Of a stretch of DNA of 64,000 nucleotides, positions 1-64,000 are shown piece by piece. Origin of the DNA: Kordiimonas marina. GTDB lineage: Bacteria; Pseudomonadota; Alphaproteobacteria; Sphingomonadales; Kordiimonadaceae. The translations under genes were made by a program, and so were the position numbers. Numbering within the stretch: position 1 is the stretch's first letter; each line of letters opens with the position of its first letter. The stretch spans positions 186,001 through 250,000 of the forward strand of contig NZ_JAINDF010000004.1 in NCBI RefSeq assembly GCF_023006325.1, written 5' to 3'. The notes below the pieces were generated by a model, which was not told the origin of the DNA, ran no database searches, and saw only the letters and a program-made list of their open reading frames with translations.

Positions 1-1272
1 CGCGTCGGCCACGAAAGCATCCTCACCCTGTGCTGCTACGGCACGGGCTTCGAGGTCTTCCTTGGCCGGAGCTGCTTCGGCGGCTTCTTCAGCCACGTCT
101 TCCGCCTGCGGCTCAGCCTGGCGCTCGACCTCTTCCTCGGTCATCAGCACGGCAACTTCAGCGAGGGACTCGCTGACCGTTGCTTCCGCGGCTACTGCAG
201 TCTCCGTTTCTGCGGCAAGTTCGTCGGCAGCGTCGGCGGTTTCAACAACAGGTTCAGTCTGCGGCGCAGTTTCCCGGACAGGCCGGGGCGTATCAGCGGC
301 ACCCATGCCGCCTTCGATACCGGTTGCGACCACGGAGACCCGAAGCTTGCCTTCAAGGTCCTGGCTGAAGGCCGACCCGAAGACGATGAGCGCATCGGGG
401 TCTACCTGGTCACGGACCATGTTCACGGCTTCGTCGACTTCATAGAGCGTCATATCCATGCCGCCGGTGACGTTGATGATAACGCCCTTGGCCCCCATGA
501 GCGACGCTTCCTCCAGAAGCGGGTTCGAGATGGCAGCCGCTGCCGCGTCTTGTGCACGGGTTTCGCCTTCGGCTTCGCCCGTCCCCATCATCGCCTTGCC
601 CATTTCCGACATCACGGTGCGGACGTCGGCAAAGTCGAGGTTGATGAGGCCCGGCATGACCATCAGGTCGGTAATGCCCCGAACACCGGAATGCAGCACT
701 TCGTCAGCCATTTTGAAGGCGTCTGCGAAGGTGGTGCGCTCGTTCGCGACCCGGAACAGGTTCTGGTTCGGAATGATGATCAGCGTATCGACATGACCCG
801 CGAGTTCCGAGATGCCGGCTTCCGCGATCTTCATGCGGCGCCCGCCCTCAAACTGGAACGGTTTGGTGACGACACCGACGGTCAGGATGCCCTTGTCACG
901 GGCGCGCTTGGCGATAACCGGCGCCGCCCCCGTGCCGGTTCCGCCGCCCATGCCCGCGGTGATGAAGGCCATGTGGCAGCCGTTCAGCATGGCGTCGATA
1001 TTGTCCGATGCTTCTTCTGCGGCCGCTTCGCCGATCTTGGGCTGGGCGCCTGCGCCCAGGCCTTGCGTGATTTCGACGCCAAGCTGGATGCGGTTGTCGG
1101 CGGCCGCGTTGGCGAGCGCCTGAGCATCCGTGTTGGCGACGACGAAGTCCACACCCTGCAGTTCGGCGCGGATCATGTTGTTGACAGCGTTACAGCCCGC
1201 GCCGCCAACACCGATCACCGCGATCTTCGGGGTGAGTTCGGTCAGTTCCGTATTTTCAAAGTCGATTGACAT
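1..1272 (-). CDS. ftsZ: Cell division protein FtsZ (3' end outside window)
   Basis: FtsZ is the tubulin-like GTPase that polymerises into the cytoplasmic Z-ring and recruits the divisome. Reading the minus strand from the ATG at 1270-1272 gives [20 protein letters not shown], then the GTP-binding motif GGGTGTG near residue 105 and the usual tubulin-fold segments. About 424 codons lie in the window and the frame stays open to base 1, so the C-terminal FtsA/ZipA-binding tail is not visible. After about residue 320 it becomes a long Ala/Glu-rich acidic linker, as is common in alphaproteobacterial FtsZ. It is the last dcw gene, 72 bp downstream of ftsA. Family assignment is certain; only the C-terminus is missing. 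Confidence 0.97.
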
Positions 1273-1344
1273 TGCCCAATACCTCCGTTTGATCCTTTAT
1301 ATCCTGCCGAGTCGCGCGTTACCAGCGAATCGACACTTTGCCCG

Positions 1345-2610
1345 TCAAAAATTATTCCTGACCCATTGTGTCAGACGGTTGAAAGTACCGCCTGCCGGGC
1401 CTTTTACCTTTTCCGGCTTGTTCTTTTTGGCCGCATCCTGAACTGGCCTGCGAACCACATAGATGAGAAGGCCGAGTGCGGCCGAAAAACTGCTGGCCTG
1501 CGCCGCCTGCGGCAGACCGTCGATCACCTCCGGCCGACCGATACGCACCTGGCGGCCGAGCACGCGGCTCGCCAGGTCCCGGATACCTTCGGCTTGGGCG
1601 ACACCGCCCGTCAGCACCACACGCCGCCCGGCCACACCGGAGAAGCCCGATGCATCGAGCCGGTCACCGACAGTGGCGAGCAACAGTTCGAGTTCTTTCT
1701 GGATAACGCTGGTGAGCGCGCTTCTCGGCATCCGGGCGACACTGTCGCCGCCGCGTTCGCCAACCTGCGGCACTTCGATCTCCAGACGTTCATCCGCCGG
1801 ATCGACAACCGCCGCGCCGTTGAAAGTCTTGAGCCGCTCAGCCTGGTCGAACGGGGCCAAAAGTGCGCGGGCCACCTGTTCGGTGATCATGCTGCCACCC
1901 ATGGGCAGCACTTCCGCATGGACAAGCGCGCCCTGGGCAAAAACGGAAATACCCGTCGTCCCGGCGCCGATATCGATGCAGGCAGCACCCATTTTGGCTT
2001 CGTCCTCGACAAGCGTGGAAAGACCTGCCGCGAACGGCGCCAGAACCACCCCTGCCACACCAAGATGCGCCCGGCGCACACAGGCCTGCAGGTTCTGCAA
2101 GGGGCCGCTGTCGGCACTGACAACATGCAGGGCGACCGTCAACTTCTTGCCGTACATGCCGATAGGCGCCCGGACACCGAAATTGCCGTCCACCCCGTAG
2201 GCCGCGGCGAACATGTGCAGGATATTGTCTTCCTCCACATCCACGTCTTCGCGCGCCTTGGCGACGGCCCGATCGATATCAGCTTCGCTTACCGCATGGC
2301 CCGCGATATCAACCTGCACTTCGATGATCGTGCTTTTGGGTTCGCCGCCCGAGAAGGTCAGCCAGACATCGCTGATCGTGGTTCCAGCCATTTTTTCGGC
2401 CTGGTCGACGGAGGCGCGGATGGCTTTTTCCGTCATCTCCATATCAACGATGGCCCCAGAAGACACGCCGCCGCCATTGGCGCGGTTACCGACCCCGCGG
2501 ACATGGATGGCCCCTTCGGCATCGACCTCGGCAATCAGGCACGCAACCTTGGCCGAGCCGACATCGAGTGCGGCGATCATTCCTTCCTGGACTGGTTTCA
2601 GTGGCTTCAT
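1345..2610 (-). CDS. ftsA: Cell division protein FtsA
   Basis: FtsA is the actin-like ATPase that tethers FtsZ filaments to the inner face of the membrane. The 421-residue product starts MKPLKPVQEGMIAALDVGSA, with the actin phosphate-1 motif ALDVGSAKVACLIAEV near residues 14-29. It has an SHS2-like 1C region after residue 85 and the phosphate-2 motif CIDIGAGTTGISVF near residue 211. The C-terminal RLTQWVRNNF fits the membrane-targeting amphipathic helix. It lies 32 bp downstream of ftsQ and 72 bp upstream of ftsZ, the conserved order. Length and motifs are normal for the family. Confidence 0.97.
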   Translation of the reverse strand: MKPLKPVQEGMIAALDVGSAKVACLIAEVDAEGAIHVRGVGNRANGGGVSSGAIVDMEMTEKAIRASVDQAEKMAGTTISDVWLTFSGGEPKSTIIEVQVDIAGHAVSEADIDRAVAKAREDVDVEEDNILHMFAAAYGVDGNFGVRAPIGMYGKKLTVALHVVSADSGPLQNLQACVRRAHLGVAGVVLAPFAAGLSTLVEDEAKMGAACIDIGAGTTGISVFAQGALVHAEVLPMGGSMITEQVARALLAPFDQAERLKTFNGAAVVDPADERLEIEVPQVGERGGDSVARMPRSALTSVIQKELELLLATVGDRLDASGFSGVAGRRVVLTGGVAQAEGIRDLASRVLGRQVRIGRPEVIDGLPQAAQASSFSAALGLLIYVVRRPVQDAAKKNKPEKVKGPAGGTFNRLTQWVRNNF

Positions 2611-2642
2611 CTTTCCTACTCAACACACCTGGGTTGATTTGT

Positions 2643-3422
2643 TTACATGGTCCATTCTTCGCCCTTCATCTGGCGGTGGCCTTCGGGCGAAACGCGCAAG
2701 ACCATCCGGTCCTTCAGCCGCATGTCAATGACGCTGATTTCGCGTTCAAGCAAGCGGTGTTTGCGTTCAAATTCGATAAAACGGTTCCAGGCGGCTTCAG
2801 CGCCGTAGGGCTTCTGGTCTTCCTCCGGTAATTTCACCCGGATGCCGTTCGAAAAGATCAGGTCCCAGCGGCGTTCACCCACCCGCACGGCGCTGCGTAC
2901 ACGCGCTGCCAGTTCGGGGGATTTTTCGAGCATTGTCTCCAGCGCCTTCACGTGCGTCTGTGCACCATTGCCGACCACCAGCATCAGGTGGGCGAACTCA
3001 CCCAGGCCCTTGTCGGTGATCACCACCCCGTCCGGGTCGATCAGGCGGATCTTGCCGTGGTCCTGCCACAAAGCATAGGGCTGGCGTTCATGCAGGCGGA
3101 TATTCAACTCCCCCGGCAGCACACGGGTTACTTCCGCGCGTTTGACCCACGGCAATGCCTCCAGCTTCTTCTGGATCTGGCCGAGGTCGATGGCGAGAAG
3201 CGGCACACCGGTGTCAACATCGAGCGCGGCCAGCACATCCGAGCGCTTGCTGCGGTCGATCCCGTCAATCTTGAGGTTTTCAAGGACAAAACCGGCATCC
3301 CGCGTGCCTTCGACGAACAAGTTTTCCATCGACGGCGCCGCCACGACCGCATAGATGGCGGCCGGCGCCAAAAGCATCAGCGTCAGGAACATACCCCAAT
3401 GGTGCCTGATTGCAGTCCTCAT
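2643..3422 (-). CDS. ftsQ: Cell division protein FtsQ
   Basis: FtsQ is the bitopic divisome protein that links early cytoplasmic and late periplasmic division proteins. The 259-residue product has one membrane segment near residues 10-28. A POTRA-like domain follows at about residues 45-115 (VLENLKIDGI to LNIRLHERQP), then the FtsQ/DivIB beta domain. The cytoplasmic N-terminus is only about ten residues, shorter than in many alphaproteobacteria; the start is set by an ATGA overlap with the murB stop and no better upstream start is seen. In many relatives ddl sits between murB and ftsQ, but here the two genes overlap directly. Confidence 0.93.
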   Translation of the reverse strand: MRTAIRHHWGMFLTLMLLAPAAIYAVVAAPSMENLFVEGTRDAGFVLENLKIDGIDRSKRSDVLAALDVDTGVPLLAIDLGQIQKKLEALPWVKRAEVTRVLPGELNIRLHERQPYALWQDHGKIRLIDPDGVVITDKGLGEFAHLMLVVGNGAQTHVKALETMLEKSPELAARVRSAVRVGERRWDLIFSNGIRVKLPEEDQKPYGAEAAWNRFIEFERKHRLLEREISVIDMRLKDRMVLRVSPEGHRQMKGEEWTM

Positions 3423-4360
3423 GCCTTTTGGCCTCCCGCATTATGGTTGCCGAGAATGCGGATTTCCCATTCGAGTTCCACACCCGTTTCTTCCTTCACC
3501 CGCTTGCGGACCATCTCGCCCAGCGTTTCGATGTCTTCCGCGCTGGCATCGCCGTGGTTGATCAGGAAATTGCAGTGCTTTTCCGAAACCTGCGCCCCGC
3601 CAACCCGGAGGCCGCGGCAGCCCGCCTTGTCGATCAGCTCCCAGGCTTTCATGCCGTCCGGGTTCTTGAAGGTGCTGCCGCCGGTGCGCGTGCCGATCGG
3701 CTGGCTTTCCTGCCGCTCGCTCATGATGCGCGCCATCTCGGCATTGATGTCATCCACATTGCCTGCCCGCCCCTGCAAGGAGCCGCTCAGGATGATCATG
3801 GCATCCGTGATCGCGCTTTCGCGGTAGCGATAGTCGAAATCCTCAGGCCGCAGTTCATGAACATGGCCATAGCGGTCGACCGCATGGGCATGCAGGAGGG
3901 CATCCTTGACCTCGGCCCCATAGGCCCCGGCATTCATGCGGAGCGCGCCGCCGATGGTACCGGGAACCCCAACCAGGAATTCAAGGCCAGTCAGCCCTGC
4001 CCGCGCGGCAGCCTTGGCAACATGCACGTCCATGGCCGCAGCCCCGGCTTTCACCACATCGCCGCGAATGACGATATTGGCAAACGCCCGGCCAAGACGG
4101 AGCACGACACCATCCACGCCGCCATCACGGACCAACAGGTTGGAGCCGACACCGATAACGGTAAGCGGCACATCCCCCGGCAAATGCCGCAGGAAAGCCA
4201 CAAGGTCCGCCTCATCGGCCGGCTCGAACAGCACGTCGGCCTCGCCTCCGGTCCGGAACCAGCTAAGCCGGGCCAGCGGTGCCTTCTTGACAAGCCGGCC
4301 ACGGACATGCGGCAGGCTGTCGAGAAAACTCAATTTTTTCTGTTCAGCCATCAGTTTCAC
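3419..4360 (-). CDS. murB: UDP-N-acetylenolpyruvoylglucosamine reductase MurB
   Basis: MurB is the cytoplasmic FAD enzyme that reduces UDP-GlcNAc-enolpyruvate to UDP-MurNAc with NADPH. The 313-residue product has the PCMH-type FAD-binding fold: [15 protein letters not shown] near residue 83 and the [18 protein letters not shown] segment. The catalytic-serine motif [12 protein letters not shown] follows near residue 225. The short length and single-loop C-terminal part fit the type IIb enzymes common in alphaproteobacteria. It overlaps murC by 4 bases upstream and ftsQ by 4 bases downstream, so all three are probably translationally coupled. Confidence 0.97.
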
Positions 4361-5778
4361 CCCTCATGGTTACCCCCAAGTTTCACCAATGCGTCCGGCA
4401 GGTCGTTCGCCCACTTACTGATCGACCCAGCCCCAAGACACACAACAACGTCCCCCTCCGACGCGTGACGGCGGATGGCGTCTGCGAGGTCGCTTTCGCC
4501 CTCAATCGCTTCGACATGACGGTGGCCATGGGCCTTAAGCCCCTCAACCAGATGGTCACGGTCCGCGCCTTCAATCGGCTGCTCGCCCGCTTCATAAACC
4601 GGCGCGACAAGCACAGCGTCAGCATCGTTGAAGCAGGTACAGAATTCTTCGAAAAGGCTATGAAGCCGGCTGTAGCGGTGCGGCTGGACAACCGCGATAA
4701 CCTTATGGTCGAAACTGTCGCGCGCGGCTTTGAGGACCGCCGCGATCTCGACCGGGTGATGGCCGTAATCGTCGATGATGGTGACACCGTCCACCACGCC
4801 CGTGCGGGTGAAGCGGCGTTTAACCCCGCCGAAATTCTTGAAAGCGGCGCGGAGCACGTCATCAGATGCGTTCATCTCAAGCCCGACCGCGATGGCCGCC
4901 AGGGCGTTCTGAACATTGTGCTGCCCCGGCATCGGCAGGCTGATATTCGCAATTACACGGTCCTCGCCGTCAGCCCGCGCGCGCACCACCGCATCGAAGG
5001 TCACCACCCCCGCCTTGGACCGGATATTGGTTGCGCGGACATCCGCCTGCGCCGACAGGCCATAGGTGACAAAGCGGCGACCCCGGATATGGGAAATCAA
5101 CGCCTGCACTTCCGGGTGGTCGATGCACAGGATAGCGGCGCCATAAAAGGGCACGCGCTCCACAAAGGTGCGGAAGGCTTCCTTTTCGGCTTCGAACGTG
5201 CCGTAGAAATCCAGATGCTCGGCATCCATGTTGGTGACGACGGCAATGGTCGCCGGCAGCTTGACGAAGGTACCGTCGCTTTCATCGGCTTCAACCACCA
5301 TCCACTCGCCTTCACCCAGGCGCGTGTTGGTGCCGTAGCTGTTGATGATGCCGCCATTGATCACCGTCGGGTCGATACCCGCGGCTTCCAGAACGGTGGC
5401 AACCATCGAAGTCGTTGTGGTCTTGCCGTGGGTTCCCGCGACCGAGACACACCATTTCAGGCGCATCAGTTCCGCCAGCATCTCGGCCCGGCGGACAACC
5501 GGGATCATCCGGGCGCGCGCTTCCACCACCTCCGGGTTGTCTTCCTTGATCGCGGAAGAAACCACCACGACGCGGGCATCGCCAAGGTTTTCGGCCTTTT
5601 GTCCGATCTTCACCTCGATGCCCAGCTTCCGGAGGCGCTGCACATTCGCACTTTCGGACGCATCCGAGCCCTGTACGCTATAGTCCAGGTTATGCAAGAC
5701 TTCCGCGATACCGGACATGCCGATACCGCCGATACCGACGAAGTGAATCATGCCAATGTCGAACGGAATACCGCGCAT
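4357..5778 (-). CDS. murC: UDP-N-acetylmuramate--L-alanine ligase MurC
   Basis: MurC is the cytoplasmic ATP-dependent ligase that adds L-Ala to UDP-MurNAc, the first stem-peptide step. The 473-residue product begins with the Rossmann motif [12 protein letters not shown] near residue 12. The Mur-ligase P-loop [11 protein letters not shown] lies at about residues 114-124, then the central-domain segment EADESDGTF and a complete C-terminal domain including VVQPHRYSR. Full P-loop and full length contrast with the decayed ligase in the murF position of the same operon. The start shares one base with the murG stop. Confidence 0.98.
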
Positions 5779-6887
5779 CAGGCTTTACCCTCTTTCTTAC
5801 TGATACTGATTACAAGCGCTGCCAGCTCATCAGCCGCATTGAGCCGCGCCAGCGTGCGCATATTCTCGGAAGCATCCCTCAGGGCGCCCATATCGGAGAA
5901 AAGTGTCTCCAGCTTTTCGTGGAGCGCTTCGACCGTGAAGGCTTTTTCTTCCATCATCCAACCGGCCCGCGCGGCGACCACCGCTTCAGCATTCGCCCGC
6001 TGGTGATCATCCGCCGCGATAGCCAGTGGCACAAGGATCGCCGGGCGGCCCATGGCCGTCAGCTCCGCCAGCGTGGAAGCGCCTGCCCGGCAGATCACAA
6101 GCTGGCTGCGGGTCAGCACTGAGCCAACATCATCAAAATAGGGTTGCACCCGCGCGCGAATGCCCGCCGCCTTATAGGCTTCGGTGACACGCTCCAGGTC
6201 TTCCGGCCGTGCCTGGTGAATAACGTCGAACCGGTGGCGGCAATCGTTCCCGAACGCCGCCAGCGCCGCGGGAACCACATCCGACAGGATGCGCGCGCCC
6301 TGGCTGCCGCCGAGGATGAAAACACGGATATCCCCTGCCCCAAGCGGCACGGCATAGGCAAGGTTCGCAAGCTTGGCGATCATCTGCCGGACCGGGTTTC
6401 CGGTCACCACCGTATGCACCCATTCAGGCACGCGCTGGGTATAGGTGACGCTGAGCGCCACAGCCGCAGCATGTTCGGCCATATGACGGTTAACCCGGCC
6501 AAGAACGGCATTCTGTTCATGCAGGACATACGGAATTCTGAGGCTCCGCGCCGCCAGAACCGCCGGCAGCGATGGGTAGCCACCAAAGCCGACCACGACA
6601 TCCGGCCGCTCGGCCTTGAAACGCTTACGCACCTGCAAAGTGCTTTTGCCGATACTGACAAGCGCCTTCAGCTTACCGACAAGCCCCCCTGCCATATGGC
6701 TGGTGGCATCAAGGACAAACCGGTCGAACCCGGCGAGCGCATTGCCGATGGCATCCCCGCGCTTGTCGGTGATGAGCGACACTTTGCAGCCTTTATTCTT
6801 GAGCACGCCAGCGACGGCCTCCGCGGGCATCATATGCCCGCCGGTGCCCCCGGCTGCCAGAACGATATAGGGCGTGCCTGCGCTCAT
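5778..6887 (-). CDS. murG: Lipid II synthase MurG
   Basis: MurG is the GT28 glycosyltransferase on the cytoplasmic membrane face that adds GlcNAc to lipid I to make lipid II. The 369-residue product has the N-terminal glycine-rich motif [12 protein letters not shown] near residue 12 and [19 protein letters not shown] near residue 95. The donor-site segments ILGGSQGAR and [22 protein letters not shown] are also present. It overlaps ftsW by four bases and touches murC, inside the dcw operon. Nothing unusual is seen. Confidence 0.98.
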
Positions 6888-8035
6888 TCAGCCGCCCTCC
6901 AGCCAATGGGATCGGTGCCCGGACGAATAAAGCGGTTCCGGCGCGTGAGCGCCAGCACCATACCCATGCCGATCGCCAGCGCAACCATCGAGGACCCACC
7001 ATAGGAGACAAACGGCAGGGTCATACCCTTGGACGGCAGAAGCGCCAGGTTCACGCCGACGTTGATCAACGTCTGCAGGCCGAACTGCATAATGAGGCCA
7101 GCCGCCGCCATCAGGCGGAACGGGTTTTCCTCTTCCAGAAGGTGGGCAAGCCCGCGAACCACAAGCCCCGCGAACAGGGTCAGCAGCATTACGCAGGCGA
7201 TGGCGCCGAACTCTTCGCCCATCACCGCGAAGATATAGTCGGTGTGCGCGTCCGGCAGGCTGAGCTTCACAACACCTTCACCCGGGCCAGTGCCCAGAAG
7301 GCCGCCCGAATGGAACGCCTGAATAGCCTTGTCCGCCTGATAGGTGTCCCCGCTTGCCGGGTTGATGAAACGGTCGATCCGGCTGGCGACGTGCGGCAGA
7401 AGCGCATAGCCCATGCCGACACCAACCAGCCCGGTCAACCCCGCAACCGTCAGCCACATCAGCGGCAGCCCGGCAATGGCCATCTGCGCGAAGAAGACAG
7501 CACTGATCAGCACGGTTTGCCCGAAGTCAGGCTGTGAAATCAGGAGGGCGACCACGACGGCATAGATGCCGAACGCGACACGCTTGGCCGGAATGCTGTC
7601 ATCCGTGAACTGGGCCGAGAGGATCCAGGCGGTGACGACGAAGAAGAAGGGCTTCAGGAATTCGGACGGCTGCAACGTGAAACTGCCGATCTGGAGCCAG
7701 CGGGTCGCGCCCTTGATTTCCGGCCCGACGAACAGTGTCGCCAGCATAAGGATCATCATCACCGGCAGGCCAATGATGGCCATCCGGCGCACAAGCGCGG
7801 TCGACAGCATGGAAATACCGAATATGGTGACCAGCCCCACCCCCAGGAAGAAGGCCTGGCGCTTGACGAAATGAAACGGGTCGAGACCGATCCGCTCGGC
7901 CACCGCCGGGCTTGCGGTCAGCGTCAGCCAGATACCGACCATCACCAGCGCCAGGATCAGAACCAGCATCAAGCGGTCCACAGTCCACCACCAGCGGGAG
8001 ACCAGCGAATTGTCATTGCGCGAAAAGGCAATCAT
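6884..8035 (-). CDS. ftsW: SEDS glycan polymerase FtsW
   Basis: FtsW is the multipass membrane lipid II polymerase that works with FtsI in septal peptidoglycan synthesis. The 383-residue product has about ten hydrophobic segments and family signatures such as GATRWLQIGSFTLQPSEFLK (residues about 112-131). Near the C-terminus are LLPSKGMTLPFVSYGGSS and the last transmembrane helix. Four-base overlaps with murD upstream and murG downstream place it firmly in the operon. Full length and intact. Confidence 0.97.
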   Translation of the reverse strand: MIAFSRNDNSLVSRWWWTVDRLMLVLILALVMVGIWLTLTASPAVAERIGLDPFHFVKRQAFFLGVGLVTIFGISMLSTALVRRMAIIGLPVMMILMLATLFVGPEIKGATRWLQIGSFTLQPSEFLKPFFFVVTAWILSAQFTDDSIPAKRVAFGIYAVVVALLISQPDFGQTVLISAVFFAQMAIAGLPLMWLTVAGLTGLVGVGMGYALLPHVASRIDRFINPASGDTYQADKAIQAFHSGGLLGTGPGEGVVKLSLPDAHTDYIFAVMGEEFGAIACVMLLTLFAGLVVRGLAHLLEEENPFRLMAAAGLIMQFGLQTLINVGVNLALLPSKGMTLPFVSYGGSSMVALAIGMGMVLALTRRNRFIRPGTDPIGWRAAE

Positions 8036-9399
8036 GCGTCCGCTCCCTTCATGAGGCCCTCAACAAGGGCACGGAAGGTGGCGCCCCTGTGCTCGAAATC
8101 CCGAAACTGGTCAAAGGCGGGGCATGCAGGTGACAGGAGAACCGTATCCCCGTCCGCCGCATCGGCACGGGCCAGCTCCAGCGCATGGGCCAGATCATGG
8201 CAATCGATATAATCGACATGGCCGTTGATACCGGAGGCGATAGCGTCTGCCGCCTCACCGATCAGATAGGCGCGCTTCACATTGCCCATATGGGCTGCGA
8301 GCGCATCGAAGCTTTTATCCTTCGGCCTGCCACCCGCGATCCAGAGGATGCTGCGGAAGGAGCCGAGCGCGCGCTCGGCGGCGTCGACATTGGTCGCTTT
8401 GCTGTCGTTGACGTAGCGAACACCGTCTATCGTGGCGATCACTTCCTGCCGGTGCGCAAGGCCCGGGAAGCTCTCGAACGCGGCCAGAATGGCCTCCGGC
8501 GCAAAGCCGAGCAAGCGCCCGGCCCCATATGCCACAGCCGCATTCTGCCAGTTATGGCGGCCTCTGAGCACGGTCAGACCGGCAATGCTGCCGACCGCCG
8601 TGGCCGTGCCGTCCCGGTCATCGATCAGCATCCCGTCCTCGGTGACATAAATGCCGCTGGGGGCGGTTTTCATCACCGACACGGGAACGGCCCTGTCGCC
8701 GAGTTCCGCGGCGATGGCGGCCCCGTAGGCGTCATCCACCCCGATGATGGCGGCAGCACCCGGGCGCTGCATATCAAACAGCTTGCGCTTGGCGGCAACA
8801 TAACCGGCCATATCGCCGTGCCTGTCCAGATGGTCAGGCGTGATGTTCAGAAGAATGGCGATATCGGCGGTGAAAGACCGGGTCAGGTCGATCTGGAACG
8901 ACGACATTTCAAAGACATAGACGCCATCTTCCGGCAAAGCGTCGAGCGACAGGATACCTGTGCCGATATTGCCACCGATGGCCGCCGGGCGACCGCAGGC
9001 CGCAACCATATGGCCGATCAGCGCCGTGGTGGTCGACTTGCCGTTGGTGCCGGTAACCGCCACCGTTTTGTGCGCAGGCAGTTCAGCCCGCGCGGCTTCG
9101 AATACATCGAAATCGCTGATCGTCGGCACCCCTGCGCCTTGCGCCTTTTTGACAAGCGTGTGCGGCTCAGGGTGCGTCAGCGGCACGCCCGGGGCCAGCA
9201 TCAGGGCATCAAGGGTTTTGAAATCCAGAGCGTAAAGGTCATCAGCATGGGGAACCGCCGCTTTCTGGCGATCGACATTGTCATCCCACGCGTGAACATG
9301 GGCGCCACTTGCCTTCAGCGCCTCAACGGCTGCAAGCCCGGTCCGAGCGAGGCCAAAGACCCCGACGTCCTTGCCCTTATATGCCGATGCCGTGATCAT
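8032..9399 (-). CDS. murD: UDP-MurNAc-L-Ala--D-glutamate ligase MurD
   Basis: MurD adds D-Glu to UDP-MurNAc-L-Ala in the cytoplasm, using ATP. The 455-residue product has VGVFGLARTGLAAVEAL near residue 12 in the UDP-binding domain. The P-loop VTGTNGKSTTTALIG sits at about residues 115-129, followed by NITPDHLDRHGDM in the central domain and a complete C-terminal domain with VNDSKATNVDAAERAL and the LLSPACPAFDQF motif. It lies 7 bp from mraY and overlaps ftsW by 4 bases. Intact by length and motifs. Confidence 0.98.
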   Translation of the reverse strand: MITASAYKGKDVGVFGLARTGLAAVEALKASGAHVHAWDDNVDRQKAAVPHADDLYALDFKTLDALMLAPGVPLTHPEPHTLVKKAQGAGVPTISDFDVFEAARAELPAHKTVAVTGTNGKSTTTALIGHMVAACGRPAAIGGNIGTGILSLDALPEDGVYVFEMSSFQIDLTRSFTADIAILLNITPDHLDRHGDMAGYVAAKRKLFDMQRPGAAAIIGVDDAYGAAIAAELGDRAVPVSVMKTAPSGIYVTEDGMLIDDRDGTATAVGSIAGLTVLRGRHNWQNAAVAYGAGRLLGFAPEAILAAFESFPGLAHRQEVIATIDGVRYVNDSKATNVDAAERALGSFRSILWIAGGRPKDKSFDALAAHMGNVKRAYLIGEAADAIASGINGHVDYIDCHDLAHALELARADAADGDTVLLSPACPAFDQFRDFEHRGATFRALVEGLMKGADA

Positions 9400-9406
9400 T
9401 TACGCC

Positions 9407-10483
9407 TTACCTCAGCTTCAGGGTTGCAAGGCCTACAAGGGCCAGGATGACGGAGATGATCCAGAAGCGGATAACGATGGTGGGTTCGGCCCAGCCCTTC
9501 TGTTCATAGTGGTGATGGAGGGGCGCCATGCGGAACACGCGCTTGCCGGTCAGCTTGAAGGAAGCGACCTGCACGATCACCGAAATGGTCTCAAGCCAGA
9601 ACAGGCCGCCGATGATGCCGAGCACGATCTCATGCTTGGTGACAACCGCCATGGACGCGAGCGCGCCGCCGAGGGCAAGCGACCCCGTGTCTCCCATAAA
9701 GACCATGGCAGGCGGGGCGTTGAACCACAGGAAGCCGAGCCCTGCGCCGATCATGGCCCCCGCCAGCACAGCGAGTTCGCCGGCGCCTGCCACATAAGGC
9801 ACACCAAGATAAGCCGTATAGACCGTACTGCCGACAAGATAGGCGATAAGGCCGAAAGCCGAAGCCGCAATGATCACCGGCACGATGGCAAGACCGTCCA
9901 GCCCATCGGTCAGGTTCACGGCATTGCCGCCCCACACCATGACCAGCATGGCGAAAGGCACATAGAAAATGCCCATGTTGATCAGGTAATTCTTGAGGAA
10001 CGGCAGCGCCAGCGTGTCGCCGTTGATCGTGGAAATCCAGTAGGCGACAGCACCCGTGACCAGGAACTCCAGCAGGAGCCGCAGCTTGCCCGGAACCCCG
10101 GCCGAGGTGCGCTTCGTCACCTTAAGATAGTCATCAACGAAGCCTATAGCCCCGAACGAGAGCGTGACGATCATCACCGCCCAGACATAGGGGTTGGAAA
10201 GGTCCGCCCACAGGAAGGTGGAAACGCCAAACGCCAGCAGGATCATGAAGCCGCCCATCGTCGGCGTGCCAGCCTTGGTGATGATATGGCTTTGCGGGCC
10301 GTCCTCGCGGATCGGCTGGCCCTTCTTCTGCTTGGCCTTGAGCCAGCGGATGATGCCGGGGCCGAAAATGAAGCAGATGATCAGCGCGGTCAGCACCGCG
10401 CCACCCGTGCGGAACGTCAGGTAACGGAACAGGTTGAACATGCCACCATGTTCGGAATATTGGCTGAGCAGATTATAAAGCAT
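9407..10483 (-). CDS. mraY: Phospho-N-acetylmuramoyl-pentapeptide transferase MraY
   Basis: MraY is the integral membrane enzyme that transfers phospho-MurNAc-peptide from UDP to undecaprenyl phosphate, giving lipid I. The 358-residue product has about ten membrane segments. The conserved loops are present: [12 protein letters not shown] near residue 73, the paired aspartates in GFVDDYLKV near residue 114, [10 protein letters not shown] near residue 190, and MAPLHHHYE near the C-terminus. It starts 15 bp after the murF-like gene. MraY is intact, so the cell still makes lipid I even though the neighbouring murF-like gene is decayed; an MurF activity or a different stem peptide must therefore be supplied. 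Confidence 0.98.
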
Positions 10484-10498
10484 GTTCCTTACTCCCTA

Positions 10499-11488
10499 CT
10501 ATTCCGCAAGCGCCCGGCGCGCGGTCGCCCACTGGGATGCATCAGGCCCTTCGGCCCAATCGCTCTCTTCCATATCGTCATTCAAGGCTGACCCCAGGCC
10601 CGCGAGACAAAGCGCGGCCCGGCCGAGATCAGCATCCGCGGCTTTCACCGCCGCCAGGATCATCAGGCTCAGGGCGACCCAATCAGCACCTGCGATGCCG
10701 ACCTTATAGGTCACGGGGACACCGTCTATATCCGCGCTCAGGCAAGTGCAATGGCTGTGTTCGATGATTTTGGCCGGGCGGACCGCGGCTTTCCGGGTCA
10801 TGGAGACGGTCATCACCTGCCGTCCATCTTCCACGGCACGGCGCGCGAAGGAAGCGGCAGCCTTATCCGTGATATCGACAACCAGAACCGCCTCTTTCGG
10901 GAGCGCGGACAGAAGCCCATCCACCCCTTGCACGCCGCCCGCCCCGACAAGCACCACATGCGGCGCAATCAGGCCGATGAGGTCGGCATCAGCCTCCAAA
11001 TCAAACAGACCATAGCGTGCGCTCCGCTCAAGCCGCGCCAGCGCGAGGGCGATGCGGACAGAGGGTGCAAGCCCCTCATCGGCAGCCTGCACTTCAACAT
11101 CAAGCCCAAAAACCTGTGCGAGGATAGCCGTGACAGCCCCCCTCATGTCGCCAAGTACCGCGACACGGGTCGCCGGTGCCCGGTCCCGCGCCTTCACCGC
11201 CATCTGCCTCAGGACAGTTTCGGTATTATCAACATGCACGAGCCGCGGGTCGTCACCGCCAAGTCCGGCCTGACGATTATCGACCAGCGCCGCAATGGCC
11301 CCGCGGGACAAGGCTTCGGACACATCGAGAACATCATCCCCGTGCCCAAGCGCGACATAAAGCGTGCCAGGCATTACCTTCTGCCCGGCGATATCCAGCC
11401 GGTCGGCATACCAGGGCCGGGCAGACGCAATGCCGCACCCGGCGCGAAGCTCAGCGGAGGTCCACAGGGGCACATCAAGCTGCATCAC
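10499..11488 (-). CDS. MurF-like protein lacking P-loop and C-terminal domain
   Basis: This gene sits exactly where murF (UDP-MurNAc-tripeptide:D-Ala-D-Ala ligase) belongs. Its 329 residues still resemble MurF in places: the N-terminal domain with PGTLYVALGHGDD near residues 40-52, and LGRAALCLAGLG near residues 288-299. Where MurF should have GSNGKTTT (about residue 110) it reads VAVLGDMRGAVTAIL, with no GKT/S and no catalytic lysine. The middle domain is shortened and the protein stops where the roughly 150-residue C-terminal domain should begin; typical MurF is 450-480 residues. The frame is clean from an ATGA overlap with murE to a stop 15 bp before mraY, so this is not a simple frameshift. 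It cannot be an ordinary ligase; a structural or regulatory role, or slow decay, are the alternatives. Homology rests on position and residual similarity only. Confidence 0.8.
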   Translation of the reverse strand: MMQLDVPLWTSAELRAGCGIASARPWYADRLDIAGQKVMPGTLYVALGHGDDVLDVSEALSRGAIAALVDNRQAGLGGDDPRLVHVDNTETVLRQMAVKARDRAPATRVAVLGDMRGAVTAILAQVFGLDVEVQAADEGLAPSVRIALALARLERSARYGLFDLEADADLIGLIAPHVVLVGAGGVQGVDGLLSALPKEAVLVVDITDKAAASFARRAVEDGRQVMTVSMTRKAAVRPAKIIEHSHCTCLSADIDGVPVTYKVGIAGADWVALSLMILAAVKAADADLGRAALCLAGLGSALNDDMEESDWAEGPDASQWATARRALAE

Positions 11489-12936
11489 TCGCCCTCCCCC
11501 GCTAGAATTGCCCGCACCGCCTCGATATCCGAGAAAGGCAGTATCTTGTCACCGACGATCTGGCCTTCTTCATGGCCTTTGCCCGCGACGATCAGCATAT
11601 CGCCATGCTCAAGCTCGCGGATCGCGGTCCGGATCGCCTCGCCACGGTCCCCGATCTCGGTAGCGTGCTCGCTTGCCGCCATGATCTCGGCGCGGATCGC
11701 GGCCGCGTCTTCGCTTCTCGGGTTGTCGTCGGTCACGAAAACCTTGTCGGCAAGCGCTGCGGCCAGCGCGCCCATCTGCGGACGCTTGCCGCTATCGCGG
11801 TCACCACCACAGCCGAACACGACCAGAAGCCGCTTGGGATTGTGCGCCCGCGCGGCCTGAAGCACGGTCTTGAGACCATCCGGCGTGTGGGCATAGTCAA
11901 CGAAGACGGCGCCGCCCGATTTGGATTTGCCGATCAGCTCCATCCGCCCCGGCACACCCCTGAGGTGCGCGAGCGCCGCGAACGCATCCACGGGATCCGC
12001 ACCGGTCGCGATGGCGAGCCCCGCGGCCACGAGCGCGTTGCCTGCCTGGAAGAAGCCGACAAGCGGCAGGTTGATCTTGTGGGTCAGCCCCGCGTGGGTG
12101 ACGGTAATTTCCTGGCCTGTCTGGTTAACAGTTTGCCCGGTAAGGCGAATTTTCGCCCCTTCCCCGGTGCCGACGCTCAGGCTCACGAGCCCGCGCGCCC
12201 AGACGATATCCTCAAGGATCTGCCCCCACGGGTCATCGACATTGATGACCGCGGTGGACCCCGGCGCGAGCAGTTCTCCGAACAGACGGGCTTTGGCGAA
12301 GAAATAGCCCTGCTCGGTCTTGTGATAATCCATATGGTCGCGGGTGAGGTTGGTGAAGGCCGCCGCCTTCAGGTGCACCCCATCAAGCCGGTACTGGTCA
12401 AGCCCGTGGCTGGAAGCCTCAATCGCGGCATGGGTCACGCCCGCGTCCGCGAGGTCCTTCAAGGCGGCATGAAGCGCCATCGGGTCCGGCGTCGTCAGCC
12501 CGCCCGATACATTGACATGCTCGGAGCGCACGCCAAGCGTACCGACACTGGCGGCCTCAAGCCCGAGATGCTGCCAGATCTGGCGGGTAAAATCAGCGAC
12601 CGAGGTTTTGCCGTTGGTGCCAGTCACCGCCACCATGGTTTCAGGTTGGGCATGGTAATAGCGGGACGCGAGATCGGCATAACGCCTGCGCGGGTTCTGG
12701 TCCTCAACCACCGGCACGCCGATATCATCCGGCGCACCATGCGGCGTGGTCAGAATGGCGGTCGCGCCTTTCGCGACTGCATCGCGGATGAAGGTACGGC
12801 CATCCATCTTGGTGCCGGGCAGCGCGACGAACAGGTCCCCCGGACGCACGGCACGGCTGTCAACGGTCATGCCCGAGATACGAACATCTCCCGCTACCTT
12901 TCTGCCGCCCAGCAATTCCGTCAGGGTTAGTGTCAT
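11485..12936 (-). CDS. murE: UDP-MurNAc-L-Ala-D-Glu--meso-diaminopimelate ligase MurE
   Basis: MurE adds the third stem-peptide residue in the cytoplasm. The 483-residue product has TVDSRAVRPGDLFVALPG near residue 24 and the P-loop VTGTNGKTSVADF at about residues 104-116. LTRDHMDYHKTEQGYFFAKA lies in the central domain, and a full C-terminal domain follows with VFVTDDNPRSED. The DNPR motif is the known marker of meso-diaminopimelate specificity, so the stem peptide is of the usual Gram-negative type up to position 3. Its stop overlaps the start of the murF-like gene, and it lies 11 bp after ftsI. Confidence 0.98.
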   Translation of the reverse strand: MTLTLTELLGGRKVAGDVRISGMTVDSRAVRPGDLFVALPGTKMDGRTFIRDAVAKGATAILTTPHGAPDDIGVPVVEDQNPRRRYADLASRYYHAQPETMVAVTGTNGKTSVADFTRQIWQHLGLEAASVGTLGVRSEHVNVSGGLTTPDPMALHAALKDLADAGVTHAAIEASSHGLDQYRLDGVHLKAAAFTNLTRDHMDYHKTEQGYFFAKARLFGELLAPGSTAVINVDDPWGQILEDIVWARGLVSLSVGTGEGAKIRLTGQTVNQTGQEITVTHAGLTHKINLPLVGFFQAGNALVAAGLAIATGADPVDAFAALAHLRGVPGRMELIGKSKSGGAVFVDYAHTPDGLKTVLQAARAHNPKRLLVVFGCGGDRDSGKRPQMGALAAALADKVFVTDDNPRSEDAAAIRAEIMAASEHATEIGDRGEAIRTAIRELEHGDMLIVAGKGHEEGQIVGDKILPFSDIEAVRAILAGEGE

Positions 12937-12947
12937 TGGCCCCTATC

Positions 12948-14645
12948 CTACCGGTGGTGTTTATAGTCGTGGATGAGGAGGGAGGTCTTCTGATAGAGCC
13001 CCTCGTCTTCCTTCCGCGGCGCGATACCCAGAAGCGGCGCCGTCCGCAAAATCACATTCTTGACCACAGGGGCTGCCACCCAGCCGCCGGTCTTGTAGCC
13101 AAAGGTTTCCTTGGTGCCGTGCGGCTCATCGAGGAGCGCGAACACCACATAGCGCGGGTCATCCATCGGGTAAGCGCCGACGAAGGACGAGATCAGCGAA
13201 TGCCGGGCATAGCCGCCATTTTCCGCCTTCTCGGCCGTCCCGGTCTTACCGCCGACACGGTAGCCGATGGCGTTGGCCCGGCCGCCCGTGCCCTTCATCA
13301 CCGTCAGGCGCAGAAGCTGGCGGATCTTGCGGCTGGTCGCCGGGCTGATCACCTGCCGTCCGCCATGGTGCAAACCGCTCGTATGGATAAGCGTGGCCGG
13401 CATCAGCCGCCCACCATTGACCATCGCCGAAATACCGGTGGCCAGCTGGACCGGGCTCACCGCGATACCGTGCCCATAGGAGATGGTCATTGTGGAAATT
13501 TTGTGCCACTGAGCGGGATAAATTGGGGCACCGACTTCGCTGAGCTCCAGGGTCGACGGCTGCAACAGCCCAACCTTGGACAGGAAGGCCTGCTGGCGTT
13601 CGGTGCCGAGGTCCAGCGCCATCTGCGCCGTCCCGATGTTCGACGAATAGACGAAAATCTCCGGCACGCTGAGGAATCTGTTGCGCGGATGGTCATCATG
13701 GATGGTGAAGCGCGCCACATGCAGGGGCTTCGAGGCATCATAGCCGTCATTCATCGTGACCACACCGTCATCAAGCGCCGCGGCGAAGGTGAAGGTTTTC
13801 ATGGTGGAGCCAAGCTCATACACACCCTGGCTCACCCGGTTGAAGCGTTCATCGGCGCTGACGCCGGTCACATTGTTGGGGTCATAATCCGGCAGGGACA
13901 CCATGGCGAGCACTTCGCCGGTGTTGACGTCCATCACAAGGCCCGCGGCCCCCACAGCCTGATAGGCGTTCTTGGCGGCTTCCAGCTCATCGGCAAGGGC
14001 ATACTGCACCCGTACGTCGATCGACAGCTTCACAGGCTCGGTGGTCCGGTCCGGGTCGTCCAGGCGGTCATTGAAGAAATGCTCCACCCCGGCCAGGCCC
14101 TTGCCGTCCACATCGACGAAGCCGAGCGCATGCGCGGCCAAGCGCCCGTGCGGGTAAACCCGCTCTTCCTCATCCTGGAACGCGAAGGCCGGAATACCCA
14201 GCGCATTGACCTGCCATTTTTCACGCGGCGTCAGCTTGCGCTTGAGCCACACGAACTTACGGCCGGAGGACAGCTTTTCCTCAACATCCGCCAGCGACAG
14301 GTCCGGCAGCACCGAAACCAGTTTGGCAGCCGCCAGTTTCGGGTTCTTGATCTCGCTCGGGTTGGCGTAAAGCGAGGAGGTTTCCAGGTTGGTCGCCAGA
14401 ATTTCACCGTTGCGGTCCACGATATCGGCACGCGCCACCTTGACCGGCGGCACCTCGATCGTACGGGTCGCTACCTGCTTTTCCGCCGTGGTGCTGATCC
14501 CAAGCTCAATGGTCCGCGCCGCCATGATGGCAAAGCCCAAAAGAAACAGCAGCACCGCAACCGTCAGCCGCCCACGGGCGATTTCCAGCGCCGTCTTGCG
14601 CTCCCCTTCCAGAACCGGGCTATGATAACTGTAGGCGACGCTCAC
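12948..14645 (-). CDS. ftsI: Septal transpeptidase FtsI (penicillin-binding protein 3)
   Basis: FtsI is the class B penicillin-binding protein that cross-links septal peptidoglycan in the periplasm. The 565-residue product has one N-terminal membrane anchor at about residues 30-48 (LTVAVLLFLLGFAIMAART), the PBP dimerisation domain, and the three transpeptidase motifs: STMK in YELGSTMKTFTF, SSN in VYSSNIGTAQ, and KTG in VGGKTGTAEKAENGG. It overlaps ftsL by four bases. An intact transpeptidase implies a D-Ala-D-Ala donor stem peptide, which makes the decayed MurF and absent ddl nearby more puzzling. Confidence 0.97.
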   Translation of the reverse strand: MSVAYSYHSPVLEGERKTALEIARGRLTVAVLLFLLGFAIMAARTIELGISTTAEKQVATRTIEVPPVKVARADIVDRNGEILATNLETSSLYANPSEIKNPKLAAAKLVSVLPDLSLADVEEKLSSGRKFVWLKRKLTPREKWQVNALGIPAFAFQDEEERVYPHGRLAAHALGFVDVDGKGLAGVEHFFNDRLDDPDRTTEPVKLSIDVRVQYALADELEAAKNAYQAVGAAGLVMDVNTGEVLAMVSLPDYDPNNVTGVSADERFNRVSQGVYELGSTMKTFTFAAALDDGVVTMNDGYDASKPLHVARFTIHDDHPRNRFLSVPEIFVYSSNIGTAQMALDLGTERQQAFLSKVGLLQPSTLELSEVGAPIYPAQWHKISTMTISYGHGIAVSPVQLATGISAMVNGGRLMPATLIHTSGLHHGGRQVISPATSRKIRQLLRLTVMKGTGGRANAIGYRVGGKTGTAEKAENGGYARHSLISSFVGAYPMDDPRYVVFALLDEPHGTKETFGYKTGGWVAAPVVKNVILRTAPLLGIAPRKEDEGLYQKTSLLIHDYKHHR

Positions 14646-15076
14646 AGGGCTTGTCCTTTCTGGTTGGTTTGGGGTTTACGTACACCCGCCTCCTGGCTTG
14701 TGGCCTGAAGGCCGGACTGGGCGGAACTCGGCTTGTCTTTCTTGGTCTCGCGGCTGGGCAGCAGCACACCCGGGTCCTCGACCTCACCGGCGCTACGCGG
14801 CCGGAAAGGGATAACGTCCGGGTTGGTCAATACTTGCGATGCCCTCGGCGGCATCAGTGCCAGGAACTTGGCAGACTGGTTTTCAAGCGCGCGCGGCGTG
14901 GTCAGATACGCCCACTCTGCATCCAGCACGCGGATAGCTTCCTGGTCGTCATGGATTTTGTCGGCAAGCGCCTGGACCTGATCGGCCTTGTCCTGAACAA
15001 CAAGCTTGAGCTTGAGGACCGCGGCCCCGGAGATGAGGGCCGTCACGGCGGCGAATGCGGTTACCAATCTACGCAT
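14642..15076 (-). CDS. ftsL: Cell division protein FtsL-like
   Basis: Small bitopic protein in the ftsL position, between rsmH and ftsI. The start at 15076 ([20 protein letters not shown]) gives 144 residues with one membrane segment at about residues 4-22. A helical, coiled-coil-like stretch rich in D/Q/E follows to about residue 60, including [20 protein letters not shown], which resembles the FtsL/DivIC core. The tail is polar and Ser/Gln-rich. The open frame extends 36 codons further upstream but that part is antisense-like to the end of rsmH and is unlikely to be translated. FtsL recruits FtsB, FtsQ and FtsW/FtsI. Assignment rests on position, topology and coiled coil. Confidence 0.88.
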
Positions 15077-16094
15077 GTGCTTTTCCCCCTTTGCCGGCCT
15101 GCTTCCACGCAGGCGCAGCCGTCCTGATGGCTTGGCGAAGCCGGGCGGAACGCGACCGCGGGTTTTCCGCTTCTTCGCGTGCACCCGGCTTCTTGGCTCC
15201 CTTAAGCCTGAGCTCGAATGTCGGTTTGGGACCGGTATCCACCGCCTGCGGCAAATGGCGGCTGCCGCCGGGCAGGCGGCCCGCGCGCTCGGTCATGAAC
15301 TGTTTGACCATCCGGTCTTCAAGAGAATGGAAAGCGACGATCACCAGCCGCCCTTCCGGGGCGAGCAGCGCCTCTGCGCCTTCAAGCCCGCGCTGAAGTT
15401 CACCCAGTTCGTCATTCACATGAATACGCAGCGCCTGGAAGGTACGGGTAGCCGGATGAACGGCCTTCATGCCCTTCTTCCGGGGCGGAATACCCAAGGT
15501 GCGCTCAATGATAGAGGCCAGCGTGCGGGTACGGGTAATCGGCTCCTCATCCCGGGCGCGCACGATGGCGGCCGCAACCCGGCGGGACTTTTTCTCTTCA
15601 CCATACTGATAGATCAGGTTGGCAAGCGCCGTTTCGTCGTACGTGTTGACGACATCGGCCGCGCTTTCGCCCGACCGCGCCATGCGCATGTCCAAGGGGC
15701 CATCCTCCATGAAGGAGAAGCCGCGCTCAGCCTCATCAAGCTGGAAGGACGACACGCCGATATCGAGCACGACACCGTTGACGGCCTCGATACCCGCGCC
15801 CCGGACGAGCGACGCCATATCGCCGAAGCAGCCTTCAAGCATATGGAAGCGGTCACCGAACTCGGCTTTCAGGGCCGCAGACCGCCGGATCGCGTCCGGG
15901 TCCCGGTCGATGGCATAGACGGTGCAATCAGCTGCCTCAAGAATGGCGCGCGTATAGCCGCCGGCACCAAACGTGCCGTCGACATAAATTTCACCATCTT
16001 TGGGATCAAGCGTGGCCAGAACCTCAGCCAGCATAACGGGGATATGCTGGCCGGCACCGTCTTTTGTATGGCGATGGCCCGGCGCTACGCTCAT
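15069..16094 (-). CDS. rsmH: 16S rRNA (cytosine-1402-N4)-methyltransferase RsmH (MraW)
   Basis: RsmH uses S-adenosylmethionine to methylate N4 of C1402 in 16S rRNA. The 341-residue product begins with [19 protein letters not shown]. It has the SAM-binding motif [16 protein letters not shown] near residues 37-52, the [20 protein letters not shown] segment near residue 108, and the C-terminal [20 protein letters not shown] stretch. It overlaps mraZ by 4 bases upstream and ftsL by 8 bases downstream. The C-terminal tail is long and basic (about 30 residues rich in K/R/A). Confidence 0.97.
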
Positions 16095-16555
16095 GGACGA
16101 CCTCCCCCGAAGGGCGGAAGTTTGGGGGCGGTGTCTGCGGCCACAGCCATTTGCTGGGCACGGTGGGCTTCAAAGGCTTCAGGGTTCCAGATCTGGAACT
16201 TGCGGCCGATACCGACAAAGGTGGCGGCGGCATCGATACCCGCGAAAGCCTTCAGGTCATTTGGCAGCATGACCCGGCCTTCGGGGTCGAACGACAGCTG
16301 GCTCGCGCCGGCGAGAATGGCGGTGGCGACAGACATTTGATCGGGGTCGAAGGGACCAAAGTCGCCGTAAAGCCGGTCGGAGAGCTGTTCAAGGAAGGTC
16401 ATATCCGCCCCTTCGATACAGGGCAGGTTTAGCGGACGATAAACGACAATACCGGGGAATTGGCTTTGGGAAACGGCGGCACGAAAGGCTGCCGGAACGG
16501 ACACGCGTCCCTTCTTGTCAACCTTGTTCGTAAATGTGGACAGGAAAAATGCCAT
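16091..16555 (-). CDS. mraZ: Transcriptional regulator / division protein MraZ
   Basis: MraZ is a DNA-binding protein with two SpoVT/AbrB-like halves that binds TGGG-type repeats upstream of its own operon and controls the dcw cluster. The ATG at 16553-16555 is chosen because GGGGGAA lies just upstream; it gives 154 residues beginning [20 protein letters not shown], the family N-terminus. Both halves carry the D-x-K-G-R-V/F motif: [14 protein letters not shown] near residue 11 and [16 protein letters not shown] near residue 88. It is the first gene of the 16-kb cluster, and TGGG boxes lie about 80-125 bp upstream of the start. Confidence 0.95.
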
Positions 16556-16635
16556 TGTCCCGTTTCCCCCGAATTTCCCCACCGGCACGCCGCCAAACGC
16601 ACGAGCAGGCATCCAGATCGTCATCTGGACCTATT

Positions 16636-16680
16636 TGGGATATCATGGGTTTCTATAGGTGGTCAATGGGACTTTATGGG
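16636..16680 (-). promoter_or_regulatory. Probable mraZ promoter and MraZ-box array
   Basis: On the plus strand TGGG occurs at 16636, 16646, 16667 and 16677, with a degenerate TAGG at 16656. Spacing is 10, 10, 11 and 10 bases, so every box faces the same side of the helix. MraZ is known to bind direct TGGG repeats with near-helical spacing. On the mraZ strand a possible promoter overlaps them: -35 TTGACC (complement of 16661-16666) and -10 GATATC or TGATAT (complement of about 16639-16645), with 15-16 bases between. The overlap fits autoregulation. The boxes read on the strand opposite to mraZ. Confidence 0.6.
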
Positions 16681-16818
16681 ATTAAGTGCGTTTTTCTGGG
16701 CATAAAGATAAGCCACAAAAGCACAAATATTCCTTTTGATTCATATAGATGTTACATTTTGTTCTTTTAATGTTCCGCATAAAAATGTGCTGATAGGGCT
16801 TCCTAGTCGGGGGCACGA

Positions 16819-16898
16819 TGGGACAGCATGGGAAACTGGCAAACCAGACACGCCCCTCCTCTCAAGCGCCGCCCCCATGGCATCCCATATAGTTCCCA
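16819..16898. repeat. Second TGGG/CCCA box cluster in the mraZ-RTX intergenic region
   Basis: The 547 bp between mraZ and the first RTX gene hold further boxes: TGGG at 16819 and 16829 (10 apart), then CCCA at 16874, 16884 and 16895 (10 and 11 apart) in the opposite orientation. A separate imperfect hairpin, TTGGATA paired with TATCCAA, spans about 16930-16962. The stretch 16680-16790 is AT-rich with no convincing gene. This may be a second MraZ-binding array serving the divergent RTX gene, or chance. Confidence 0.4.
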
Positions 16899-17102
16899 AA
16901 TCGGCCGCCCCACCCTGCCACTCGGCCCCTTGGATACCATTGGGCCCTAAACCAATATCCAAATTGACCGGCCCACTCAGAAAGATTATCCGCATTTTTA
17001 CTTTCATTTTATTCGCGCCCCGAAAATGAGGCACAGATGAAAGTACAAAGAAAAAAATCTAGACAGCGAAGCGGGGCCTAATACCCCGCGTGGAGACTTG
17101 AA

Positions 17103-18251
17103 ATGACAACACTGACCGGCACAACCGGGGACGATACATTGATCGGCAGCCCCGGAAACGACATCTTTTCAGGCGGCACAGGATCGGACGTGTTCGTCCT
17201 GGCATCAGGCGGCTACAGCGACTGGGGAGCAGATCGGATTACCGACTTCCTTCCCGGCGCCGACACCATCGACCTTTCGGCAACCGACCTGCATTATTTT
17301 GACCTCACCCTGACGGCGTCCGACGGCGGTACGCTCATCACAGACGGCCTTGGCAATAGCCTGATGCTGGACGGCGTCGATGTGGCGGAAATGAATAATG
17401 ACCAATTCGTCTTTGCCACGTCCGTATACGTTGGCGGCACATCAGGCCCCGACCGGCTTGTGGGTACCGATGATAACAATGAAATCCTGGCAGGCGGGGG
17501 CAACGATACCATTATCGCCGGGAGCGGCCACGATACTGTGCAGGCCAGCATCGGCGACGACAAGGTCTGGGCTGGGGCGGGCGATACCGGACGAGACATC
17601 CTGATCGGTGGCATCGGCAATGATACCATGGCAGGCGGCGCAGGGAATGACCTGCTTATCGGCGGCAACTCCGGCACCCTCAACCAGGAAGCAGGCCAGG
17701 ACCACCTGATGGGGGGCCTGGGCAATGACACGCTGATTGCCGGGCATTGGCTGGACCAGAACGGCAACAACCGCTTCGACACGGGAGAAGCCAAGGCAGG
17801 AGAAGGGTCGAGCGTCTTGTGGGGCGGTCGTGGTGATGACCTGCTGATTGGCGGCAACGGCAACGACACACTCGGCGGCGGACAGAACAATGACACACTG
17901 TCAGGCGGCGCGGGTGATGACCGCCTGTTCGGCGGCGTCGGAGATGACAGCATGGAAGGCGGCCTTGGCGATGATTCCCTGTGGGGTGGCCTGGGTAACG
18001 ACACGCTCACTGGCGGTGATGGCGCTGACCATTTCATCTTCGGACGAACAAGTGGCAATGACACCGTAACCGACTTCAATGCCGATACGGATGTCCTGGA
18101 CCTCACTGCCGCAGGCTTCGCTGACAGAGATGCTCTGCTTGCCGCCACGCACACTGACGGAGCCGACCTTGTCATCAGCTTCGGCGACACTGTCATCCAC
18201 CTTTCGAACATGACGTTGGACGACCTTTTACCAGGCGCCGTACTTCTTTAA
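17103..18251 (+). CDS. RTX-type calcium-binding repeat protein
   Basis: A 382-residue protein made almost entirely of hemolysin-type nonapeptide repeats (GGxGNDxLxGG). Repeats lie at about residues 5-30 (TTGDDTLIGSPGNDIFSGG) and 115-320. The C-terminal block ADHFIFGRTSGNDTVTDFNA leads to a hydrophobic end, LSNMTLDDLLPGAVLL, like type I secretion signals. RTX repeats form calcium-filled beta rolls after secretion. No enzymatic domain and no Sec signal peptide are seen, and no type I secretion genes are in the window. An rho-independent terminator follows. It is likely a secreted or surface structural protein; its target is unknown. Confidence 0.85.
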   Translation: MTTLTGTTGDDTLIGSPGNDIFSGGTGSDVFVLASGGYSDWGADRITDFLPGADTIDLSATDLHYFDLTLTASDGGTLITDGLGNSLMLDGVDVAEMNNDQFVFATSVYVGGTSGPDRLVGTDDNNEILAGGGNDTIIAGSGHDTVQASIGDDKVWAGAGDTGRDILIGGIGNDTMAGGAGNDLLIGGNSGTLNQEAGQDHLMGGLGNDTLIAGHWLDQNGNNRFDTGEAKAGEGSSVLWGGRGDDLLIGGNGNDTLGGGQNNDTLSGGAGDDRLFGGVGDDSMEGGLGDDSLWGGLGNDTLTGGDGADHFIFGRTSGNDTVTDFNADTDVLDLTAAGFADRDALLAATHTDGADLVISFGDTVIHLSNMTLDDLLPGAVLL

Positions 18252-18292
18252 TTAAGCACACGGGGATAGCCCGGATAACCCAATGAGACGTG

Positions 18293-18316
18293 AAAAGGAG
18301 GCTTCGGCCTCCTTTT
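18293..18316 (+). terminator. Intrinsic terminator after first RTX gene
   Basis: AAAAGGAGGC-TTCG-GCCTCCTTTT forms a 10-bp stem with a stable TTCG tetraloop and a T-run, 42 bp after the RTX stop codon. Confidence 0.85.
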
Positions 18317-18859
18317 ATCGAGGCGAAGAATCATGACCCACAAAAGATGGCCCGCGACACACGCTCAGAAGGCCTCATTGGGGGCGCTGTGGCATCCAAC
18401 GCCCCCTCGGTCCACCTCCGAAGCAACGACACCATCGGGATGGCGTCAGTAAGCGTGGTGCTGGCTCAACATTCATACCGTTAAAGCCCCCCTCAAACGG
18501 CATGGGAAACCACAAGTCCATGCAAAGACTCCGATCCCGCAGACCATCCCACGGCGTCCCAAATCAGCCTTAGGGGAATGCGAAACAACATACCGGTGTC
18601 AGGGCAGCGTAATTTTTTGGATTTTTTTTCAGAGGCTGGACCCAGCCACTGGCGGCCAACCACCATCACAAACGCCCCGAAAGCCCGGAATTCCGCGGTT
18701 CATTGCGGCGGAGGCCGACCTTGAAATAGTTAAAATTTTCCGGTTCTTTTACTATAAGCCACTGCAATCATTATGCTTTCCGTAACAAACCCACCATAAA
18801 CTTTCGTCCATCAGGCAGTTAAAAGCCGCCTATCCAGGCAATTTCAGGAGGCACTCACA
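18317..18859. other. Intergenic region with possible promoter for second RTX gene
   Basis: About 540 bp without a convincing gene. A short open frame at 18290-18484 begins inside the terminator hairpin and shows no family features. A weak promoter-like pair is TTAAAA at 18730-18735 and TATAAG at 18753-18758, 17 bases apart, in an AT-rich patch about 100 bp before the second RTX gene. Confidence 0.3.
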
Positions 18860-20311
18860 GTGGCATCTTATGATCCTTATCAGGCCGGAGATCTCTTCGG
18901 CCCGCAAAGCTTTGGCATGGAAGCCGTCCCACAGGCGGCAACAACGGCCAACGGCGATACACTCACCGGTTCCAATAGCGACACCCTTACCGGCTCCAAC
19001 GGCGACACCTTGACGGGGTCCAATGGCGACACGCTCACTGGCTCGAACGGCGATACGCTCACCGGTTCCAACGGGGACACCTTGACGGGATCGAACGGCG
19101 ATACACTCACCGGCTCGAACGGGGACACGTTGACCGGCTCGAACGATGACACGCTGACCGGTTCGAACGATGACACGCTCGATGGCACATCGAACGATGA
19201 CACCTCGAACGGCGACAGTTCCAACGACGACAGCTCCAACGACGATTCAGATCACGGCCAGGCTGGCGAGCACGGCCAAGGCGCCGAACACGCCAACGAC
19301 CATGCCGAATTTTTGCGCGGCGACAGCAACGACGATGTCATCGATGCCGGTAACGGCGACGACACTATCGTGGGCGGCGCTGGCGCAGACACCATCGACG
19401 GCGGCGACGGCAACGACAAGATGTGGGCTGGCAAAGGCGACGAGTCCGATGACACCTTCTCCGGTGGCAATGGCGATGACGTCATGGGCGGCGGTAATGG
19501 CAACGACAGCCTGTTCGGTGGCGAACATGGCAACGGCCATGGTCATCACGCGTCTGGCGCCGACACGATCTTCGGCGGCAACGGCGATGACGTGATCGTC
19601 GGCGGCAACTGGGAAGACACCAACGGTGACGGCCTGGTCGATAGTGGTGACACGTTCGACGACGGCACCGGCGCGACCGCCAATAGCGATGCCCTCTGGG
19701 CTGGCGAAGGCGCCGATACGGTCTATGGCGGCGCAGGCGGCGACAAGGTCGGCGGCGGCGACGGCGACGACGACATCAACGGCCTCGATGGCAACGACAC
19801 GCTTTATGCCGGTCACAGCGGTAACGATGACGTCTCCGGCGGTAACGGCGACGACATGTGCTTCGGCGGCAACGGCAGCGACACGGTCGACGGCGGCAAC
19901 GGCGACGACAAGCTGTTCGGCGGCACCGACGATGATACGGTGACCGGCGATGCCGGCAGCGATCGCCTCTATGGCGGTGAAGGCAATGACGACCTGAACG
20001 GTGGTGACGGCAACGACACGTTGTTCGGCGGCCAGGGTGACGACACCATTACCGGCGGCAACGGCGACGACATCCTTCATGGGGGTGCTGGTGCAGACCA
20101 GTTCGTCTTCGACAGCACGTCCGGCAACGATGTCATCAAGGACTTCGAAGCAGGCTCCGACATGCTCAACTTCTCGGCGGCCGGGGTTCAGTTCAGCGAC
20201 CTCACCATCACCGACACCAACGATGGCATGATGATCACCTGGGGCGACAACAGCCTGCTGTTGACCGACGTGCACGGCACGGCGGACCCGGCCTGGTTCG
20301 ACTTCATCTAA
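18860..20311 (+). CDS. RTX-type calcium-binding protein with N-terminal octapeptide array
   Basis: A 483-residue acidic protein. The start is GTG at 18860, behind AGGAGG. Residues about 31-110 are ten copies of the octapeptide NGDTLTGS, followed by a low-complexity SNDDSSNDDS linker and a His-rich HGQGAEHANDHAE. Residues about 150-420 are RTX repeats of the form GGNGDDxxxGG, with an EF-hand-like DTNGDGLVDSGD near residue 254. The C-terminal block ADQFVFDSTSGNDVIKDFEA is like that of the upstream RTX protein (17103-18251), so the two are probably paralogues. It likely leaves the cell by type I secretion. Function beyond calcium binding is unknown. Confidence 0.85.
   Translation: MASYDPYQAGDLFGPQSFGMEAVPQAATTANGDTLTGSNSDTLTGSNGDTLTGSNGDTLTGSNGDTLTGSNGDTLTGSNGDTLTGSNGDTLTGSNDDTLTGSNDDTLDGTSNDDTSNGDSSNDDSSNDDSDHGQAGEHGQGAEHANDHAEFLRGDSNDDVIDAGNGDDTIVGGAGADTIDGGDGNDKMWAGKGDESDDTFSGGNGDDVMGGGNGNDSLFGGEHGNGHGHHASGADTIFGGNGDDVIVGGNWEDTNGDGLVDSGDTFDDGTGATANSDALWAGEGADTVYGGAGGDKVGGGDGDDDINGLDGNDTLYAGHSGNDDVSGGNGDDMCFGGNGSDTVDGGNGDDKLFGGTDDDTVTGDAGSDRLYGGEGNDDLNGGDGNDTLFGGQGDDTITGGNGDDILHGGAGADQFVFDSTSGNDVIKDFEAGSDMLNFSAAGVQFSDLTITDTNDGMMITWGDNSLLLTDVHGTADPAWFDFI
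18950..19189 (+). repeat. Ten-unit 24-bp coding minisatellite
   Basis: Ten perfect-length 24-bp units in tandem, each coding for NGDTLTGS or a one- or two-residue variant (NSDTLTGS, NDDTLTGS, NDDTLDGT). Third-codon positions vary between units (GATACACTCACC, GACACCTTGACG, GATACGCTCACC), while the protein motif is nearly fixed in units 1-9. Differences stay in frame throughout. Confidence 0.95.
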
Positions 20312-20430
20312 CTTCCAAGCACGCCTGCCCGCGCGGACCCCGCGCGGGCGATCCCCTTCTCCCGGGGCCGGTCATCACCATCCAGACCAGCCTCTCTCCG
20401 AAATGCGCAATGGGGGACACAGGCGATAAA

Positions 20431-20452
20431 AAAGGGGGCTTCGGCCCCCTTT
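20431..20452. terminator. Bidirectional terminator between convergent genes
   Basis: AAAGGGGGC-TTCG-GCCCCCTTT: a 9-bp stem with TTCG loop, flanked by A-run on the left and T-rich sequence on the right. It lies between the plus-strand RTX gene and the minus-strand metallopeptidase, so it can serve both. Confidence 0.8.
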
Positions 20453-20480
20453 CTCTTATCTAGCTTTTCCAAGACGCCGC

Positions 20481-22931
20481 TTAGCGCAGCAGCGTATCCG
20501 TATCGCAGAACCAGCAATCCTCACCGGTGGTCGCGCCAATCGGGCTACCCGGCGGTACCGCAGGACCGGCGGCGGCCTTCACGGCAGGCGTGCGGCCGCG
20601 GGCGAGCGCGTCGTCGATGCGGGCGATCAGACCTTTGCCGTAGGCTTTCATCTCACCGCTCATGCGCATGGCGGCGGTGCGCACATCCATGAGCGCGGAG
20701 CGGGCAGCGGCACTGACGTTGGGCGGTGTATCCGTGCCAAAGGTCAGCGCGATCAGATGGTTAGCGTAAACATCCGCCACAATCTGACGCAGGCGCTGGT
20801 GACGGCGGCTTTCCTTGCGCGGGCTGGCCATCAGCGTGCTCGTTGCTTCCGCAAACATCGCCTGGAGGCCAAGACCCTTCAGGTCCTGCGCGTCGACACG
20901 GGCGAGCCGGGCCGGTGCGAGCATGGCGTTAAAGGTAATATCCGCAGAAACCCGGGCGATTCCCATCAGGTCAAACTGCGGGCGGGCGGGGGCCTTGAAG
21001 GTCTCGCGCACGAAGGTCGGATCGCCGTCCGCGTATGCAACAGGTGTCAGCGTATCCAGCACTTTATCGGTCACATCAAGTGTTGCAGGTGCAACAGTTT
21101 GAAGGAGCAGGTCGAGCGCTTCCTTCTGGCGGTCCACCGACACCACGGACGGTGCCGGACGGCCATCGCCCTCATGACGATATTGGTAGATCAGACCGCC
21201 GAGCGATTTGGCCGCCGCCTGAAGCTGGTAACGGTCATACAGATAAAGCGGCACGAACTTGGCCTGCAGTGCGCCGAAGCTTTCCCCCTTCCTGAGGTTA
21301 TGCGGGCCGAACTTGTCGAGCGCGATACGGCGGACGTGCAGCGTGTTCTTCAGGCTTGCGAGCGGGTCGGAGCCCGTGTCCCACAAAGCCCCGCGGGCTT
21401 CGCCGGAGGAAATCGGACGGGAATCTTCGTCACGGATATAGACGTAGCCTTTTGCGTCGGCTTCCTTGATCAGCTTGGCGTGATCTTCATCGCCATAAAG
21501 GAAGCGGGCGTTCCACTTGTCCCAGCCGCCGATGCCGACACCGTAGGCGTGGCTGAAGTCGAGCGTGCCGTCGGCTTTCACCCGGACATCCGGGGCTGGG
21601 TAATCCATCACGCTGTGGCCGCCGGGCGCGGTGCTGGCCGCCATATTGTGACCGAAGCCGAGCGCGTGGCCGGTTTCGTGCGCCGCCAGCTGGCGGATGC
21701 GTGCGAGTGCAAGCTGAACCGGATCATCGGGCGCGCCGGTGCCGGTTTTCTCAGCCCCCGCGAGCGCCTCGAAAATACGGATATCCTGACGGACGCGGAG
21801 CGAGCCCAGAAGCACGAGGCCGCGGATCGTCTCGCCCGTGCGCGGGTCATGGATCGCGGCGCCGTAGGACCAGCCGCGCGTCGCCCGGTGCACCCAGTTG
21901 ATGACATTATAGCGGGCATCGAGGGGGTGCACGCCCTTCGGCAGCACCTTGACCTGATAGCCGTCCGGGAAGCCGGCAGCGGCGAAGGCGGCCTTCCACC
22001 AGCTCGCGCCTTCAACGAGCGCGGAGCGGATCGGCTCCGGCGCGGCGTTGTCGACATACATGACGATCGGCTTGATCGTGTGGCCGTCCTTGTCCTTCTG
22101 CAGGCGGAAGCGGCGCACCAGTTTCTTGACCGTGTCGCCATCGAGCGGCGCGGACATATCCACCTTGGAAATACCGATGATCGCGGCGCGTTCGTCATTG
22201 ACGCGCGGCACATACCCCGGTTCCGGCAGCTTGATGAAGCTCGAATGCGCGATCAGCGTCACGGCATCCGGCACCGGCGTGGTGGTCACCACCTCAGGCC
22301 CCGGCTTTTGCCCCGCGAAGGTGATATAGGCATCGAATTCATCGTTGATCGGGAAGGCATGCGCTTCCTTGGTGTCGACGAAGGAGCGGTCCTTATCGAG
22401 CTTGAAATGCCCCTGCCCACGCGCTTCAAGCCGGGCGGCAACGCCGATGGCATCGCGCTTGAGGAACCCGCTCAGGTCAATCAGCAGGCGGCCGGTTTTC
22501 TTGTCGGTCGCGATAATCGGCGTCGACCAGATGATCGAGCGCGCGAAGCTGTTCTTGACCGCATGGGCCTCCTCCGGCGCGCCGGAGGCGGTGAAGGCGG
22601 TGTTTTCAATCACCGCGGCCACATGGTCACCGATCTGCTTGAAATCGATGATCTGGCTATCGCCCGGCAGGCTGTGGTCCAGCCCCATGGGGTTCGAGCC
22701 CAGGCCGCCCGTGAGGTAGGCTGCGTAAACATAGCGCCCGGCGACACCGTCTTCATCCGGCTTCGGCAGGGCAACGAGGACCCGCGCCTTGGCACTGTCC
22801 ACATAGGTTTCGATCAGGCCTTCCTTATGTTTCAGCCCCTTGACGGCGTCGCCAAAGTCGGACGCATGGGCAGGCAAGGCGAGGAGCGCGCAGGCAACAA
22901 GGCTGCGGCTTAAAAAGGTGGGTAAGGACAT
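20481..22931 (-). CDS. Secreted zinc metallopeptidase (DUF5117/DUF4953 type)
   Basis: A large secreted metallopeptidase, 816 residues from the ATG at 22931 (MSLPTFLSRSLVACALLALP), chosen because GGGGGAA lies just before it; the longer frame adds nine residues before this. A signal peptide ends near PAHA-SDFG. Zinc motif HETGHALGFGH starts at about residue 418 and is followed by SVMDYPAP, which resembles the Met-turn of metzincin peptidases. The family matches the large TonB-era secreted zinc-dependent peptidases annotated with DUF5117 (N-terminal), DUF5118 and DUF4953 domains. Substrate is unknown. It converges on the RTX gene. Confidence 0.85.
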   Translation of the reverse strand: MSLPTFLSRSLVACALLALPAHASDFGDAVKGLKHKEGLIETYVDSAKARVLVALPKPDEDGVAGRYVYAAYLTGGLGSNPMGLDHSLPGDSQIIDFKQIGDHVAAVIENTAFTASGAPEEAHAVKNSFARSIIWSTPIIATDKKTGRLLIDLSGFLKRDAIGVAARLEARGQGHFKLDKDRSFVDTKEAHAFPINDEFDAYITFAGQKPGPEVVTTTPVPDAVTLIAHSSFIKLPEPGYVPRVNDERAAIIGISKVDMSAPLDGDTVKKLVRRFRLQKDKDGHTIKPIVMYVDNAAPEPIRSALVEGASWWKAAFAAAGFPDGYQVKVLPKGVHPLDARYNVINWVHRATRGWSYGAAIHDPRTGETIRGLVLLGSLRVRQDIRIFEALAGAEKTGTGAPDDPVQLALARIRQLAAHETGHALGFGHNMAASTAPGGHSVMDYPAPDVRVKADGTLDFSHAYGVGIGGWDKWNARFLYGDEDHAKLIKEADAKGYVYIRDEDSRPISSGEARGALWDTGSDPLASLKNTLHVRRIALDKFGPHNLRKGESFGALQAKFVPLYLYDRYQLQAAAKSLGGLIYQYRHEGDGRPAPSVVSVDRQKEALDLLLQTVAPATLDVTDKVLDTLTPVAYADGDPTFVRETFKAPARPQFDLMGIARVSADITFNAMLAPARLARVDAQDLKGLGLQAMFAEATSTLMASPRKESRRHQRLRQIVADVYANHLIALTFGTDTPPNVSAAARSALMDVRTAAMRMSGEMKAYGKGLIARIDDALARGRTPAVKAAAGPAVPPGSPIGATTGEDCWFCDTDTLLR

Positions 22932-23062
22932 ACATTTCCCCCATGAACCATTGACCACAAGGCGACTACCTTAAAGATTAGTCACGCGAATGGAAGGGGG
23001 CAGCGCGTCACGAGGGCGTGAAGAATGGCAAGGAAAGATAATTACACACCGCAGGGAATGGC

Positions 23063-23617
23063 CTAACGCCCATTCCCATGAACCCTGACCTGATAGGATG
23101 GCGGGCCCAGCTTGGCGCGGTCGAGCGGAATACCCTGCGCCAAAGCTTCCATAACAATCCGGGCGCAGGCGCGGGCATCGGAAAGCGCGTCGTGGTGATC
23201 GAGCTCAAAGCCGAAATGGGCACAGACATCCGGCAGGGTGGTCGGGCGCAGGCCCCAAGCGTTACGGGCAAGCTTCACCGTGCACAGGGTATCCTGCGGC
23301 GGCGGCCGGTGCCCCGCCGCGCCATAACAGGTCCAGAGAACCTTGCGGTCGAACCCGGCATTGTGGGCCGCGATATAGCGCGCGTCTGCCAGACGGTCGT
23401 TTATCTCCGGCAGATAGTCCTCGAAGGTCGGGGCATCGCACACGTCCGCCCAGGTGATGCCGTGAATGTCGGTAAAGAGGAACGTCTGTCTTGGCGGACG
23501 GATCAGGTAGGATTCTTCCATGACGATCTGCCCGTCTTCAACGAGGACGAGGCCCAAGGCACAGGCGCTGTCCGCCCCGGTGTCCGCCGTTTCAAAATCC
23601 AGTACCGCAACTTTCAT
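23063..23617 (-). CDS. DEDDh 3'-5' exonuclease (DnaQ-like)
   Basis: A 184-residue single-domain exonuclease of the DNA polymerase III epsilon family. From the ATG at 23617 (behind GGAGGG) it reads MKVAVLDFETADTGADS, with exo I aspartate/glutamate D7 and E9. The exo II region is YIAAHNAGFDRKVLW, and the exo III motif H-x4-D is in DHHDALSDARACARI. It probably removes nucleotides from DNA or RNA 3' ends in the cytoplasm. The frame runs upstream into a palindromic repeat (WTLKQVQGD), which is not part of the real gene. Not dnaQ itself, which is longer. Confidence 0.88.
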   Translation of the reverse strand: MKVAVLDFETADTGADSACALGLVLVEDGQIVMEESYLIRPPRQTFLFTDIHGITWADVCDAPTFEDYLPEINDRLADARYIAAHNAGFDRKVLWTCYGAAGHRPPPQDTLCTVKLARNAWGLRPTTLPDVCAHFGFELDHHDALSDARACARIVMEALAQGIPLDRAKLGPPSYQVRVHGNGR

Positions 23618-23636
23618 GAACCCTCCCCCATTAGCG

Positions 23637-23957
23637 TCACCCTGAACTTGTTTCAGGGTCCATTTCCCCGACAAGACCGGGATACAAATCCTTCCAGTCC
23701 GGGTTTTTCTCTTCGATCAGGTTAACCTTCCAAGGCCGGTGCCAGCGCTTGAGCTGTTTCTCCCGCTCAATCGCCAGGCTCATATCCCCGAACACCTCAT
23801 AGTATACGAGCCGCTTGACGTTATAGCGTGATGTGAAGCCTGCCTGCACGCCTTCCCTGTGCTGCCAGATGCGTTTGATGAGGTCAGACGTAACGCCGAC
23901 ATAGAGCGTACCGTTCTTCTTTGAGGCAAGAATGTATGTGTACCCTGCTTTCTCCAT
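23637..23957 (-). CDS. GIY-YIG domain endonuclease
   Basis: A 106-residue protein with the GIY-YIG nuclease fold, of the short UvrC-N/YhbQ-like type. From the ATG at 23957 (after GAGG) it starts MEKAGYTYILASKKNGTLYV, with the two tyrosine motifs YIL and YVG, then the catalytic arginine region SDLIKRIWQHREG. The conserved VYYEVFGDMSLAIEREKQLKRWHR and the KNPDWKDLY tail follow. The C-terminal MDPETSSG is coded by the adjacent palindromic repeat, so the gene ends in repeat sequence. Such nucleases are widespread as stand-alone genes; a function in mobile-repeat spread is only a possibility. Confidence 0.9.
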   Translation of the reverse strand: MEKAGYTYILASKKNGTLYVGVTSDLIKRIWQHREGVQAGFTSRYNVKRLVYYEVFGDMSLAIEREKQLKRWHRPWKVNLIEEKNPDWKDLYPGLVGEMDPETSSG

Positions 23958-24083
23958 CCTCAAAGAATATGCATGGATACTGCTGGTGATCAACACAGCC
24001 ACGCCCAGTCACCGTCACCGTCATGCTGAACTCGGTTCAGCATCCATACCCAACCACGTCGCATGGTTCCGACATGGACCCTG

Positions 24084-24310
24084 AAACAAGTTCAGGGTGA
24101 CAGGTGTGTTTGCTCAAGCGCCACTTTTCATACTCGTCATGCTGAACTTGTCAGGCTACAGCCAGCTTCGCAAACAGCATCCATTTTTGAGCCAAGCAGC
24201 TTTTTTCGAGATGTGCGCCCAGATTTTGAGGCCGACCTCAGCCAAACAAGCTCAGGGGGACAGGTGTGTTTGCTCCAGCGCTGCTTTTCATACTCGTCAT
24301 GCTGAACTTG
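24084..24310 (+). repeat. Direct duplication with 160-bp offset
   Basis: The stretch 24084-24150 is repeated at 24244-24310 with few mismatches. The shared core includes GACAGGTGTGTTTGCT and TTTTCATACTCGTCATGCTG. Each copy spans half of a type A palindrome and the left part of a type B palindrome, so the array grew partly by tandem duplication of a 160-bp unit. Confidence 0.8.
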
Positions 24311-24393
24311 TTTCAGCATCCATGGCCAACAGCGCCGCATGAGGCCGATATAGACCCTGAAACAAGTTCAGGGTGACGACTTACTGAAATGAA

Positions 24394-24419
24394 AAAGGGG
24401 CGCCCTCAGGCACCCCTTT
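24394..24419 (-). terminator. Intrinsic terminator of the DUF885 peptidase gene
   Basis: On the minus strand, AAAGGGGTGCC-TGAG-GGCGCCCCTTT followed by TTTC, 26 bp downstream of the stop at 24445. Confidence 0.75.
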
Positions 24420-24444
24420 CTGGTTTCTATCGCTATACCCGCGC

Positions 24445-26241
24445 TTAGCTGGCTTTTTTCTTGCCGAGGACGGAGGGCACGAAGCGGTCCAGGACGGCCT
24501 TGCGCATCAGGTCCGGCGGCAGCAGGCCTTGGGCGAGGATGAAGTCATGGAAGGCCTTGGCGCTATATTTGTCGCGGAGGCGCAACTGCACTTCGGTCTG
24601 CAGCGCCATCAGCTTGGTATAGCCGTAGAAATAGGCCGTGGCCTGCCCCGGCATGCGGTAGGTGTAGCGCTCGATCTCATTCTGCGCCCAGCCTTCACCC
24701 AGCACCACGTCTTCCTTCAGCAGACGCTTGGCGTCCGCCGGGCTGATGAGGCCGAGGTTCAGCATTGGGTCAAGGAAGCAGCGCGCGGCGCGGAGAAGCC
24801 GGTTCTGCAGGCTGAGAAGCTGGCCATCGAGCGGCATGTAAGGCTTGCTCATGGCTTCGGCATAAAGCGCCCAGCCTTCGACGTTTGTGCTGTTGAAGGC
24901 ATAAAGCTGACGCGCGAGCGAGACACCATGGTCCACCATCGCCCCGAACTGAAGCTCATGCCCCGGTCGGGCTTCGTGCGCCGCCAGCGTCCAGGTGGTG
25001 GCCTTGAAGGTATCGTCGGTATGCTGCCAGGTGCCGTCAGCGTTCTTCTTCAGAAGCGGCAGGCGGAAGGTGGCATATTCCTTATGGTCGGGGTCGCCAC
25101 CGACGAACCGCGGCGGTTGCAGGTTCGGCGCCGGGTTGGCGGCGGTTTCAGCCGCGGTCATCATGCGCACCTTGGCCTTGCGGTCCGGAATGGTGACAAG
25201 GTTATGCTTGCGCGCGATATCCTCAAGTTGGTCGATGCGGTGCTTGTAGAAGGCCTCAACCTGATCGCCGGGGATATTCTCCTTTTTGAGGAGCTTGATC
25301 ACCTCATGATAATCGGTGGTCTTGTAGCCTTTTTCCTTGGCGACCAGGGGCGCCAGCGCCTTCATCTCATCCTTGATTTCGGCATAGCCGAGCTGGGCCA
25401 TGGCGATGAGCTGTTCAGGCGTCGCGTCCACACCCCACTGTTTGAGCGCGTCCTGATACAAGGGCAGCGGCAGGCGGGCCGACTGGCGGGCGCGCGGCAC
25501 GATCTGTTTCTCGACGAAGCCTTTATAGCCGGTCAGCTGGGTCTTGAGCGTGGCGTAGGCGTCTTCCCATCCGGTGAGGCCAGCATCCTTAAAGAGCTTC
25601 TCAATGCCGCCGATGAAGACCGGCATGCGTTTGAAGTCCTGATTGATTTCGCCGATATAGGGGCCGATGAGCTTCTTGTCACCAAGCCGTTCGGTGGTGC
25701 GGGCTTCAGCGAGCTGAACGATCGGCGTGTAGCCTTCCACCAGCCCGGCATAGCGCTTGAGGCGCAGCACGGCTTTCTCGTGGCGGCTTTTGTCACTGCC
25801 CGGCCCGAGCAGCGAGCGGAAGCCCGAATAAATGGTCTGCGGCAGGTTGTAGTAAGGAATTTCGACCCTGTTATGCAGCTTTTCGCTGGTGATGCCGTCC
25901 TCGAGCGCATCGACCATGATGGCCAGGTCCTGCTTGAGCGACGGGTCGGTCTCCTTCGTCATCGCGACCTTGAGCTTGGCGATGATCTTTTCGGCGTCGG
26001 CTGTCTGGCGTTCCAGCACATGCGGGCGCAGGTCCTCAACGTCGGCGTCCGCGCTGGCGACACCCACCATAGTGGCCTGTTCCGGGTTATATTTGGCCAG
26101 AAGCTGCAGCAGTTGCTGCGAGTAAGCGTTGCTTTTCTCGACCCAGCTTTCTTCGGCACTCGCCGGAAGGCCAAGACCACAAACAACCGCAATAAGGCTA
26201 ACGCCAGCGACCGCAACGCGGCCGCGTTTCTTGAATGACAT
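24445..26241 (-). CDS. Secreted DUF885 family peptidase
   Basis: A 598-residue protein of the DUF885 family, predicted metal-dependent peptidases. It has an N-terminal signal peptide (MSFKKRGRVAVAGVSLIAVV to GLPASAEES). The mostly helical body carries the zinc motif HEARPGHELQ at about residues 422-431. Downstream are NSTNVEGWALYAEAM (the third metal-ligand glutamate region) and the family's C-terminal YTYRMPGQATAYFYGYTKL. It is likely periplasmic or outer-membrane associated. A GAGGAGAAAATCC ribosome binding site precedes the start. Substrate unknown. Confidence 0.9.
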   Translation of the reverse strand: MSFKKRGRVAVAGVSLIAVVCGLGLPASAEESWVEKSNAYSQQLLQLLAKYNPEQATMVGVASADADVEDLRPHVLERQTADAEKIIAKLKVAMTKETDPSLKQDLAIMVDALEDGITSEKLHNRVEIPYYNLPQTIYSGFRSLLGPGSDKSRHEKAVLRLKRYAGLVEGYTPIVQLAEARTTERLGDKKLIGPYIGEINQDFKRMPVFIGGIEKLFKDAGLTGWEDAYATLKTQLTGYKGFVEKQIVPRARQSARLPLPLYQDALKQWGVDATPEQLIAMAQLGYAEIKDEMKALAPLVAKEKGYKTTDYHEVIKLLKKENIPGDQVEAFYKHRIDQLEDIARKHNLVTIPDRKAKVRMMTAAETAANPAPNLQPPRFVGGDPDHKEYATFRLPLLKKNADGTWQHTDDTFKATTWTLAAHEARPGHELQFGAMVDHGVSLARQLYAFNSTNVEGWALYAEAMSKPYMPLDGQLLSLQNRLLRAARCFLDPMLNLGLISPADAKRLLKEDVVLGEGWAQNEIERYTYRMPGQATAYFYGYTKLMALQTEVQLRLRDKYSAKAFHDFILAQGLLPPDLMRKAVLDRFVPSVLGKKKAS

Positions 26242-26657
26242 GGATTTTCTCCTCGGACTGTCAGTTTTTTATATTATTGGCGCAAGGACGCTCCCCTGCC
26301 CCGAGACGCATCATGCCGTGCATATATGCACCCGTCAAATGAGAATGCGCCGAGGCGTGCCCGCCGTGCGGTGGAAGTGGGTTGTGGGATGGAAAGATTG
26401 GAAGAGGCAAATGAGGGCCGTTGATTTGTAATCAACGGCTGTACAGCGCGTGCCCTACGCCTCCACCCCATGTCATAGCGGGACTTGATCCCGCTATCCA
26501 TTAACCCTGCTTGCCGAGATCGGCACCCTCAGCCACCACCGCATGGATGCCGGGATCAAGTCCCGGCATGACAGGAACCCCAACCTTCAGACAATAGAGT
26601 ATCGTTTACTGGTTTAGTCTCTTTCTACAATTTAGATGCATAAAGCGCTATCTGCTA
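26242..26657. other. Gene-poor stretch with palindromes
   Basis: Around 400 bp with no convincing gene. It holds a perfect 14-bp palindrome GTGCATATATGCAC at 26318-26331, a 10-bp-stem hairpin GCCGTTGATT-TGT-AATCAACGGC at 26417-26439, and the REP pair described separately. Short open frames here have no family features. Confidence 0.5.
26470..26573. repeat. Inverted pair of REP-like palindromes
   Basis: ATGTCAT-AGCGGGACTTGATCCCGCT at 26470-26494 and its reverse-orientation relative GCCGGGATCAAGTCCCGGC-ATGACA at 26549-26573, with ATCCAT/ATGGAT flanks facing inward. The element type is common between genes in alphaproteobacteria. It differs from the family at 23636-24377. Confidence 0.8.
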
Positions 26658-26792
26658 TCAGAAGATGTGCTTGATCAGATCAAATAGCTTTAGCAATGTC
26701 GCCATACGGCCAACCCAAAGAAAAAAGCCGTTCCAAATGGAACGGCTCTTCCTTTGCGGTCGCGCTAGGCGCCGCTTCGCTTTTTTCATCAT
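26658..26792 (-). CDS. Possible 44-residue basic-hydrophobic peptide
   Basis: On the minus strand an AGGAAAT ribosome binding site is followed by ATGATG and 44 codons. The N-terminus is strongly basic (MMKKAKRRLARPQRKSRS) and the rest hydrophobic (IWNGFFLWVGRMATLLKLFD and LIKHIF), like a small membrane peptide or type I toxin. A strong hairpin with a T-run (26720-26747) lies inside the frame, so the stretch may instead be the 3' end of a non-coding RNA. A plus-strand frame of 63 codons overlaps it but has no ribosome binding site. Unrecognised; low confidence. Confidence 0.3.
   Translation of the reverse strand: MMKKAKRRLARPQRKSRSIWNGFFLWVGRMATLLKLFDLIKHIF
26726..26747 (-). terminator. Strong minus-strand hairpin with T-run
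   Basis: AGCCGTTCCA-TT-TGGAACGGCT on the minus strand, followed by TTTTTTCTTT. It looks like a textbook intrinsic terminator, but lies inside the possible small gene at 26658-26792. Confidence 0.65.
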
Positions 26793-26889
26793 ATTTCCTA
26801 TGAGGTGGGTAAGAGGAGAAAGAGTGCCATACCGGCGCTCACACCAAGAGATGTAAGTAGAGTCTTATGTAGTGCCAGCGCAATAAAAA

Positions 26890-26911
26890 AGCCGCGATCT
26901 TGACCGCGGCT
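26890..26911 (-). terminator. Intrinsic terminator of rnpB
   Basis: On the minus strand AGCCGCG-GTCAAGAT-CGCGGCT is followed by TTTTTAT. It lies about 85 bases past the end of the mature RNase P RNA, so a 3' extension is probably trimmed. Confidence 0.8.
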
Positions 26912-26993
26912 GAACTTCTCACATTTTAGCTATAAAAACCTATAATATACGGAACATCCGGACAAGCCGCTTTTCACATTTTTCGGAAGAAAA

Positions 26994-27367
26994 GCGGCAG
27001 ATGGCCTGTAAGCCGGGTTCTGTCCGGCGCCGAAGCGCCTGGATGACCATTCCTCTAGGCATACTGTTGCCAGCATGCTCAAGCAACCTACCCGGACGGA
27101 GGCGCGGAAACCCGCCTGCCCATTGAAGGGCTACCATCCCTATTGGTCTTGCTCCCGGTGGGGTTTACCCTGCCAGTCCTGTTGCCAGGACCGCGGTGCG
27201 CTCTTACCGCACCCTTTCATCCTTACCGAGCCGAAGCCCGGCGGTTTGCTTTCTGTGGCACTTTCCCTAAGGTCGCCCTCGCCGGCCGTTAACCGGCACC
27301 GTGTTTCCGTGGAGCCCGGACTTTCCTCCCCTCATTCCTGAGCGGCGGTCATCCAGCCATCTGCCGG
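26994..27367 (-). ncRNA. rnpB: RNase P RNA (bacterial type A)
   Basis: The catalytic RNA of RNase P, which removes the 5' leader from tRNA precursors. On the minus strand the universally conserved segments are clear: GAGGAAAGTCCGGGCTCC near the 5' end (P4 strand), GGTAAGAGCGCACC, CAAGACCAATAGGGATG, AGAGGAATGGTC and CAGAACCCGGCTTACAGGCC at the 3' end. P1 pairs CGGCAGATGGC at the 5' end with GCCATCTGCCG at the 3' end, which sets the boundaries to within a few bases. Length is about 374 nt, normal for the type. Confidence 0.97.
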
Positions 27368-27372
27368 GCGCC

Positions 27373-27401
27373 AATGAACACTTTGCCCGCCCGCACGTCA
27401 A
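27373..27401 (-). promoter_or_regulatory. Probable rnpB promoter
   Basis: On the minus strand, -35 TTGACG (complement of 27396-27401), 17 bases, then a weak -10 TTCATT (complement of 27373-27378). The start point would fall about 6-7 bases on, at the 5' end of P1. A direct repeat GTTGAACTCCC at 27423-27433 and 27436-27446 lies just upstream, in the space shared with the divergent lipoprotein gene. Confidence 0.5.
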
Positions 27402-27520
27402 GCTTATTGCGCGGCGGGGGTGGTTGAACTCCCCTGTTGAACTCCCGCAGCTTTTGCGGCACAGTCCAGCCAACTGAAGCCGCCCTCATATCTCCGGCGG
27501 CCCGTACCGAGGATAGCGTG

Positions 27521-27751
27521 ATGAAGAAACTGCTTATCGTTCCCGCCCTGTTGATGCTTGGCGCCTGCAGCAAGGGCGACGCCATCGTGTTCGATGACAC
27601 GGTCGGCCCGGCAACCCATGCGGAAATCGAAAAACTGCCGAAAAACCTGGAAGGCGACCATGCCAACGCCAAATATTCCGATGCCCCGGCGGTCGCGCCC
27701 GACATGACCACCGATGACGGCACCCCTGCCAAGGGCAAGGGTGGCAACTAA
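27521..27751 (+). CDS. Small lipoprotein of unknown function
   Basis: A 76-residue lipoprotein. The ATG at 27521 follows GAGGATA; the longer frame upstream has no signal and is not used. The N-terminus MKKLLIVPALLMLGACSKGD is a lipoprotein signal peptide with lipobox LGAC (cysteine 18). The mature part is short and polar (GDAIVFDDTVGPATHAEIEK and on), ending in a disordered-looking DDGTPAKGKGGN. No family is recognised. Divergent from rnpB, followed by its own terminator. Confidence 0.75.
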   Translation: MKKLLIVPALLMLGACSKGDAIVFDDTVGPATHAEIEKLPKNLEGDHANAKYSDAPAVAPDMTTDDGTPAKGKGGN

Positions 27752-27782
27752 GCCCCTTCCCCAAACAGCAGACCACGAAAAC

Positions 27783-27814
27783 CGGCCCACGCAGATTGCG
27801 GCGGGCCGTTTTTA
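27783..27814 (+). terminator. Intrinsic terminator after the lipoprotein gene
   Basis: CGGCCCACGCA...TGCGGCGGGCCG, with a strong outer CGGCCC/GGGCCG pairing, followed by TTTTTATTTTT, about 30 bp after the stop. Confidence 0.8.
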
Positions 27815-27842
27815 TTTTTGGGGACGTCGGCTAAAGCGCGGA

Positions 27843-28499
27843 TCAGGCGCTATAGAGCTTCAGAAAATGGCGGATGGTCTGGTCGACATGGGCGTCAATT
27901 TCCGCGTCGCTGACATGGTCGATGAGGCCGATCGACAGCGGGAACTGGTGACGGCCCTTCAGGAGCGACATCAGCAGGTCCGACGCTTCATCGATATCCT
28001 CGATCTTGAGCGCGCCGCGTTCGACCCAGCCTTTCAGGAAGGCGCTCAGCTTCACCATCAGGTCCTGCGGGCCGGCTTCCCAGAAGATTTTCGGCAGGTT
28101 GGTGTTCTTCGCCGCCGCGGTCATCAGCGTGCGGTTGACGGCGATGGCCTCGGGGCTCAGCGCCAGGCGCATGTAAGCCTCACTCACCGCCCGAAGGTCG
28201 GCTTCCAGCGTGTGGGTGGTGACACGGCTGAGGGCGCTGTCCGGGAAATAGGCTTCGATCTTCTGGTGGATCGCCTCACTGAACAGCTGTTCTTTGGACG
28301 AAAAATGGCTGTAGACCGTCTGTTTCGACACGCCCGCGCGTTTGGCGACTTCATCCATGCTGGTGCCGTCATAGCCGTTCACGAGGAACAGCTCACCCGC
28401 CGCCTCGAGGATGGCGCTGTTTTTCTCAGCGTCACGCGGGCGGCCGCGGGTCGGGCGGGTGTCATCGGCAGTTGTCAGGTCTAACGCGGTTTCTGTCAC
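27843..28499 (-). CDS. TetR/AcrR family transcriptional regulator
   Basis: A 218-residue one-component repressor. After a disordered start, RGRPRDAEKNSAILEAAGEL leads into the TetR helix-turn-helix at about residues 44-70 (GTSMDEVAKRAGVSKQTVYS). The C-terminal ligand domain (to residue 218) resembles the AefR-type, with LSRVTTHTLEADLRAVSEAY and DLLMSLLKGRHQFPLSIGLI. It stands alone between convergent or unrelated genes, so its target is not indicated. The neighbouring lipoprotein is on the other strand and tail-to-tail, so it is not a likely divergent target. Confidence 0.92.
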   Translation of the reverse strand: MTETALDLTTADDTRPTRGRPRDAEKNSAILEAAGELFLVNGYDGTSMDEVAKRAGVSKQTVYSHFSSKEQLFSEAIHQKIEAYFPDSALSRVTTHTLEADLRAVSEAYMRLALSPEAIAVNRTLMTAAAKNTNLPKIFWEAGPQDLMVKLSAFLKGWVERGALKIEDIDEASDLLMSLLKGRHQFPLSIGLIDHVSDAEIDAHVDQTIRHFLKLYSA

Positions 28500-28655
28500 T
28501 GAAAGTTGGCCTTCTTGTCCTTGAACACGCTTTCCATAGCGCCAAGTCCGGCTACATGCAAATGCCCCGTAGCGTCAGGCAGGCATTCTTGGACTTGATG
28601 GTCCATAAATATCACGGAAGCGCCCGAAAGCAAGGCGGACGGCTGAGACGGGCAG

Positions 28656-28682
28656 CAAAACGGCCCCGGATGACCGGAGCCG
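28656..28682 (-). terminator. Probable terminator after the amidase operon
   Basis: On the minus strand CGGCTCCGG-TCAT-CCGGGGCCG, one mismatch, followed by TTTTGC, about 34 bp after the stop at 28716. Confidence 0.55.
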
Positions 28683-28715
28683 CGTGCGTTTTCTGTGGCC
28701 TTGGACGGCTGCGGA

Positions 28716-29945
28716 TCAGTCCAGCATCGGCGCCATGACTGCGAGGCCGAGTGCCTGGTTGTCGTCATCCTCCATCGCCTCAACGATGGTGCGGGCCAGT
28801 TGGATATCCTTGTTGGCGAAGGCGCATTCGAGAAGGTCGAGCCGGATGCCGTCCCGCTCATAGGCGCCCTGCACGTCCTTCACCTCGGTCAGGACTTCCC
28901 GCACTTGCGCCGCCAGGATGCTTTCATCCTTCGACGCCTTCAGGGACGCCAGATATTGGGCCTTGGCATCCACGGCCTTGAAGTAGCTCAGGCGCTTGAG
29001 TGCGGCGTCCAGGTTGCCGCGCGCGGCTTCAACCGGGCCGACCTTCTCGGAGAAGGACGCCAGTTCCGACTTGGCGTGCAAGCGGCTGCCGTGCAGGAGG
29101 GCAAGCTTGTAGCTCGCATCGATGAAGCTATCGCTCATTCCGGCGTCGAACATGTTGCGGAGGCGGAACGCGGTCACGTCCGCGCGGACCTGCAGGCCGA
29201 TCACGGTCGGGAACAGGTCATCCGCCTGCGCCAGATATTGGTTGCGATCGCCCGGGTTGCCCATGCGGTCGGCGATGATGGCAAGCTGGACAAGCCCGCG
29301 ATAGTGGCGGTACGGGCGGGCCATGGCCGAGACTTTTTTCTCCAAATCAGCCAGCTTGACGTGGGCAAGCGCGGCCTTCGGCGCTTCGGTCAGCAGCGTC
29401 AGTTCCTGCCAGAAGGCCCGGCCCCGGTTCTGCATTTCCTTGAGCGCCAGGCGGCCGGCGGCGATATCCCCGCGCTTGTAGGCGCCGGCGGCGATATGAA
29501 TCAAGACGCCGTCGCGCACGTTTTCGTTCGTCAGCTCCTGCGTAAGCGCCAGCGCACCGGCCACATCCCCGGCCGTCGACATCAGGGGCGCGATGGAACG
29601 GATTTTTTCCTGGGTCACCAGCGACAGGTGCACGGCACGGGCTTCATCAAGCGCGAGCTTGAGCGTCTGCAGGGCTTCCTTGTCCTTGCCGGTCTCAATC
29701 ATCGATCGGGCAACGCCGATCAGCACCTTGGCGCGTTCGACGCCGAAATCCTCACCGATCACGGTGTGGAGCGCAGCCGAAAAGGCGCAGTCCCGTGTCG
29801 GCGCCTCTAGGCAGGCCATGGTCGCCGCGTTCGGCTTGTGCTCTTCCGAGACCGACCCGTTGGAGCCGTTCTGCGCGGACGCAGACACGCTCAGGGCCGA
29901 CGAAGCGAAAAGGGTGAGGACGGTGGTGGCAAGCAATCTATTCAT
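28716..29945 (-). CDS. Secreted helical-repeat protein of unknown function
   Basis: A 409-residue exported protein, starting at the ATG at 29945 which overlaps the amidase stop as ATGA. A signal peptide MNRLLATTVLTLFASSALSV to SASAQ is clear. The mature protein is alanine/leucine-rich and helical, with TPR-like stretches such as AKVLIGVARSMIETGKDKEA, VAGALALTQELTNENVRDGV and ARGNLDAALKRLSYFKAVDA. It has one C-terminal ELTEV-type helix and no enzymatic motif. It is probably a scaffolding or sensing protein; translational coupling with the peptidoglycan amidase suggests a cell-wall role, which is inference. Confidence 0.7.
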   Translation of the reverse strand: MNRLLATTVLTLFASSALSVSASAQNGSNGSVSEEHKPNAATMACLEAPTRDCAFSAALHTVIGEDFGVERAKVLIGVARSMIETGKDKEALQTLKLALDEARAVHLSLVTQEKIRSIAPLMSTAGDVAGALALTQELTNENVRDGVLIHIAAGAYKRGDIAAGRLALKEMQNRGRAFWQELTLLTEAPKAALAHVKLADLEKKVSAMARPYRHYRGLVQLAIIADRMGNPGDRNQYLAQADDLFPTVIGLQVRADVTAFRLRNMFDAGMSDSFIDASYKLALLHGSRLHAKSELASFSEKVGPVEAARGNLDAALKRLSYFKAVDAKAQYLASLKASKDESILAAQVREVLTEVKDVQGAYERDGIRLDLLECAFANKDIQLARTIVEAMEDDDNQALGLAVMAPMLD

Positions 29946-30688
29946 AGAGATTCCCCGGTTTGTTCGCTTTGGCAAGCGATGTCCCTCAAGATGGCGGCTG
30001 TACCGTAGTCGTACAGGCCGCTCACCGTTTCGGGGCGCCAATGTGCCTGGAATGCACGAACGATGGACTGAGCGGCAGCGCCGAAACTGTCTTTATCTTC
30101 CATATGATAGCCGACGATACCTAATTGTTTATTAAGCTTAACAAGGGCTTCACCCGTGACGGCCTCATCCGGAAGCGGTCGCGTATCCGAGCCCTCAACA
30201 TCGGACCAGAGCCCGAAGCCTTCACGGGCCAGCCGGCCCCATGGGAATAATTCCCCCGGGTCCGCTTTTCTATGCGGTGCGATGTCGCTGTGCCCCAGGT
30301 AACGCGACACAGGTATCTTATGCCTTTCGCGGATGCCTGCCAACAGGGCAAGCAGTGCCTCTATCTGGGCATCCGGAAACGCGCGGTAGCCAAACTCATG
30401 CCCCGGGTTCACCAGCTCGATGCCGACGGAGGTGTGGTTAAGGTTCTCGCGTCCCTGCCAGATGGAGACCCCCGCGTGCCAGGCCCGGTGTTCTTCCTCG
30501 ACCATTTGCACGATCCGGCCGTCTTCATCGATCAGATAATGGGCTGAGACTTCCGCCTTCGGGTCGGTCAGCCGCGCGAGCGCAGCCTCTGCCGTCTCCA
30601 TGCCGGTATAATGCAGGATGACGGTATCGACCGCGGCATCTGCGGGGCGGACATTGAAATTGGGGGATGGCTGGCGGTGGATTTTCAT
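29942..30688 (-). CDS. N-acetylmuramoyl-L-alanine amidase (AmpD/AmiD type, with PG-binding domain)
   Basis: A zinc amidase that cleaves the MurNAc-L-Ala bond. The 248-residue product has the Amidase_2 domain at residues 15-150, with zinc ligands H26 (VILHYTG), H133 (LGHSDIAPHR) and D143 (KADPGELFPWG). Glutamate 91 lies in GIELVN. A C-terminal peptidoglycan-binding-1 domain covers residues 175-240 (VKLNKQLGIVGYHM to IVRAFQAHWRP). No signal peptide is seen, unlike E. coli AmiD, so it may act in the cytoplasm on recycled muropeptides, as AmpD does. The next gene overlaps its stop. Confidence 0.9.
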   Translation of the reverse strand: MKIHRQPSPNFNVRPADAAVDTVILHYTGMETAEAALARLTDPKAEVSAHYLIDEDGRIVQMVEEEHRAWHAGVSIWQGRENLNHTSVGIELVNPGHEFGYRAFPDAQIEALLALLAGIRERHKIPVSRYLGHSDIAPHRKADPGELFPWGRLAREGFGLWSDVEGSDTRPLPDEAVTGEALVKLNKQLGIVGYHMEDKDSFGAAAQSIVRAFQAHWRPETVSGLYDYGTAAILRDIACQSEQTGESL

Positions 30689-30700
30689 GGGCGGGTCTGC

Positions 30701-31591
30701 TTAATCCGACGTCAGGGCGACTTCAGCGACCGCGCGAGCGCGGACATTGTTCCTGAGCGTGATGATCAGAACTCCCAGAATGGTGAGCACACCGCCGAGG
30801 ACCATCCGCCAGGTCAGATGTTCGCCCAGGAACACCATGCCCGCGAGAACCCCGAACAAGGGCGTTGCCAGCATATAGGGCGAAACCGCGGTCACCTCAT
30901 GCTTGCGCAGGAGATAATTGATCGTCCCGTGCCCCGCAACCGATGAGCCCAGCCCGGTATAGACCACACAAAGCCAGGCAATCGGCGGCGCGCTTGTTAT
31001 CGCCTGCCACTGCCCATGTTCGAACACCAGCGACAGAAAGATTGAGCCGATAGCGCCTGCGACACCAACCCACGCCTGCGTGGTTACCGCGCGCACATCC
31101 TTGAGCCGCCGCATCAGAATGGCCGCCACGGCATAAACAAAAGCCGCCGCCGACATCACCAGAAGCGCGTCCCAATAAGCGAAAACCTTGGGGTCGAACC
31201 CAAGCACGAGCACGCCAAAGAAGCTAAGCACAATGCCCGCACCGCGCTTCCAGCCCAGGCTTTCCTTCAAAACGATGATGGCCAAGATGGTGGAAAACGG
31301 CACAGCCAGCTGGGCCGCGATCGCCACGGAGCCAACCCCGCCCGCAAGGCTCATGGCGGTAAACACCAGGCCGAAATGCAGAACGCCGAGCGTGAAGGAC
31401 GCAATCATCAGGTCCTTCATCCGCCCTGGCACAAGCTTCAGGAACGGCAAAAGCGCGATGATGACCACAACGAACCGGCCCGCATTGGCCACCAGGGGCG
31501 GCAGGTGCGTGACGGCGCCTTTGGCCGCGACGAAATTCACGCCCCAGATGACAGTCACCAGAAGGACGAGAAACACATCACGTATCGGCAT
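30701..31591 (-). CDS. EamA-type drug/metabolite transporter
   Basis: A 296-residue DMT-superfamily inner-membrane permease with about ten hydrophobic helices and two EamA halves (about residues 8-135 and 147-285). VIWGVNFVAAKGAV near residue 14 and ATPLFGVLAGMVFLGEHLTW near the C-terminus are typical. Substrate cannot be told; the subfamily exports amino acids or metabolites. It overlaps the djlA-like gene by 14 bases and ends 12 bp before the amidase gene, so the three may share a transcript. Confidence 0.9.
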   Translation of the reverse strand: MPIRDVFLVLLVTVIWGVNFVAAKGAVTHLPPLVANAGRFVVVIIALLPFLKLVPGRMKDLMIASFTLGVLHFGLVFTAMSLAGGVGSVAIAAQLAVPFSTILAIIVLKESLGWKRGAGIVLSFFGVLVLGFDPKVFAYWDALLVMSAAAFVYAVAAILMRRLKDVRAVTTQAWVGVAGAIGSIFLSLVFEHGQWQAITSAPPIAWLCVVYTGLGSSVAGHGTINYLLRKHEVTAVSPYMLATPLFGVLAGMVFLGEHLTWRMVLGGVLTILGVLIITLRNNVRARAVAEVALTSD

Positions 31592-32330
31592 TCGTGCGGC
31601 CTTTACTGCTCATGCGGATTTCAATGATCCGGTCATAAGCGGCGTTGATCTCCGCCGCCCGGCGGGTGGCGACAGCGATAAAGTCGCTCGGGACGCCGGC
31701 AGCGATCATACGGTCCGGGTGGGTTTCGCGCACCAGCTTGCGGTAGTGGCGTTTGAGATCCTCATCGCCAATGGCGGGGTCAACCCCCAGCACGCTATAG
31801 GGGCAGTTGGGGTCCGCGCCGATATGGCGATGAACAAGCGCTTCGATTTCCTGCTGATTGAACCCGAAAATCCGCGCGACGGTGCGGATATAATCAAGCT
31901 CATTCGGATGGACATGGCCGTCCGCTTCGGCAATGAAAAACAGCGCTTCCAATAGGTCGTTGAGCGCGGGGCGGTTATCGCGCATCAGATCGGCGATCTG
32001 GCGGGCGTAGGCCTCATAGCCGGCGGTATGCTGGCGCGCCATATCGAACACGCGCCCGACATTGCGCATCTCGCCTGCGGGCACACGGAAAACCGCCTTG
32101 AAGGCGTCCACTTCTTCCCGGGTAACGCGGCCATCGGCCTTGGCCATCTTGGCGGCCAGCGCGATCACCCCGATGGTGAAGGTAATCCGGCGCGTGGCCT
32201 CAGGGTCGCGGTCAACCGCGCGCACGCCCGCGTCCACCGCGGCGCCTACGGTCAGGCCGATCAAAGCCCCGAGCGGCCCGCCAAGCGCGAGCCCCGCGGT
32301 ACCACCAATTATTTTTCCCCAAATCGACAT
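31578..32330 (-). CDS. DjlA-like co-chaperone (TerB + J domain)
   Basis: A 250-residue DnaJ-family protein. A short N-terminal glycine-rich hydrophobic segment (MSIWGKIIGGTAGLALGGPL, about residues 1-31) may anchor it to the membrane. A TerB-like domain covers about 45-165 (AKADGRVTREEVDAFK, IAEADGHVHPNELDYI). A C-terminal J domain (residues 180-240) has the HPD motif in RETHPDRMIAAG. It should stimulate DnaK ATPase at the membrane. The order matches E. coli DjlA. It is divergent from the KAS III gene. Confidence 0.88.
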   Translation of the reverse strand: MSIWGKIIGGTAGLALGGPLGALIGLTVGAAVDAGVRAVDRDPEATRRITFTIGVIALAAKMAKADGRVTREEVDAFKAVFRVPAGEMRNVGRVFDMARQHTAGYEAYARQIADLMRDNRPALNDLLEALFFIAEADGHVHPNELDYIRTVARIFGFNQQEIEALVHRHIGADPNCPYSVLGVDPAIGDEDLKRHYRKLVRETHPDRMIAAGVPSDFIAVATRRAAEINAAYDRIIEIRMSSKGRTNADT

Positions 32331-32386
32331 GCTGATTTGGTAGCATAGGCCCCTTGCCTATCCTACAGAAAACTAAGCGGGAAATT

Positions 32387-32449
32387 GTATATCTGCGCGA
32401 AGCCGAATGTTTGGTTGGCGATTGGCCGAAAAGGCAGTATATCTGTGCG
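32387..32449. promoter_or_regulatory. Spaced direct repeat in a divergent promoter region
   Basis: GTATATCTGCGCG at 32387-32399 and GTATATCTGTGCG at 32437-32449, 50 bp apart (12 of 13 bases match). They lie in the 186 bp between the djlA-like gene and the KAS III gene, so they may be binding sites for one regulator. Weak evidence. Confidence 0.3.
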
Positions 32450-32516
32450 CCGCTGTAACAAGGCTGTCATATAGATTGGCGGTGCAAGAACGGATAAAAA
32501 TGAAGGATTGTTGGGT

Positions 32517-33647
32517 ATGGTTGATGTAGTGATTTCCGGTACAGGTCTTTATGTGCCGCCGCACAGGATCACGAACGAGCAGCTGGTGGAGACATTCAAC
32601 GAATATGTCGACCAGTATAATGCGGAACACAAAGCCGACATCGACGCAGGCCTGACCCCTGCCCTGCAGCATTCCAGCGCAGAATTCATCCAGAAAGCCT
32701 CCGGCATCAAGGCCCGCCACCTTGTGGACGTTGAAGGCGTGATGGACCTGAACCGCATGATGTCCAAAATGCCGGAAGGCGGCCACGGCGACACCGACAC
32801 CCCGTGCTTCCAGGCCAACATGGCGATCGAAGCCGCCAACATGGCGCTTGAACAAGCTGGCCTGAAGCCGGAAGACATCGACCAGACCATCTGTTCGGCC
32901 GCCGTGCTGCAGCGTTATTTCCCGGCCATCGGCATCGAGGTTCAGCACCATCTGGGCACCAAGGGCTCGGCGCTTGATATGGTCATGGGCTGCTCCAGCG
33001 CCACCTACGGCCTGATCTCCGGCGTCAATGCCATCAAGTCCGGCATCGCCAACCGGGTCCTTATGGTGAACCCGGAAATCTTCTCGACCATGATCAACTT
33101 CCGCGACCGCGACAGCCACTTCATCTTCGGTGATATCGCCACCGCTGTGGTGCTGGAACGCGCCGACCTCGCCAAGGGCAAGGACCTCTGGAAGGTGACA
33201 GGCACCAAGGCCGAGACCCAATATTCCAACAACATCCGCTCCAACTACGGTCCGATGACGCGCCTTGACGATGATTCCATGTTCCGTAAGGACATGTTCT
33301 TCGTCCAGGAAGGCCGCAAGGTGTTCAAGGAACTGCTGCCGCTGGTGACCGAATTCATCTCGACCCAGCTGGAAAGCGAAGGCCTGAAGGTTGAAGACCT
33401 GGCCCGCATGTGGCTCCACCAGGCCAACATCAACATGAATATGTATGCCGCCAAGAAGCTGCTGGGCCGCGAGCCGGTTGAAGGCGAAGCCCCAACCGTG
33501 CTGGACGAATATGGCAACACGGCTGGTGCAGGCTCGGTCGTTGCGTTCCACAAGCACCGCGGCGACCTGAAAGCGGGCGACAAGGGCATTATCTGCTCGT
33601 TCGGCGCCGGCTATTCGATCGGCAGCCTGCTGGTCGAGAAGCTGTAA
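32517..33647 (+). CDS. Beta-ketoacyl-ACP synthase III family protein (long form)
   Basis: A thiolase-fold condensing enzyme like FabH, which joins acyl-CoA and malonyl-ACP. The ATG at 32517 gives 376 residues, some 50 more than housekeeping FabH. The extra length is near residues 30-95, including LTPALQHSSAEFIQKASGIK. The catalytic triad is present: C159 in MGCSSATYG, H301 in LHQANINMN and N334 in YGNTAGAGS. Long-form relatives in pseudomonads feed beta-oxidation intermediates into fatty-acid synthesis; that role is known for the family and not shown here. It stands alone with its own terminator, so it is probably not the main FabH. Confidence 0.9.
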   Translation: MVDVVISGTGLYVPPHRITNEQLVETFNEYVDQYNAEHKADIDAGLTPALQHSSAEFIQKASGIKARHLVDVEGVMDLNRMMSKMPEGGHGDTDTPCFQANMAIEAANMALEQAGLKPEDIDQTICSAAVLQRYFPAIGIEVQHHLGTKGSALDMVMGCSSATYGLISGVNAIKSGIANRVLMVNPEIFSTMINFRDRDSHFIFGDIATAVVLERADLAKGKDLWKVTGTKAETQYSNNIRSNYGPMTRLDDDSMFRKDMFFVQEGRKVFKELLPLVTEFISTQLESEGLKVEDLARMWLHQANINMNMYAAKKLLGREPVEGEAPTVLDEYGNTAGAGSVVAFHKHRGDLKAGDKGIICSFGAGYSIGSLLVEKL

Positions 33648-33666
33648 GCTTCCACCCGATAAATTC

Positions 33667-33695
33667 AAAAAGGCGGCTTTTCAGCCGCCTTTTTT
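33667..33695 (+). terminator. Intrinsic terminator after KAS III gene
   Basis: AAAAAGGCGGCT-TTTC-AGCCGCCTTTTTT, 19 bp past the stop. It can also act on the minus strand for the diguanylate cyclase gene, which ends at 33717. Confidence 0.85.
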
Positions 33696-33716
33696 CATGT
33701 CCACATTTTGTCGGAC

Positions 33717-34940
33717 TTACGCCGGGGCACCCTGATGCTCGGCCGTAAGCGGCTCCGCGAAACGGATGGTATTCTGTCCTGCCTTCTGGGCTTCCCGCAG
33801 CATTTTATAGGCCACATCCAGCATGCCATCGGCGTCCAGATCATCCCCGCGGGCGGTCATCACCCCGACGCTGAGCGTGAGCTCGATCACCGTATCGCCA
33901 TGGGACAGGCTGCCCCGCGATATGGATTCACGCACCCGGTTAGCGACGATAGCCGCCCCCTCCTCCTCCGTCCCCGGCAGAAGAAGCACGAATTCCTCGC
34001 CACCGAAGCGGCAGAAAACATCCTGCGACCGGCGCCCCTGCATCACCAGCTCGGCGAAACTTTGCAGGATCGCATCCCCAAACAGATGGCCGTGTTCCAC
34101 ATTGATGCGCTTGAATTTGTCGATATCGATCATGATCAGCGACACAGGTTCGCTTACCCGCCGCGCCCGTGCCAGAACGGTTTTCACCACCGCCATGAAG
34201 GCCCTGCGGTTCAGCGCCCCAGTGAGCGGGTCCATCATCGCCTGGATCTTCAGCTCATGCTGTAGCCGTTCGGCCGTCATGATGATGACCGTCAGTGCCA
34301 GCAGGAACACGAAGAGCATGGCTTCCACCTGCGTCCAGGCCGCAAGCGAACTGACGCTATCCATACCAGCCCCATGCGCCAGACCGCGCCATTCTGCGGC
34401 GCGGTACAGATTGAAAAGCGCGTGGGCCATGAAAAGCGCCGAGGTAAGCGCGGCCCCAAGCGCGGTCCGTTTGATGATCCCCTTATAAAGGGCAACCCGC
34501 CCACCAAACGCATGGACGAGGGTTACGGATGTTCCCACCGACATCGCCACAATAAAGACAGACAGGAGCGTGTCGCGCTCTCCCGCGGCTTCCGTCTTCA
34601 CGAAATTGAAGCACAGAACGATCATCGCCGCCGCCATGATACTGCCCGCGAGATAGACAAGCTGGCGGCTGCGCGCGCCCCAGAAATCGGCGATCCCGAG
34701 CCAGACCCAGAAATGTCCCATCAGGATCATCAGGTCGCCAAGCAGGACTGTCATCGGTAAAGGAGGGCCGTCAATCGGCGCCATCAGGCAGATCCCGGCA
34801 GTGGAGACAACCACTCCGCCCGCGATCTCCTTCAGCCCCTGCACACCGAAATTGGCGAGCCAATGCGCAATCAGCGCAACGGATGACAGGATGAGAATCA
34901 GCGTTGTCGCAACGATCAATGTCGGTAGGTCTAAAAGCAT
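33717..34940 (-). CDS. Membrane-bound diguanylate cyclase (GGDEF)
   Basis: A 407-residue protein that probably makes cyclic di-GMP. The ATG at 34940 follows GGGGGAA; the frame upstream adds 11 residues. Residues about 1-225 hold six or seven hydrophobic helices (LPTLIVATTLILILSSVALI and on) as an integral membrane sensor. The GGDEF domain covers about 245-400, with DIDKFKRINVEHGHLFGDAI and the active site RFGGEEFVLLLPG, one E variant of GGDEF that is catalytic. No RxxD inhibitory site was noted five residues before the motif. No EAL partner nearby. Confidence 0.9.
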   Translation of the reverse strand: MLLDLPTLIVATTLILILSSVALIAHWLANFGVQGLKEIAGGVVVSTAGICLMAPIDGPPLPMTVLLGDLMILMGHFWVWLGIADFWGARSRQLVYLAGSIMAAAMIVLCFNFVKTEAAGERDTLLSVFIVAMSVGTSVTLVHAFGGRVALYKGIIKRTALGAALTSALFMAHALFNLYRAAEWRGLAHGAGMDSVSSLAAWTQVEAMLFVFLLALTVIIMTAERLQHELKIQAMMDPLTGALNRRAFMAVVKTVLARARRVSEPVSLIMIDIDKFKRINVEHGHLFGDAILQSFAELVMQGRRSQDVFCRFGGEEFVLLLPGTEEEGAAIVANRVRESISRGSLSHGDTVIELTLSVGVMTARGDDLDADGMLDVAYKMLREAQKAGQNTIRFAEPLTAEHQGAPA

Positions 34941-35077
34941 CCATTCCCCCAAAACGGCAGGCTCCGCCGTCACCTTATTGCATTAGGGACAAAATGCAAA
35001 TCCATAGTCCGCCCCAAGTGTTACAGGTAAGCCCCAACGGGCGGACCCTGCCTATCCCCCACAGCCGAAAATAGGGA

Positions 35078-35106
35078 TTGACCACCTACTACAGCTGTAG
35101 TATCTA
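35078..35106 (+). promoter_or_regulatory. Promoter of the blaI/blaR-like operon
   Basis: -35 TTGACC at 35078-35083, 17 bases, then a -10-like TATCTA at 35101-35106. The first operator fills the spacer, so a bound repressor would block RNA polymerase. Confidence 0.5.
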
Positions 35107-35124
35107 TCTTCTACACATGTAGTA
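35087..35124. promoter_or_regulatory. Two BlaI/MecI-type operators
   Basis: TACTACA-GC-TGTAGTA at 35087-35102 (perfect, 7-bp arms) and TTCTACA-CA-TGTAGTA at 35109-35124 (one arm mismatch). Centres are 22 bp apart, about two helical turns. The TACA/TGTA cores match the known BlaI/MecI operator consensus. The regulator gene starts at 35138, so this is autoregulation. Confidence 0.85.
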
Positions 35125-35137
35125 GAAAGAGACACCG

Positions 35138-35506
35138 ATGGCAGGCGATATCAAACTCAGCGACCAGCAGTATCAGATTGTGGAGGCCCTGTGGGCGCTC
35201 GGCGAAGGATCGGCCAAGGATGTACAGGCGCGGCTGACGGACCCACTTGCCCACACCACGGTCGGCACCATCCTGTCCCGCCTGGAAAAACGCGGCATCC
35301 TGACTTCGGAGACCCGTGGCCGTGAACGCGTTTACCGCGCGCTGATCAGCGAAGGCGATGTCCGCCGCTCCATGGTCTCTTCCATGATCTCGACCCTGTT
35401 CCGGGGCGACAGCAAAGCGCTTCTCGCCCACCTTGTGAACGAAGGTGACATCGACGCCGATGAACTGAAGGACATACAGGCGCTTTTGGATGAGGAGCCG
35501 TCATGA
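35138..35506 (+). CDS. BlaI/MecI/CopY family repressor
   Basis: A 122-residue winged-helix repressor. Residues 7-75 hold the wHTH: LSDQQYQIVEALWALGEGSA, recognition-helix region TTVGTILSRLEKRGILTSET, and wing GRERVYRALIS. The C-terminal half is the dimer domain, where BlaI proteins are cut by their membrane partner. It overlaps the start of the BlaR-like gene by four bases and has two matching operators in front. The usual target is beta-lactam or cell-wall stress genes, but only the pair itself is seen here. Confidence 0.95.
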   Translation: MAGDIKLSDQQYQIVEALWALGEGSAKDVQARLTDPLAHTTVGTILSRLEKRGILTSETRGRERVYRALISEGDVRRSMVSSMISTLFRGDSKALLAHLVNEGDIDADELKDIQALLDEEPS

Positions 35507-38340
35507 TGACCGAGTTTTTCACCAGCTTGCCGTTCGTCGGCCTGTTCCTGAAATTCATGGTGGCAAGCACTGTGCTGATGGGAACGATCTGGCTTCTGGA
35601 ACGCCTGCGTATCCTGCGCCTGCCCGACATCCGCGAACTCGCCTGGAAACTGGCGATCGCCGCATCTTTCATCGCGCTTTTACCCATCGGCAATTGGCTT
35701 TCGGGGCCGATCACCATCCATCATAACGAAGCCAAGGACCTGGTTTCCCGTTTCGACAGCGGCCAGCCGATCTCAGCCTTCATCCATAAGGATGCTTCCC
35801 CCGACCAGACTGTCAGCCAGTGGCTGCCGGCGCGGGAGATCACGCTCAAGGGCGACTTCACGGTTGATGGCGTGAAGGAGGGAACCCCGGTCACCGTCGA
35901 CCTTCAAGGGATGCAGGACGCGGATTCCCAAAGCGTGCACATCATGCTCCCGAAACAACTCAAGGACCTGCAGAAGGCGATGGAAGCCACCATCGCCATC
36001 AAGGAAACCCAGGCCGCCACCCCGACTTCCCAGACACACGGCACTCATCAAAAACCCGAGGCCGACAGCGAGGACACTACACTATCGTCCTGGGAACAGT
36101 GGGTGGCGGGCCTGAGTGCCAGGGCCCTGGCCGCCACCTTGTGGAGCATTGTGGCGCTTCTGGCCCTCATCGCCCTCGGCTTCGGTTACCGGAGTGCGAT
36201 CCGCGACCTGGGCACCCGCACAAGGGTCGATGCCGAGCACCCGGCCAACCGCACGCTCCGTCTGCTGTGCGAAAAGGCGGACATCAAACATGTTCCCTAC
36301 CTCAGCCGGTCATCGGATATCGCAAGCCCCGTGTGCCTGCCCCGGCGTGAAATCTGCCTGCCGGACTGGGCCTTCGACGCCCTGCCCGAGCGCGAAATGC
36401 AAAGCCTTCTGGCCCACGAACTGGGCCACATGATCCGCCGTGACCCGATGATGCTGATGGTGCTTCAGCTTCTGTCCCGGCTCTTCTTCTTCCAGCCGTT
36501 CTTCAACGTGGCACGCCGGCGGCTGGCGGACCTTGCGGAACTGGCCGCCGACGAATGGGCCGCGAAACAGCTTTCGGACCCGCGCGCCGTCGCCACCGCC
36601 CTTTTCACCTGTGCCACCAAAATACACGACAGCAAAAACCTACAATGGGGATTAGCCATGGCTGGAAACAAATCCATGCTTAAAATACGCGTCGAGCGCC
36701 TGGTGGGCGCGAACGGCGCCCATTTCGGCACCGCAAGCCGCGCCGCCAAGGGCCTGTTGCTTGCGGGTGTCATCGGCCTCACCTTCGGCCTGCCCAGCTT
36801 CGAATTCGCCGACGCCATGTCGATCACGGCCGCCAAGGATGATCAGCATAACGATCATTACGGCCTGACCGACGAGCAGAAAGCCAAGATCGAGGAACTG
36901 AGGCAAAAGGCCGAAGAACACAGGGCCTCCGCCCGTGAAATCAAGAACGCGGTGAAGGAAATCGAACGCGCCGCGCGGGAACAGGAACGTTCAGTCCGCA
37001 AGGAAGAGCTGATGGCGCGCAAGCAGGAACGGATCGCCCGCGCCGCCGAACGCGCCGAACTCGCCCGCCTGCACGCCAAGGACCATGACCACAGCAGCTA
37101 TTTCGTCACCGACGACGATTCAGGCAACCTGGTGCTGACGGACAAGGACCGCACCCTCAAGGCATCCTGGGAAGGTGCTTTCAGCCTCAATGACACCATG
37201 GACGGCGTCGCCGATGTCGCCCCCGGCGCCTGGCTCGATATCCGCGCCAAATCCAAGAAGGAAGACCGCCGGGTTCATTTCGAAAATGACGGCGGCAAGC
37301 TTAGCCAGACCTATTGGGTGAACGGTACCAAGCAGGCCATGGACAAGGACGGCCAGAAATGGCTGAAGGCGACGGTTTCGGAACTGACCGAGCGTACCGG
37401 CTGGCACGCCAGCGAACGCATCGCCATGATCCTCAAGAAAGGCGGCGTCAAGGATGTGCTGAAGCTGATCAAGGGTGCCAAGACCGATTATCTCAAGCGC
37501 ATCTATGCCCAGAACCTTCTGGAGCAGGCCAAGCTGAAGGACCATGACACCGAAAAGCTCGCCGACCTTCTGGCCGACATCAAAAGCAACTATGAAAAGC
37601 GGGTCGCGCTGACCCTGCTTCTGGAAGAAGGTCGCCCGACCAAGAAGGTCATGGCGAAAGTCCTCAAGGCCGCCAAAACCATGGACAGCGATTATGAGCT
37701 GCGCCAGCTTCTGACGCCCTATCTCGTCCAGTTCCCGCTTGATGACGACGGTATCAACATGCTGATCGACATGGCCGCCCATATGAAAAGCGACTATGAG
37801 CTCCGCAACCTGCTGGTCGTCGGCCTGCATGACAAGGATCTCAGCAAAAAAGCCGTCGAGCGCGTGGTCAAGATCGCCACGGATAACATCAAAAGCGATT
37901 ATGAAATCCGTCAGTTGATCGCCGTACTCGCGAGCCAGCTCCATAAAGCGCCAGCCAGCACCAAGACGCTTCTGGACGCCGTCGGAAAACAGCACAGCGA
38001 TTATGAAAAGCGCAAGACGCTGGATATCGTGATCAGCCAGGGCGCGATGACCAATGACAATTGGGAAGCCGCCATCGATGTCGCCAGCAAGATCGGCAGC
38101 GACTATGAGAAGGCACAGTCGCTCCTGCATATCCGCGCGATGATGCCCGATGACAAGAAGCTCCAGGAAACACTCGCCAAAGCGGTCCAGGGTATCGGCT
38201 CCGACTATGAGCGCAGCCGCCTGACCCGCACCATGCGGATGATGGGCGACGATATCCCGGCGGAACCGGCAGTGCCTTCGGCGCCGCCCGCGCAGCCCGC
38301 GCCCGCCGCAAAACCTGTAGTCGCAAACAGCGCCGCTTAA
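35503..38340 (+). CDS. BlaR1-like M56 metallopeptidase sensor with SDYE repeats
   Basis: A 945-residue membrane protease-sensor, partner of the BlaI-like repressor. It has membrane helices near residues 14-30, 45-65, 203-223 and 418-433. The M56 zinc motif HELGH is at residues 305-309 on a cytoplasmic face, with the third ligand region ELAADEWAAK. The last half is unlike penicillin-binding BlaR1: an Arg/Glu-rich coiled coil (about residues 460-530), a small domain, then eight repeats of 34 or 35 residues each marked S-D-Y-E-x-R. It ends in a Pro/Ala-rich tail. Activation should cut BlaI. The external ligand is unknown. Confidence 0.88.
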   Translation: MMTEFFTSLPFVGLFLKFMVASTVLMGTIWLLERLRILRLPDIRELAWKLAIAASFIALLPIGNWLSGPITIHHNEAKDLVSRFDSGQPISAFIHKDASPDQTVSQWLPAREITLKGDFTVDGVKEGTPVTVDLQGMQDADSQSVHIMLPKQLKDLQKAMEATIAIKETQAATPTSQTHGTHQKPEADSEDTTLSSWEQWVAGLSARALAATLWSIVALLALIALGFGYRSAIRDLGTRTRVDAEHPANRTLRLLCEKADIKHVPYLSRSSDIASPVCLPRREICLPDWAFDALPEREMQSLLAHELGHMIRRDPMMLMVLQLLSRLFFFQPFFNVARRRLADLAELAADEWAAKQLSDPRAVATALFTCATKIHDSKNLQWGLAMAGNKSMLKIRVERLVGANGAHFGTASRAAKGLLLAGVIGLTFGLPSFEFADAMSITAAKDDQHNDHYGLTDEQKAKIEELRQKAEEHRASAREIKNAVKEIERAAREQERSVRKEELMARKQERIARAAERAELARLHAKDHDHSSYFVTDDDSGNLVLTDKDRTLKASWEGAFSLNDTMDGVADVAPGAWLDIRAKSKKEDRRVHFENDGGKLSQTYWVNGTKQAMDKDGQKWLKATVSELTERTGWHASERIAMILKKGGVKDVLKLIKGAKTDYLKRIYAQNLLEQAKLKDHDTEKLADLLADIKSNYEKRVALTLLLEEGRPTKKVMAKVLKAAKTMDSDYELRQLLTPYLVQFPLDDDGINMLIDMAAHMKSDYELRNLLVVGLHDKDLSKKAVERVVKIATDNIKSDYEIRQLIAVLASQLHKAPASTKTLLDAVGKQHSDYEKRKTLDIVISQGAMTNDNWEAAIDVASKIGSDYEKAQSLLHIRAMMPDDKKLQETLAKAVQGIGSDYERSRLTRTMRMMGDDIPAEPAVPSAPPAQPAPAAKPVVANSAA

Positions 38341-38388
38341 CTGCCTCTAAAACCCTTTTCTCACTCGGAAAGCTCTGAGAAAAAACTC

Positions 38389-38416
38389 GCCCTGCGGGTA
38401 TAGCTACCTGCAGGGC
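38389..38416 (+). terminator. Possible terminator after the BlaR-like gene
   Basis: GCCCTGCGGGTA-TAGC-TACCTGCAGGGC (imperfect stem), 48 bp after the stop; the following T-run is weak (AACTCTTTG), so efficiency is doubtful. Confidence 0.4.
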
Positions 38417-38546
38417 AACTCTTTGAAAACACGCCTCTTTCACCAAATAAATTTAAAATTTTAGCCGTCCCTGTACAAGCAGAGGAACCTCTGGCAGATA
38501 AGACGTCATGTAGTCGAATCACACGTGCCAAGAGGAGCGAATAAGC

Positions 38547-38729
38547 ATGGTTGGAGGCGTATCTTCCAGTGTTGTTATTCCTTTCAAGGCGTCAGCGCCG
38601 ACGTCGAAGATCAACCAGGGTTTCAAAGGAGCCAAACTGGACCTTGAAAACCTTCCCAAAAGCAAGGTGAAGCTCGATTCTCAGTTCACCGGCCACGGCC
38701 AGGGCCTGAAGATCGACATCAAAGTTTAA
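38547..38729 (+). CDS. Small uncharacterised protein
   Basis: A 60-residue protein with a strong ribosome binding site (AGAGGAGCG) before the ATG and a strong terminator after it, which supports a real gene. Sequence: MVGGVSSSVVIPFKASAPTS, then a Lys-rich part with KLDLENLPKSKVKLDSQFTG and ending GLKIDIKV. No signal peptide, no membrane segment and no recognised family. Beta-strand-like hydrophobic alternation is seen at both ends. Possibly stress or cell-envelope linked given the upstream sensor pair, but this is guesswork. Confidence 0.65.
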   Translation: MVGGVSSSVVIPFKASAPTSKINQGFKGAKLDLENLPKSKVKLDSQFTGHGQGLKIDIKV

Positions 38730-38748
38730 GCTTCGTCAAGGGAGCTTG

Positions 38749-38787
38749 AAAGCGGTGCCCCTGATCGCCTGGGGGTGCCGCTTTTTA
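38749..38787 (+). terminator. Intrinsic terminator after the small gene
   Basis: AAAGCGGTGCCCC...GGGGGTGCCGCTTTTT, with wobble pairs in the middle, 20 bp after the stop. Confidence 0.8.
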
Positions 38788-38832
38788 TTGGGCCATTTAT
38801 TGGATTGCGTCGGGCCGTTTAGGGCTGACAGT

Positions 38833-39315
38833 TTAGGTTTGGCCGTTTTGTGCCTGAAGGCTAATGCCGTGCCGCATCAACTTCTGAACAGCGCCCTCCA
38901 GCGCGGACAGGAAAGTCGAGCGGTCCCGCTTCGTGAAAGAAGCATTGAAGCCCCGGTCCTCACCCATGTCCCTGAGCTGGGATTTGAGCTCCCGCATCGC
39001 CAGCGCCATGCCGATATTGTCGAGCGTGAACAGCCGCCCAGTGGCACCGATAACAACCGCGCCTTTGTCCAGGCAGCGGGACGCCAGCGGAATATCGCCG
39101 GTGACGCAGATATCGCCCGCGCCCATATGCTCGACAATCCAGTCATCGGCAGCATCGAAGCCGTCCGAGACCACCACCTTGTTGATATTTTCGCCGACCT
39201 CAAGCCGAAGCCATTGGTTGCTGACGAGATGGACCGTCAGGTCATGCCGGTAGGCGACCTTCAGAACCTCCTCCTTCACCGGGCAGGCATCAGCATCGAC
39301 GTAAATTTCAAGCAT
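38833..39315 (-). CDS. yaiI: YaiI/YqxD family protein (UPF0178, DUF188)
   Basis: A 160-residue member of the YaiI/YqxD family, a PIN-like fold of unknown activity. It begins with the family signature MLEIYVDADACPVKEEVLKV and continues with VVVSDGFDAADDWIV, DICVTGDIPLASRCLDKGA and the C-terminal FTKRDRSTFLSALEGAVQKL. All are family hallmarks. Predicted cytoplasmic. No operon partner; it converges on the small gene before it. The conserved aspartates fit a metal-dependent nuclease, which has not been shown. Confidence 0.93.
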   Translation of the reverse strand: MLEIYVDADACPVKEEVLKVAYRHDLTVHLVSNQWLRLEVGENINKVVVSDGFDAADDWIVEHMGAGDICVTGDIPLASRCLDKGAVVIGATGRLFTLDNIGMALAMRELKSQLRDMGEDRGFNASFTKRDRSTFLSALEGAVQKLMRHGISLQAQNGQT

Positions 39316-39440
39316 CAGTATCTCTACTGCCTCACTAGGGTAGTAAACCGCCTTTAACGGGCGTTACAGCGGCCAAATAGCATGTTTTCACAAGGCAAAA
39401 CAATGCTATGAAAGGCATAAGCACTGTTTTGGAGGGGTTA

Positions 39441-40076
39441 ATGGTTAGTTTTCAGTATTTCCACCATCTGTCAATTATAGCCGCGATCGGCCTTGGTCTT
39501 GTGTCTGCATTGCCTGCAAGTGCACAAACCGCGCCCGACTCCATCCAGCAGGCGGAAAATTTCGCAACCCAGCAAGCTGCCCCCCAACAGGACGACCAAG
39601 AACGCTCCCTCAAGGCGCTTGCGCTTATCCTCGGCCGCGCGCAAACGGTCCGCATCCTTGCCGCCCAGCACCTGGCCTACCTCAGCAGCAAGCGCGCAAC
39701 GCCAGAAGTGCATCAGATGGAAGATGCCGCCCAGGTCATGGCCTATAGCCTGATCTGCGCGGACCCTGAGATGGACACCAAAACCCTCAATGACATTGCC
39801 AACCAAAGCACGCTCAAGATCGCGCTTCTGTTGGACCAATCCCCCGCCGGCCAGAAGATCAAGGCCGATTCCGCCGGCCGGCCGGAGGCAGAACGCCTCG
39901 CGCTCATCAGCGATGTCGCGTCCACCACGCTCATGTTCAAGATCGGCCGCCGCCGCGGGCTTTTTGATTCCCTCAAGACCGATTTCGGTACCAAGCGCTT
40001 CTGCGCGGGGCTGGGGGGCGACATGCGCAAACGCTATGAAAGCCTGGCCGCGGACCTCGGTAAACACTTTCACTAG
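39441..40076 (+). CDS. Exported protein of unknown function
   Basis: A 211-residue exported protein; the ATG at 39441 follows GGAGGGG and an earlier start is rejected. A signal peptide (MVSFQYFHHLSIIAAIGLGL to ALPASAQTA) is present. The mature part is helical and Gln/Ala-rich: QAAPQQDDQERSLKALALIL, then a repeated ALLL/LALISD pattern and a C-terminal GLGGDMRKRYESLAADLGKH. Two cysteines (ICADPEM, KRFCAGL) may pair in the periplasm. No family recognised. It lies just before the AT-rich HNH gene. Confidence 0.65.
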   Translation: MVSFQYFHHLSIIAAIGLGLVSALPASAQTAPDSIQQAENFATQQAAPQQDDQERSLKALALILGRAQTVRILAAQHLAYLSSKRATPEVHQMEDAAQVMAYSLICADPEMDTKTLNDIANQSTLKIALLLDQSPAGQKIKADSAGRPEAERLALISDVASTTLMFKIGRRRGLFDSLKTDFGTKRFCAGLGGDMRKRYESLAADLGKHFH

Positions 40077-40139
40077 CTCAAGCCTGCAGATAAAGGGGCT
40101 AAGCTCAAATTCTGTTTATGAAATCATGAGAGAATTCTA

Positions 40140-40892
40140 GTGTTTAAAATTGATGAACGTGGATACTTCAAAGACATTTGGCATGTCACGAAAAGTGGCC
40201 ATACCCTCTTTCCGAAAATAGTCCAATGCACAGAACCTACTAATACAGTCCCTGTTCTCCCAAGTGAGCCCATTAGAGGTTTTGCCATTAGCATCAACGG
40301 AAAGACGCAATTTCATGCGAACTTAGAGAGATTTCTCAAACTTCTATACCAAGCCACTACAGAGCAACCAGCAGAAGCCATCCGCTGCTATGCCTATGAC
40401 ACCAGCAGCTACAAAAACGGCTTATTCCACGAAGGCGTCAAATTAACAACATTGGTAAAAACAACAGAGAATATGACTTCTAATCTTAGGGACTTTTTAT
40501 TCGGTAACTTTCAAACTGACCCCTACATCCTTGAATCAGAAATATCGAAAAAATATAAAAGCACCGAGTATGTTTGCGAAAACCCTGATCCAGAAGAAGT
40601 CACCGTAACGATCAGGCGTTTCAAACGCTCCCCATCTGTTGCTGCGAAGATCGAAGAATTAGCTCAAGGAAAATGTGAACTTTGTGAAATGCCCGCTCCC
40701 TTTGATCGTAAGGATGGAAGACCATTTCTTGAAGTGCACCATATAAAAACGCTCGCTAAAAATGGCCCAGATACAACAGACAATACCGTCGCCTTATGCC
40801 CTAACTGCCATAAAGCCTGTCACCACTCTCCCGAAACTGAAACACATATTGAAGCCTTATATGCTAAGATATCGCGATTAAAACGCTACTAA
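40140..40892 (+). CDS. HNH endonuclease, probably acquired
   Basis: A 250-residue nuclease. The start is GTG at 40140, overlapping a TAG. The C-terminal HNH domain (about residues 178-240) has GKCELCEMPAPFDRKDGRPF, then LEVHHIKTLAKNGPD and NTVALCPNCHKACHHSPE. The paired CxxC motifs bind a structural zinc and HH...H is catalytic. The N-terminal 150 residues are not recognised and may bind DNA or modified bases. The gene and its flanks are clearly richer in A+T than neighbours and use AAA/AAT/TTA codons freely. No methylase partner, so it is not an ordinary restriction gene; an orphan defence or mobile endonuclease is possible. Confidence 0.82.
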   Translation: MFKIDERGYFKDIWHVTKSGHTLFPKIVQCTEPTNTVPVLPSEPIRGFAISINGKTQFHANLERFLKLLYQATTEQPAEAIRCYAYDTSSYKNGLFHEGVKLTTLVKTTENMTSNLRDFLFGNFQTDPYILESEISKKYKSTEYVCENPDPEEVTVTIRRFKRSPSVAAKIEELAQGKCELCEMPAPFDRKDGRPFLEVHHIKTLAKNGPDTTDNTVALCPNCHKACHHSPETETHIEALYAKISRLKRY

Positions 40893-40948
40893 TCGCAACC
40901 CATATTCAAAGAAATTCGGCATATTTTTCTCAGGTAATCCACACCAAA

Positions 40949-43900
40949 ATGACACAAAAGCAATGGCAATTCTGGATCGACCGAGGCGGCACTTTCACCG
41001 ACGTTGTCGCCCGCCATCCGGACGGAGCCTTAAGCGCGCATAAATATCTGTCCGAAAATCCGGGCCGGTATCAGGACGCCGCCGTGTTCGCCATGCGGGA
41101 AATCATGGACGTGCCAGAGGGGACGCCCTTCCCGGCAGGCCAAGTATCCGCCATCAAGATGGGCACCACGGTTGCCACCAATGCGCTTCTCGAACGCGCG
41201 GGCGAACCGACGCTTTTGATGATCACTCAGGGCTTCAAGGATGCGCTTTATATCGGCCAGCAACACCGGGCCGACCTGTTCGCGCTGCAGCCCGCGAGAC
41301 CCGAACCGCTCTATGCCGAGGTCGCCGAAGTCACCGAACGCATGGACGCCCAGGGTGCCGTGGTCACGCCGCTTGATGAAGCCGGGTGCCGGACAAGCCT
41401 TCAGGATGCTTATGACAAGGGCTTCCGCAGTGTCGCTATCGCGCTCGTCCATGGCTACCGGGCACCGGATCATGAAAAGCGCGTGGCGGAAATCGCCCGC
41501 GACATCGGCTTCACCCAAATTTCCGCGAGCCATGCGGTCAGCCCCTTGATGAAACTTGTCCCGCGCGGCGACACCACGGTGGCCGACGCCTACCTGTCGC
41601 CCATCCTGCGCCGCTATGTTGAACAGGTGCGCGGGGCCGTGGGCGACACCCCGCTTTATTTCATGCAGTCGAACGGTGGCCTTGCCGCCGCCCACGCGTT
41701 TGAGGGCAAGGATGCCGTGCTTTCAGGCCCGGCGGGCGGCATCGTTGGCGCCGCCAAAACAGGCGAGCGCGCGGGCAGCGACCATCTGATCGGCTTCGAC
41801 ATGGGCGGCACGTCAACCGACGTCAGCCACTATGCCGGCGCTTACGAGCGCGTCTCAGACACGGTCGTCGCCGGGGTGCGTATGACCGTGCCGATGATGG
41901 ATATCCATACCGTGGCCGCGGGCGGTGGCTCCATCTGCCGGTTCGAGGACGGCCGCTTCCGGGTCGGGCCCCAATCGGCAGGCGCCTATCCCGGCCCGGC
42001 CGCATACGGTCGTGGCGGCCCGATCACCGTGACCGACTGTAACGTCATGCTCGGCAAACTGAGCCCGGCCCTGTTCCCGGCGGTGTTCGGCGAAAGCGGC
42101 AAGGAACGGCTCAATAAAGCCGCGACCGAAGCCGGCTTCCGTGAGATCGCGGATGAGATAGAAGCCGTGACGGGGGAACGGCGGAGCCTTGAGGCCATCG
42201 CCGAAGGCTTCCTTTTGGTTGCCGTGGAGCATATGGCTCGGGCGATCAAACGCGTCTCGGTCGAACGTGGGCATGACATCAAGAAATACAGCCTGCTGAC
42301 TTTCGGGGGTGCCGGTGGCCAGCACGCCTGCCTCGTGGCCGACGCACTGGGCATCGAACGAGTAATCGTACCGCCCTTCTCCGGCGTATTGTCCGCGCTC
42401 GGCATGGGTCTTGCCGACCAGCGCACGCTGGCGGACCAGGCCGTCGAAGCCCCGCTTGACGATGCCGCAGCCCTCAAGACCGCAGCTGAGGCCGTGAGCA
42501 CGTTGGCGCAGACCTCGCTTGCCGAACAGGGTATCGCGGCCGGTGAGCAAGTGCTGACACTGACCGTCCGCGCCAAATATCAGGGCACCGACACCACGCT
42601 CAGCATCCCATATGGCCCGCTTGCGGACATGACTGCCGCGTTCGAAGCCGCGCACAAGCAGCAGTTCGGCTTCACCGACCCCGGCCATACCATCATCGCC
42701 GAAGCCATGGAGGCGGAAGCCGCAGGCGGCGGGTCGGCAGAAGCCCTGACACTGGTGGCTACAGGGGATGAAACCGCGCCAACCGAGACCATCAGCACCT
42801 ATATGGCAGGGGAACGCCGCGACATGCCGGTTTATGACCGCGCGCGCCTCAAGCCCGGCCACACGATCCAAGGCCCGGCGCTTATCCTGGAAAACGGCGG
42901 CACCACGGTGCTGGAACCGGGCTGGAGCGCCGAGCAGATGGCGAACGACACCCTGATCCTCAGCCGCACCGAGGCGCGGGCACGGCAAGCCGTCGAAACC
43001 GGCAAACCGGATCCGATCATGCTGGAGATTTTCAACAATCTCTTCATGTCGGTGGCCGAGGAAATGGGCGCTGTGCTGGCGAAAACAGCCCATTCCGTGA
43101 ATGTGAAAGAACGGCTGGATTTCTCCTGCGCCGTGTTCGACACCGAAGGCAACCTGATCGCCAACGCGCCACACATGCCCGTGCACCTGGGCAGCATGGG
43201 CGAAAGTGTGAGCGCAATCATCAGGGCCCGCGAAGACGCCATGCAGGCGGGTGACGTGTTCATGCTGAATGACCCCTATGCGGGCGGCACCCACTTGCCG
43301 GACATCACCGTCATCAGCCCGGTATTCCTCCCTGGCAAAACCACGCCGGACTTTTACGTTGCCTCGCGCGGGCACCATGCGGACATTGGCGGCATCAGCC
43401 CCGGTTCCATGCCGCCCGCTTCCAAAACCATCGAGGAAGAAGGCATCCGCTTCACCGATTTCCATCTGGTCAAGGATGGGCGTTTCCAGGAAGCGGAAGT
43501 CCGGGCGGCGCTTGCAGAAGGCCCCTACCCGGCCCGCAACCCGGATCAGAATATCGCCGACCTCAAGGCACAGGTGGCCGCCAACGAACGCGGCATCCAG
43601 CAGGTCACGCGGCTTGTCACTGACTTTGGCGCGGACGTTGTCGCCGCCTATATGGGCCACGTGCAGGACAATGCCGAAGAAGCCGTGCGCCGCGTGATCG
43701 ACCGCCTACATAACGGCGAATGCCGCTACGCCATGGATTGCGGTGCCGAGGTTGCGGTCAAACTGGCGGTAAACCGGCAGGACCGCACGGTCACGGTGGA
43801 CTTCACCGGCACGAGCGGTATCCAGCCCAATAACTTCAACGCGCCGCTTGCGGTCACGAAAGCCGCGATCCTCTATGTCTTCCGCGTGCTGACGGGCGAG

Positions 43901-44536
43901 GATATCCCCCTGAACGCAGGCTGCCTGAAACCGGTGAAGCTGGTCATGCCCGAAGGCTGTATGCTGAACCCCGTCCCGCCCGCCGCCGTCGTCGCCGGGA
44001 ATGTGGAGACAAGCCAGGTGGTGACGAACGCCCTGTTCCTCGCTGCCCGCGCCATGGCCGGGTCGCAAGGCACGATGAACAACCTCACGTTCGGCAACGA
44101 TGCTTACCAATATTACGAAACCATCGCGGGCGGCACCGGCGCCGGGCCGGGCTTTGATGGTGTTTCAGCCATTCAGTCGCACATGACCAACAGCCGCCTG
44201 ACCGACGCTGAAGTACTGGAATGGCGCTACCCCGTACGGGTAGAAGAATTCAGCATCCGCGCAGAAAGCGGCGGAGACGGCAAATGGCACGGCGGTAATG
44301 GTGCCCGCCGGGTGATCCGTTTCCTTGAGGATATGGATGTCGCCATCCTGTCAGGCCACCGGAAGACCGGCGCCCCCGGGCTCGATGGCGGGATGCCGGG
44401 TGCTGCTGGCCGCACGCTTGTCATCCGCGCTGACGGCACGGCAGAAACCATGGCGGCCTCGGACCGCAAGGCGGTAAAACCCGGTGACTGTATCGTCATC
44501 GAAACGCCGGGTGGCGGTGGTTACGGCCACACATAA
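40949..44536 (+). CDS. 5-oxoprolinase, fused HyuA/HyuB type
   Basis: A 1195-residue ATP-dependent hydrolase with both hydantoinase subunits in one chain, the size of eukaryotic-type 5-oxoprolinase. The A half (residues about 7-680) starts FWIDRGGTFTDVVARHPDG, with the ATP-binding IGFDMGGTSTDVSHYAGAY near 270 and FGGAGGQHACLVADALG near 445. The B half (about 690-1190) has EMGAVLAKTAHSVNVKERLD, LNDPYAGGTHLPDITVISPV and a final PGGGGYGHT. It likely opens the 5-oxo-L-proline ring to glutamate, or a related hydantoin. No regulator nearby. Confidence 0.92.
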   Translation: MTQKQWQFWIDRGGTFTDVVARHPDGALSAHKYLSENPGRYQDAAVFAMREIMDVPEGTPFPAGQVSAIKMGTTVATNALLERAGEPTLLMITQGFKDALYIGQQHRADLFALQPARPEPLYAEVAEVTERMDAQGAVVTPLDEAGCRTSLQDAYDKGFRSVAIALVHGYRAPDHEKRVAEIARDIGFTQISASHAVSPLMKLVPRGDTTVADAYLSPILRRYVEQVRGAVGDTPLYFMQSNGGLAAAHAFEGKDAVLSGPAGGIVGAAKTGERAGSDHLIGFDMGGTSTDVSHYAGAYERVSDTVVAGVRMTVPMMDIHTVAAGGGSICRFEDGRFRVGPQSAGAYPGPAAYGRGGPITVTDCNVMLGKLSPALFPAVFGESGKERLNKAATEAGFREIADEIEAVTGERRSLEAIAEGFLLVAVEHMARAIKRVSVERGHDIKKYSLLTFGGAGGQHACLVADALGIERVIVPPFSGVLSALGMGLADQRTLADQAVEAPLDDAAALKTAAEAVSTLAQTSLAEQGIAAGEQVLTLTVRAKYQGTDTTLSIPYGPLADMTAAFEAAHKQQFGFTDPGHTIIAEAMEAEAAGGGSAEALTLVATGDETAPTETISTYMAGERRDMPVYDRARLKPGHTIQGPALILENGGTTVLEPGWSAEQMANDTLILSRTEARARQAVETGKPDPIMLEIFNNLFMSVAEEMGAVLAKTAHSVNVKERLDFSCAVFDTEGNLIANAPHMPVHLGSMGESVSAIIRAREDAMQAGDVFMLNDPYAGGTHLPDITVISPVFLPGKTTPDFYVASRGHHADIGGISPGSMPPASKTIEEEGIRFTDFHLVKDGRFQEAEVRAALAEGPYPARNPDQNIADLKAQVAANERGIQQVTRLVTDFGADVVAAYMGHVQDNAEEAVRRVIDRLHNGECRYAMDCGAEVAVKLAVNRQDRTVTVDFTGTSGIQPNNFNAPLAVTKAAILYVFRVLTGEDIPLNAGCLKPVKLVMPEGCMLNPVPPAAVVAGNVETSQVVTNALFLAARAMAGSQGTMNNLTFGNDAYQYYETIAGGTGAGPGFDGVSAIQSHMTNSRLTDAEVLEWRYPVRVEEFSIRAESGGDGKWHGGNGARRVIRFLEDMDVAILSGHRKTGAPGLDGGMPGAAGRTLVIRADGTAETMAASDRKAVKPGDCIVIETPGGGGYGHT

Positions 44537-44637
44537 ATCGGCCCCCAACTTCCCTGCTCGGCACGCCAAAAGGCTCAGCCTTCACCTAAGCGCTAGTTTA
44601 CTATACTATAGCGGGCGGAGAAGGGGAGGACTGAACC

Positions 44638-45051
44638 ATGCGCTTTGTTCTCACAGCAGTAATTGTGCTTCTTTTTACACCGGCTTCACAGGCGAAAGAA
44701 CAACGGCCACAGGATGGTATGTGGCGTGTTTCTTCCTGCACCAATCCCAACCTGTCTTTTGAAGCCAAGAAAAGCACGGAACCCGGCAGCGTAACCGCTG
44801 TGTTCGACATCACACCGAACGGACGCGTCACCAACATCCGCATCCAACACCCGGAAGCCAGCCATGGCATGGCTAACTTCGTGAAGGCTGCGCTCAGGCG
44901 CTGGCGCTATTTCGCCTATTTAGCCGACGGCAAGGAAGCGGGGCGCACCGACGTGACCCTGACCTTTACCTACGGCATGGACGGCAAAGAAAGCTGCACC
45001 TACACGCGCGTGCCAAGCCTGACGTCAACGGCTGCCCCCGGCAAGCACTGA
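44638..45051 (+). CDS. Exported TonB C-terminal domain-like protein
   Basis: A 137-residue exported protein. Signal peptide MRFVLTAVIVLLFTPASQAK. The mature part resembles the TonB/TolA C-terminal fold: GSVTAVFDITPNGRVTNIRI, then ALRRWRYFAYLADGKEAGRT and VTLTFTYGMDG. There is no membrane anchor or Pro-rich stretch, so it is not a full energy transducer. Two cysteines (SSCTNP, ESCTYT) could form a disulphide. Function unknown; a periplasmic stand-alone TonB-C module. A GGAGAAGGGGAGG sequence precedes the start. Confidence 0.75.
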   Translation: MRFVLTAVIVLLFTPASQAKEQRPQDGMWRVSSCTNPNLSFEAKKSTEPGSVTAVFDITPNGRVTNIRIQHPEASHGMANFVKAALRRWRYFAYLADGKEAGRTDVTLTFTYGMDGKESCTYTRVPSLTSTAAPGKH

Positions 45052-45142
45052 CGGCGGTTAAAGCCTGCCAGCAAACGGACTGGCGGAATTTGTCATCTAT
45101 TTCTGCATCCCCCGGAAGGTTTTCACACGGCTTCCTGGCCAT

Positions 45143-45170
45143 TTGACTCTGCCCATTCCTGCCTTATAGT
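45143..45170 (+). promoter_or_regulatory. Probable sigma-70 promoter of the P450 operon
   Basis: -35 TTGACT at 45143-45148, 16 bases, -10 TATAGT at 45165-45170. The first gene starts 57 bp later, behind a GGGGGAGGG ribosome binding site. Confidence 0.55.
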
Positions 45171-45226
45171 CATTTTCTGGACTAATGAGTTCAGTATAAT
45201 CCGTAACTGTCCAGGGGGAGGGACCT

Positions 45227-46585
45227 ATGACAGCAACAGCGGACCACGGTACGCCTGCGCGCGCGGCACGTCTGGAAGACATTCCCGGCGAACGCGGCAT
45301 GCCGATCTTCGGTCATACCTTTAGAATGCTCAAAGACCCGGTCGCCCTGGGCGACTATATGCGGTCAACCTATGGCCCGGTTTACCGTGCCCGCACGCTG
45401 TTTGCGGAAACGGTCAACCTGTGCGGGCCGGACGCCAATGAATTTGTCCTGATGGACAAAGGCAAGAATTTCTCCTCAGAACAGGGCTGGGCGCCGTGGA
45501 TCGGCAAGCTGTTCCCGCGCGGGCTGATGCTGCTGGATTTCGATGAGCATAAGGCCCACCGCCATATCATGGCCGCCGCTTTCAAGACCGGCCCGATGCA
45601 GGGCTATCTGGAGCGTCTGAACGACGCCATGCCCGAACGCATCAAGGCCTGGGGCGACAAGAAGCATTTCGCCTTCTACACGGCGATCAAGCAGCTGTCG
45701 CTCGACATGGCCACGACCGTGTTCCTTGGCCTGGAGCCCGGACCGGACAGCCTGAAGGTCAATAAGGCGCTTACCGACATGGTCGCTGCCAGCATCGGCG
45801 TCGTGCGCGTGCCGATCCCCGGCACTATCATGGCGCGCGGCATCAAGGGCCGCCGCTTCATGGTGGAGTTCCTCGGCAAGCTGATCCCCGAACGGCGGAC
45901 CAAGCCGGGTACCGACATTTTCACCCAGCTCTGCCAAGCCCAGGATGACGAAGGCAACCAGTTCACTGACCAGGAAATCATCGATCATATGATCTTCCTA
46001 TGGATGGCCGCCCACGACACCATCACAAGCTCGGTCACCACACTGGTTTACGAACTCGGCCGTCATACCGAGTGGCAGGACAAACTCCGCGCGGAAATCA
46101 AGGGCCTCGGCCTCAATGATGACCGCCTGCCTTATGACAAGATGAAGGATCTCGTCCTCACCGACTATGCCTTCAAGGAAGCCCTCAGGCTCAACCCGCC
46201 GGTTCCGGGCACGCCCCGCCGTGCGGTCCGTGACGTCGACTTTGCCGGCCACCGCATCCCCAAGGGCACGGTTGTCGGCATCAGCGCCGTTGCTTCCCAC
46301 CGCGACAAGGACGTATGGGATGACCCGGACACGTTCGACCCCATGCGCTTCTCGCCCGAAGGCGGGGTCAAGGAACGGCACCGTTTCGCCTGGATACCGT
46401 TCGGTGGCGGCGCGCACATGTGCCTCGGCCTCCATTTCGCCTACATGCAGGCTAAGGTGATCATGACCCACCTGCTGCCGCATTATGAAATCGTGCTGCC
46501 GGAAGGCTACAGCACGCGCTTCCAGATCATGCCGCTCATCAAACCTGTTGACGGCCTGCCCGTGACCTTAAGAAAGATCGACTGA
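45227..46585 (+). CDS. Cytochrome P450
   Basis: A 452-residue soluble P450 monooxygenase. The I-helix oxygen-binding motif is AAHDTITSS near residue 263. The K-helix motif KEALRLNPP follows, then GHRIPKGTVVGISAVASHRD and the heme-ligand loop FGGGAHMCLGLHF, with C399. No membrane anchor is seen. The PERF-like region is DPMRFSPEGG. Some stretches recall CYP51-like or terpenoid/sterol-modifying bacterial enzymes, but the substrate is not known. The gene ends one base before a GMC oxidoreductase, so the two form one operon: hydroxylation, then oxidation of the alcohol, is an obvious pathway. Ferredoxin partner not in the window. Confidence 0.93.
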   Translation: MTATADHGTPARAARLEDIPGERGMPIFGHTFRMLKDPVALGDYMRSTYGPVYRARTLFAETVNLCGPDANEFVLMDKGKNFSSEQGWAPWIGKLFPRGLMLLDFDEHKAHRHIMAAAFKTGPMQGYLERLNDAMPERIKAWGDKKHFAFYTAIKQLSLDMATTVFLGLEPGPDSLKVNKALTDMVAASIGVVRVPIPGTIMARGIKGRRFMVEFLGKLIPERRTKPGTDIFTQLCQAQDDEGNQFTDQEIIDHMIFLWMAAHDTITSSVTTLVYELGRHTEWQDKLRAEIKGLGLNDDRLPYDKMKDLVLTDYAFKEALRLNPPVPGTPRRAVRDVDFAGHRIPKGTVVGISAVASHRDKDVWDDPDTFDPMRFSPEGGVKERHRFAWIPFGGGAHMCLGLHFAYMQAKVIMTHLLPHYEIVLPEGYSTRFQIMPLIKPVDGLPVTLRKID

Positions 46586-46586
46586 C

Positions 46587-48215
46587 ATGCCCGAGACAAA
46601 GTTCGATTATATCATCGTAGGGGCCGGGTCCGCCGGCTGTGCCATGGCTGCCCGCCTGACCGAGGACCCCAACAACAAGGTGCTGCTTCTGGAAGCCGGC
46701 CAAAAGGATGGTGCGCTCCAGATCAACATGCCCGGCCTTATCGGCAAGGTGGTCGCCCCCAACAAATTTAACTGGAACTATTGGACCGAGCCGCAGAAGA
46801 ACCTGAACGGCCGCAAGCTGTTCTGGCCGCGCGGCAAGGTGCTGGGCGGCTCATCCGCCATCAACGGCCTTCTCTATGTGCGCGGCAACGCCCGCGACTA
46901 TGACGAATGGGCCCAGCTTGGCTGCACCGGATGGACCTTCGATGACGTGCTGCCCTACTTCAAGAAATCCGAAGGCAGCGACCGCAAGCCCGACGATTTC
47001 CATAGCGACAAGGGCCCGCTGAAAACCAGCCAGCACACGTCCCAGAACCCGCTGAACACCGCGTTCCTGAACGCCGCATCGGAAATGGGCCTCCCGTACA
47101 CCGATGACTTCAACGGCCCGAACCAGGAAGGCGTCGGCTGGTACGACCAGACCATCCGCGGTGGCCGCCGCCAGAGCACAGGCCGCACCTACTTGGCCGA
47201 AGCAGTGGGCAGGGAAAACCTGACGGTCCTTACCGAAGCGCAAGCCCGCCGTGTCGTCCTGAAGGGCAAGCGCGTGACCGGCGTGGAAATCAGCCGCAAA
47301 GGCAAGGTGGAAACCTGGCACGCGGGGCGTGAGGTCATCCTGTGCGGCGGCGCCATCAACAGCCCGCAACTGCTGCAGCTTTCCGGCATCGGCGACCCGG
47401 ACATGATCCAAAAGGTCGGCCTGCCCGTGGTGCATGAGCTTCAGGGCGTCGGCAAGAACATGCAGGACCACCTGGACCTTACCGTTTACGCCCACCTCAA
47501 GGACCCGATCTCGCTCATGCGCTATCAGGCACCGCACCGCGGCATCGCCGAGATGATCAAATGGTTCCTGCACAAGCCGGGGATGCTGTCGGATTGCGTG
47601 ACACCCGTCGGCGCCTTCCTCAAGACCGACCCGGCCTTGGAACGCCCGGATGTGCAGTTCCACATCATGCTCGGCATGGCCGACCAGCCGCACGGGTTCG
47701 CGGACCCGCACGAGCATGGCTTCGGTATCCATGTCTGCCAGCTCCGGCCGCACAGCCGCGGTACCATCGGCCTTTCGAGTGCCGACCCGCTGGCGCCCGC
47801 CGCCATCGACCCCAACTATCTGGATGCGGCTGAAGACCTGCGCGTGATGCGTGAAGGCGTGAAGCTGGTGCGCCGCATGATGTCCCAGCCTGCCATCAAG
47901 GACCTCACCACGCATGAAAAAGCCCCCTGGCACGGTGTGGATATTGACGACGACAGCGCGACCGAGACCATCATCCGCGACAAGGCGGAGACCATCTATC
48001 ACCCTGTCGGCACCTGTGCGATGGGCCCGCGCGACCATAAGGCGAGTGTGGTGGACCCAACCCTCAAAGTCATCGGGCTCGAAGGCCTGCGCGTGGTCGA
48101 CGCCTCGGTGATGCCGCGCCTGATTGGCGGCAACACCAACGCCCCCACCATCATGATCGCTGAGAAATGCGCCGACATGATTAAAGCCGAAGCCCGTGAA
48201 GCCGCTATGGCTTGA
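46587..48215 (+). CDS. GMC family FAD-dependent alcohol oxidoreductase
   Basis: A 542-residue glucose-methanol-choline oxidoreductase, choline-dehydrogenase-like. The N-terminal FAD motif is YIIVGAGSAGCAMAARL (residues 8-24), then the GMC-1 signature WPRGKVLGGSSAINGLLYVR near residue 74 and GMC-2 GGAINSPQLLQLSGIGDPDM near 251. The C-terminal catalytic region has HPVGTCAMG and GGNTNAPTIMIAEKCADMIK. It starts one base after the P450 gene stop, so it may oxidise the product of that enzyme. A long linear, terpenoid or sterol alcohol is plausible; no betaine genes are nearby, so betA is not claimed. Confidence 0.93.
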   Translation: MPETKFDYIIVGAGSAGCAMAARLTEDPNNKVLLLEAGQKDGALQINMPGLIGKVVAPNKFNWNYWTEPQKNLNGRKLFWPRGKVLGGSSAINGLLYVRGNARDYDEWAQLGCTGWTFDDVLPYFKKSEGSDRKPDDFHSDKGPLKTSQHTSQNPLNTAFLNAASEMGLPYTDDFNGPNQEGVGWYDQTIRGGRRQSTGRTYLAEAVGRENLTVLTEAQARRVVLKGKRVTGVEISRKGKVETWHAGREVILCGGAINSPQLLQLSGIGDPDMIQKVGLPVVHELQGVGKNMQDHLDLTVYAHLKDPISLMRYQAPHRGIAEMIKWFLHKPGMLSDCVTPVGAFLKTDPALERPDVQFHIMLGMADQPHGFADPHEHGFGIHVCQLRPHSRGTIGLSSADPLAPAAIDPNYLDAAEDLRVMREGVKLVRRMMSQPAIKDLTTHEKAPWHGVDIDDDSATETIIRDKAETIYHPVGTCAMGPRDHKASVVDPTLKVIGLEGLRVVDASVMPRLIGGNTNAPTIMIAEKCADMIKAEAREAAMA

Positions 48216-48287
48216 CGGGCGTCAAGGCGCTAAGGTGTGGTGAGCGCTAGGAAATAGCGAAACCACGAGAGAAAGAGAGGTCTTGTC

Positions 48288-48725
48288 ATGTCGAAACAAC
48301 TTTATATGGTCGCCGTCGACGGAAGCGAATGGGGAAACCGCGCCGTGGACCGCGCAGTTACGTTGGCCAAACAAACCGGCGCGACAGTCCGGATGATCAC
48401 CGTTATCCCGTGGTCCGGCTACCAGCCGCTGTCGGTTGAGGAAATGTACAACCGTCCGCTTGAAAAAGCTGAAGAGGAGCACGCTGCCCACGACGAAGTG
48501 CTCGCCCCTCTCCTGAAGCTGTACCAAGGCAGCGGCGTAGACGTCTCCGCCGAATATTTCTGGGGTCACCCGGTCAAGACGATCCAAGCCCGGGTGAAAG
48601 AAGAACATGCCAACATGCTGTTCATTGGTCGGCGCGGTCGCTCTCGCGTCGCTGACCTGGTTCTTGGGAGCGTGGCCAATTCTCTGGCTCACTCCGTCGG
48701 CGTGCCGGTTGTCCTGGTACCATAA
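48288..48725 (+). CDS. Universal stress protein (UspA family)
   Basis: A 145-residue single-domain Usp. It has LYMVAVDGSEWGNRAVDRAV at the N-terminus and the ATP-binding G-2x-G-9x-G-S pattern in GRRGRSRVADLVLGSVANSL near residue 113. It ends in the family's VPVVLVP. It should be a cytoplasmic nucleotide-binding stress protein. The last 104 bases overlap the end of the convergent hybrid kinase gene. Confidence 0.93.
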   Translation: MSKQLYMVAVDGSEWGNRAVDRAVTLAKQTGATVRMITVIPWSGYQPLSVEEMYNRPLEKAEEEHAAHDEVLAPLLKLYQGSGVDVSAEYFWGHPVKTIQARVKEEHANMLFIGRRGRSRVADLVLGSVANSLAHSVGVPVVLVP

Positions 48726-50325
48726 AGCTATCGCTACGTAAGCTATGCCGGTGGGCGTGGATGACGTTGGTCATCGCGTCGAGAAGCGCCCCCGGCTCTA
48801 CCGGCTTTGACTGATAGCCGTCCATCCCTGCATCCAGAAACTTCTCCCGGTCGCCTTCAAGCGCATGCGCCGTGAGCGCCAGGATTGGCGTGCGGCCCTT
48901 CGTGCCCGTGAGCGACCGGATCAATGACGTTGCTTCCAAGCCGTCCATCACCGGCATGGTGATATCCATCAGGATGATATCGAAAGTTTCATGCACCTGA
49001 ACCGAGGTCACCGCCTCCTGCCCGTTGCCAACCATGGTCACCTTATGACCCTGGTGTTCCAGCGTTTTCCGGAACAGAACCTGGTTGACCGGGTTATCTT
49101 CCGCAACCAGTACGCGCCACGGGCCATTGTCGTCTGCGCGGACCTCGATTTCGTCAGACTCGGCCTGCTCAGGCGCGGCTTTCTCCACCACATCTATCGG
49201 GATGCGAACCATGAAGGTTGACCCCTGCCCGAGCGTGCTGCGGACACTGATCTCACCCCCGAACAGGTCGATCAGCTCCTTGCAGAGATAAAGCCCCAGC
49301 CCCATGCGGTTATAAAGCCGCGCGCCGCCGCGGACATCCATCGAAAGCTTCTCGAACAAGCCGCCGATGCGTTCCTTCGGAATACCGACCCCGGTATCGG
49401 AGACCGAGATATTGAGGAATGTGTCGCCCCCGGTTTCGGCCGTATGAGCCTCAAGGGTCACACGGCCCTTGTCGGTGAACTTGAAGGCATTCCCCAGAAG
49501 ATTGACCAGGATCTGGCGCAGCTTCTGCGCGTCGGTCCTGACGTGGCGCGGCAGGTCGGAGGAAAGCTCCATCACGGCCTTGACACCCTTGTGGGAGCCT
49601 GCGGTCGCGAACAGGTCCATCACCTCCTGCATCAGCGACGGCAGGTCGGCCGGGCGCGTCTCTAGCTGGACCAGGCCGGCTTCAAGGTTCGACAGGTCGG
49701 CCATTTCATTGATGAAATTCAGGAGCGCCTGGCCCGACTTGGCAATCAGGTCGACATATTTGCGCTGATCCGTCGACAATTGCGTGGCGGCAAGAAGTTC
49801 GGTCACGCCGAGAACACCATTGACAGGCGTCCTGATCTGGTGGCTGACAGTGGCCAAGAATTGCAGCCGTGCCTGCTGCGTTTCGCCCACCTGCCCCGTT
49901 ACATCAGCAACAGAAGCACTCTCTGCACCGCGCGCGGGCGCCACAGCCCCGGACCGGCTTTTGAACTGGATCAGGCACAAAGGGTCCGCCATCATTTCAC
50001 TGACAGGCTTCAGAGAGTGCAGATGAGGCTTGGAGCGCAGCGGCTGGACCATCACCTCGACCGGCCCAATCGGCATTACATCCTGCGTATCCCGCGGGGA
50101 AAGCGTGGAGGACATCCCTTTCTGGAGCGCTTTCTCGATATATTCGAGAAGGCCGCGATCATGAAAGGCGGGCAATAAATCTGGCAGGCTGCGGCAATAG
50201 GCGACCTCGGCTTCAACGCCGGTCACCTGGGTCATCCATTTGTTCCACAGGCGAACATCCAGGTCGGGGCCAACTACAACAAATCCCATATTGGCATTGT
50301 TGACGATCTCTTGCAGCACACGCAT
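48622..50325 (-). CDS. Hybrid sensor histidine kinase/response regulator with PAS
   Basis: A cytoplasmic phosphorelay protein, 567 residues from the ATG at 50325; the frame is open for 15 further codons and AAGGAG abuts the ATG with no spacing, so the start is uncertain. Domains in order: PAS (about residues 5-100, NANMGFVVVGPDLDVRLWNK), HisKA with VSHQIRTPVNGVLG near 160, HATPase (LVNLLGNAFKFTDKGRV, DTGVGIPKERI, GLGLYLCKELI) and a C-terminal REC domain with ILMDITMPVMDGLEATSLIR. No membrane segment. The polar tail after the REC domain is encoded antisense to the end of the uspA-like gene. No separate output regulator is adjacent. Confidence 0.9.
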   Translation of the reverse strand: MRVLQEIVNNANMGFVVVGPDLDVRLWNKWMTQVTGVEAEVAYCRSLPDLLPAFHDRGLLEYIEKALQKGMSSTLSPRDTQDVMPIGPVEVMVQPLRSKPHLHSLKPVSEMMADPLCLIQFKSRSGAVAPARGAESASVADVTGQVGETQQARLQFLATVSHQIRTPVNGVLGVTELLAATQLSTDQRKYVDLIAKSGQALLNFINEMADLSNLEAGLVQLETRPADLPSLMQEVMDLFATAGSHKGVKAVMELSSDLPRHVRTDAQKLRQILVNLLGNAFKFTDKGRVTLEAHTAETGGDTFLNISVSDTGVGIPKERIGGLFEKLSMDVRGGARLYNRMGLGLYLCKELIDLFGGEISVRSTLGQGSTFMVRIPIDVVEKAAPEQAESDEIEVRADDNGPWRVLVAEDNPVNQVLFRKTLEHQGHKVTMVGNGQEAVTSVQVHETFDIILMDITMPVMDGLEATSLIRSLTGTKGRTPILALTAHALEGDREKFLDAGMDGYQSKPVEPGALLDAMTNVIHAHRHSLRSDSFMVPGQPARRRSEPENWPRSQEPGQRRESDRADQ

Positions 50326-50912
50326 CTCCTTACAAGCAAGCGTAATCCAACTTTGTCCACCCCTCCCCAAAAGCGGTGAACAAGTGTTTTTTCAGCCCCT
50401 TGTCTGGTGATCGGATAGCATTCTGATCCGCCTACCAAGCAAGCCCAACCGACATCGGCACATACCGAAAGTCCTGGTCGGTGACCGTCTCCTCAACCCC
50501 ATCGGCTTTCTTTCTGAAGCCACAAAAACGATCTATGCTTTTGATGGCCCCAAACAACCATCGGTGTAGTCAGTATATGGATTTATTGCCTTCGCCGCAA
50601 TTGCAGAAAAAACAAAATCAAATAAAAACAGTCATGTATACCAAATTGTGGTTAATAAATATTTACCAAATTCCGAACATGTTCCATTTTGATACACTAT
50701 TAATTGGCATTATCCTGTTCACACAGGCCTTTCTTACCCGCGCCCCTGAATGCACCCTATAGGGGATTAAATCAGCGACCATAAAGTGCGGGGTATCCCA
50801 TTGGAACGCGCGGAATATCCGGGTCACCGCATAGGAACATGCCGCTTGATCCTGCCTGCACGCACCGTATGATCGGCCGCATCATATCCATCCCCTGAAA
50901 GGAGAATAGCCG
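50326..50912. other. Intergenic region with AT-rich segment
   Basis: Nearly 590 bp without a convincing gene. The middle, about 50570-50720, is strikingly A+T-rich against a GC-rich background. It contains an imperfect 20-bp dyad TGGTTAATAAATATTTACCA at 50649-50668 and direct repeats of ACCAAATT at 50640-50647 and 50665-50672. An open frame at 50481-50762 has no ribosome binding site or family features. It may be a regulator site, a nucleoid-protein site or a relic of acquired DNA. Confidence 0.4.
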
Positions 50913-51314
50913 ATGCGGCCCGGAATACTGATTGCCCTAGGCGCAGGCAACGGCCTTTTAGCGACCATTCTGTCCGCGGTCGGCGCACATGCCCTTCCCT
51001 CCCGATTGGGGGAGCACGCTATTCAGCTGTTTAAACAGGGGAGCGAATTCCATCTTTTCCATGCCCTGGCGCTTCTCCTGACAGGTGTCATCGCCATGCT
51101 GGCACAAACACCAGCAAGCCAACGCTGGGCCAGCCGGGCGGGGCTCGCTTTTCAGGCTGGTATCCTGTGTTTTTCCGGCAGTCTCTATTGGCTTGCGGCG
51201 CTTGGGCCCGGCAGCCTGGGGCCGTTGCACTGGCTTCCCCCGCTTGGCGGAACGCTTTTGATGGCAGGCTGGGCCATGCTGGCGGCTGCGGGCCTCAAGG
51301 CCCGGGAAACATAG
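50913..51314 (+). CDS. DUF423 family membrane protein (YgdD-like)
   Basis: A 133-residue inner-membrane protein of the DUF423 family. It starts MRPGILIALGAGNGLLATIL, continues AVGAHALPSRLGEHAIQLFK and FHALALLLTGVIAML, and has the PLHWLPPLGGTLLMAGWAML end. Four hydrophobic helices are seen. Function is unknown. An AAAGGAGAA ribosome binding site precedes it. It is convergent with the sensor kinase gene, 7 bp apart. Confidence 0.93.
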   Translation: MRPGILIALGAGNGLLATILSAVGAHALPSRLGEHAIQLFKQGSEFHLFHALALLLTGVIAMLAQTPASQRWASRAGLAFQAGILCFSGSLYWLAALGPGSLGPLHWLPPLGGTLLMAGWAMLAAAGLKARET

Positions 51315-51321
51315 GCGAGCC

Positions 51322-52683
51322 TTATTTCGCCGGCAGGCGCACGACCACAGCCAAGCCGCCAAGCGAGGCCGCATCCATATAAGCGCTGCCGCCATACATC
51401 TCGACAATATCGCGCACGATGGCGAGGCCTAGCCCCGTGCCCGGCACCCGTTCATCAAGGCGGCGGCCACGTTCGAACAACACCTCACGCTGGTCTTCCG
51501 GCACCCCCGGCCCATCATCCTCAACACGAATTTCCAGGAACTGGCGCCGTGGACTGTCTTCCAGCTTGCGGGCACTGATGGTCACATGGGAGACGGCCCA
51601 TTTTCCGGCGTTATCGACCACATTGCCGAGGATTTCGTCAAAATCCTCCCGTTCACCATCGAACATCAGGCCGTCGGGACATTCAAGCTCGATCGAGAGC
51701 CCCTTGTCCTGGTTGAGCCGACTAATGGCGCGGGCCAGCTTCTCCAGCCGTTCCTTGACGGCAAGCCCCGGCCCAGAGCCACCCCCGGCGATCCGGGCGC
51801 GTTTCAGGTGATGGTCGATATGTTCGCGGATTTCCCGCGTCTGCCGGCTGATGGTGGTGGCGCTTTTCTCCGGCAGGTTTTCAGCCTCATTCATGATGAC
51901 GCTGAGCGGCGTTTTAAGCGCGTGCGCCAGGTTGCCCACATGGGTGCGGGCCCGTGCCACCAGCTTTTCATTCTGGTCGATGAGGGCATTGATCTCCTGG
52001 GCGAGCGGGCGCAGGTCCTCGGGCCAGGCGCCATCAAGGCGGCTGTCCTTCCCGGCCCGCACCCCGGCAAGCTTGCGCCCCAAGGACCGAAGCGGCCGGA
52101 GGCCATAAGCCACCTGGATCACCAGCGCCAGCGACACCGTCACCATAATGAGCGCCAAAGCCCCCAGAAGCAGCCAGTTGAAGCGGGCGATCGCCGCCCG
52201 GACCTCCGCCGTGTCGGTCGCGACCTGATAGCGGAAGATACGGTCTGCTTCCGGCAGGATGATATCCCGTTCGGCCACGCGGAGGCGTTGACCGTCCGGC
52301 CCTTCAACCTCGGAATATTTCAGCGAGAATATCCGCTTGGACATGTCCGGCGTCAGCTCGAAATCCCACAGCGAGCGGGAGCGGAACGGTTGCTGCCCCG
52401 CTTCGGAAATCTGCCAGTACCAGCCCGAATAGGGCGTGGCAAAGCGCTGGTCGAACAGCGGCCTGTTGAAACGGAGCACACCTTCAGGCGAAATCTCGCT
52501 GATGCCGACCATCGTATCCAAAAGCATTTCCAGCTTCTGGTCGACGTCGGAGAGCACATAATCCCGGAACGCATAGGAAAGCGACAGCCCGCCGACGGCA
52601 AGCGCCGCCGCCGACCAAAAGAAGGCCGACAGCAGAAGCCGTCCGGTCAGCGTCCGGAAAAACTGCGAGATGCGTGCCCTCAC
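51322..52683 (-). CDS. Sensor histidine kinase, PhoQ-like
   Basis: A 453-residue membrane kinase. The start is GTG at 52681-52683 (behind GGAGGAGGC), overlapping the regulator stop as GTGA; a longer frame adds six residues. Two membrane helices at about residues 13-35 and 165-190 flank a roughly 130-residue periplasmic sensor. HisKA has NLAHALKTPLSVIMNEAENL. The ATPase has EILGNVVDNAGKWA, EDDGPGVPE and GTGLGLAIVRDIVEM. The NLAHALKTPLSVI box is typical of PhoQ-type kinases. It is the cognate partner of the regulator just upstream. Confidence 0.92.
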   Translation of the reverse strand: MRARISQFFRTLTGRLLLSAFFWSAAALAVGGLSLSYAFRDYVLSDVDQKLEMLLDTMVGISEISPEGVLRFNRPLFDQRFATPYSGWYWQISEAGQQPFRSRSLWDFELTPDMSKRIFSLKYSEVEGPDGQRLRVAERDIILPEADRIFRYQVATDTAEVRAAIARFNWLLLGALALIMVTVSLALVIQVAYGLRPLRSLGRKLAGVRAGKDSRLDGAWPEDLRPLAQEINALIDQNEKLVARARTHVGNLAHALKTPLSVIMNEAENLPEKSATTISRQTREIREHIDHHLKRARIAGGGSGPGLAVKERLEKLARAISRLNQDKGLSIELECPDGLMFDGEREDFDEILGNVVDNAGKWAVSHVTISARKLEDSPRRQFLEIRVEDDGPGVPEDQREVLFERGRRLDERVPGTGLGLAIVRDIVEMYGGSAYMDAASLGGLAVVVRLPAK

Positions 52684-53351
52684 GCCTCCTCCTCTTGCCA
52701 TTCCAACCGGTAGCCAAGCCCGCGCACCGTGCTGATGATCGGCACATCGAGCTTTTTGCGGATGCGGTTGACGAACACCTCAATGGTGTTTGAATCGCGG
52801 TCGAAATCCTGGTCGTAGATATGTTCTGTCAGCTCCGTGCGGGAGACCACCTTGCCCTCATGGTGCATGAGGTAAGACAGCAGCTTGAATTCCTGCGCCG
52901 TCAGCTTGACCGGGTGACCGTCAACGCTGACCCGGCCGTTGCGGGTATCGAGCATCACGGGACCGCAGCTGATCTGCGGGCTCGATTGCCCGGCCGAACG
53001 GCGGATGAGCGCGCGCAGGCGCGCCAGCAGCTCCTCCATGATGAAAGGCTTGGTCAGATAATCGTCCGCCCCGGCGTCCAGGCCTTCGACCTTGTCGGTC
53101 CAGCCGTCCCGCGCTGTCAGGATCAGTACCGGCATGTCGCGGCCATCCGTGCGCCATTTCCTCAGGATACTAGTGCCGTCCATGATCGGCAGGCCGAGGT
53201 CCAGAATCACGGCATCATAGGGTTCGGTATCGCCCAGAAAATGCCCATCCTCGCCATTGTCGGCGAGGTCGACCGCATAGCCGGCATCCGCCAGGCTTTG
53301 ACGCATCTGTTCCGACAATGTCGCATCATCTTCCACGATCAGGACCCGCAT
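52680..53351 (-). CDS. OmpR/PhoP family response regulator
   Basis: A 223-residue two-component regulator. The receiver (1-115) has LIVEDDATLSEQMRQSLADA and VILDLGLPIMDGTSILRKWR, with the phosphorylated aspartate near residue 51, and KPFIMEELLARLRALIRR. The C-terminal winged helix (about 125-220) has FKLLSYLMHHEGKVVSRTEL and SNTIEVFVNRIRKKLDV. It closely resembles PhoP. The kinase overlaps its stop by four bases and a PepSY protein gene sits 67 bp upstream, in the same direction, so the three probably form one unit. Confidence 0.95.
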   Translation of the reverse strand: MRVLIVEDDATLSEQMRQSLADAGYAVDLADNGEDGHFLGDTEPYDAVILDLGLPIMDGTSILRKWRTDGRDMPVLILTARDGWTDKVEGLDAGADDYLTKPFIMEELLARLRALIRRSAGQSSPQISCGPVMLDTRNGRVSVDGHPVKLTAQEFKLLSYLMHHEGKVVSRTELTEHIYDQDFDRDSNTIEVFVNRIRKKLDVPIISTVRGLGYRLEWQEEEA

Positions 53352-53418
53352 GATCCACCTCTCCTCTTGTTGTCGTTTGCCGTCATGGTTGTCGTCATTT
53401 TGTTATTAGCCAAGCACG

Positions 53419-53754
53419 CTACCGGACACTGATGATGGCCCCGGTGGCGGCATTCACGATCGCCACCAGCACCTTACCGTCCTTACGCCTAACCCGCAGG
53501 TCATACTGCCAGCCCTGATTGGTGCGGCGTAGCTTCTGCCCCACGATTTTACCGTCCAGCCGGTCCTCAACCATACGCCGAATACGCCAATAAGGCAGGA
53601 TATCGCCATGACGGGTGGCATCGAGCGCTTCGTCATGTTCGTCTTCCTGGCCATGGTATTTCTTGGGCGGCGCGAAGGCGAATGCTGCTGTTCCCCCGGC
53701 CTCAAGGATCGAGATGGCAAAACAAAACAGCAGAATCCAAATTATCCGTTTCAT
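53419..53754 (-). CDS. Exported PepSY-domain protein
   Basis: A 111-residue exported protein with signal peptide MKRIIWILLFCFAISILEAG to AAFAFAPPKK. The mature part has one PepSY-like domain: LPYWRIRRMVEDRLDGKIVG, then WQYDLRVRRKDGKVLVAIVN and ATGAIISVR. PepSY proteins often inhibit peptidases or sense periplasmic state, and small ones are commonly found beside PhoP/PhoQ pairs, as here. Just downstream lies the response regulator in the same direction. Confidence 0.85.
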   Translation of the reverse strand: MKRIIWILLFCFAISILEAGGTAAFAFAPPKKYHGQEDEHDEALDATRHGDILPYWRIRRMVEDRLDGKIVGQKLRRTNQGWQYDLRVRRKDGKVLVAIVNAATGAIISVR

Positions 53755-53801
53755 AAGGTATACTCGTAGGGGTTCTGCGCTGAACGGGTCATGAACCAGC
53801 T

Positions 53802-53815
53802 TTGACTCTGATCAA
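53802..53815 (+). promoter_or_regulatory. FNR/CRP-type box before tandem Usp gene
   Basis: TTGAC-TCTG-ATCAA, one base off the TTGAT-N4-ATCAA consensus, 64 bp before the start codon of the Usp gene. FNR/Anr/FixK-type factors activate from such positions at low oxygen. Confidence 0.6.
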
Positions 53816-53878
53816 AGATCGACATTTATCAAGAGGTTATTTTCAGTCACCAACAACACCGATGCCGGGGAGCACACC

Positions 53879-54736
53879 ATGAAATCCATCCTTCTGCCCT
53901 TGACCAGCCATGTCGCCCATGAGGCCGTGACGCGGGTCGCAAGCAACCTCGCCCAACAATTCCGGGCGACCTTGACCGGGCTGTTTGTCCGGCCGGACCC
54001 GCGCTCTGCGATCCCCTTCATGGGTGAAGGCCTGACGGCAGAGATGATCCAGACCCTGTGTGACAATGCTGAGCGCGAAGGCCGCCTCCATGCCGAAGCC
54101 GCTGAGAAAGCCTTCACCGAGGCCATGGGCGCGTGCGGCATCAAAATCGGCAAGCCCGGCGAGAAAGCCGATGGTGCCAAAGCGGTCTGGCGCGTGATCA
54201 CCGGTGACATCGGCGACATTGTCGGCCGCAGCGCCCGCACCGCGGATTTGGCCGTGTGCCTGCAGCCGGACAGCAACGTGCCCGATACCGAAGATGTGTT
54301 CCACGACCTTCTGTTCCGCTCCGGCCGGTCCGTTCTGATGGTGCCGAAGGATTATGAAGGCCCGGTGGACCGCCATGTGATGGTCGCCTGGAACGGCCGG
54401 GCCGAAGGCGCCCGGGCGGTCGGCAGCGCCCTGCCCCTGATGCAGAACGCCGAAAAGGTCACCGTCGTCCAACTCGGTGATATCGATGAAGAACGGCCGG
54501 GTATCGATGATATCTGCAGCTATCTGGCCGACCACGGCATCAACGCCCACGCCGACAAACGCGAAAGCAGCGGCGTGCCTGTCGGCGAGCAGCTCGCCAG
54601 CATCGCGGAGGACATCAACGCCGACCTCATGGTCATCGGCGCTTATTCGCACTCGCGCTGGCGCGAAATGATTTTGGGCGGCGTTACCCGCTGGCTGGTC
54701 AGCAACTTTACCCGGCCGATTTTCATGAGCCACTAA
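53879..54736 (+). CDS. Tandem universal stress protein
   Basis: A 285-residue protein of two Usp folds. The first half (MKSILLPLTSHVAHEAVTRV to SVLMVPKDY, residues 1-150) is degenerate in nucleotide-binding signatures. The second half starts RHVMVAWNGRAEGARAVGSA, contains DLMVIGAYSHSRWREMILGG, the G-2x-G-like pattern variant (S-R-W-R), and ends TRPIFMSH. Such tandem Usps are often induced under low oxygen, matching the FNR-type box upstream. Confidence 0.88.
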   Translation: MKSILLPLTSHVAHEAVTRVASNLAQQFRATLTGLFVRPDPRSAIPFMGEGLTAEMIQTLCDNAEREGRLHAEAAEKAFTEAMGACGIKIGKPGEKADGAKAVWRVITGDIGDIVGRSARTADLAVCLQPDSNVPDTEDVFHDLLFRSGRSVLMVPKDYEGPVDRHVMVAWNGRAEGARAVGSALPLMQNAEKVTVVQLGDIDEERPGIDDICSYLADHGINAHADKRESSGVPVGEQLASIAEDINADLMVIGAYSHSRWREMILGGVTRWLVSNFTRPIFMSH

Positions 54737-54803
54737 CGGAAGACTTGATCCTCCGCTATGATCAGGCACTATGGTACGCGACAGTCTTCATGACCGGAGC
54801 ACC

Positions 54804-55925
54804 ATGGTGCCTTGCCATATTCTTCATGTTTTTCCGTCCTTTGAAATTGGCGGGTCCCAGCGGCGGTTCGCGGCACTTGCCGCTGACGGCAAGGATTTCC
54901 GGCACACGGTCTATGCCATGGACGGCTGCTATGATGCCCTGTCGCTGATCCGCGCGGGTGCGGTCGAGCAGCTTGATGCCGAGGCTATTCCCAAAGGCAG
55001 CCTTTGGCAGGCCGCGCGGACCTGCCGCCGTATCCTGAGGGCGGTCAAACCCGACCTTCTTGTCACCTATAATTGGGGCAGCATCGAATGGGCGCTGGCC
55101 AACCGGTTCGCGCCCCTCAGCCCGATGATGCATATCCAGGACGGTTTCGGCACGGATGAGCAGGCCGAGGAACGGCTGAGCCGCAAGCTGATGCGTGGCT
55201 TCGCCTACCGTGCGGCCGGCGCCGTGGTTGTGCCGTCCCACACGCTGGAAAAGATTGCGCGCGAAAACTGGCACATCCGGCCGGACCGCCTGCACTATAT
55301 CCCGAACGGGATCGATATCGCCCGCTTTGACCGCCCGGCGGACGGCGCGCTTCTGGCCGAGCATGGGTTAAAGCCTGAAGACAAGATCATCGGCACTGTC
55401 GCAGCGCTTCGGCCCGAAAAGAATATCGGCCGCCTCATCGAGGCCTTCAGCCATATCGCGCCTGATTATCCTGACTATAAGCTGGTAATCATTGGCGACG
55501 GGGTCGGCCGGTCGGCGCTAAAGATGCTTGCCGAACGCATTGGCCTCAAATCCCGCGTGATCTTCACCGGGACGCTCAAGAAACCCGAACTTATCCTGCC
55601 TGCTTTCGATATCATGGCGCTCTCCTCGGATACCGAGCAGATGCCGCTTTCGGTGATCGAAGCCATGGCGGCTGGCCTGCCCGTCGCCAGCACCGACGTC
55701 GGGGATATCAAGCAGATGGTGGCCGAAGAGAACGCCGTTTATGTGGAAGGCCGCGAGGCGGCGGAGCTAGCCGCCAACCTCAGGGACCTGATCGAGCTTC
55801 GGGATGCCCGCACCCTGGTCGGCCAGGCCAACAAAAAGAAAGCTGTGGCGAACTTCGGCATCAAGACCATGGCCGCAGCTTATGACCAGCTGTTCGACCT
55901 TCTCGCCTGCCACCCTCAGGACTGA
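54804..55925 (+). CDS. GT4 family glycosyltransferase
   Basis: A 373-residue GT-B glycosyltransferase. The ATG at 54804 follows CCGGAG; a longer frame adds 11 residues. It begins MVPCHILHVFPSFEIGGSQR, contains VTYNWGSIEWALANRFAPLS and a C-terminal Rossmann domain with RPEKNIGRLIEAFSHIAPDY. The nucleotide-sugar E-x7-E motif is EQMPLSVIEAMAAGLPVAST. It probably transfers a sugar to a lipid or polysaccharide precursor at the inner membrane. No other surface-sugar genes are adjacent. It overlaps the convergent kinase gene by ten bases. Confidence 0.9.
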   Translation: MVPCHILHVFPSFEIGGSQRRFAALAADGKDFRHTVYAMDGCYDALSLIRAGAVEQLDAEAIPKGSLWQAARTCRRILRAVKPDLLVTYNWGSIEWALANRFAPLSPMMHIQDGFGTDEQAEERLSRKLMRGFAYRAAGAVVVPSHTLEKIARENWHIRPDRLHYIPNGIDIARFDRPADGALLAEHGLKPEDKIIGTVAALRPEKNIGRLIEAFSHIAPDYPDYKLVIIGDGVGRSALKMLAERIGLKSRVIFTGTLKKPELILPAFDIMALSSDTEQMPLSVIEAMAAGLPVASTDVGDIKQMVAEENAVYVEGREAAELAANLRDLIELRDARTLVGQANKKKAVANFGIKTMAAAYDQLFDLLACHPQD

Positions 55926-56923
55926 AGCGGCAGCGCCCTGTAGCCCGGCACGATTTCCTCAATCACATCCCGCACGGCCTGAAGCGCCGGGGTTTCCAGG
56001 CAGCGTTCCAGAAGCGCCAGTACCCGCGGCACGTGGACAAGGTAGATATCCTTGCCGTCCCGGCGGCTGAGGCGCACGAAGATACCGGCCACCTTGGCGT
56101 GACGCTGGGCCCCGAGAAGCGCCATGTCGGCTTCAAACGCGGCACGGTCCTTTGCAGCCATACCCTCAAAATAATGCTCGAGCACCGCCGCGCGGATGTC
56201 CGACGCGATGTCCCGGCGGGCATCCTCAACAAGCGAGACCAGGTCATAGGCGGGCGACCCGATTAGCGCATCCTGATAATCCAGAAGGCCACAGGCGCCT
56301 ATATCAGTGAGCGCGCCCTCCCCCACCACCATCAGGTTATCGACATGATAATCCCGGAGGACGAGTGCGGAGCGGTTCGCCGCCACTGTGGCCAGGGCAG
56401 ATGCCCACGCCGCATGGTAAGCTTCCCTCTCGGCGTCCGTGACGTCCGTCCCACGCACGGCAGGCACGAACCAATCGATAAACAGGTCCACTTCGCGCAT
56501 AAGTGCGGCCATATCATAGGGCGGCAGGTCTATCGCCGTGGCACCCTCGTGCGCATGGAGGACGCGGAGCACATCGGTCGCGAGCAGATAGAGCGCGCGC
56601 TCATCCGCCCCCGCCTTCAACAGGCGGGTGAAGGTGGCATCGCCGAAATCCTCAATGAGGGCAAGCCCGGCGGCCGTGTCGCTTGCGTCCACCTTGGGCA
56701 CCCTGAGGCCGAGCCCGCGGAGATGTTCGGTTATCTGAAGGTACGCGGGCAGGTTTTCCTGCGCGGGTGGTGCCGTCATCAGCATCCGGCTTTCATCGCC
56801 GCGGGTGAGCCGGGCGTAGGTGCGGAAAGAGGCGTCCGGGGTCAGGGGGGCAACATCGGCACCCGACCAGCCGTGCGCGGCCAGAAACGCCTGTTTGTCC
56901 ATGATGTGGTCAGTCTCGCCCAT
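55916..56923 (-). CDS. AmgK-like sugar kinase/phosphotransferase
   Basis: A 335-residue APH-fold kinase. The ATG at 56923 follows GGAAGGG; the frame is open 7 residues further. It has HGWSGADVAPLTPDASFRTY at the N-terminus, the Brenner motif RDYHVDNLMVV and the Mg-binding LLDYQDALIGSPAYDLVSLV near residue 220. AmgK phosphorylates MurNAc/GlcNAc at C1 in the peptidoglycan recycling bypass and normally sits with murU and tsaE. Neither is next to it here, so the assignment is only by sequence family. A generic phosphotransferase is the alternative. Confidence 0.7.
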   Translation of the reverse strand: MGETDHIMDKQAFLAAHGWSGADVAPLTPDASFRTYARLTRGDESRMLMTAPPAQENLPAYLQITEHLRGLGLRVPKVDASDTAAGLALIEDFGDATFTRLLKAGADERALYLLATDVLRVLHAHEGATAIDLPPYDMAALMREVDLFIDWFVPAVRGTDVTDAEREAYHAAWASALATVAANRSALVLRDYHVDNLMVVGEGALTDIGACGLLDYQDALIGSPAYDLVSLVEDARRDIASDIRAAVLEHYFEGMAAKDRAAFEADMALLGAQRHAKVAGIFVRLSRRDGKDIYLVHVPRVLALLERCLETPALQAVRDVIEEIVPGYRALPLQS

Positions 56924-57010
56924 ACAGCCCTTCCGCTCCCGCATATGCCTTTGTCCTCCCGTCTTATAGGACGGGGATATTCCGGTGCAAACAGGAAGAT
57001 GAAAAGGCTG

Positions 57011-58222
57011 TTATTCCGCAGCCTGCGGTGCGGCGATGCGGCCCCACAGCACTTCTTCCCCCGGCGCAGGGTGGCGCGGCACATTGAGGGACAGCAACAG
57101 CGATACGCCCGCCATCAGCGCGCCCGCGATGAAGACATAAGCGGGCGACGCCACCCACAGATAGGTCCCGAACACCGCCGGGATCACAACCGCCGCCATA
57201 TGGTTGATGGAGAAGCTGACGCTGGAGGTGGAGGCGATATCCTTGGGGTGGGCGATCTTCTGCAGGTAGCTTTTCTGCGCGATCGCGAAGGAGAAAAACA
57301 GGTGGTCGATGACATAGACCACCCCGGCCGCGTGGGAGCTTTCCACCATGGCATAGGCGCTGAACACCAGGATAAGGCCGACATATTCGAAAATAAGCGC
57401 CCGGCGTTCCCCGAAGCGGATCACCAGATGGCCGAGCTTGGGCGCCAGGAAGCTGGTGACCAGATGGTTGATCAGGTAAAGCCCGCTGACCTCCGCCGCG
57501 CTGAAGCCGAATTTGGTCACGAGCAGGAAGCCTGCGAACACGATGAAAATCTGCCGCCGCGCCCCGCCCATGAAGGTCAGCGCATAGTAGAGCCAGTAGC
57601 GCTTGCGGAAGACCATATGCTTGTGCTGCGCCTCCGCACCGTCGATCCGCGGGAAGACCGCCCAGACATAGAGCGCCACGATAACCGTAACCCCGCCGCC
57701 AAGCGCATAAAGCCACTCATAGCCCAGGTTGAAGAAATTCAGGATCAGCCACAACAGGCCGTACGCGCCGATGGACGCGATCGATTTGGCGCTGATCTGC
57801 TTGCCAAGCGCTTTAGGCGCCACATCCTGCGGCAGCCACTGCAGGCTTAGGGACATCTGCATGGTTTCATAATAATGGAAGCCGATCGACATCAACACAC
57901 CGGTGGCATAAATGCCCAGCACACTGGGGAAAGCCCCGGTGATGGCCACACCGACCCCGAGGGTCAGGAGCGACAGGATCGCGAAGGTCTGTTCCCGGAT
58001 GAGCAGAAGCACGAACACCGCAGTGAAGGACAGGAACCCAGGCACCTCACGGAGGCTTTGCAGGATGCCGATCTCCTTACCGGTAAAGGAGGCGGCTTCA
58101 ACCGCGAAGTTGTTGATGAGCGCCATCCAGATGGAAAAGCTGAACGGTGCGGCCCCGGCCATCAGCACCAGACACATTTCCGGTGTAGCCCATTTAGGGT
58201 GTGTCCGTTCCGCCAGTTTCAT
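57011..58222 (-). CDS. MFS transporter
   Basis: A 403-residue major-facilitator permease with 12 predicted membrane helices in two halves. LTLGVGVAITGAFPSVLGIY and GFHYYETMQMSLSLQWLPQD lie in the first half; KFGFSAAEVSGLYLINHLVT, FGERRALIFEYVGLILVFSA and IASTSSVSFSINHMAAVVIP in the second. The substrate is not indicated. A recycling link to the neighbouring AmgK-like kinase would be attractive, but the protein does not look like AmpG. The two genes lie 87 bp apart in the same direction. Confidence 0.88.
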   Translation of the reverse strand: MKLAERTHPKWATPEMCLVLMAGAAPFSFSIWMALINNFAVEAASFTGKEIGILQSLREVPGFLSFTAVFVLLLIREQTFAILSLLTLGVGVAITGAFPSVLGIYATGVLMSIGFHYYETMQMSLSLQWLPQDVAPKALGKQISAKSIASIGAYGLLWLILNFFNLGYEWLYALGGGVTVIVALYVWAVFPRIDGAEAQHKHMVFRKRYWLYYALTFMGGARRQIFIVFAGFLLVTKFGFSAAEVSGLYLINHLVTSFLAPKLGHLVIRFGERRALIFEYVGLILVFSAYAMVESSHAAGVVYVIDHLFFSFAIAQKSYLQKIAHPKDIASTSSVSFSINHMAAVVIPAVFGTYLWVASPAYVFIAGALMAGVSLLLSLNVPRHPAPGEEVLWGRIAAPQAAE

Positions 58223-58339
58223 AAGCCTCTCCTGCCCTGCGGCATTTGTTCGGTGGCTGACATTAGCGATTTTATAAAGTCATTTCTATAATATTTATTT
58301 GCACGCTTTTGTGAGCCAGGAGACCGTCACGGAGCAAAA

Positions 58340-58367
58340 AAGGCGGGCCTTCTTGCGGACCCGCCTT
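58340..58367 (-). terminator. Intrinsic terminator of the globin gene
   Basis: On the minus strand AAGGCGGG...CCCGCCTT, with TTTT after the stem, 24 bp past the stop of the globin gene at 58391. Confidence 0.85.
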
Positions 58368-58390
58368 CCCCCTTAGATCGGCCCTTTGGA

Positions 58391-58804
58391 TCAGGCCGCT
58401 GCGGCCGATGCCGTAATCATCGCATCCGAAACAGCCTGATAGGCCGCGCCCCATAAGCTTTTCAATTCCGGGGTGAAAGCAGTACCCAGAATTTCTTCGA
58501 ACGTGGCAATCAACACGCTGCCGACCACGGCATAATGGGCATGTTCAACCCCATAACCATTATGACGCCTGGCAAGGGCGGAAAGATAATCTGTCAGCTC
58601 CCGCGGGGACTTGAGGGATGCGACGATCATCCCAAGCGATGCCACCAGCTTGGCGCCCTGCGCCTTAAGGTCCGACTTGAAGAGCGGCCGAACCGCCGGT
58701 TCGGTCTCAAACAGGCGGGCGTAGAAGCTGGCGGCGAAGTCTTCTTTCCGCGCAAGCACAAGGGTGAAAGATTTGGTCAGTTTTTCGATGTCTGTAGGTG
58801 TCAT
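58391..58804 (-). CDS. Single-domain bacterial globin
   Basis: A 137-residue globin like Vitreoscilla hemoglobin or the heme part of flavohemoglobin, with no reductase domain. It starts MTPTDIEKLTKSFTLVLARK, has FYARLFETEPAVRPLFKSDL and the proximal-histidine helix HNGYGVEHAHYAVVGSVLIA (heme-iron ligand histidine in EHAHYAVV). It ends with the AAYQAVSDAMITASA H-helix. It may carry oxygen or detoxify nitric oxide with a separate reductase. It lies 68 bp before the hydratase gene in the same direction. Confidence 0.92.
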   Translation of the reverse strand: MTPTDIEKLTKSFTLVLARKEDFAASFYARLFETEPAVRPLFKSDLKAQGAKLVASLGMIVASLKSPRELTDYLSALARRHNGYGVEHAHYAVVGSVLIATFEEILGTAFTPELKSLWGAAYQAVSDAMITASAAAA

Positions 58805-58872
58805 AGTATCCTCGCTGTCGTAAAAAGCGGCCTTATTTTATTTTGTGCCGCCGGTTAGGGTTTCAGTACGCT

Positions 58873-59631
58873 TTACTCAAACTTGGGGGCACGCTTCTGC
58901 ATGAAGGCGGTGATGGCTTCCGCCACTTCGGATGAGACCAACTGCTCGCCGAAATATTTGCCTTCCTCATGCATCCGGGTTTTGACGACATCCTTGTCGC
59001 CGCGCATCAGCATCTTGGTAAGCTTGAGCGCTTTCGGCGCCTTGGCCGCCAGCATTGCCGCCGCCTTCATCGCCGCGGGCATCAGCGCGTCAGCCGGATA
59101 AACGGCAGAGACAAGCCCCATGGTGAGCGCTTCATCCGCCGGTACGCGCTTGCCCAGCATGAAAATCTCTGCCGCGCGGGCATGGCCCACACGGGCCGGC
59201 AGCAGCAGGGATGACGCCGCTTCCGGCACCAGCGCGAGGTCGACGAACGGCGCACTCAACAGTGCCGTCTCGGACGCATACACGATATCCGCATGGAGGA
59301 GCATGGTCAGCCCCACGCCGACCGCGAGCCCGTTCACCGCCGCGACAATCGGCTTTTCCGCCGAGACGAGCGCATCCAGAAACCGCCTGACCGGCGTGTC
59401 GGTGCCAATCGGCGGCGTATCGCGGAAGTCGGCCAGGTCATTGCCCGACGTAAATGCGTCCCCCGCCCCGGTGATCAGGATAGCCCGGACACCGTCATCC
59501 TCAGCCGCATCCCGGATGGCATCACCCGCCTTGGCATACATGGCGTGGGTGAGCGCATTTTTCTTGTCCGGCCGATTGAAGGTAATGGTCAGCACGCGGT
59601 TGTTGATCTCGGTAATCACTTGGTCGGTCAT
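58873..59631 (-). CDS. Enoyl-CoA hydratase/isomerase family protein
   Basis: A 252-residue crotonase-fold enzyme. It has VLTITFNRPDKKNALTHAMY and the oxyanion-hole segments TGAGDAFTSGNDLADF (near residue 55) and NGLAVGVGLTMLLHADIVYA (near 98). VDLALVPEAASSLLLPARVG follows, with glutamate in the place of the catalytic acid. It probably hydrates or isomerises a 2-enoyl-CoA. The MarR regulator gene ends 3 bases upstream of its start, so the two form a regulated unit, as MarR proteins often control aromatic or acyl-CoA catabolism. Confidence 0.92.
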   Translation of the reverse strand: MTDQVITEINNRVLTITFNRPDKKNALTHAMYAKAGDAIRDAAEDDGVRAILITGAGDAFTSGNDLADFRDTPPIGTDTPVRRFLDALVSAEKPIVAAVNGLAVGVGLTMLLHADIVYASETALLSAPFVDLALVPEAASSLLLPARVGHARAAEIFMLGKRVPADEALTMGLVSAVYPADALMPAAMKAAAMLAAKAPKALKLTKMLMRGDKDVVKTRMHEEGKYFGEQLVSSEVAEAITAFMQKRAPKFE

Positions 59632-59634
59632 GGG

Positions 59635-60117
59635 CTATCCTCTCTTTTGGTTGGCAGGCTGTTCGCCCGTATCATCATGAAGCGCCTCGGCATCGAAGGC
59701 GTCGGCACGGCGGATCACATCCTCGAGGAACGTCCCGATCCGCGCACGGTCCTCCGCCGAATACCCGGCGAGCAATTGCGCATTGGTTTCCTTGATCAAG
59801 GGGCCTGTGGCCTCCACAAGCGCCGCCCCTTCGGCCGTCAGGTGCAGGCCATAAGCCCGTTTGTCGGTTTCGCTGGGCCGCCGTTCGACCAGCCCCTTAG
59901 CTTCCATCCGGTCGACAAGACCGGACATGGACGCGCCCTTAAGGCCAAGCGCCTGCGCGGCAGCCCCCTGGGCGGCACCGTCGTTCCGGCTTAGGTACAG
60001 AAGCAGGCCATGCTGCCCGGCCGTCACGCCGAAGCGCGCCGTCAAGACCCGGTCTGCCGCGCGGAAAACCGCCCGGTGGCTCATGTGCAGCAGATGGAAA
60101 ATCTTGGGGTCAGCCAT
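59635..60117 (-). CDS. MarR family transcriptional regulator
   Basis: A 160-residue wHTH repressor. It has LTARFGVTAGQHGLLLYLSR, the recognition region AQALGLKGASMSGLVDRMEA, and wing GLVERRPSETDKRAYGLHLT. It probably senses a small acyl or aromatic ligand, as MarR family members do. The ATG at 60117 lies two bases from a perfect 19-bp inverted repeat, so its own translation start is next to its operator. No ribosome binding site is visible in that gap; the start could be the ATG at 60084 instead. The hydratase gene follows it. Confidence 0.92.
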   Translation of the reverse strand: MADPKIFHLLHMSHRAVFRAADRVLTARFGVTAGQHGLLLYLSRNDGAAQGAAAQALGLKGASMSGLVDRMEAKGLVERRPSETDKRAYGLHLTAEGAALVEATGPLIKETNAQLLAGYSAEDRARIGTFLEDVIRRADAFDAEALHDDTGEQPANQKRG

Positions 60118-60118
60118 G

Positions 60119-60172
60119 GCATTTCATTCGTATACGATCTAACTGGATTATGTTCGTATACGAATGAAATGC
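60119..60172. promoter_or_regulatory. MarR-type operator: perfect 19-bp inverted repeat
   Basis: GCATTTCATTCGTATACGA at 60119-60137 and its exact reverse complement TCGTATACGAATGAAATGC at 60154-60172, 16 bp apart. Each arm contains TCGTATACGA, itself a palindrome, so the region offers two 10-bp dyads 35 bp apart within one large dyad. The left arm touches the marR start, so a bound dimer pair would block it. Confidence 0.85.
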
Positions 60173-60208
60173 CGAATGCAAGCCTTTTCAGCCCCCATGC
60201 AGGAAGAC

Positions 60209-60237
60209 TTGCGACACTGTGCCCTGCCGCTTATATA
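60209..60237 (+). promoter_or_regulatory. Promoter of the acetyltransferase gene
   Basis: -35 TTGCGA at 60209-60214, 17 bases, -10 TATATA at 60232-60237. Transcription should start near 60244, about 115 bases ahead of the gene. Confidence 0.6.
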
Positions 60238-60266
60238 GGGTGGATCAGAAAAGGAGCGCCCTGCCC

Positions 60267-60284
60267 ATGAACAAAGCACGCTGA
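60267..60284 (+). CDS. Possible five-residue leader peptide
   Basis: A ribosome binding site AAAAGGAGCG is followed by ATG-AAC-AAA-GCA-CGC-TGA (MNKAR). A GC-rich hairpin, CGCCAC paired with GTGGCG, spans 60288-60321 just after. The arrangement recalls translational attenuation leaders of antibiotic-resistance genes, and the next gene is a resistance-family acetyltransferase. Short start-stop runs occur by chance, so confidence is low. Confidence 0.3.
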   Translation: MNKAR

Positions 60285-60357
60285 ACCCGCCACCCCCGCC
60301 GCTTGCCGGCCGGTCGTGGCGATGACTTTTGCCATATCCGTTTTATGAGGTTCTGCG

Positions 60358-61053
60358 ATGCCTGTTTCTTCCATGGGCGCCACGCTTGGCGCACCCGATC
60401 CCAATGTTCGTTATCCGCTTGCGCACACCGACCGCGTGGTGTTCCTGAAATCCGTCCTCAAAGGCCCGCATGTCGAGGCCGGGGACTATAGCTATTATGA
60501 TGACCCGGACCGGCCTGACCTGTTTCAGGAGCGCAATGTCCTCTATCATTATGAAGCCTCAGGTGACCGGCTAGCGATCGGCCGCTTTTGCGCTTTCGCC
60601 ACAGGAACGACCTTCATCATGAACGGCGCCAACCACCGGATGGACGGCCCTTCCACCTTCCCTTTCCCGATCATGGGTGGTGCGTGGGCTGAGCATATGG
60701 ACTTGTTGATGGACCTGCCCGGCCGCGGCGACACCGTGGTGGGGCATGATGTCTGGCTTGGGTTCCGGACGCTGGTGATGCCCGGCGTCACCATCGGGCA
60801 CGGCGCAATCGTCGCGGCGGGGTCGGTGGTGACCGAAGACATCCCACCCTATGCCATCGTGGGAGGAAACCCGGCCAAAGTGATCCGTATGCGCTATGAC
60901 GAGGAGACAATACGCCGCCTGCTCGCGCTTGCCTGGTGGGATTGGCCGATCGAGAAAATCACCGCCAACATCTCCGCCCTAATGGCAGGGAACGTGGACA
61001 TGCTCACACGCACGGCCACAACACCGCAAAAAGGTTTTATGGCCCGGCCATAG
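60358..61053 (+). CDS. Vat/CatB-like xenobiotic acetyltransferase
   Basis: A 231-residue left-handed beta-helix acetyltransferase of the xenobiotic family (streptogramin A Vat or CatB). It has LKGPHVEAGDYSYYDDPDRP, RLAIGRFCAFATGTTFIMNG, catalytic H93 in GANHRMDG, then hexapeptide-repeat helix segments (VVGHDVWLGFRTLVMPGVTI to VGGNPAKVIRMRYDEE). It uses acetyl-CoA. Housekeeping homologues in environmental bacteria are common, so antibiotic resistance is not certain. The start is preceded by GAGG and a promoter lies upstream. Confidence 0.9.
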   Translation: MPVSSMGATLGAPDPNVRYPLAHTDRVVFLKSVLKGPHVEAGDYSYYDDPDRPDLFQERNVLYHYEASGDRLAIGRFCAFATGTTFIMNGANHRMDGPSTFPFPIMGGAWAEHMDLLMDLPGRGDTVVGHDVWLGFRTLVMPGVTIGHGAIVAAGSVVTEDIPPYAIVGGNPAKVIRMRYDEETIRRLLALAWWDWPIEKITANISALMAGNVDMLTRTATTPQKGFMARP

Positions 61054-61114
61054 CCAGCCTGCGATCCGACATTCACGCTATGCCCGTCAATGTCGGATTT
61101 GCAGACCCGTTCGT

Positions 61115-61618
61115 TTATTTGCCCCCGAGCTTGGCAACATGGAGCGCGAGCTTATCCAGCGTCTGCCCGCCATATTCGACAGCACCAAAGCCCATCTTCT
61201 CATCCCGGCGCCCCTTGGACGGATGCATTTGACGGAGGGTGAGGACGGTTTTGCCGTTGCTTTGTTCATCAAAGGTAACAAGCATCCTGAATTTTCCCGG
61301 GTCGTTGTCCTGATCCGCACCATGTTCGACTTCAATACGTGCCGGGGCCTCCATAGAAAGAAAAACCATTCGGTTACTGTAGCGCGTGCCATCGGGTGCG
61401 ATCATATCAAACCGCCAGGCCCCGCCCGGGGTTAGCTCGATCTTTTTGGTTTCGATCACAAAGCCTTCCGGCCCAAACCACTTTCCTATTTGTTCCGGGT
61501 CCGCCCAGGCGGCATAAACCATGCTCCGTGGCGCATCGATGACGCGGCTCAAGACAATTTCACGGTCTATCGGCCAGTCTCGCCAGGCCGAATCAGGTTT
61601 CTTTGATGGGTTGCTCAT
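61115..61618 (-). CDS. AHSA1/START (SRPBCC) domain protein
   Basis: A 167-residue protein of the Aha1/CalC SRPBCC fold. It has DREIVLSRVIDAPRSMVYAA, WADPEQIGKWFGPEGFVIET, a TPGGAWRFDMIAPDG turn and LTLRQMHPSKGRRDE. Its C-terminus GAVEYGGQTLDKLALHVAKL is typical. Such proteins bind hydrophobic ligands in a cavity; its ligand is unknown. It overlaps the ArsR gene by 26 bases, a common pairing in which the regulator controls the SRPBCC gene. Confidence 0.92.
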   Translation of the reverse strand: MSNPSKKPDSAWRDWPIDREIVLSRVIDAPRSMVYAAWADPEQIGKWFGPEGFVIETKKIELTPGGAWRFDMIAPDGTRYSNRMVFLSMEAPARIEVEHGADQDNDPGKFRMLVTFDEQSNGKTVLTLRQMHPSKGRRDEKMGFGAVEYGGQTLDKLALHVAKLGGK

Positions 61619-61958
61619 AGTCTTTATCCTCGCGCTTCATGCTTTCAATGTGGGCTTCCATGCGATCGAGGCGTTGCTCCCAGGCCGAAATATGCTGCTG
61701 TATCCACGCTTCGGTCGCATGAAGGGCGTGCGGTTCAATCTTGCAGGTTCGAACGCGTCCAATTTTCTCAGAACTGATGAGCCCGCTCTGCTCAAGAACC
61801 CGCACATGCTTGAGCAGCGATGGCAGAGCTATTTCGAATGGCTCAGAAAGTTCGCTCACGGATTTCGGTCCATCACACAGACGACTGACGATCGCCCGCC
61901 TTGTCGGATCCGCGAGCGCGGAAAATGCTCTATCCAAATCTGTTATATACTTAGCCAT
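61593..61958 (-). CDS. ArsR family transcriptional regulator
   Basis: A 121-residue wHTH regulator. It starts MAKYITDLDRAFSALADPTR, with PTRRAIVSRLCDGPKSVSEL and recognition helix IALPSLLKHVRVLEQSGLIS. There is no cysteine metal site, so it does not sense arsenic or zinc in the usual way. The C-terminal helix is rich in charged residues. Followed by the overlapping SRPBCC gene, which it probably controls. Confidence 0.93.
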   Translation of the reverse strand: MAKYITDLDRAFSALADPTRRAIVSRLCDGPKSVSELSEPFEIALPSLLKHVRVLEQSGLISSEKIGRVRTCKIEPHALHATEAWIQQHISAWEQRLDRMEAHIESMKREDKDYEQPIKET

Positions 61959-62147
61959 GACGGAAACTATTAGCCATCACACAGCGATCGTCAAGCAATA
62001 CTTTCACAATTGGCTAACTTTTTGGGTCACGCCATATCTGGCTTTCACCCTTGTCCGACGTTCTAGCCTTGTATGGAGAGACCTGCTTCCGGCGAAAATG
62101 CCATACGCAGCGGCGCGGGGATCAGCCCGCGTTAATGGGGCCGGAGC

Positions 62148-62354
62148 CTAAAGAAGCTTGAGCGCCGTGGCTGCCTGACGGCCGCGGCGGTCCTCCGCCA
62201 GTTGGTAGGACACCGGCTGGTCTTCCTGAAGGTCGGCGATCCCGGCTTCCTTGAGCGCCGTGATATGGACGAACACATCATTACCGCCCTCATCGGGTGC
62301 AATGAAGCCGAAGCCTTTCTGTGCGTTAAACCATTTCACTTTACCGGTCGCCAC
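62148..62354 (-). CDS. Cold-shock domain protein (CspA family)
   Basis: A 68-residue cold-shock protein. The GTG at 62354 follows GGGGGAAC and gives MATGKVKWFNAQKGFGFIAP; a longer frame adds 14 residues that do not belong to the fold. It has RNP1 (KGFGFI) and RNP2 (VFVHI), the single-stranded nucleic acid binding faces. It acts as an RNA chaperone. Many copies per genome are usual. Confidence 0.95.
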   Translation of the reverse strand: MATGKVKWFNAQKGFGFIAPDEGGNDVFVHITALKEAGIADLQEDQPVSYQLAEDRRGRQAATALKLL

Positions 62355-62475
62355 GGAGTTCCCCCATCGGTGATTGCAGGTGCCACATTCACACACCGAA
62401 GCGGCGCTGCCGTCAACCGCCTTGTAGGCACGTTTTCTGATGAAAATGCAGTTTTTTGAACTTTCTGCCCTTCAC

Positions 62476-62489
62476 TTGATCACGGTCAA
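62476..62489 (+). promoter_or_regulatory. FNR/CRP-type box before Hsp20
   Basis: TTGAT-CACG-GTCAA, 71 bp before the Hsp20 start codon; one base off the consensus. It matches in spacing and form the box before the tandem Usp gene at 53802, which suggests a shared oxygen-responsive regulator. Confidence 0.6.
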
Positions 62490-62559
62490 GTAATGACCTG
62501 CCGGTTCATTATAGAAAGACACTGTCTTCAACGGCAAAGGTGCTACAGGGAGCCAGGCA

Positions 62560-62994
62560 ATGAAAGGCCAAACCAAATCTTCCTTTTCCACTGGTCTTGA
62601 ACCTGTCTGGAATCACTTGTGGTCACCTGTCCGGCATTTTGCTTCAGCAGTCGCAGATTATTTCTCCCCAGCCGCTGATGCAAGGGACGCCGATAATGCC
62701 TATGTCCTGTCACTCGAGCTTCCCGGAGTGCAGGAAAAGGATATCGATGTTTCGCTTAGCGGCGATACGCTCACTGTCCGGGGCGAAAAGCGAGAAGAAA
62801 AATCTGAGAGCCACGAGGGTTATTTCTTCTCCGAACGTCGCTACGGCCACTTCGAACGCAGCTTTGAGCTGCCGTCCGATGTGGACCGGGATGCCATTGA
62901 AGCCAGCTTCAAGGACGGTGTCTTGTCTCTTTCTCTCCCCCGCACCGAGACCAAGGCACCGTCCGCGAAGAAGATTGCGGTAAAGCCGCATTAG
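62560..62994 (+). CDS. Small heat-shock protein Hsp20
   Basis: A 144-residue alpha-crystallin chaperone. The crystallin domain covers about residues 42-135: ADNAYVLSLELPGVQEKDID, LTVRGEKREEKSESHEGYFF and GVLSLSLPRTETKAPSAKKI, which includes the G-x-L motif. It prevents aggregation of unfolding proteins. The FNR-type box suggests induction at low oxygen, as in other alphaproteobacteria. A strong terminator follows. Confidence 0.95.
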   Translation: MKGQTKSSFSTGLEPVWNHLWSPVRHFASAVADYFSPAADARDADNAYVLSLELPGVQEKDIDVSLSGDTLTVRGEKREEKSESHEGYFFSERRYGHFERSFELPSDVDRDAIEASFKDGVLSLSLPRTETKAPSAKKIAVKPH

Positions 62995-63025
62995 TTCTGT
63001 TTTCTGAATTCCCTGACCCACGCTG

Positions 63026-63060
63026 AAGGGCTACCGCCGACCCGGTAGCCCTTCTCTTTT
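63026..63060 (+). terminator. Intrinsic terminator after Hsp20
   Basis: AAGGGCTACCG-CCGACC-CGGTAGCCCTT, then TCTCTTTTTT, 31 bp after the stop. Confidence 0.85.
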
Positions 63061-63151
63061 TTGCTTTTTCCGATCTATACCGATACGGGACATTTTTCCC
63101 CTGTTGCGATACACTGGCATCCTGCAGACGCAGACAAAGAGGGGGAGCGAA

Positions 63152-63817
63152 ATGACGAGCGTCTATTTCCCGGCAGCCGGTATACGGTTCCTTCAGGACC
63201 TAGCGGACAATAACAGCCGGGACTGGTTCGAAGCCAATCGGGCCCGCTATGAGGCAGATGTCAAAGCCCCGGCCACTTTCCTGGCCGAAGCTGTCGCCAT
63301 CCGCTTTGGCGACCGGCTTGGCACCCCCTTGAGCCACAAAATTTTCCGCGTGCCCCGCGACCTGCGTTTCACCAAAGACAAAACGCCCTATAACACGCAC
63401 CTGCGCTTCGCCTTCTGGCCCAAGGGCAAGGATAGCGCGCAGCCAGCAGGCGGCCCCGCGCTCTATATGTCCATCGAAGGCGACAGGCATGTGTGCGGCG
63501 CCGGCGCCATCCTGTTCCCTGATGACAAGCTGGCCACCTACCGCACCCATATCAGCGACCGGGACAATGCCCGCAAACTGGCGGGGCTCATCAGCGGGCT
63601 CGCCCAATCCGGCTTCCGCTTCGACGAACCAGAACTGAAGCGCCCGCCCGCAGGCATGGTGACCTCCCCGGAGAATGCCACGCTCGTCCGCCGCAAGGGG
63701 CTGGTTGCCTGGCACGAAACCCCACACGCCGACACGCCGAAAGACATCAGCCTCACGGACTGCCTGCGCCGGTTCGAGCTGGCGCTGCCCCTCTATAATT
63801 GGGTGAAAGCGCTTTAA
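63152..63817 (+). CDS. DUF2461 family protein
   Basis: A 221-residue protein of the DUF2461 family (also TIGR02453). The ATG at 63152 follows GGGGGAGCG. It has LADNNSRDWFEANRARYEAD at the N-terminus, HKIFRVPRDLRFTKDKTPYN in the middle, and ALYMSIEGDRHVCGAGAILF; the RFxxDKxPY signature is the family hallmark. Function is unknown; predicted cytoplasmic. Confidence 0.93.
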   Translation: MTSVYFPAAGIRFLQDLADNNSRDWFEANRARYEADVKAPATFLAEAVAIRFGDRLGTPLSHKIFRVPRDLRFTKDKTPYNTHLRFAFWPKGKDSAQPAGGPALYMSIEGDRHVCGAGAILFPDDKLATYRTHISDRDNARKLAGLISGLAQSGFRFDEPELKRPPAGMVTSPENATLVRRKGLVAWHETPHADTPKDISLTDCLRRFELALPLYNWVKAL

Positions 63818-63824
63818 TCCAGCG

Positions 63825-64000
63825 TCAATCCCTGGCCAACAGCGCCTTCTGCATATGTTCCTGCACCAGCGTGCGGAACCAGCGGTGCGCCAGATTGTCC
63901 TGGTAAAGCGGATGCCAGACCAGATGGTAGGTCACTGGCATATGCGGGAACGGCAGGTCCTTCCAGATAAGGCCGAACTGCTCGGCAAAGCGCCGGACCT
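63825..64000 (-). CDS. LysR-like regulator C-terminus (5' end outside window)
   Basis: The minus strand is open from base 64000 down to a stop at 63825-63827, 58 codons. The translation VRRFAEQFGLIWKDLPFPHM, PVTYHLVWHPLYQDNLAHRW, FRTLVQEHMQKALLARD ends like the NodD/LysR ligand-binding domain, with VWHP near the end and HRW-[FL]-R. The N-terminal HTH lies beyond the edge. It faces the DUF2461 gene tail to tail. Confidence 0.7.
   Translation of the reverse strand, partial: VRRFAEQFGLIWKDLPFPHMPVTYHLVWHPLYQDNLAHRWFRTLVQEHMQKALLARD

Follow-up and report, generated by a model that had tools for sequence, protein, structure and literature searches.

MurF is normally essential for bacterial cell-wall building, and as a drug target it is regarded, to our knowledge, as soluble, universal and present in a single copy. 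Fusion proteins of MurE and MurF exist in Bordetella (structure 8f5d; PMC6420597). Single MurE-MurF chains of this kind also occur in five alphaproteobacteria of our sample (G321, G452, G549, G350 and G465), but those of G321, G452, G549 and G350 differ from the Bordetella proteins in carrying truncated, P-loop-less MurF parts together with a separate membrane-type MurF-like protein, which we call mMurF. MurT of MurT/GatD, a Mur-ligase-type enzyme, is reported to act on lipid II (PMC3266927), a precedent for a Mur-ligase fold on a lipid-linked precursor; MurT with GatD amidates D-Glu, whereas mMurF has membrane helices, a Ddl operon partner and MurF-type residues. CapB, a poly-gamma-glutamate ligase of the Mur-domain family, is placed nearer FPGS than MurC-F in PMC11915815. 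It is a further family member outside the MurC-F pathway, but in NCBIfam mMurF matches MurF models best, and among the 22 matches listed there is no CapB model (the library may hold none). Searches of open-access papers turned up neither a membrane MurF nor P-loop-less MurF remnants.

Compared with classical MurF (TIGR01143; structures 1gg4 and 4cvm), mMurF has the same ATP-binding and C-terminal domains, P-loop and core residues. Where MurF has its UDP-binding N-domain, however, mMurF carries membrane helices, and it is grouped with ddl outside the dcw cluster. Like MurF, the short gene studied here has the N-domain, a portion of the central domain and its position in the dcw cluster, but it is without the catalytic residues and the C-domain. 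The membrane form seems to replace MurF in unrelated bacteria, with the classical gene lost repeatedly, which makes these bacteria a natural experiment on the purpose of the MurF N-domain and on the site of D-Ala-D-Ala addition. Constrained dead MurFs, some of them fused to MurE, would be direct handles on the long-debated Mur ligase complex, and annotation that counts MurF by the usual models would score such genomes as having no MurF or give the remnant a wrong name.

The short gene in the murF slot

The window (the whole 64,000-nucleotide stretch of Kordiimonas marina DNA analysed here) contains the following dcw features, all on the minus strand:

10499..11488, minus strand: short murF, predicted catalytically dead (pseudo-MurF); 329 codons, N-domain and damaged central domain, no C-terminal domain
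11132..11155, minus strand: lost P-loop site, residues 112-119 (LGDMRGAV), from the translation and the alignment to relatives; coordinates counted by hand from the translation of the short murF
11485..12936, minus strand: murE, intact by profile matches, overlapping the short murF
9407..10483, minus strand: mraY, 15 bases downstream of the short murF
8032..9399, minus strand: murD, intact by profile matches
4357..5778, minus strand: murC, intact, from the genome search with the Mur central domain
12948..14645, minus strand: ftsI-type transpeptidase gene, named from its sequence and place in the cluster
3419..3422, minus strand: 4-base overlap of murB and ftsQ with ddl missing; ddl stands here in mMurF-less relatives (L131, L132)

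An earlier note on this DNA had described a clean 329-codon frame in the murF slot, with neither P-loop nor C-terminal domain, and each of these points held. The ORF listing of the window gives an uninterrupted frame flanked by murE and mraY. Aligned to full-length MurFs, the protein lacks the P-loop GxxGK[TS], its aligned position reading LGDMRGAV, and the alignment stops before the C-terminal domain, for which a domain search gave no Mur_ligase_C match in the short protein. Seven of eight core Mur residues are changed or deleted relative to the full-length MurFs of relatives, and the eighth is an accidental match inside a non-homologous tail. The N-domain Ser, Arg and His of MurF, which we take to be UDP-binding positions and used as markers, are all lost. 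Among curated models a MurF, NF010693, matched the protein best (E 5e-22; positions 5-321 of its 479). The protein scored 36.3 bits with TIGR01143, the generic murF model, whose cut-off is 288.6, and 17 bits with the Pfam Mur central domain (cut-off 24). Judged by the NF010693 match, identities of up to 49% to the MurFs of relatives and the slot between murE and mraY, the gene is a descendant of MurF. Its predicted product cannot be a ligase, in line with the loss of activity that the note had proposed on the grounds of the missing catalytic residues and C-terminal domain.

The C-terminal end of the protein (..RRALAE) resembles the ..RLAE and ..AAE ends of some intact or full-length relatives, which suggests that the gene may have arisen by an internal in-frame deletion. 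Two details of the earlier description had to be corrected. The junction with murE, given there as ATGA, is actually GAGTGATG, with either a GTG start and a 4-base overlap or an ATG start and a 1-base overlap. MurC, MurD and MurE are intact, as had been said, by genome and profile searches, but the operon is not otherwise intact, ddl being absent between murB and ftsQ. The dcw ddl at this position was missing from all six mMurF genomes read as well as from the window, and present in both mMurF-less ones read. The structure predicted for the short protein, based on an alignment of four sequences of window proteins, had a mean pLDDT of 34.6 and was uninformative. A separate search of solved structures with the short protein gave one match, a shikimate kinase (E 0.65), which was at chance level.

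A membrane-type MurF-like ligase and its operon

The genome of the window (G000; 3.68 Mb, 25 contigs, rated 100% complete) encodes five proteins above the cut-off of the Mur central domain (PF08245): MurE, MurC, MurD, FolC and mMurF. Whole-genome searches with PF08245 and TIGR01143 returned no ordinary full-length MurF, which speaks against a hidden one. The earlier note had placed a working MurF elsewhere in the genome, of roughly 450 residues with a GSNGKTTT P-loop. A MurF-like ligase with intact catalytic residues was indeed found, but it is not an ordinary MurF: it has 576 residues, membrane helices instead of the N-domain, and an operon shared with ddl. The locus comprises:

G000 contig C21:137485-139215, minus strand: mMurF, 576 residues, outside the window
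G000 contig C21:139999-141222: operon ddl, 407 residues
G000 contig C21:137485-141222 (L123:5486-9223): three-gene operon of ddl, alpha/beta-hydrolase and mMurF, outside the window

mMurF contains both the central and the C-terminal Mur domain (PF08245, E 2e-32; PF02875, E 2e-13). TIGR01143 matched it with 233 bits over murF positions 63-403, below the cut-off of 288.6 because the N-domain part of the profile goes unmatched; hydrophobic helices make up residues 1 to about 210 instead. Three to five segments passed a hydropathy threshold in the N-terminal region of six mMurFs. An AlphaFold2 model of the G001 mMurF (77% identical; seven sequences; mean pLDDT 82, with residues 148-167 below 50) predicts long helices in the same region. 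In a Foldseek search with this model, the best solved folds were the MurFs of Pseudomonas, Acinetobacter and E. coli (4cvm, E 2e-22; others weaker), and by sequence the nearest solved relative of mMurF is E. coli MurF (1gg4, E 1e-36). The P-loop including K233, together with E281, H311, K325, N408, R439 and D454, was invariant in seven aligned mMurFs from three phyla (alphaproteobacteria, one Peptococcaceae MAG and two Chloroflexota-type MAGs). In the C-terminal motif of the window-genome protein the first Asp is Asn and the next Asp is kept.

The mMurF gene overlaps the alpha/beta-hydrolase gene, which comes after ddl. The hydrolase of the window genome keeps a GHSFGG nucleophile motif. An omega-loop Tyr is usual for makers of D-Ala-D-Ala rather than D-Ala-D-Lac. 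The operon Ddl scored 231.8 bits against TIGR01205, just below the cut-off of 245.65, and aligns to solved Ddls; in the alignment to S. aureus Ddl (3n8d), the ...KY is kept and the omega-loop Tyr is present, so that by sequence it appears to be an ATP-grasp D-Ala-D-Ala ligase with that Tyr. Given the Ddl in its operon, the MurF-type residues it keeps and the lack of any other MurF in the genome, the MurF step most likely falls to mMurF; taking operon and co-occurrence together, mMurF is very probably the working MurF of this genome.

The ddl/hydrolase/mMurF trio was complete in all six further genomes of the order that were read (L124-L129), and stands in the order hydrolase, mMurF, ddl in the Peptococcaceae and Chloroflexota-type MAGs. 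Of 22 mMurF loci from other alphaproteobacteria, 20 included the hydrolase and 11 part of ddl, with about 1.5 kb of flank covered. Across 59 genomes of the order, the strongest Ddl match was a frame of about 310 residues in most genomes of families f3, f4, f5 and f8, and one of about 410 residues at the mMurF locus in most genomes of f1, f2, f6 and f7; gene neighbours were checked in L124-L129, L131, L132 and the other mMurF loci read. In three alphaproteobacteria (L157 of G681, L152 of G536 and L153 of G617), mMurF neighbours ftsQ or murB and sits within or adjacent to a dcw segment, not apart from it.

MurF and mMurF across genomes

The 59 genomes sampled from the order include the window genome. 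We called mMurF at E <1e-80 and counted a genome as mMurF-less when it had no match better than 1e-30, which gave 42 genomes with mMurF and 17 without. With mMurF present, 24 of the 42 genomes have MurF above the TIGR01143 cut-off; without it, 14 of the 17 do. The three mMurF-less exceptions (G030, G048 and G058) have MurF fragments at contig ends, so all 17 have MurF, three as contig-cut fragments. A canonical MurF above the cut-off was lacking in 18 of the 42 mMurF genomes, which show the following states:

G000 and G001: short murF in the slot
G003, G006, G010, G013, G014, G015, G017, G018 and G033: murE directly followed by mraY
G021 and G028: full-length MurF without the P-loop
G004, G009 and G026: P-loop kept, one or two other core residues lost
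G040 and G056: drafts, MurF state unsettled

All 14 MurFs examined from mMurF-less genomes keep the eight core residues, compared with 24 of 40 MurF-derived proteins examined from mMurF genomes (16/40 do not). Among mMurF genomes with MurF above the cut-off, 22 of 23 examined have all eight; this retention of MurF in 24/42 genomes means that mMurF does not always displace MurF at once, and a second job is possible there. In a wider sample of the GTDB order, 269 of 296 genomes have MurF above the cut-off (mMurF was searched in the 59).

The earlier note had suggested comparing the dcw clusters of relatives for conservation of the short gene. G001 carries the same truncated murF (332 residues), but the gene is wholly deleted in 8 of 18 same-genus genomes, with clean murE-mraY junctions, and likewise in G033; murF is thus dispensable in same-genus genomes. 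We placed these states on a quick tree of 59 mMurFs, in which 18 of 56 inner branches are open and support is modest. The tree requires a minimum of 11 switches between intact and not-intact dcw MurF, and a minimum of 18 among the states intact, pseudo and absent, so MurF loss recurred if mMurF follows the species. Genomes that keep the P-loop and lack other core residues (G004, G009, G026, G465 and G518) were coded as pseudo and G024, with one residue changed, as intact; the tree left out G036, G039, G040, G042, G052, G054, G056 and G331, and G300, G301 and G313 were uncounted as to state. The eight same-genus deletions form one clade, apart from G000/G001.

Among 385 alphaproteobacteria, 23 (window genome included) have mMurF at E 1e-45 or better, and 3 of the other 22 have a full MurF above the cut-off. 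The murE neighbourhood was read in 20 of these 22 (G331 and G681 were left out), as follows:

G338, G358, G369, G417, G437, G521, G534, G536, G573 and G666: murE then mraY, no MurF match between
G321, G452, G549 and G350: MurE fused to a truncated, P-loop-less MurF, mMurF present
G617: degenerate MurF of 430 residues in the slot
G465: MurE fused to a MurF in which 5 of 8 core residues are changed
G518: full-length MurF with 2 core residues changed
G415 and G497: intact MurF alongside mMurF
G313: neighbourhood read, MurF state could not be judged

A comparable pattern is seen in the order of the Peptococcaceae MAG G299 (25 genomes), where 16 genomes have MurF above the cut-off. Eight have a match of the mMurF type (for all but G299 the call depends solely on profile coverage), and six of these eight are without full MurF. 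Of the 17 without an mMurF-type match, 14 have full MurF and three (G759, G760 and G764) do not; G764 has a MurF fragment and G760 an mMurF-like fragment. In G299 itself a truncated MurF of 266 residues lies between murE and mraY, its P-loop motif destroyed with one Lys still aligning. Its relative G748 has an mMurF-type match, a MurF inside an 841-residue frame and, after murE, a MurF-like frame with one TAG (C13:8903-9739). Among 60 genomes sampled from the class of a Chloroflexota-type MAG, 53 have full MurF and at least three show mMurF-type matches among the matches listed; two of the three listed also have a full-length MurF-like frame below the cut-off. Chloroflexota as a simple source of mMurF was unsupported by this sample. 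Taken across these lineages, there are signs that a membrane form has replaced MurF on many occasions in distant bacteria.

Selection on the remnants and competing explanations

We estimated dN/dS by NG86, with YN00 as a second estimate for G021/G028; other pairs were mostly saturated. The P-loop-less MurF of G021/G028 has lost six of eight core residues and the UDP-binding residues too. Its dN was 0.031 and dS 0.613 (NG86; 0.026 and 0.621 by YN00), a ratio of 0.05, like those of murE (0.04), mraY (0.03), murD (0.07) and mMurF (0.07) in these two genomes, which indicates that this apparently dead MurF is maintained. By hand count, 14 of its 28 amino-acid differences fall in residues 144-234, which surround and follow the former ATP site, with three in residues 1-143 and none in 235-348. 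The short murF of G000/G001 gave dN 0.488 and dS 1.415, a ratio of about 0.34 that is rough because dS near 1.4 approaches saturation. This is faster than in intact MurF pairs (0.10, 0.03 and 0.16 where dS was computable, dS there also being high) and compares with 0.16 for murE and 0.19 for mMurF in the same genomes. In the MurE-fused remnants of G321/G452, where dS was saturated, dN/dS came to 0.19 in the remnant and 0.04 in the MurE portion. The window gene is under weaker constraint and is not plainly neutral. The value near 1 that the earlier note had named as the sign of simple decay was found in none of these pairs.

The explanation we favour, and consider reasonably probable as a whole, is that takeover by mMurF freed the dcw murF, which was left as a dead remnant. 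D-Ala-D-Ala synthesis and ligation would have moved from the dcw cluster to the separate ddl/hydrolase/mMurF operon, where mMurF, at the membrane, would most likely join D-Ala-D-Ala to the tripeptide precursor. In the dcw cluster, ddl would have been lost and murF released from catalytic duty, to be lost, truncated or kept without catalysis; in the window it would survive as a catalytically dead remnant, while in other relatives the gene is gone. The replacement of the UDP-binding domain by a membrane domain suggests that mMurF works at the membrane, perhaps beside MraY or on a lipid-linked tripeptide. A stricter version, in which mMurF adds D-Ala-D-Ala to the lipid I/II tripeptide after MraY, so that the order of steps is changed and a substrate-less dcw MurF becomes a structural pseudoenzyme or is lost, we regard as unlikely. 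Since purifying selection is strong, the remnants of some relatives probably have a non-catalytic job, for instance as a structural member of a MurE-MurF-MurG-MraY assembly. PMC6420597 reports that MurD, MurE and MurF make contact with MurG and that a scaffolded complex may exist, and the Mur complex would be a natural setting for a structural pseudo-MurF.

The earlier note had proposed such a pseudoenzyme role for the window gene. The idea gains from the constrained P-loop-less MurF of the related genus, where we consider a maintained non-catalytic role likely, and from the remnants in other lineages; for the window gene it is only plausible, given the ratio of about 0.34 at near-saturated dS and the deletions in congeners, and we judge a maintained role there to be evenly balanced. 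That the short murF is instead a functionless, passive remnant on its way out, open so far through its murE overlap and the polycistronic operon, is a serious possibility, if a somewhat less than even one. It would account for the fast divergence (48% identity to G001, compared with 78% for murE, 77% for mMurF and 91% for mraY), for the loss of the UDP-binding residues as well, and for outright deletion in eight congeners. Against it, dN/dS is not 1, the equivalent gene in G021/G028 is strongly constrained, and both G000 and G001 keep the frame open, although in neutral simulations with substitutions only a 329-codon frame stayed open in 3% of runs at 0.15 substitutions/site and in 0.15% at 0.3.

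The remaining readings fare worse. mMurF might perform another ligation, on a different polymer or in recycling, with the wall built without a MurF step; the 24 genomes carrying both proteins would fit, but the shared operon with Ddl and the MurF-type residues do not, MurF loss in the order occurs only where mMurF is present (contig-cut fragments aside), and the cluster still holds an ftsI-type gene, whose transpeptidases use D-Ala-D-Ala stems. We consider this improbable. More doubtful still, and very hard to sustain, is a split enzyme whose short protein binds UDP-MurNAc-tripeptide and passes it to the N-domain-less mMurF. The two proteins do carry complementary MurF regions and MurF remnants always start at the N-domain, yet nine genomes of the order and ten other alphaproteobacteria have mMurF with no MurF remnant beside murE, and the UDP-binding residues are lost in G000, G021 and G028. 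A hidden C-terminal half finds no place either, as the 15 bases between the stop and mraY leave no room for a split second half. A sequencing or assembly error in a normal murF, which the note had allowed for together with a split gene, has a negligible chance: the second genome shares the truncation, mraY follows at once, and many separate substitutions hit catalytic positions. We reject the split enzyme, the hidden half and the error alike, and the takeover by mMurF remains our preferred reading.

Elsewhere in the window, two plus-strand ORFs (17103-18251 and 18860-20311) are rich in GGxGxD-like repeats, the second starting with a near-perfect tandem of an NGDTLTGS unit, and an 825-codon ORF on the minus strand (20481-22958) contains a zinc-protease-like motif, HETGHALGFGH.
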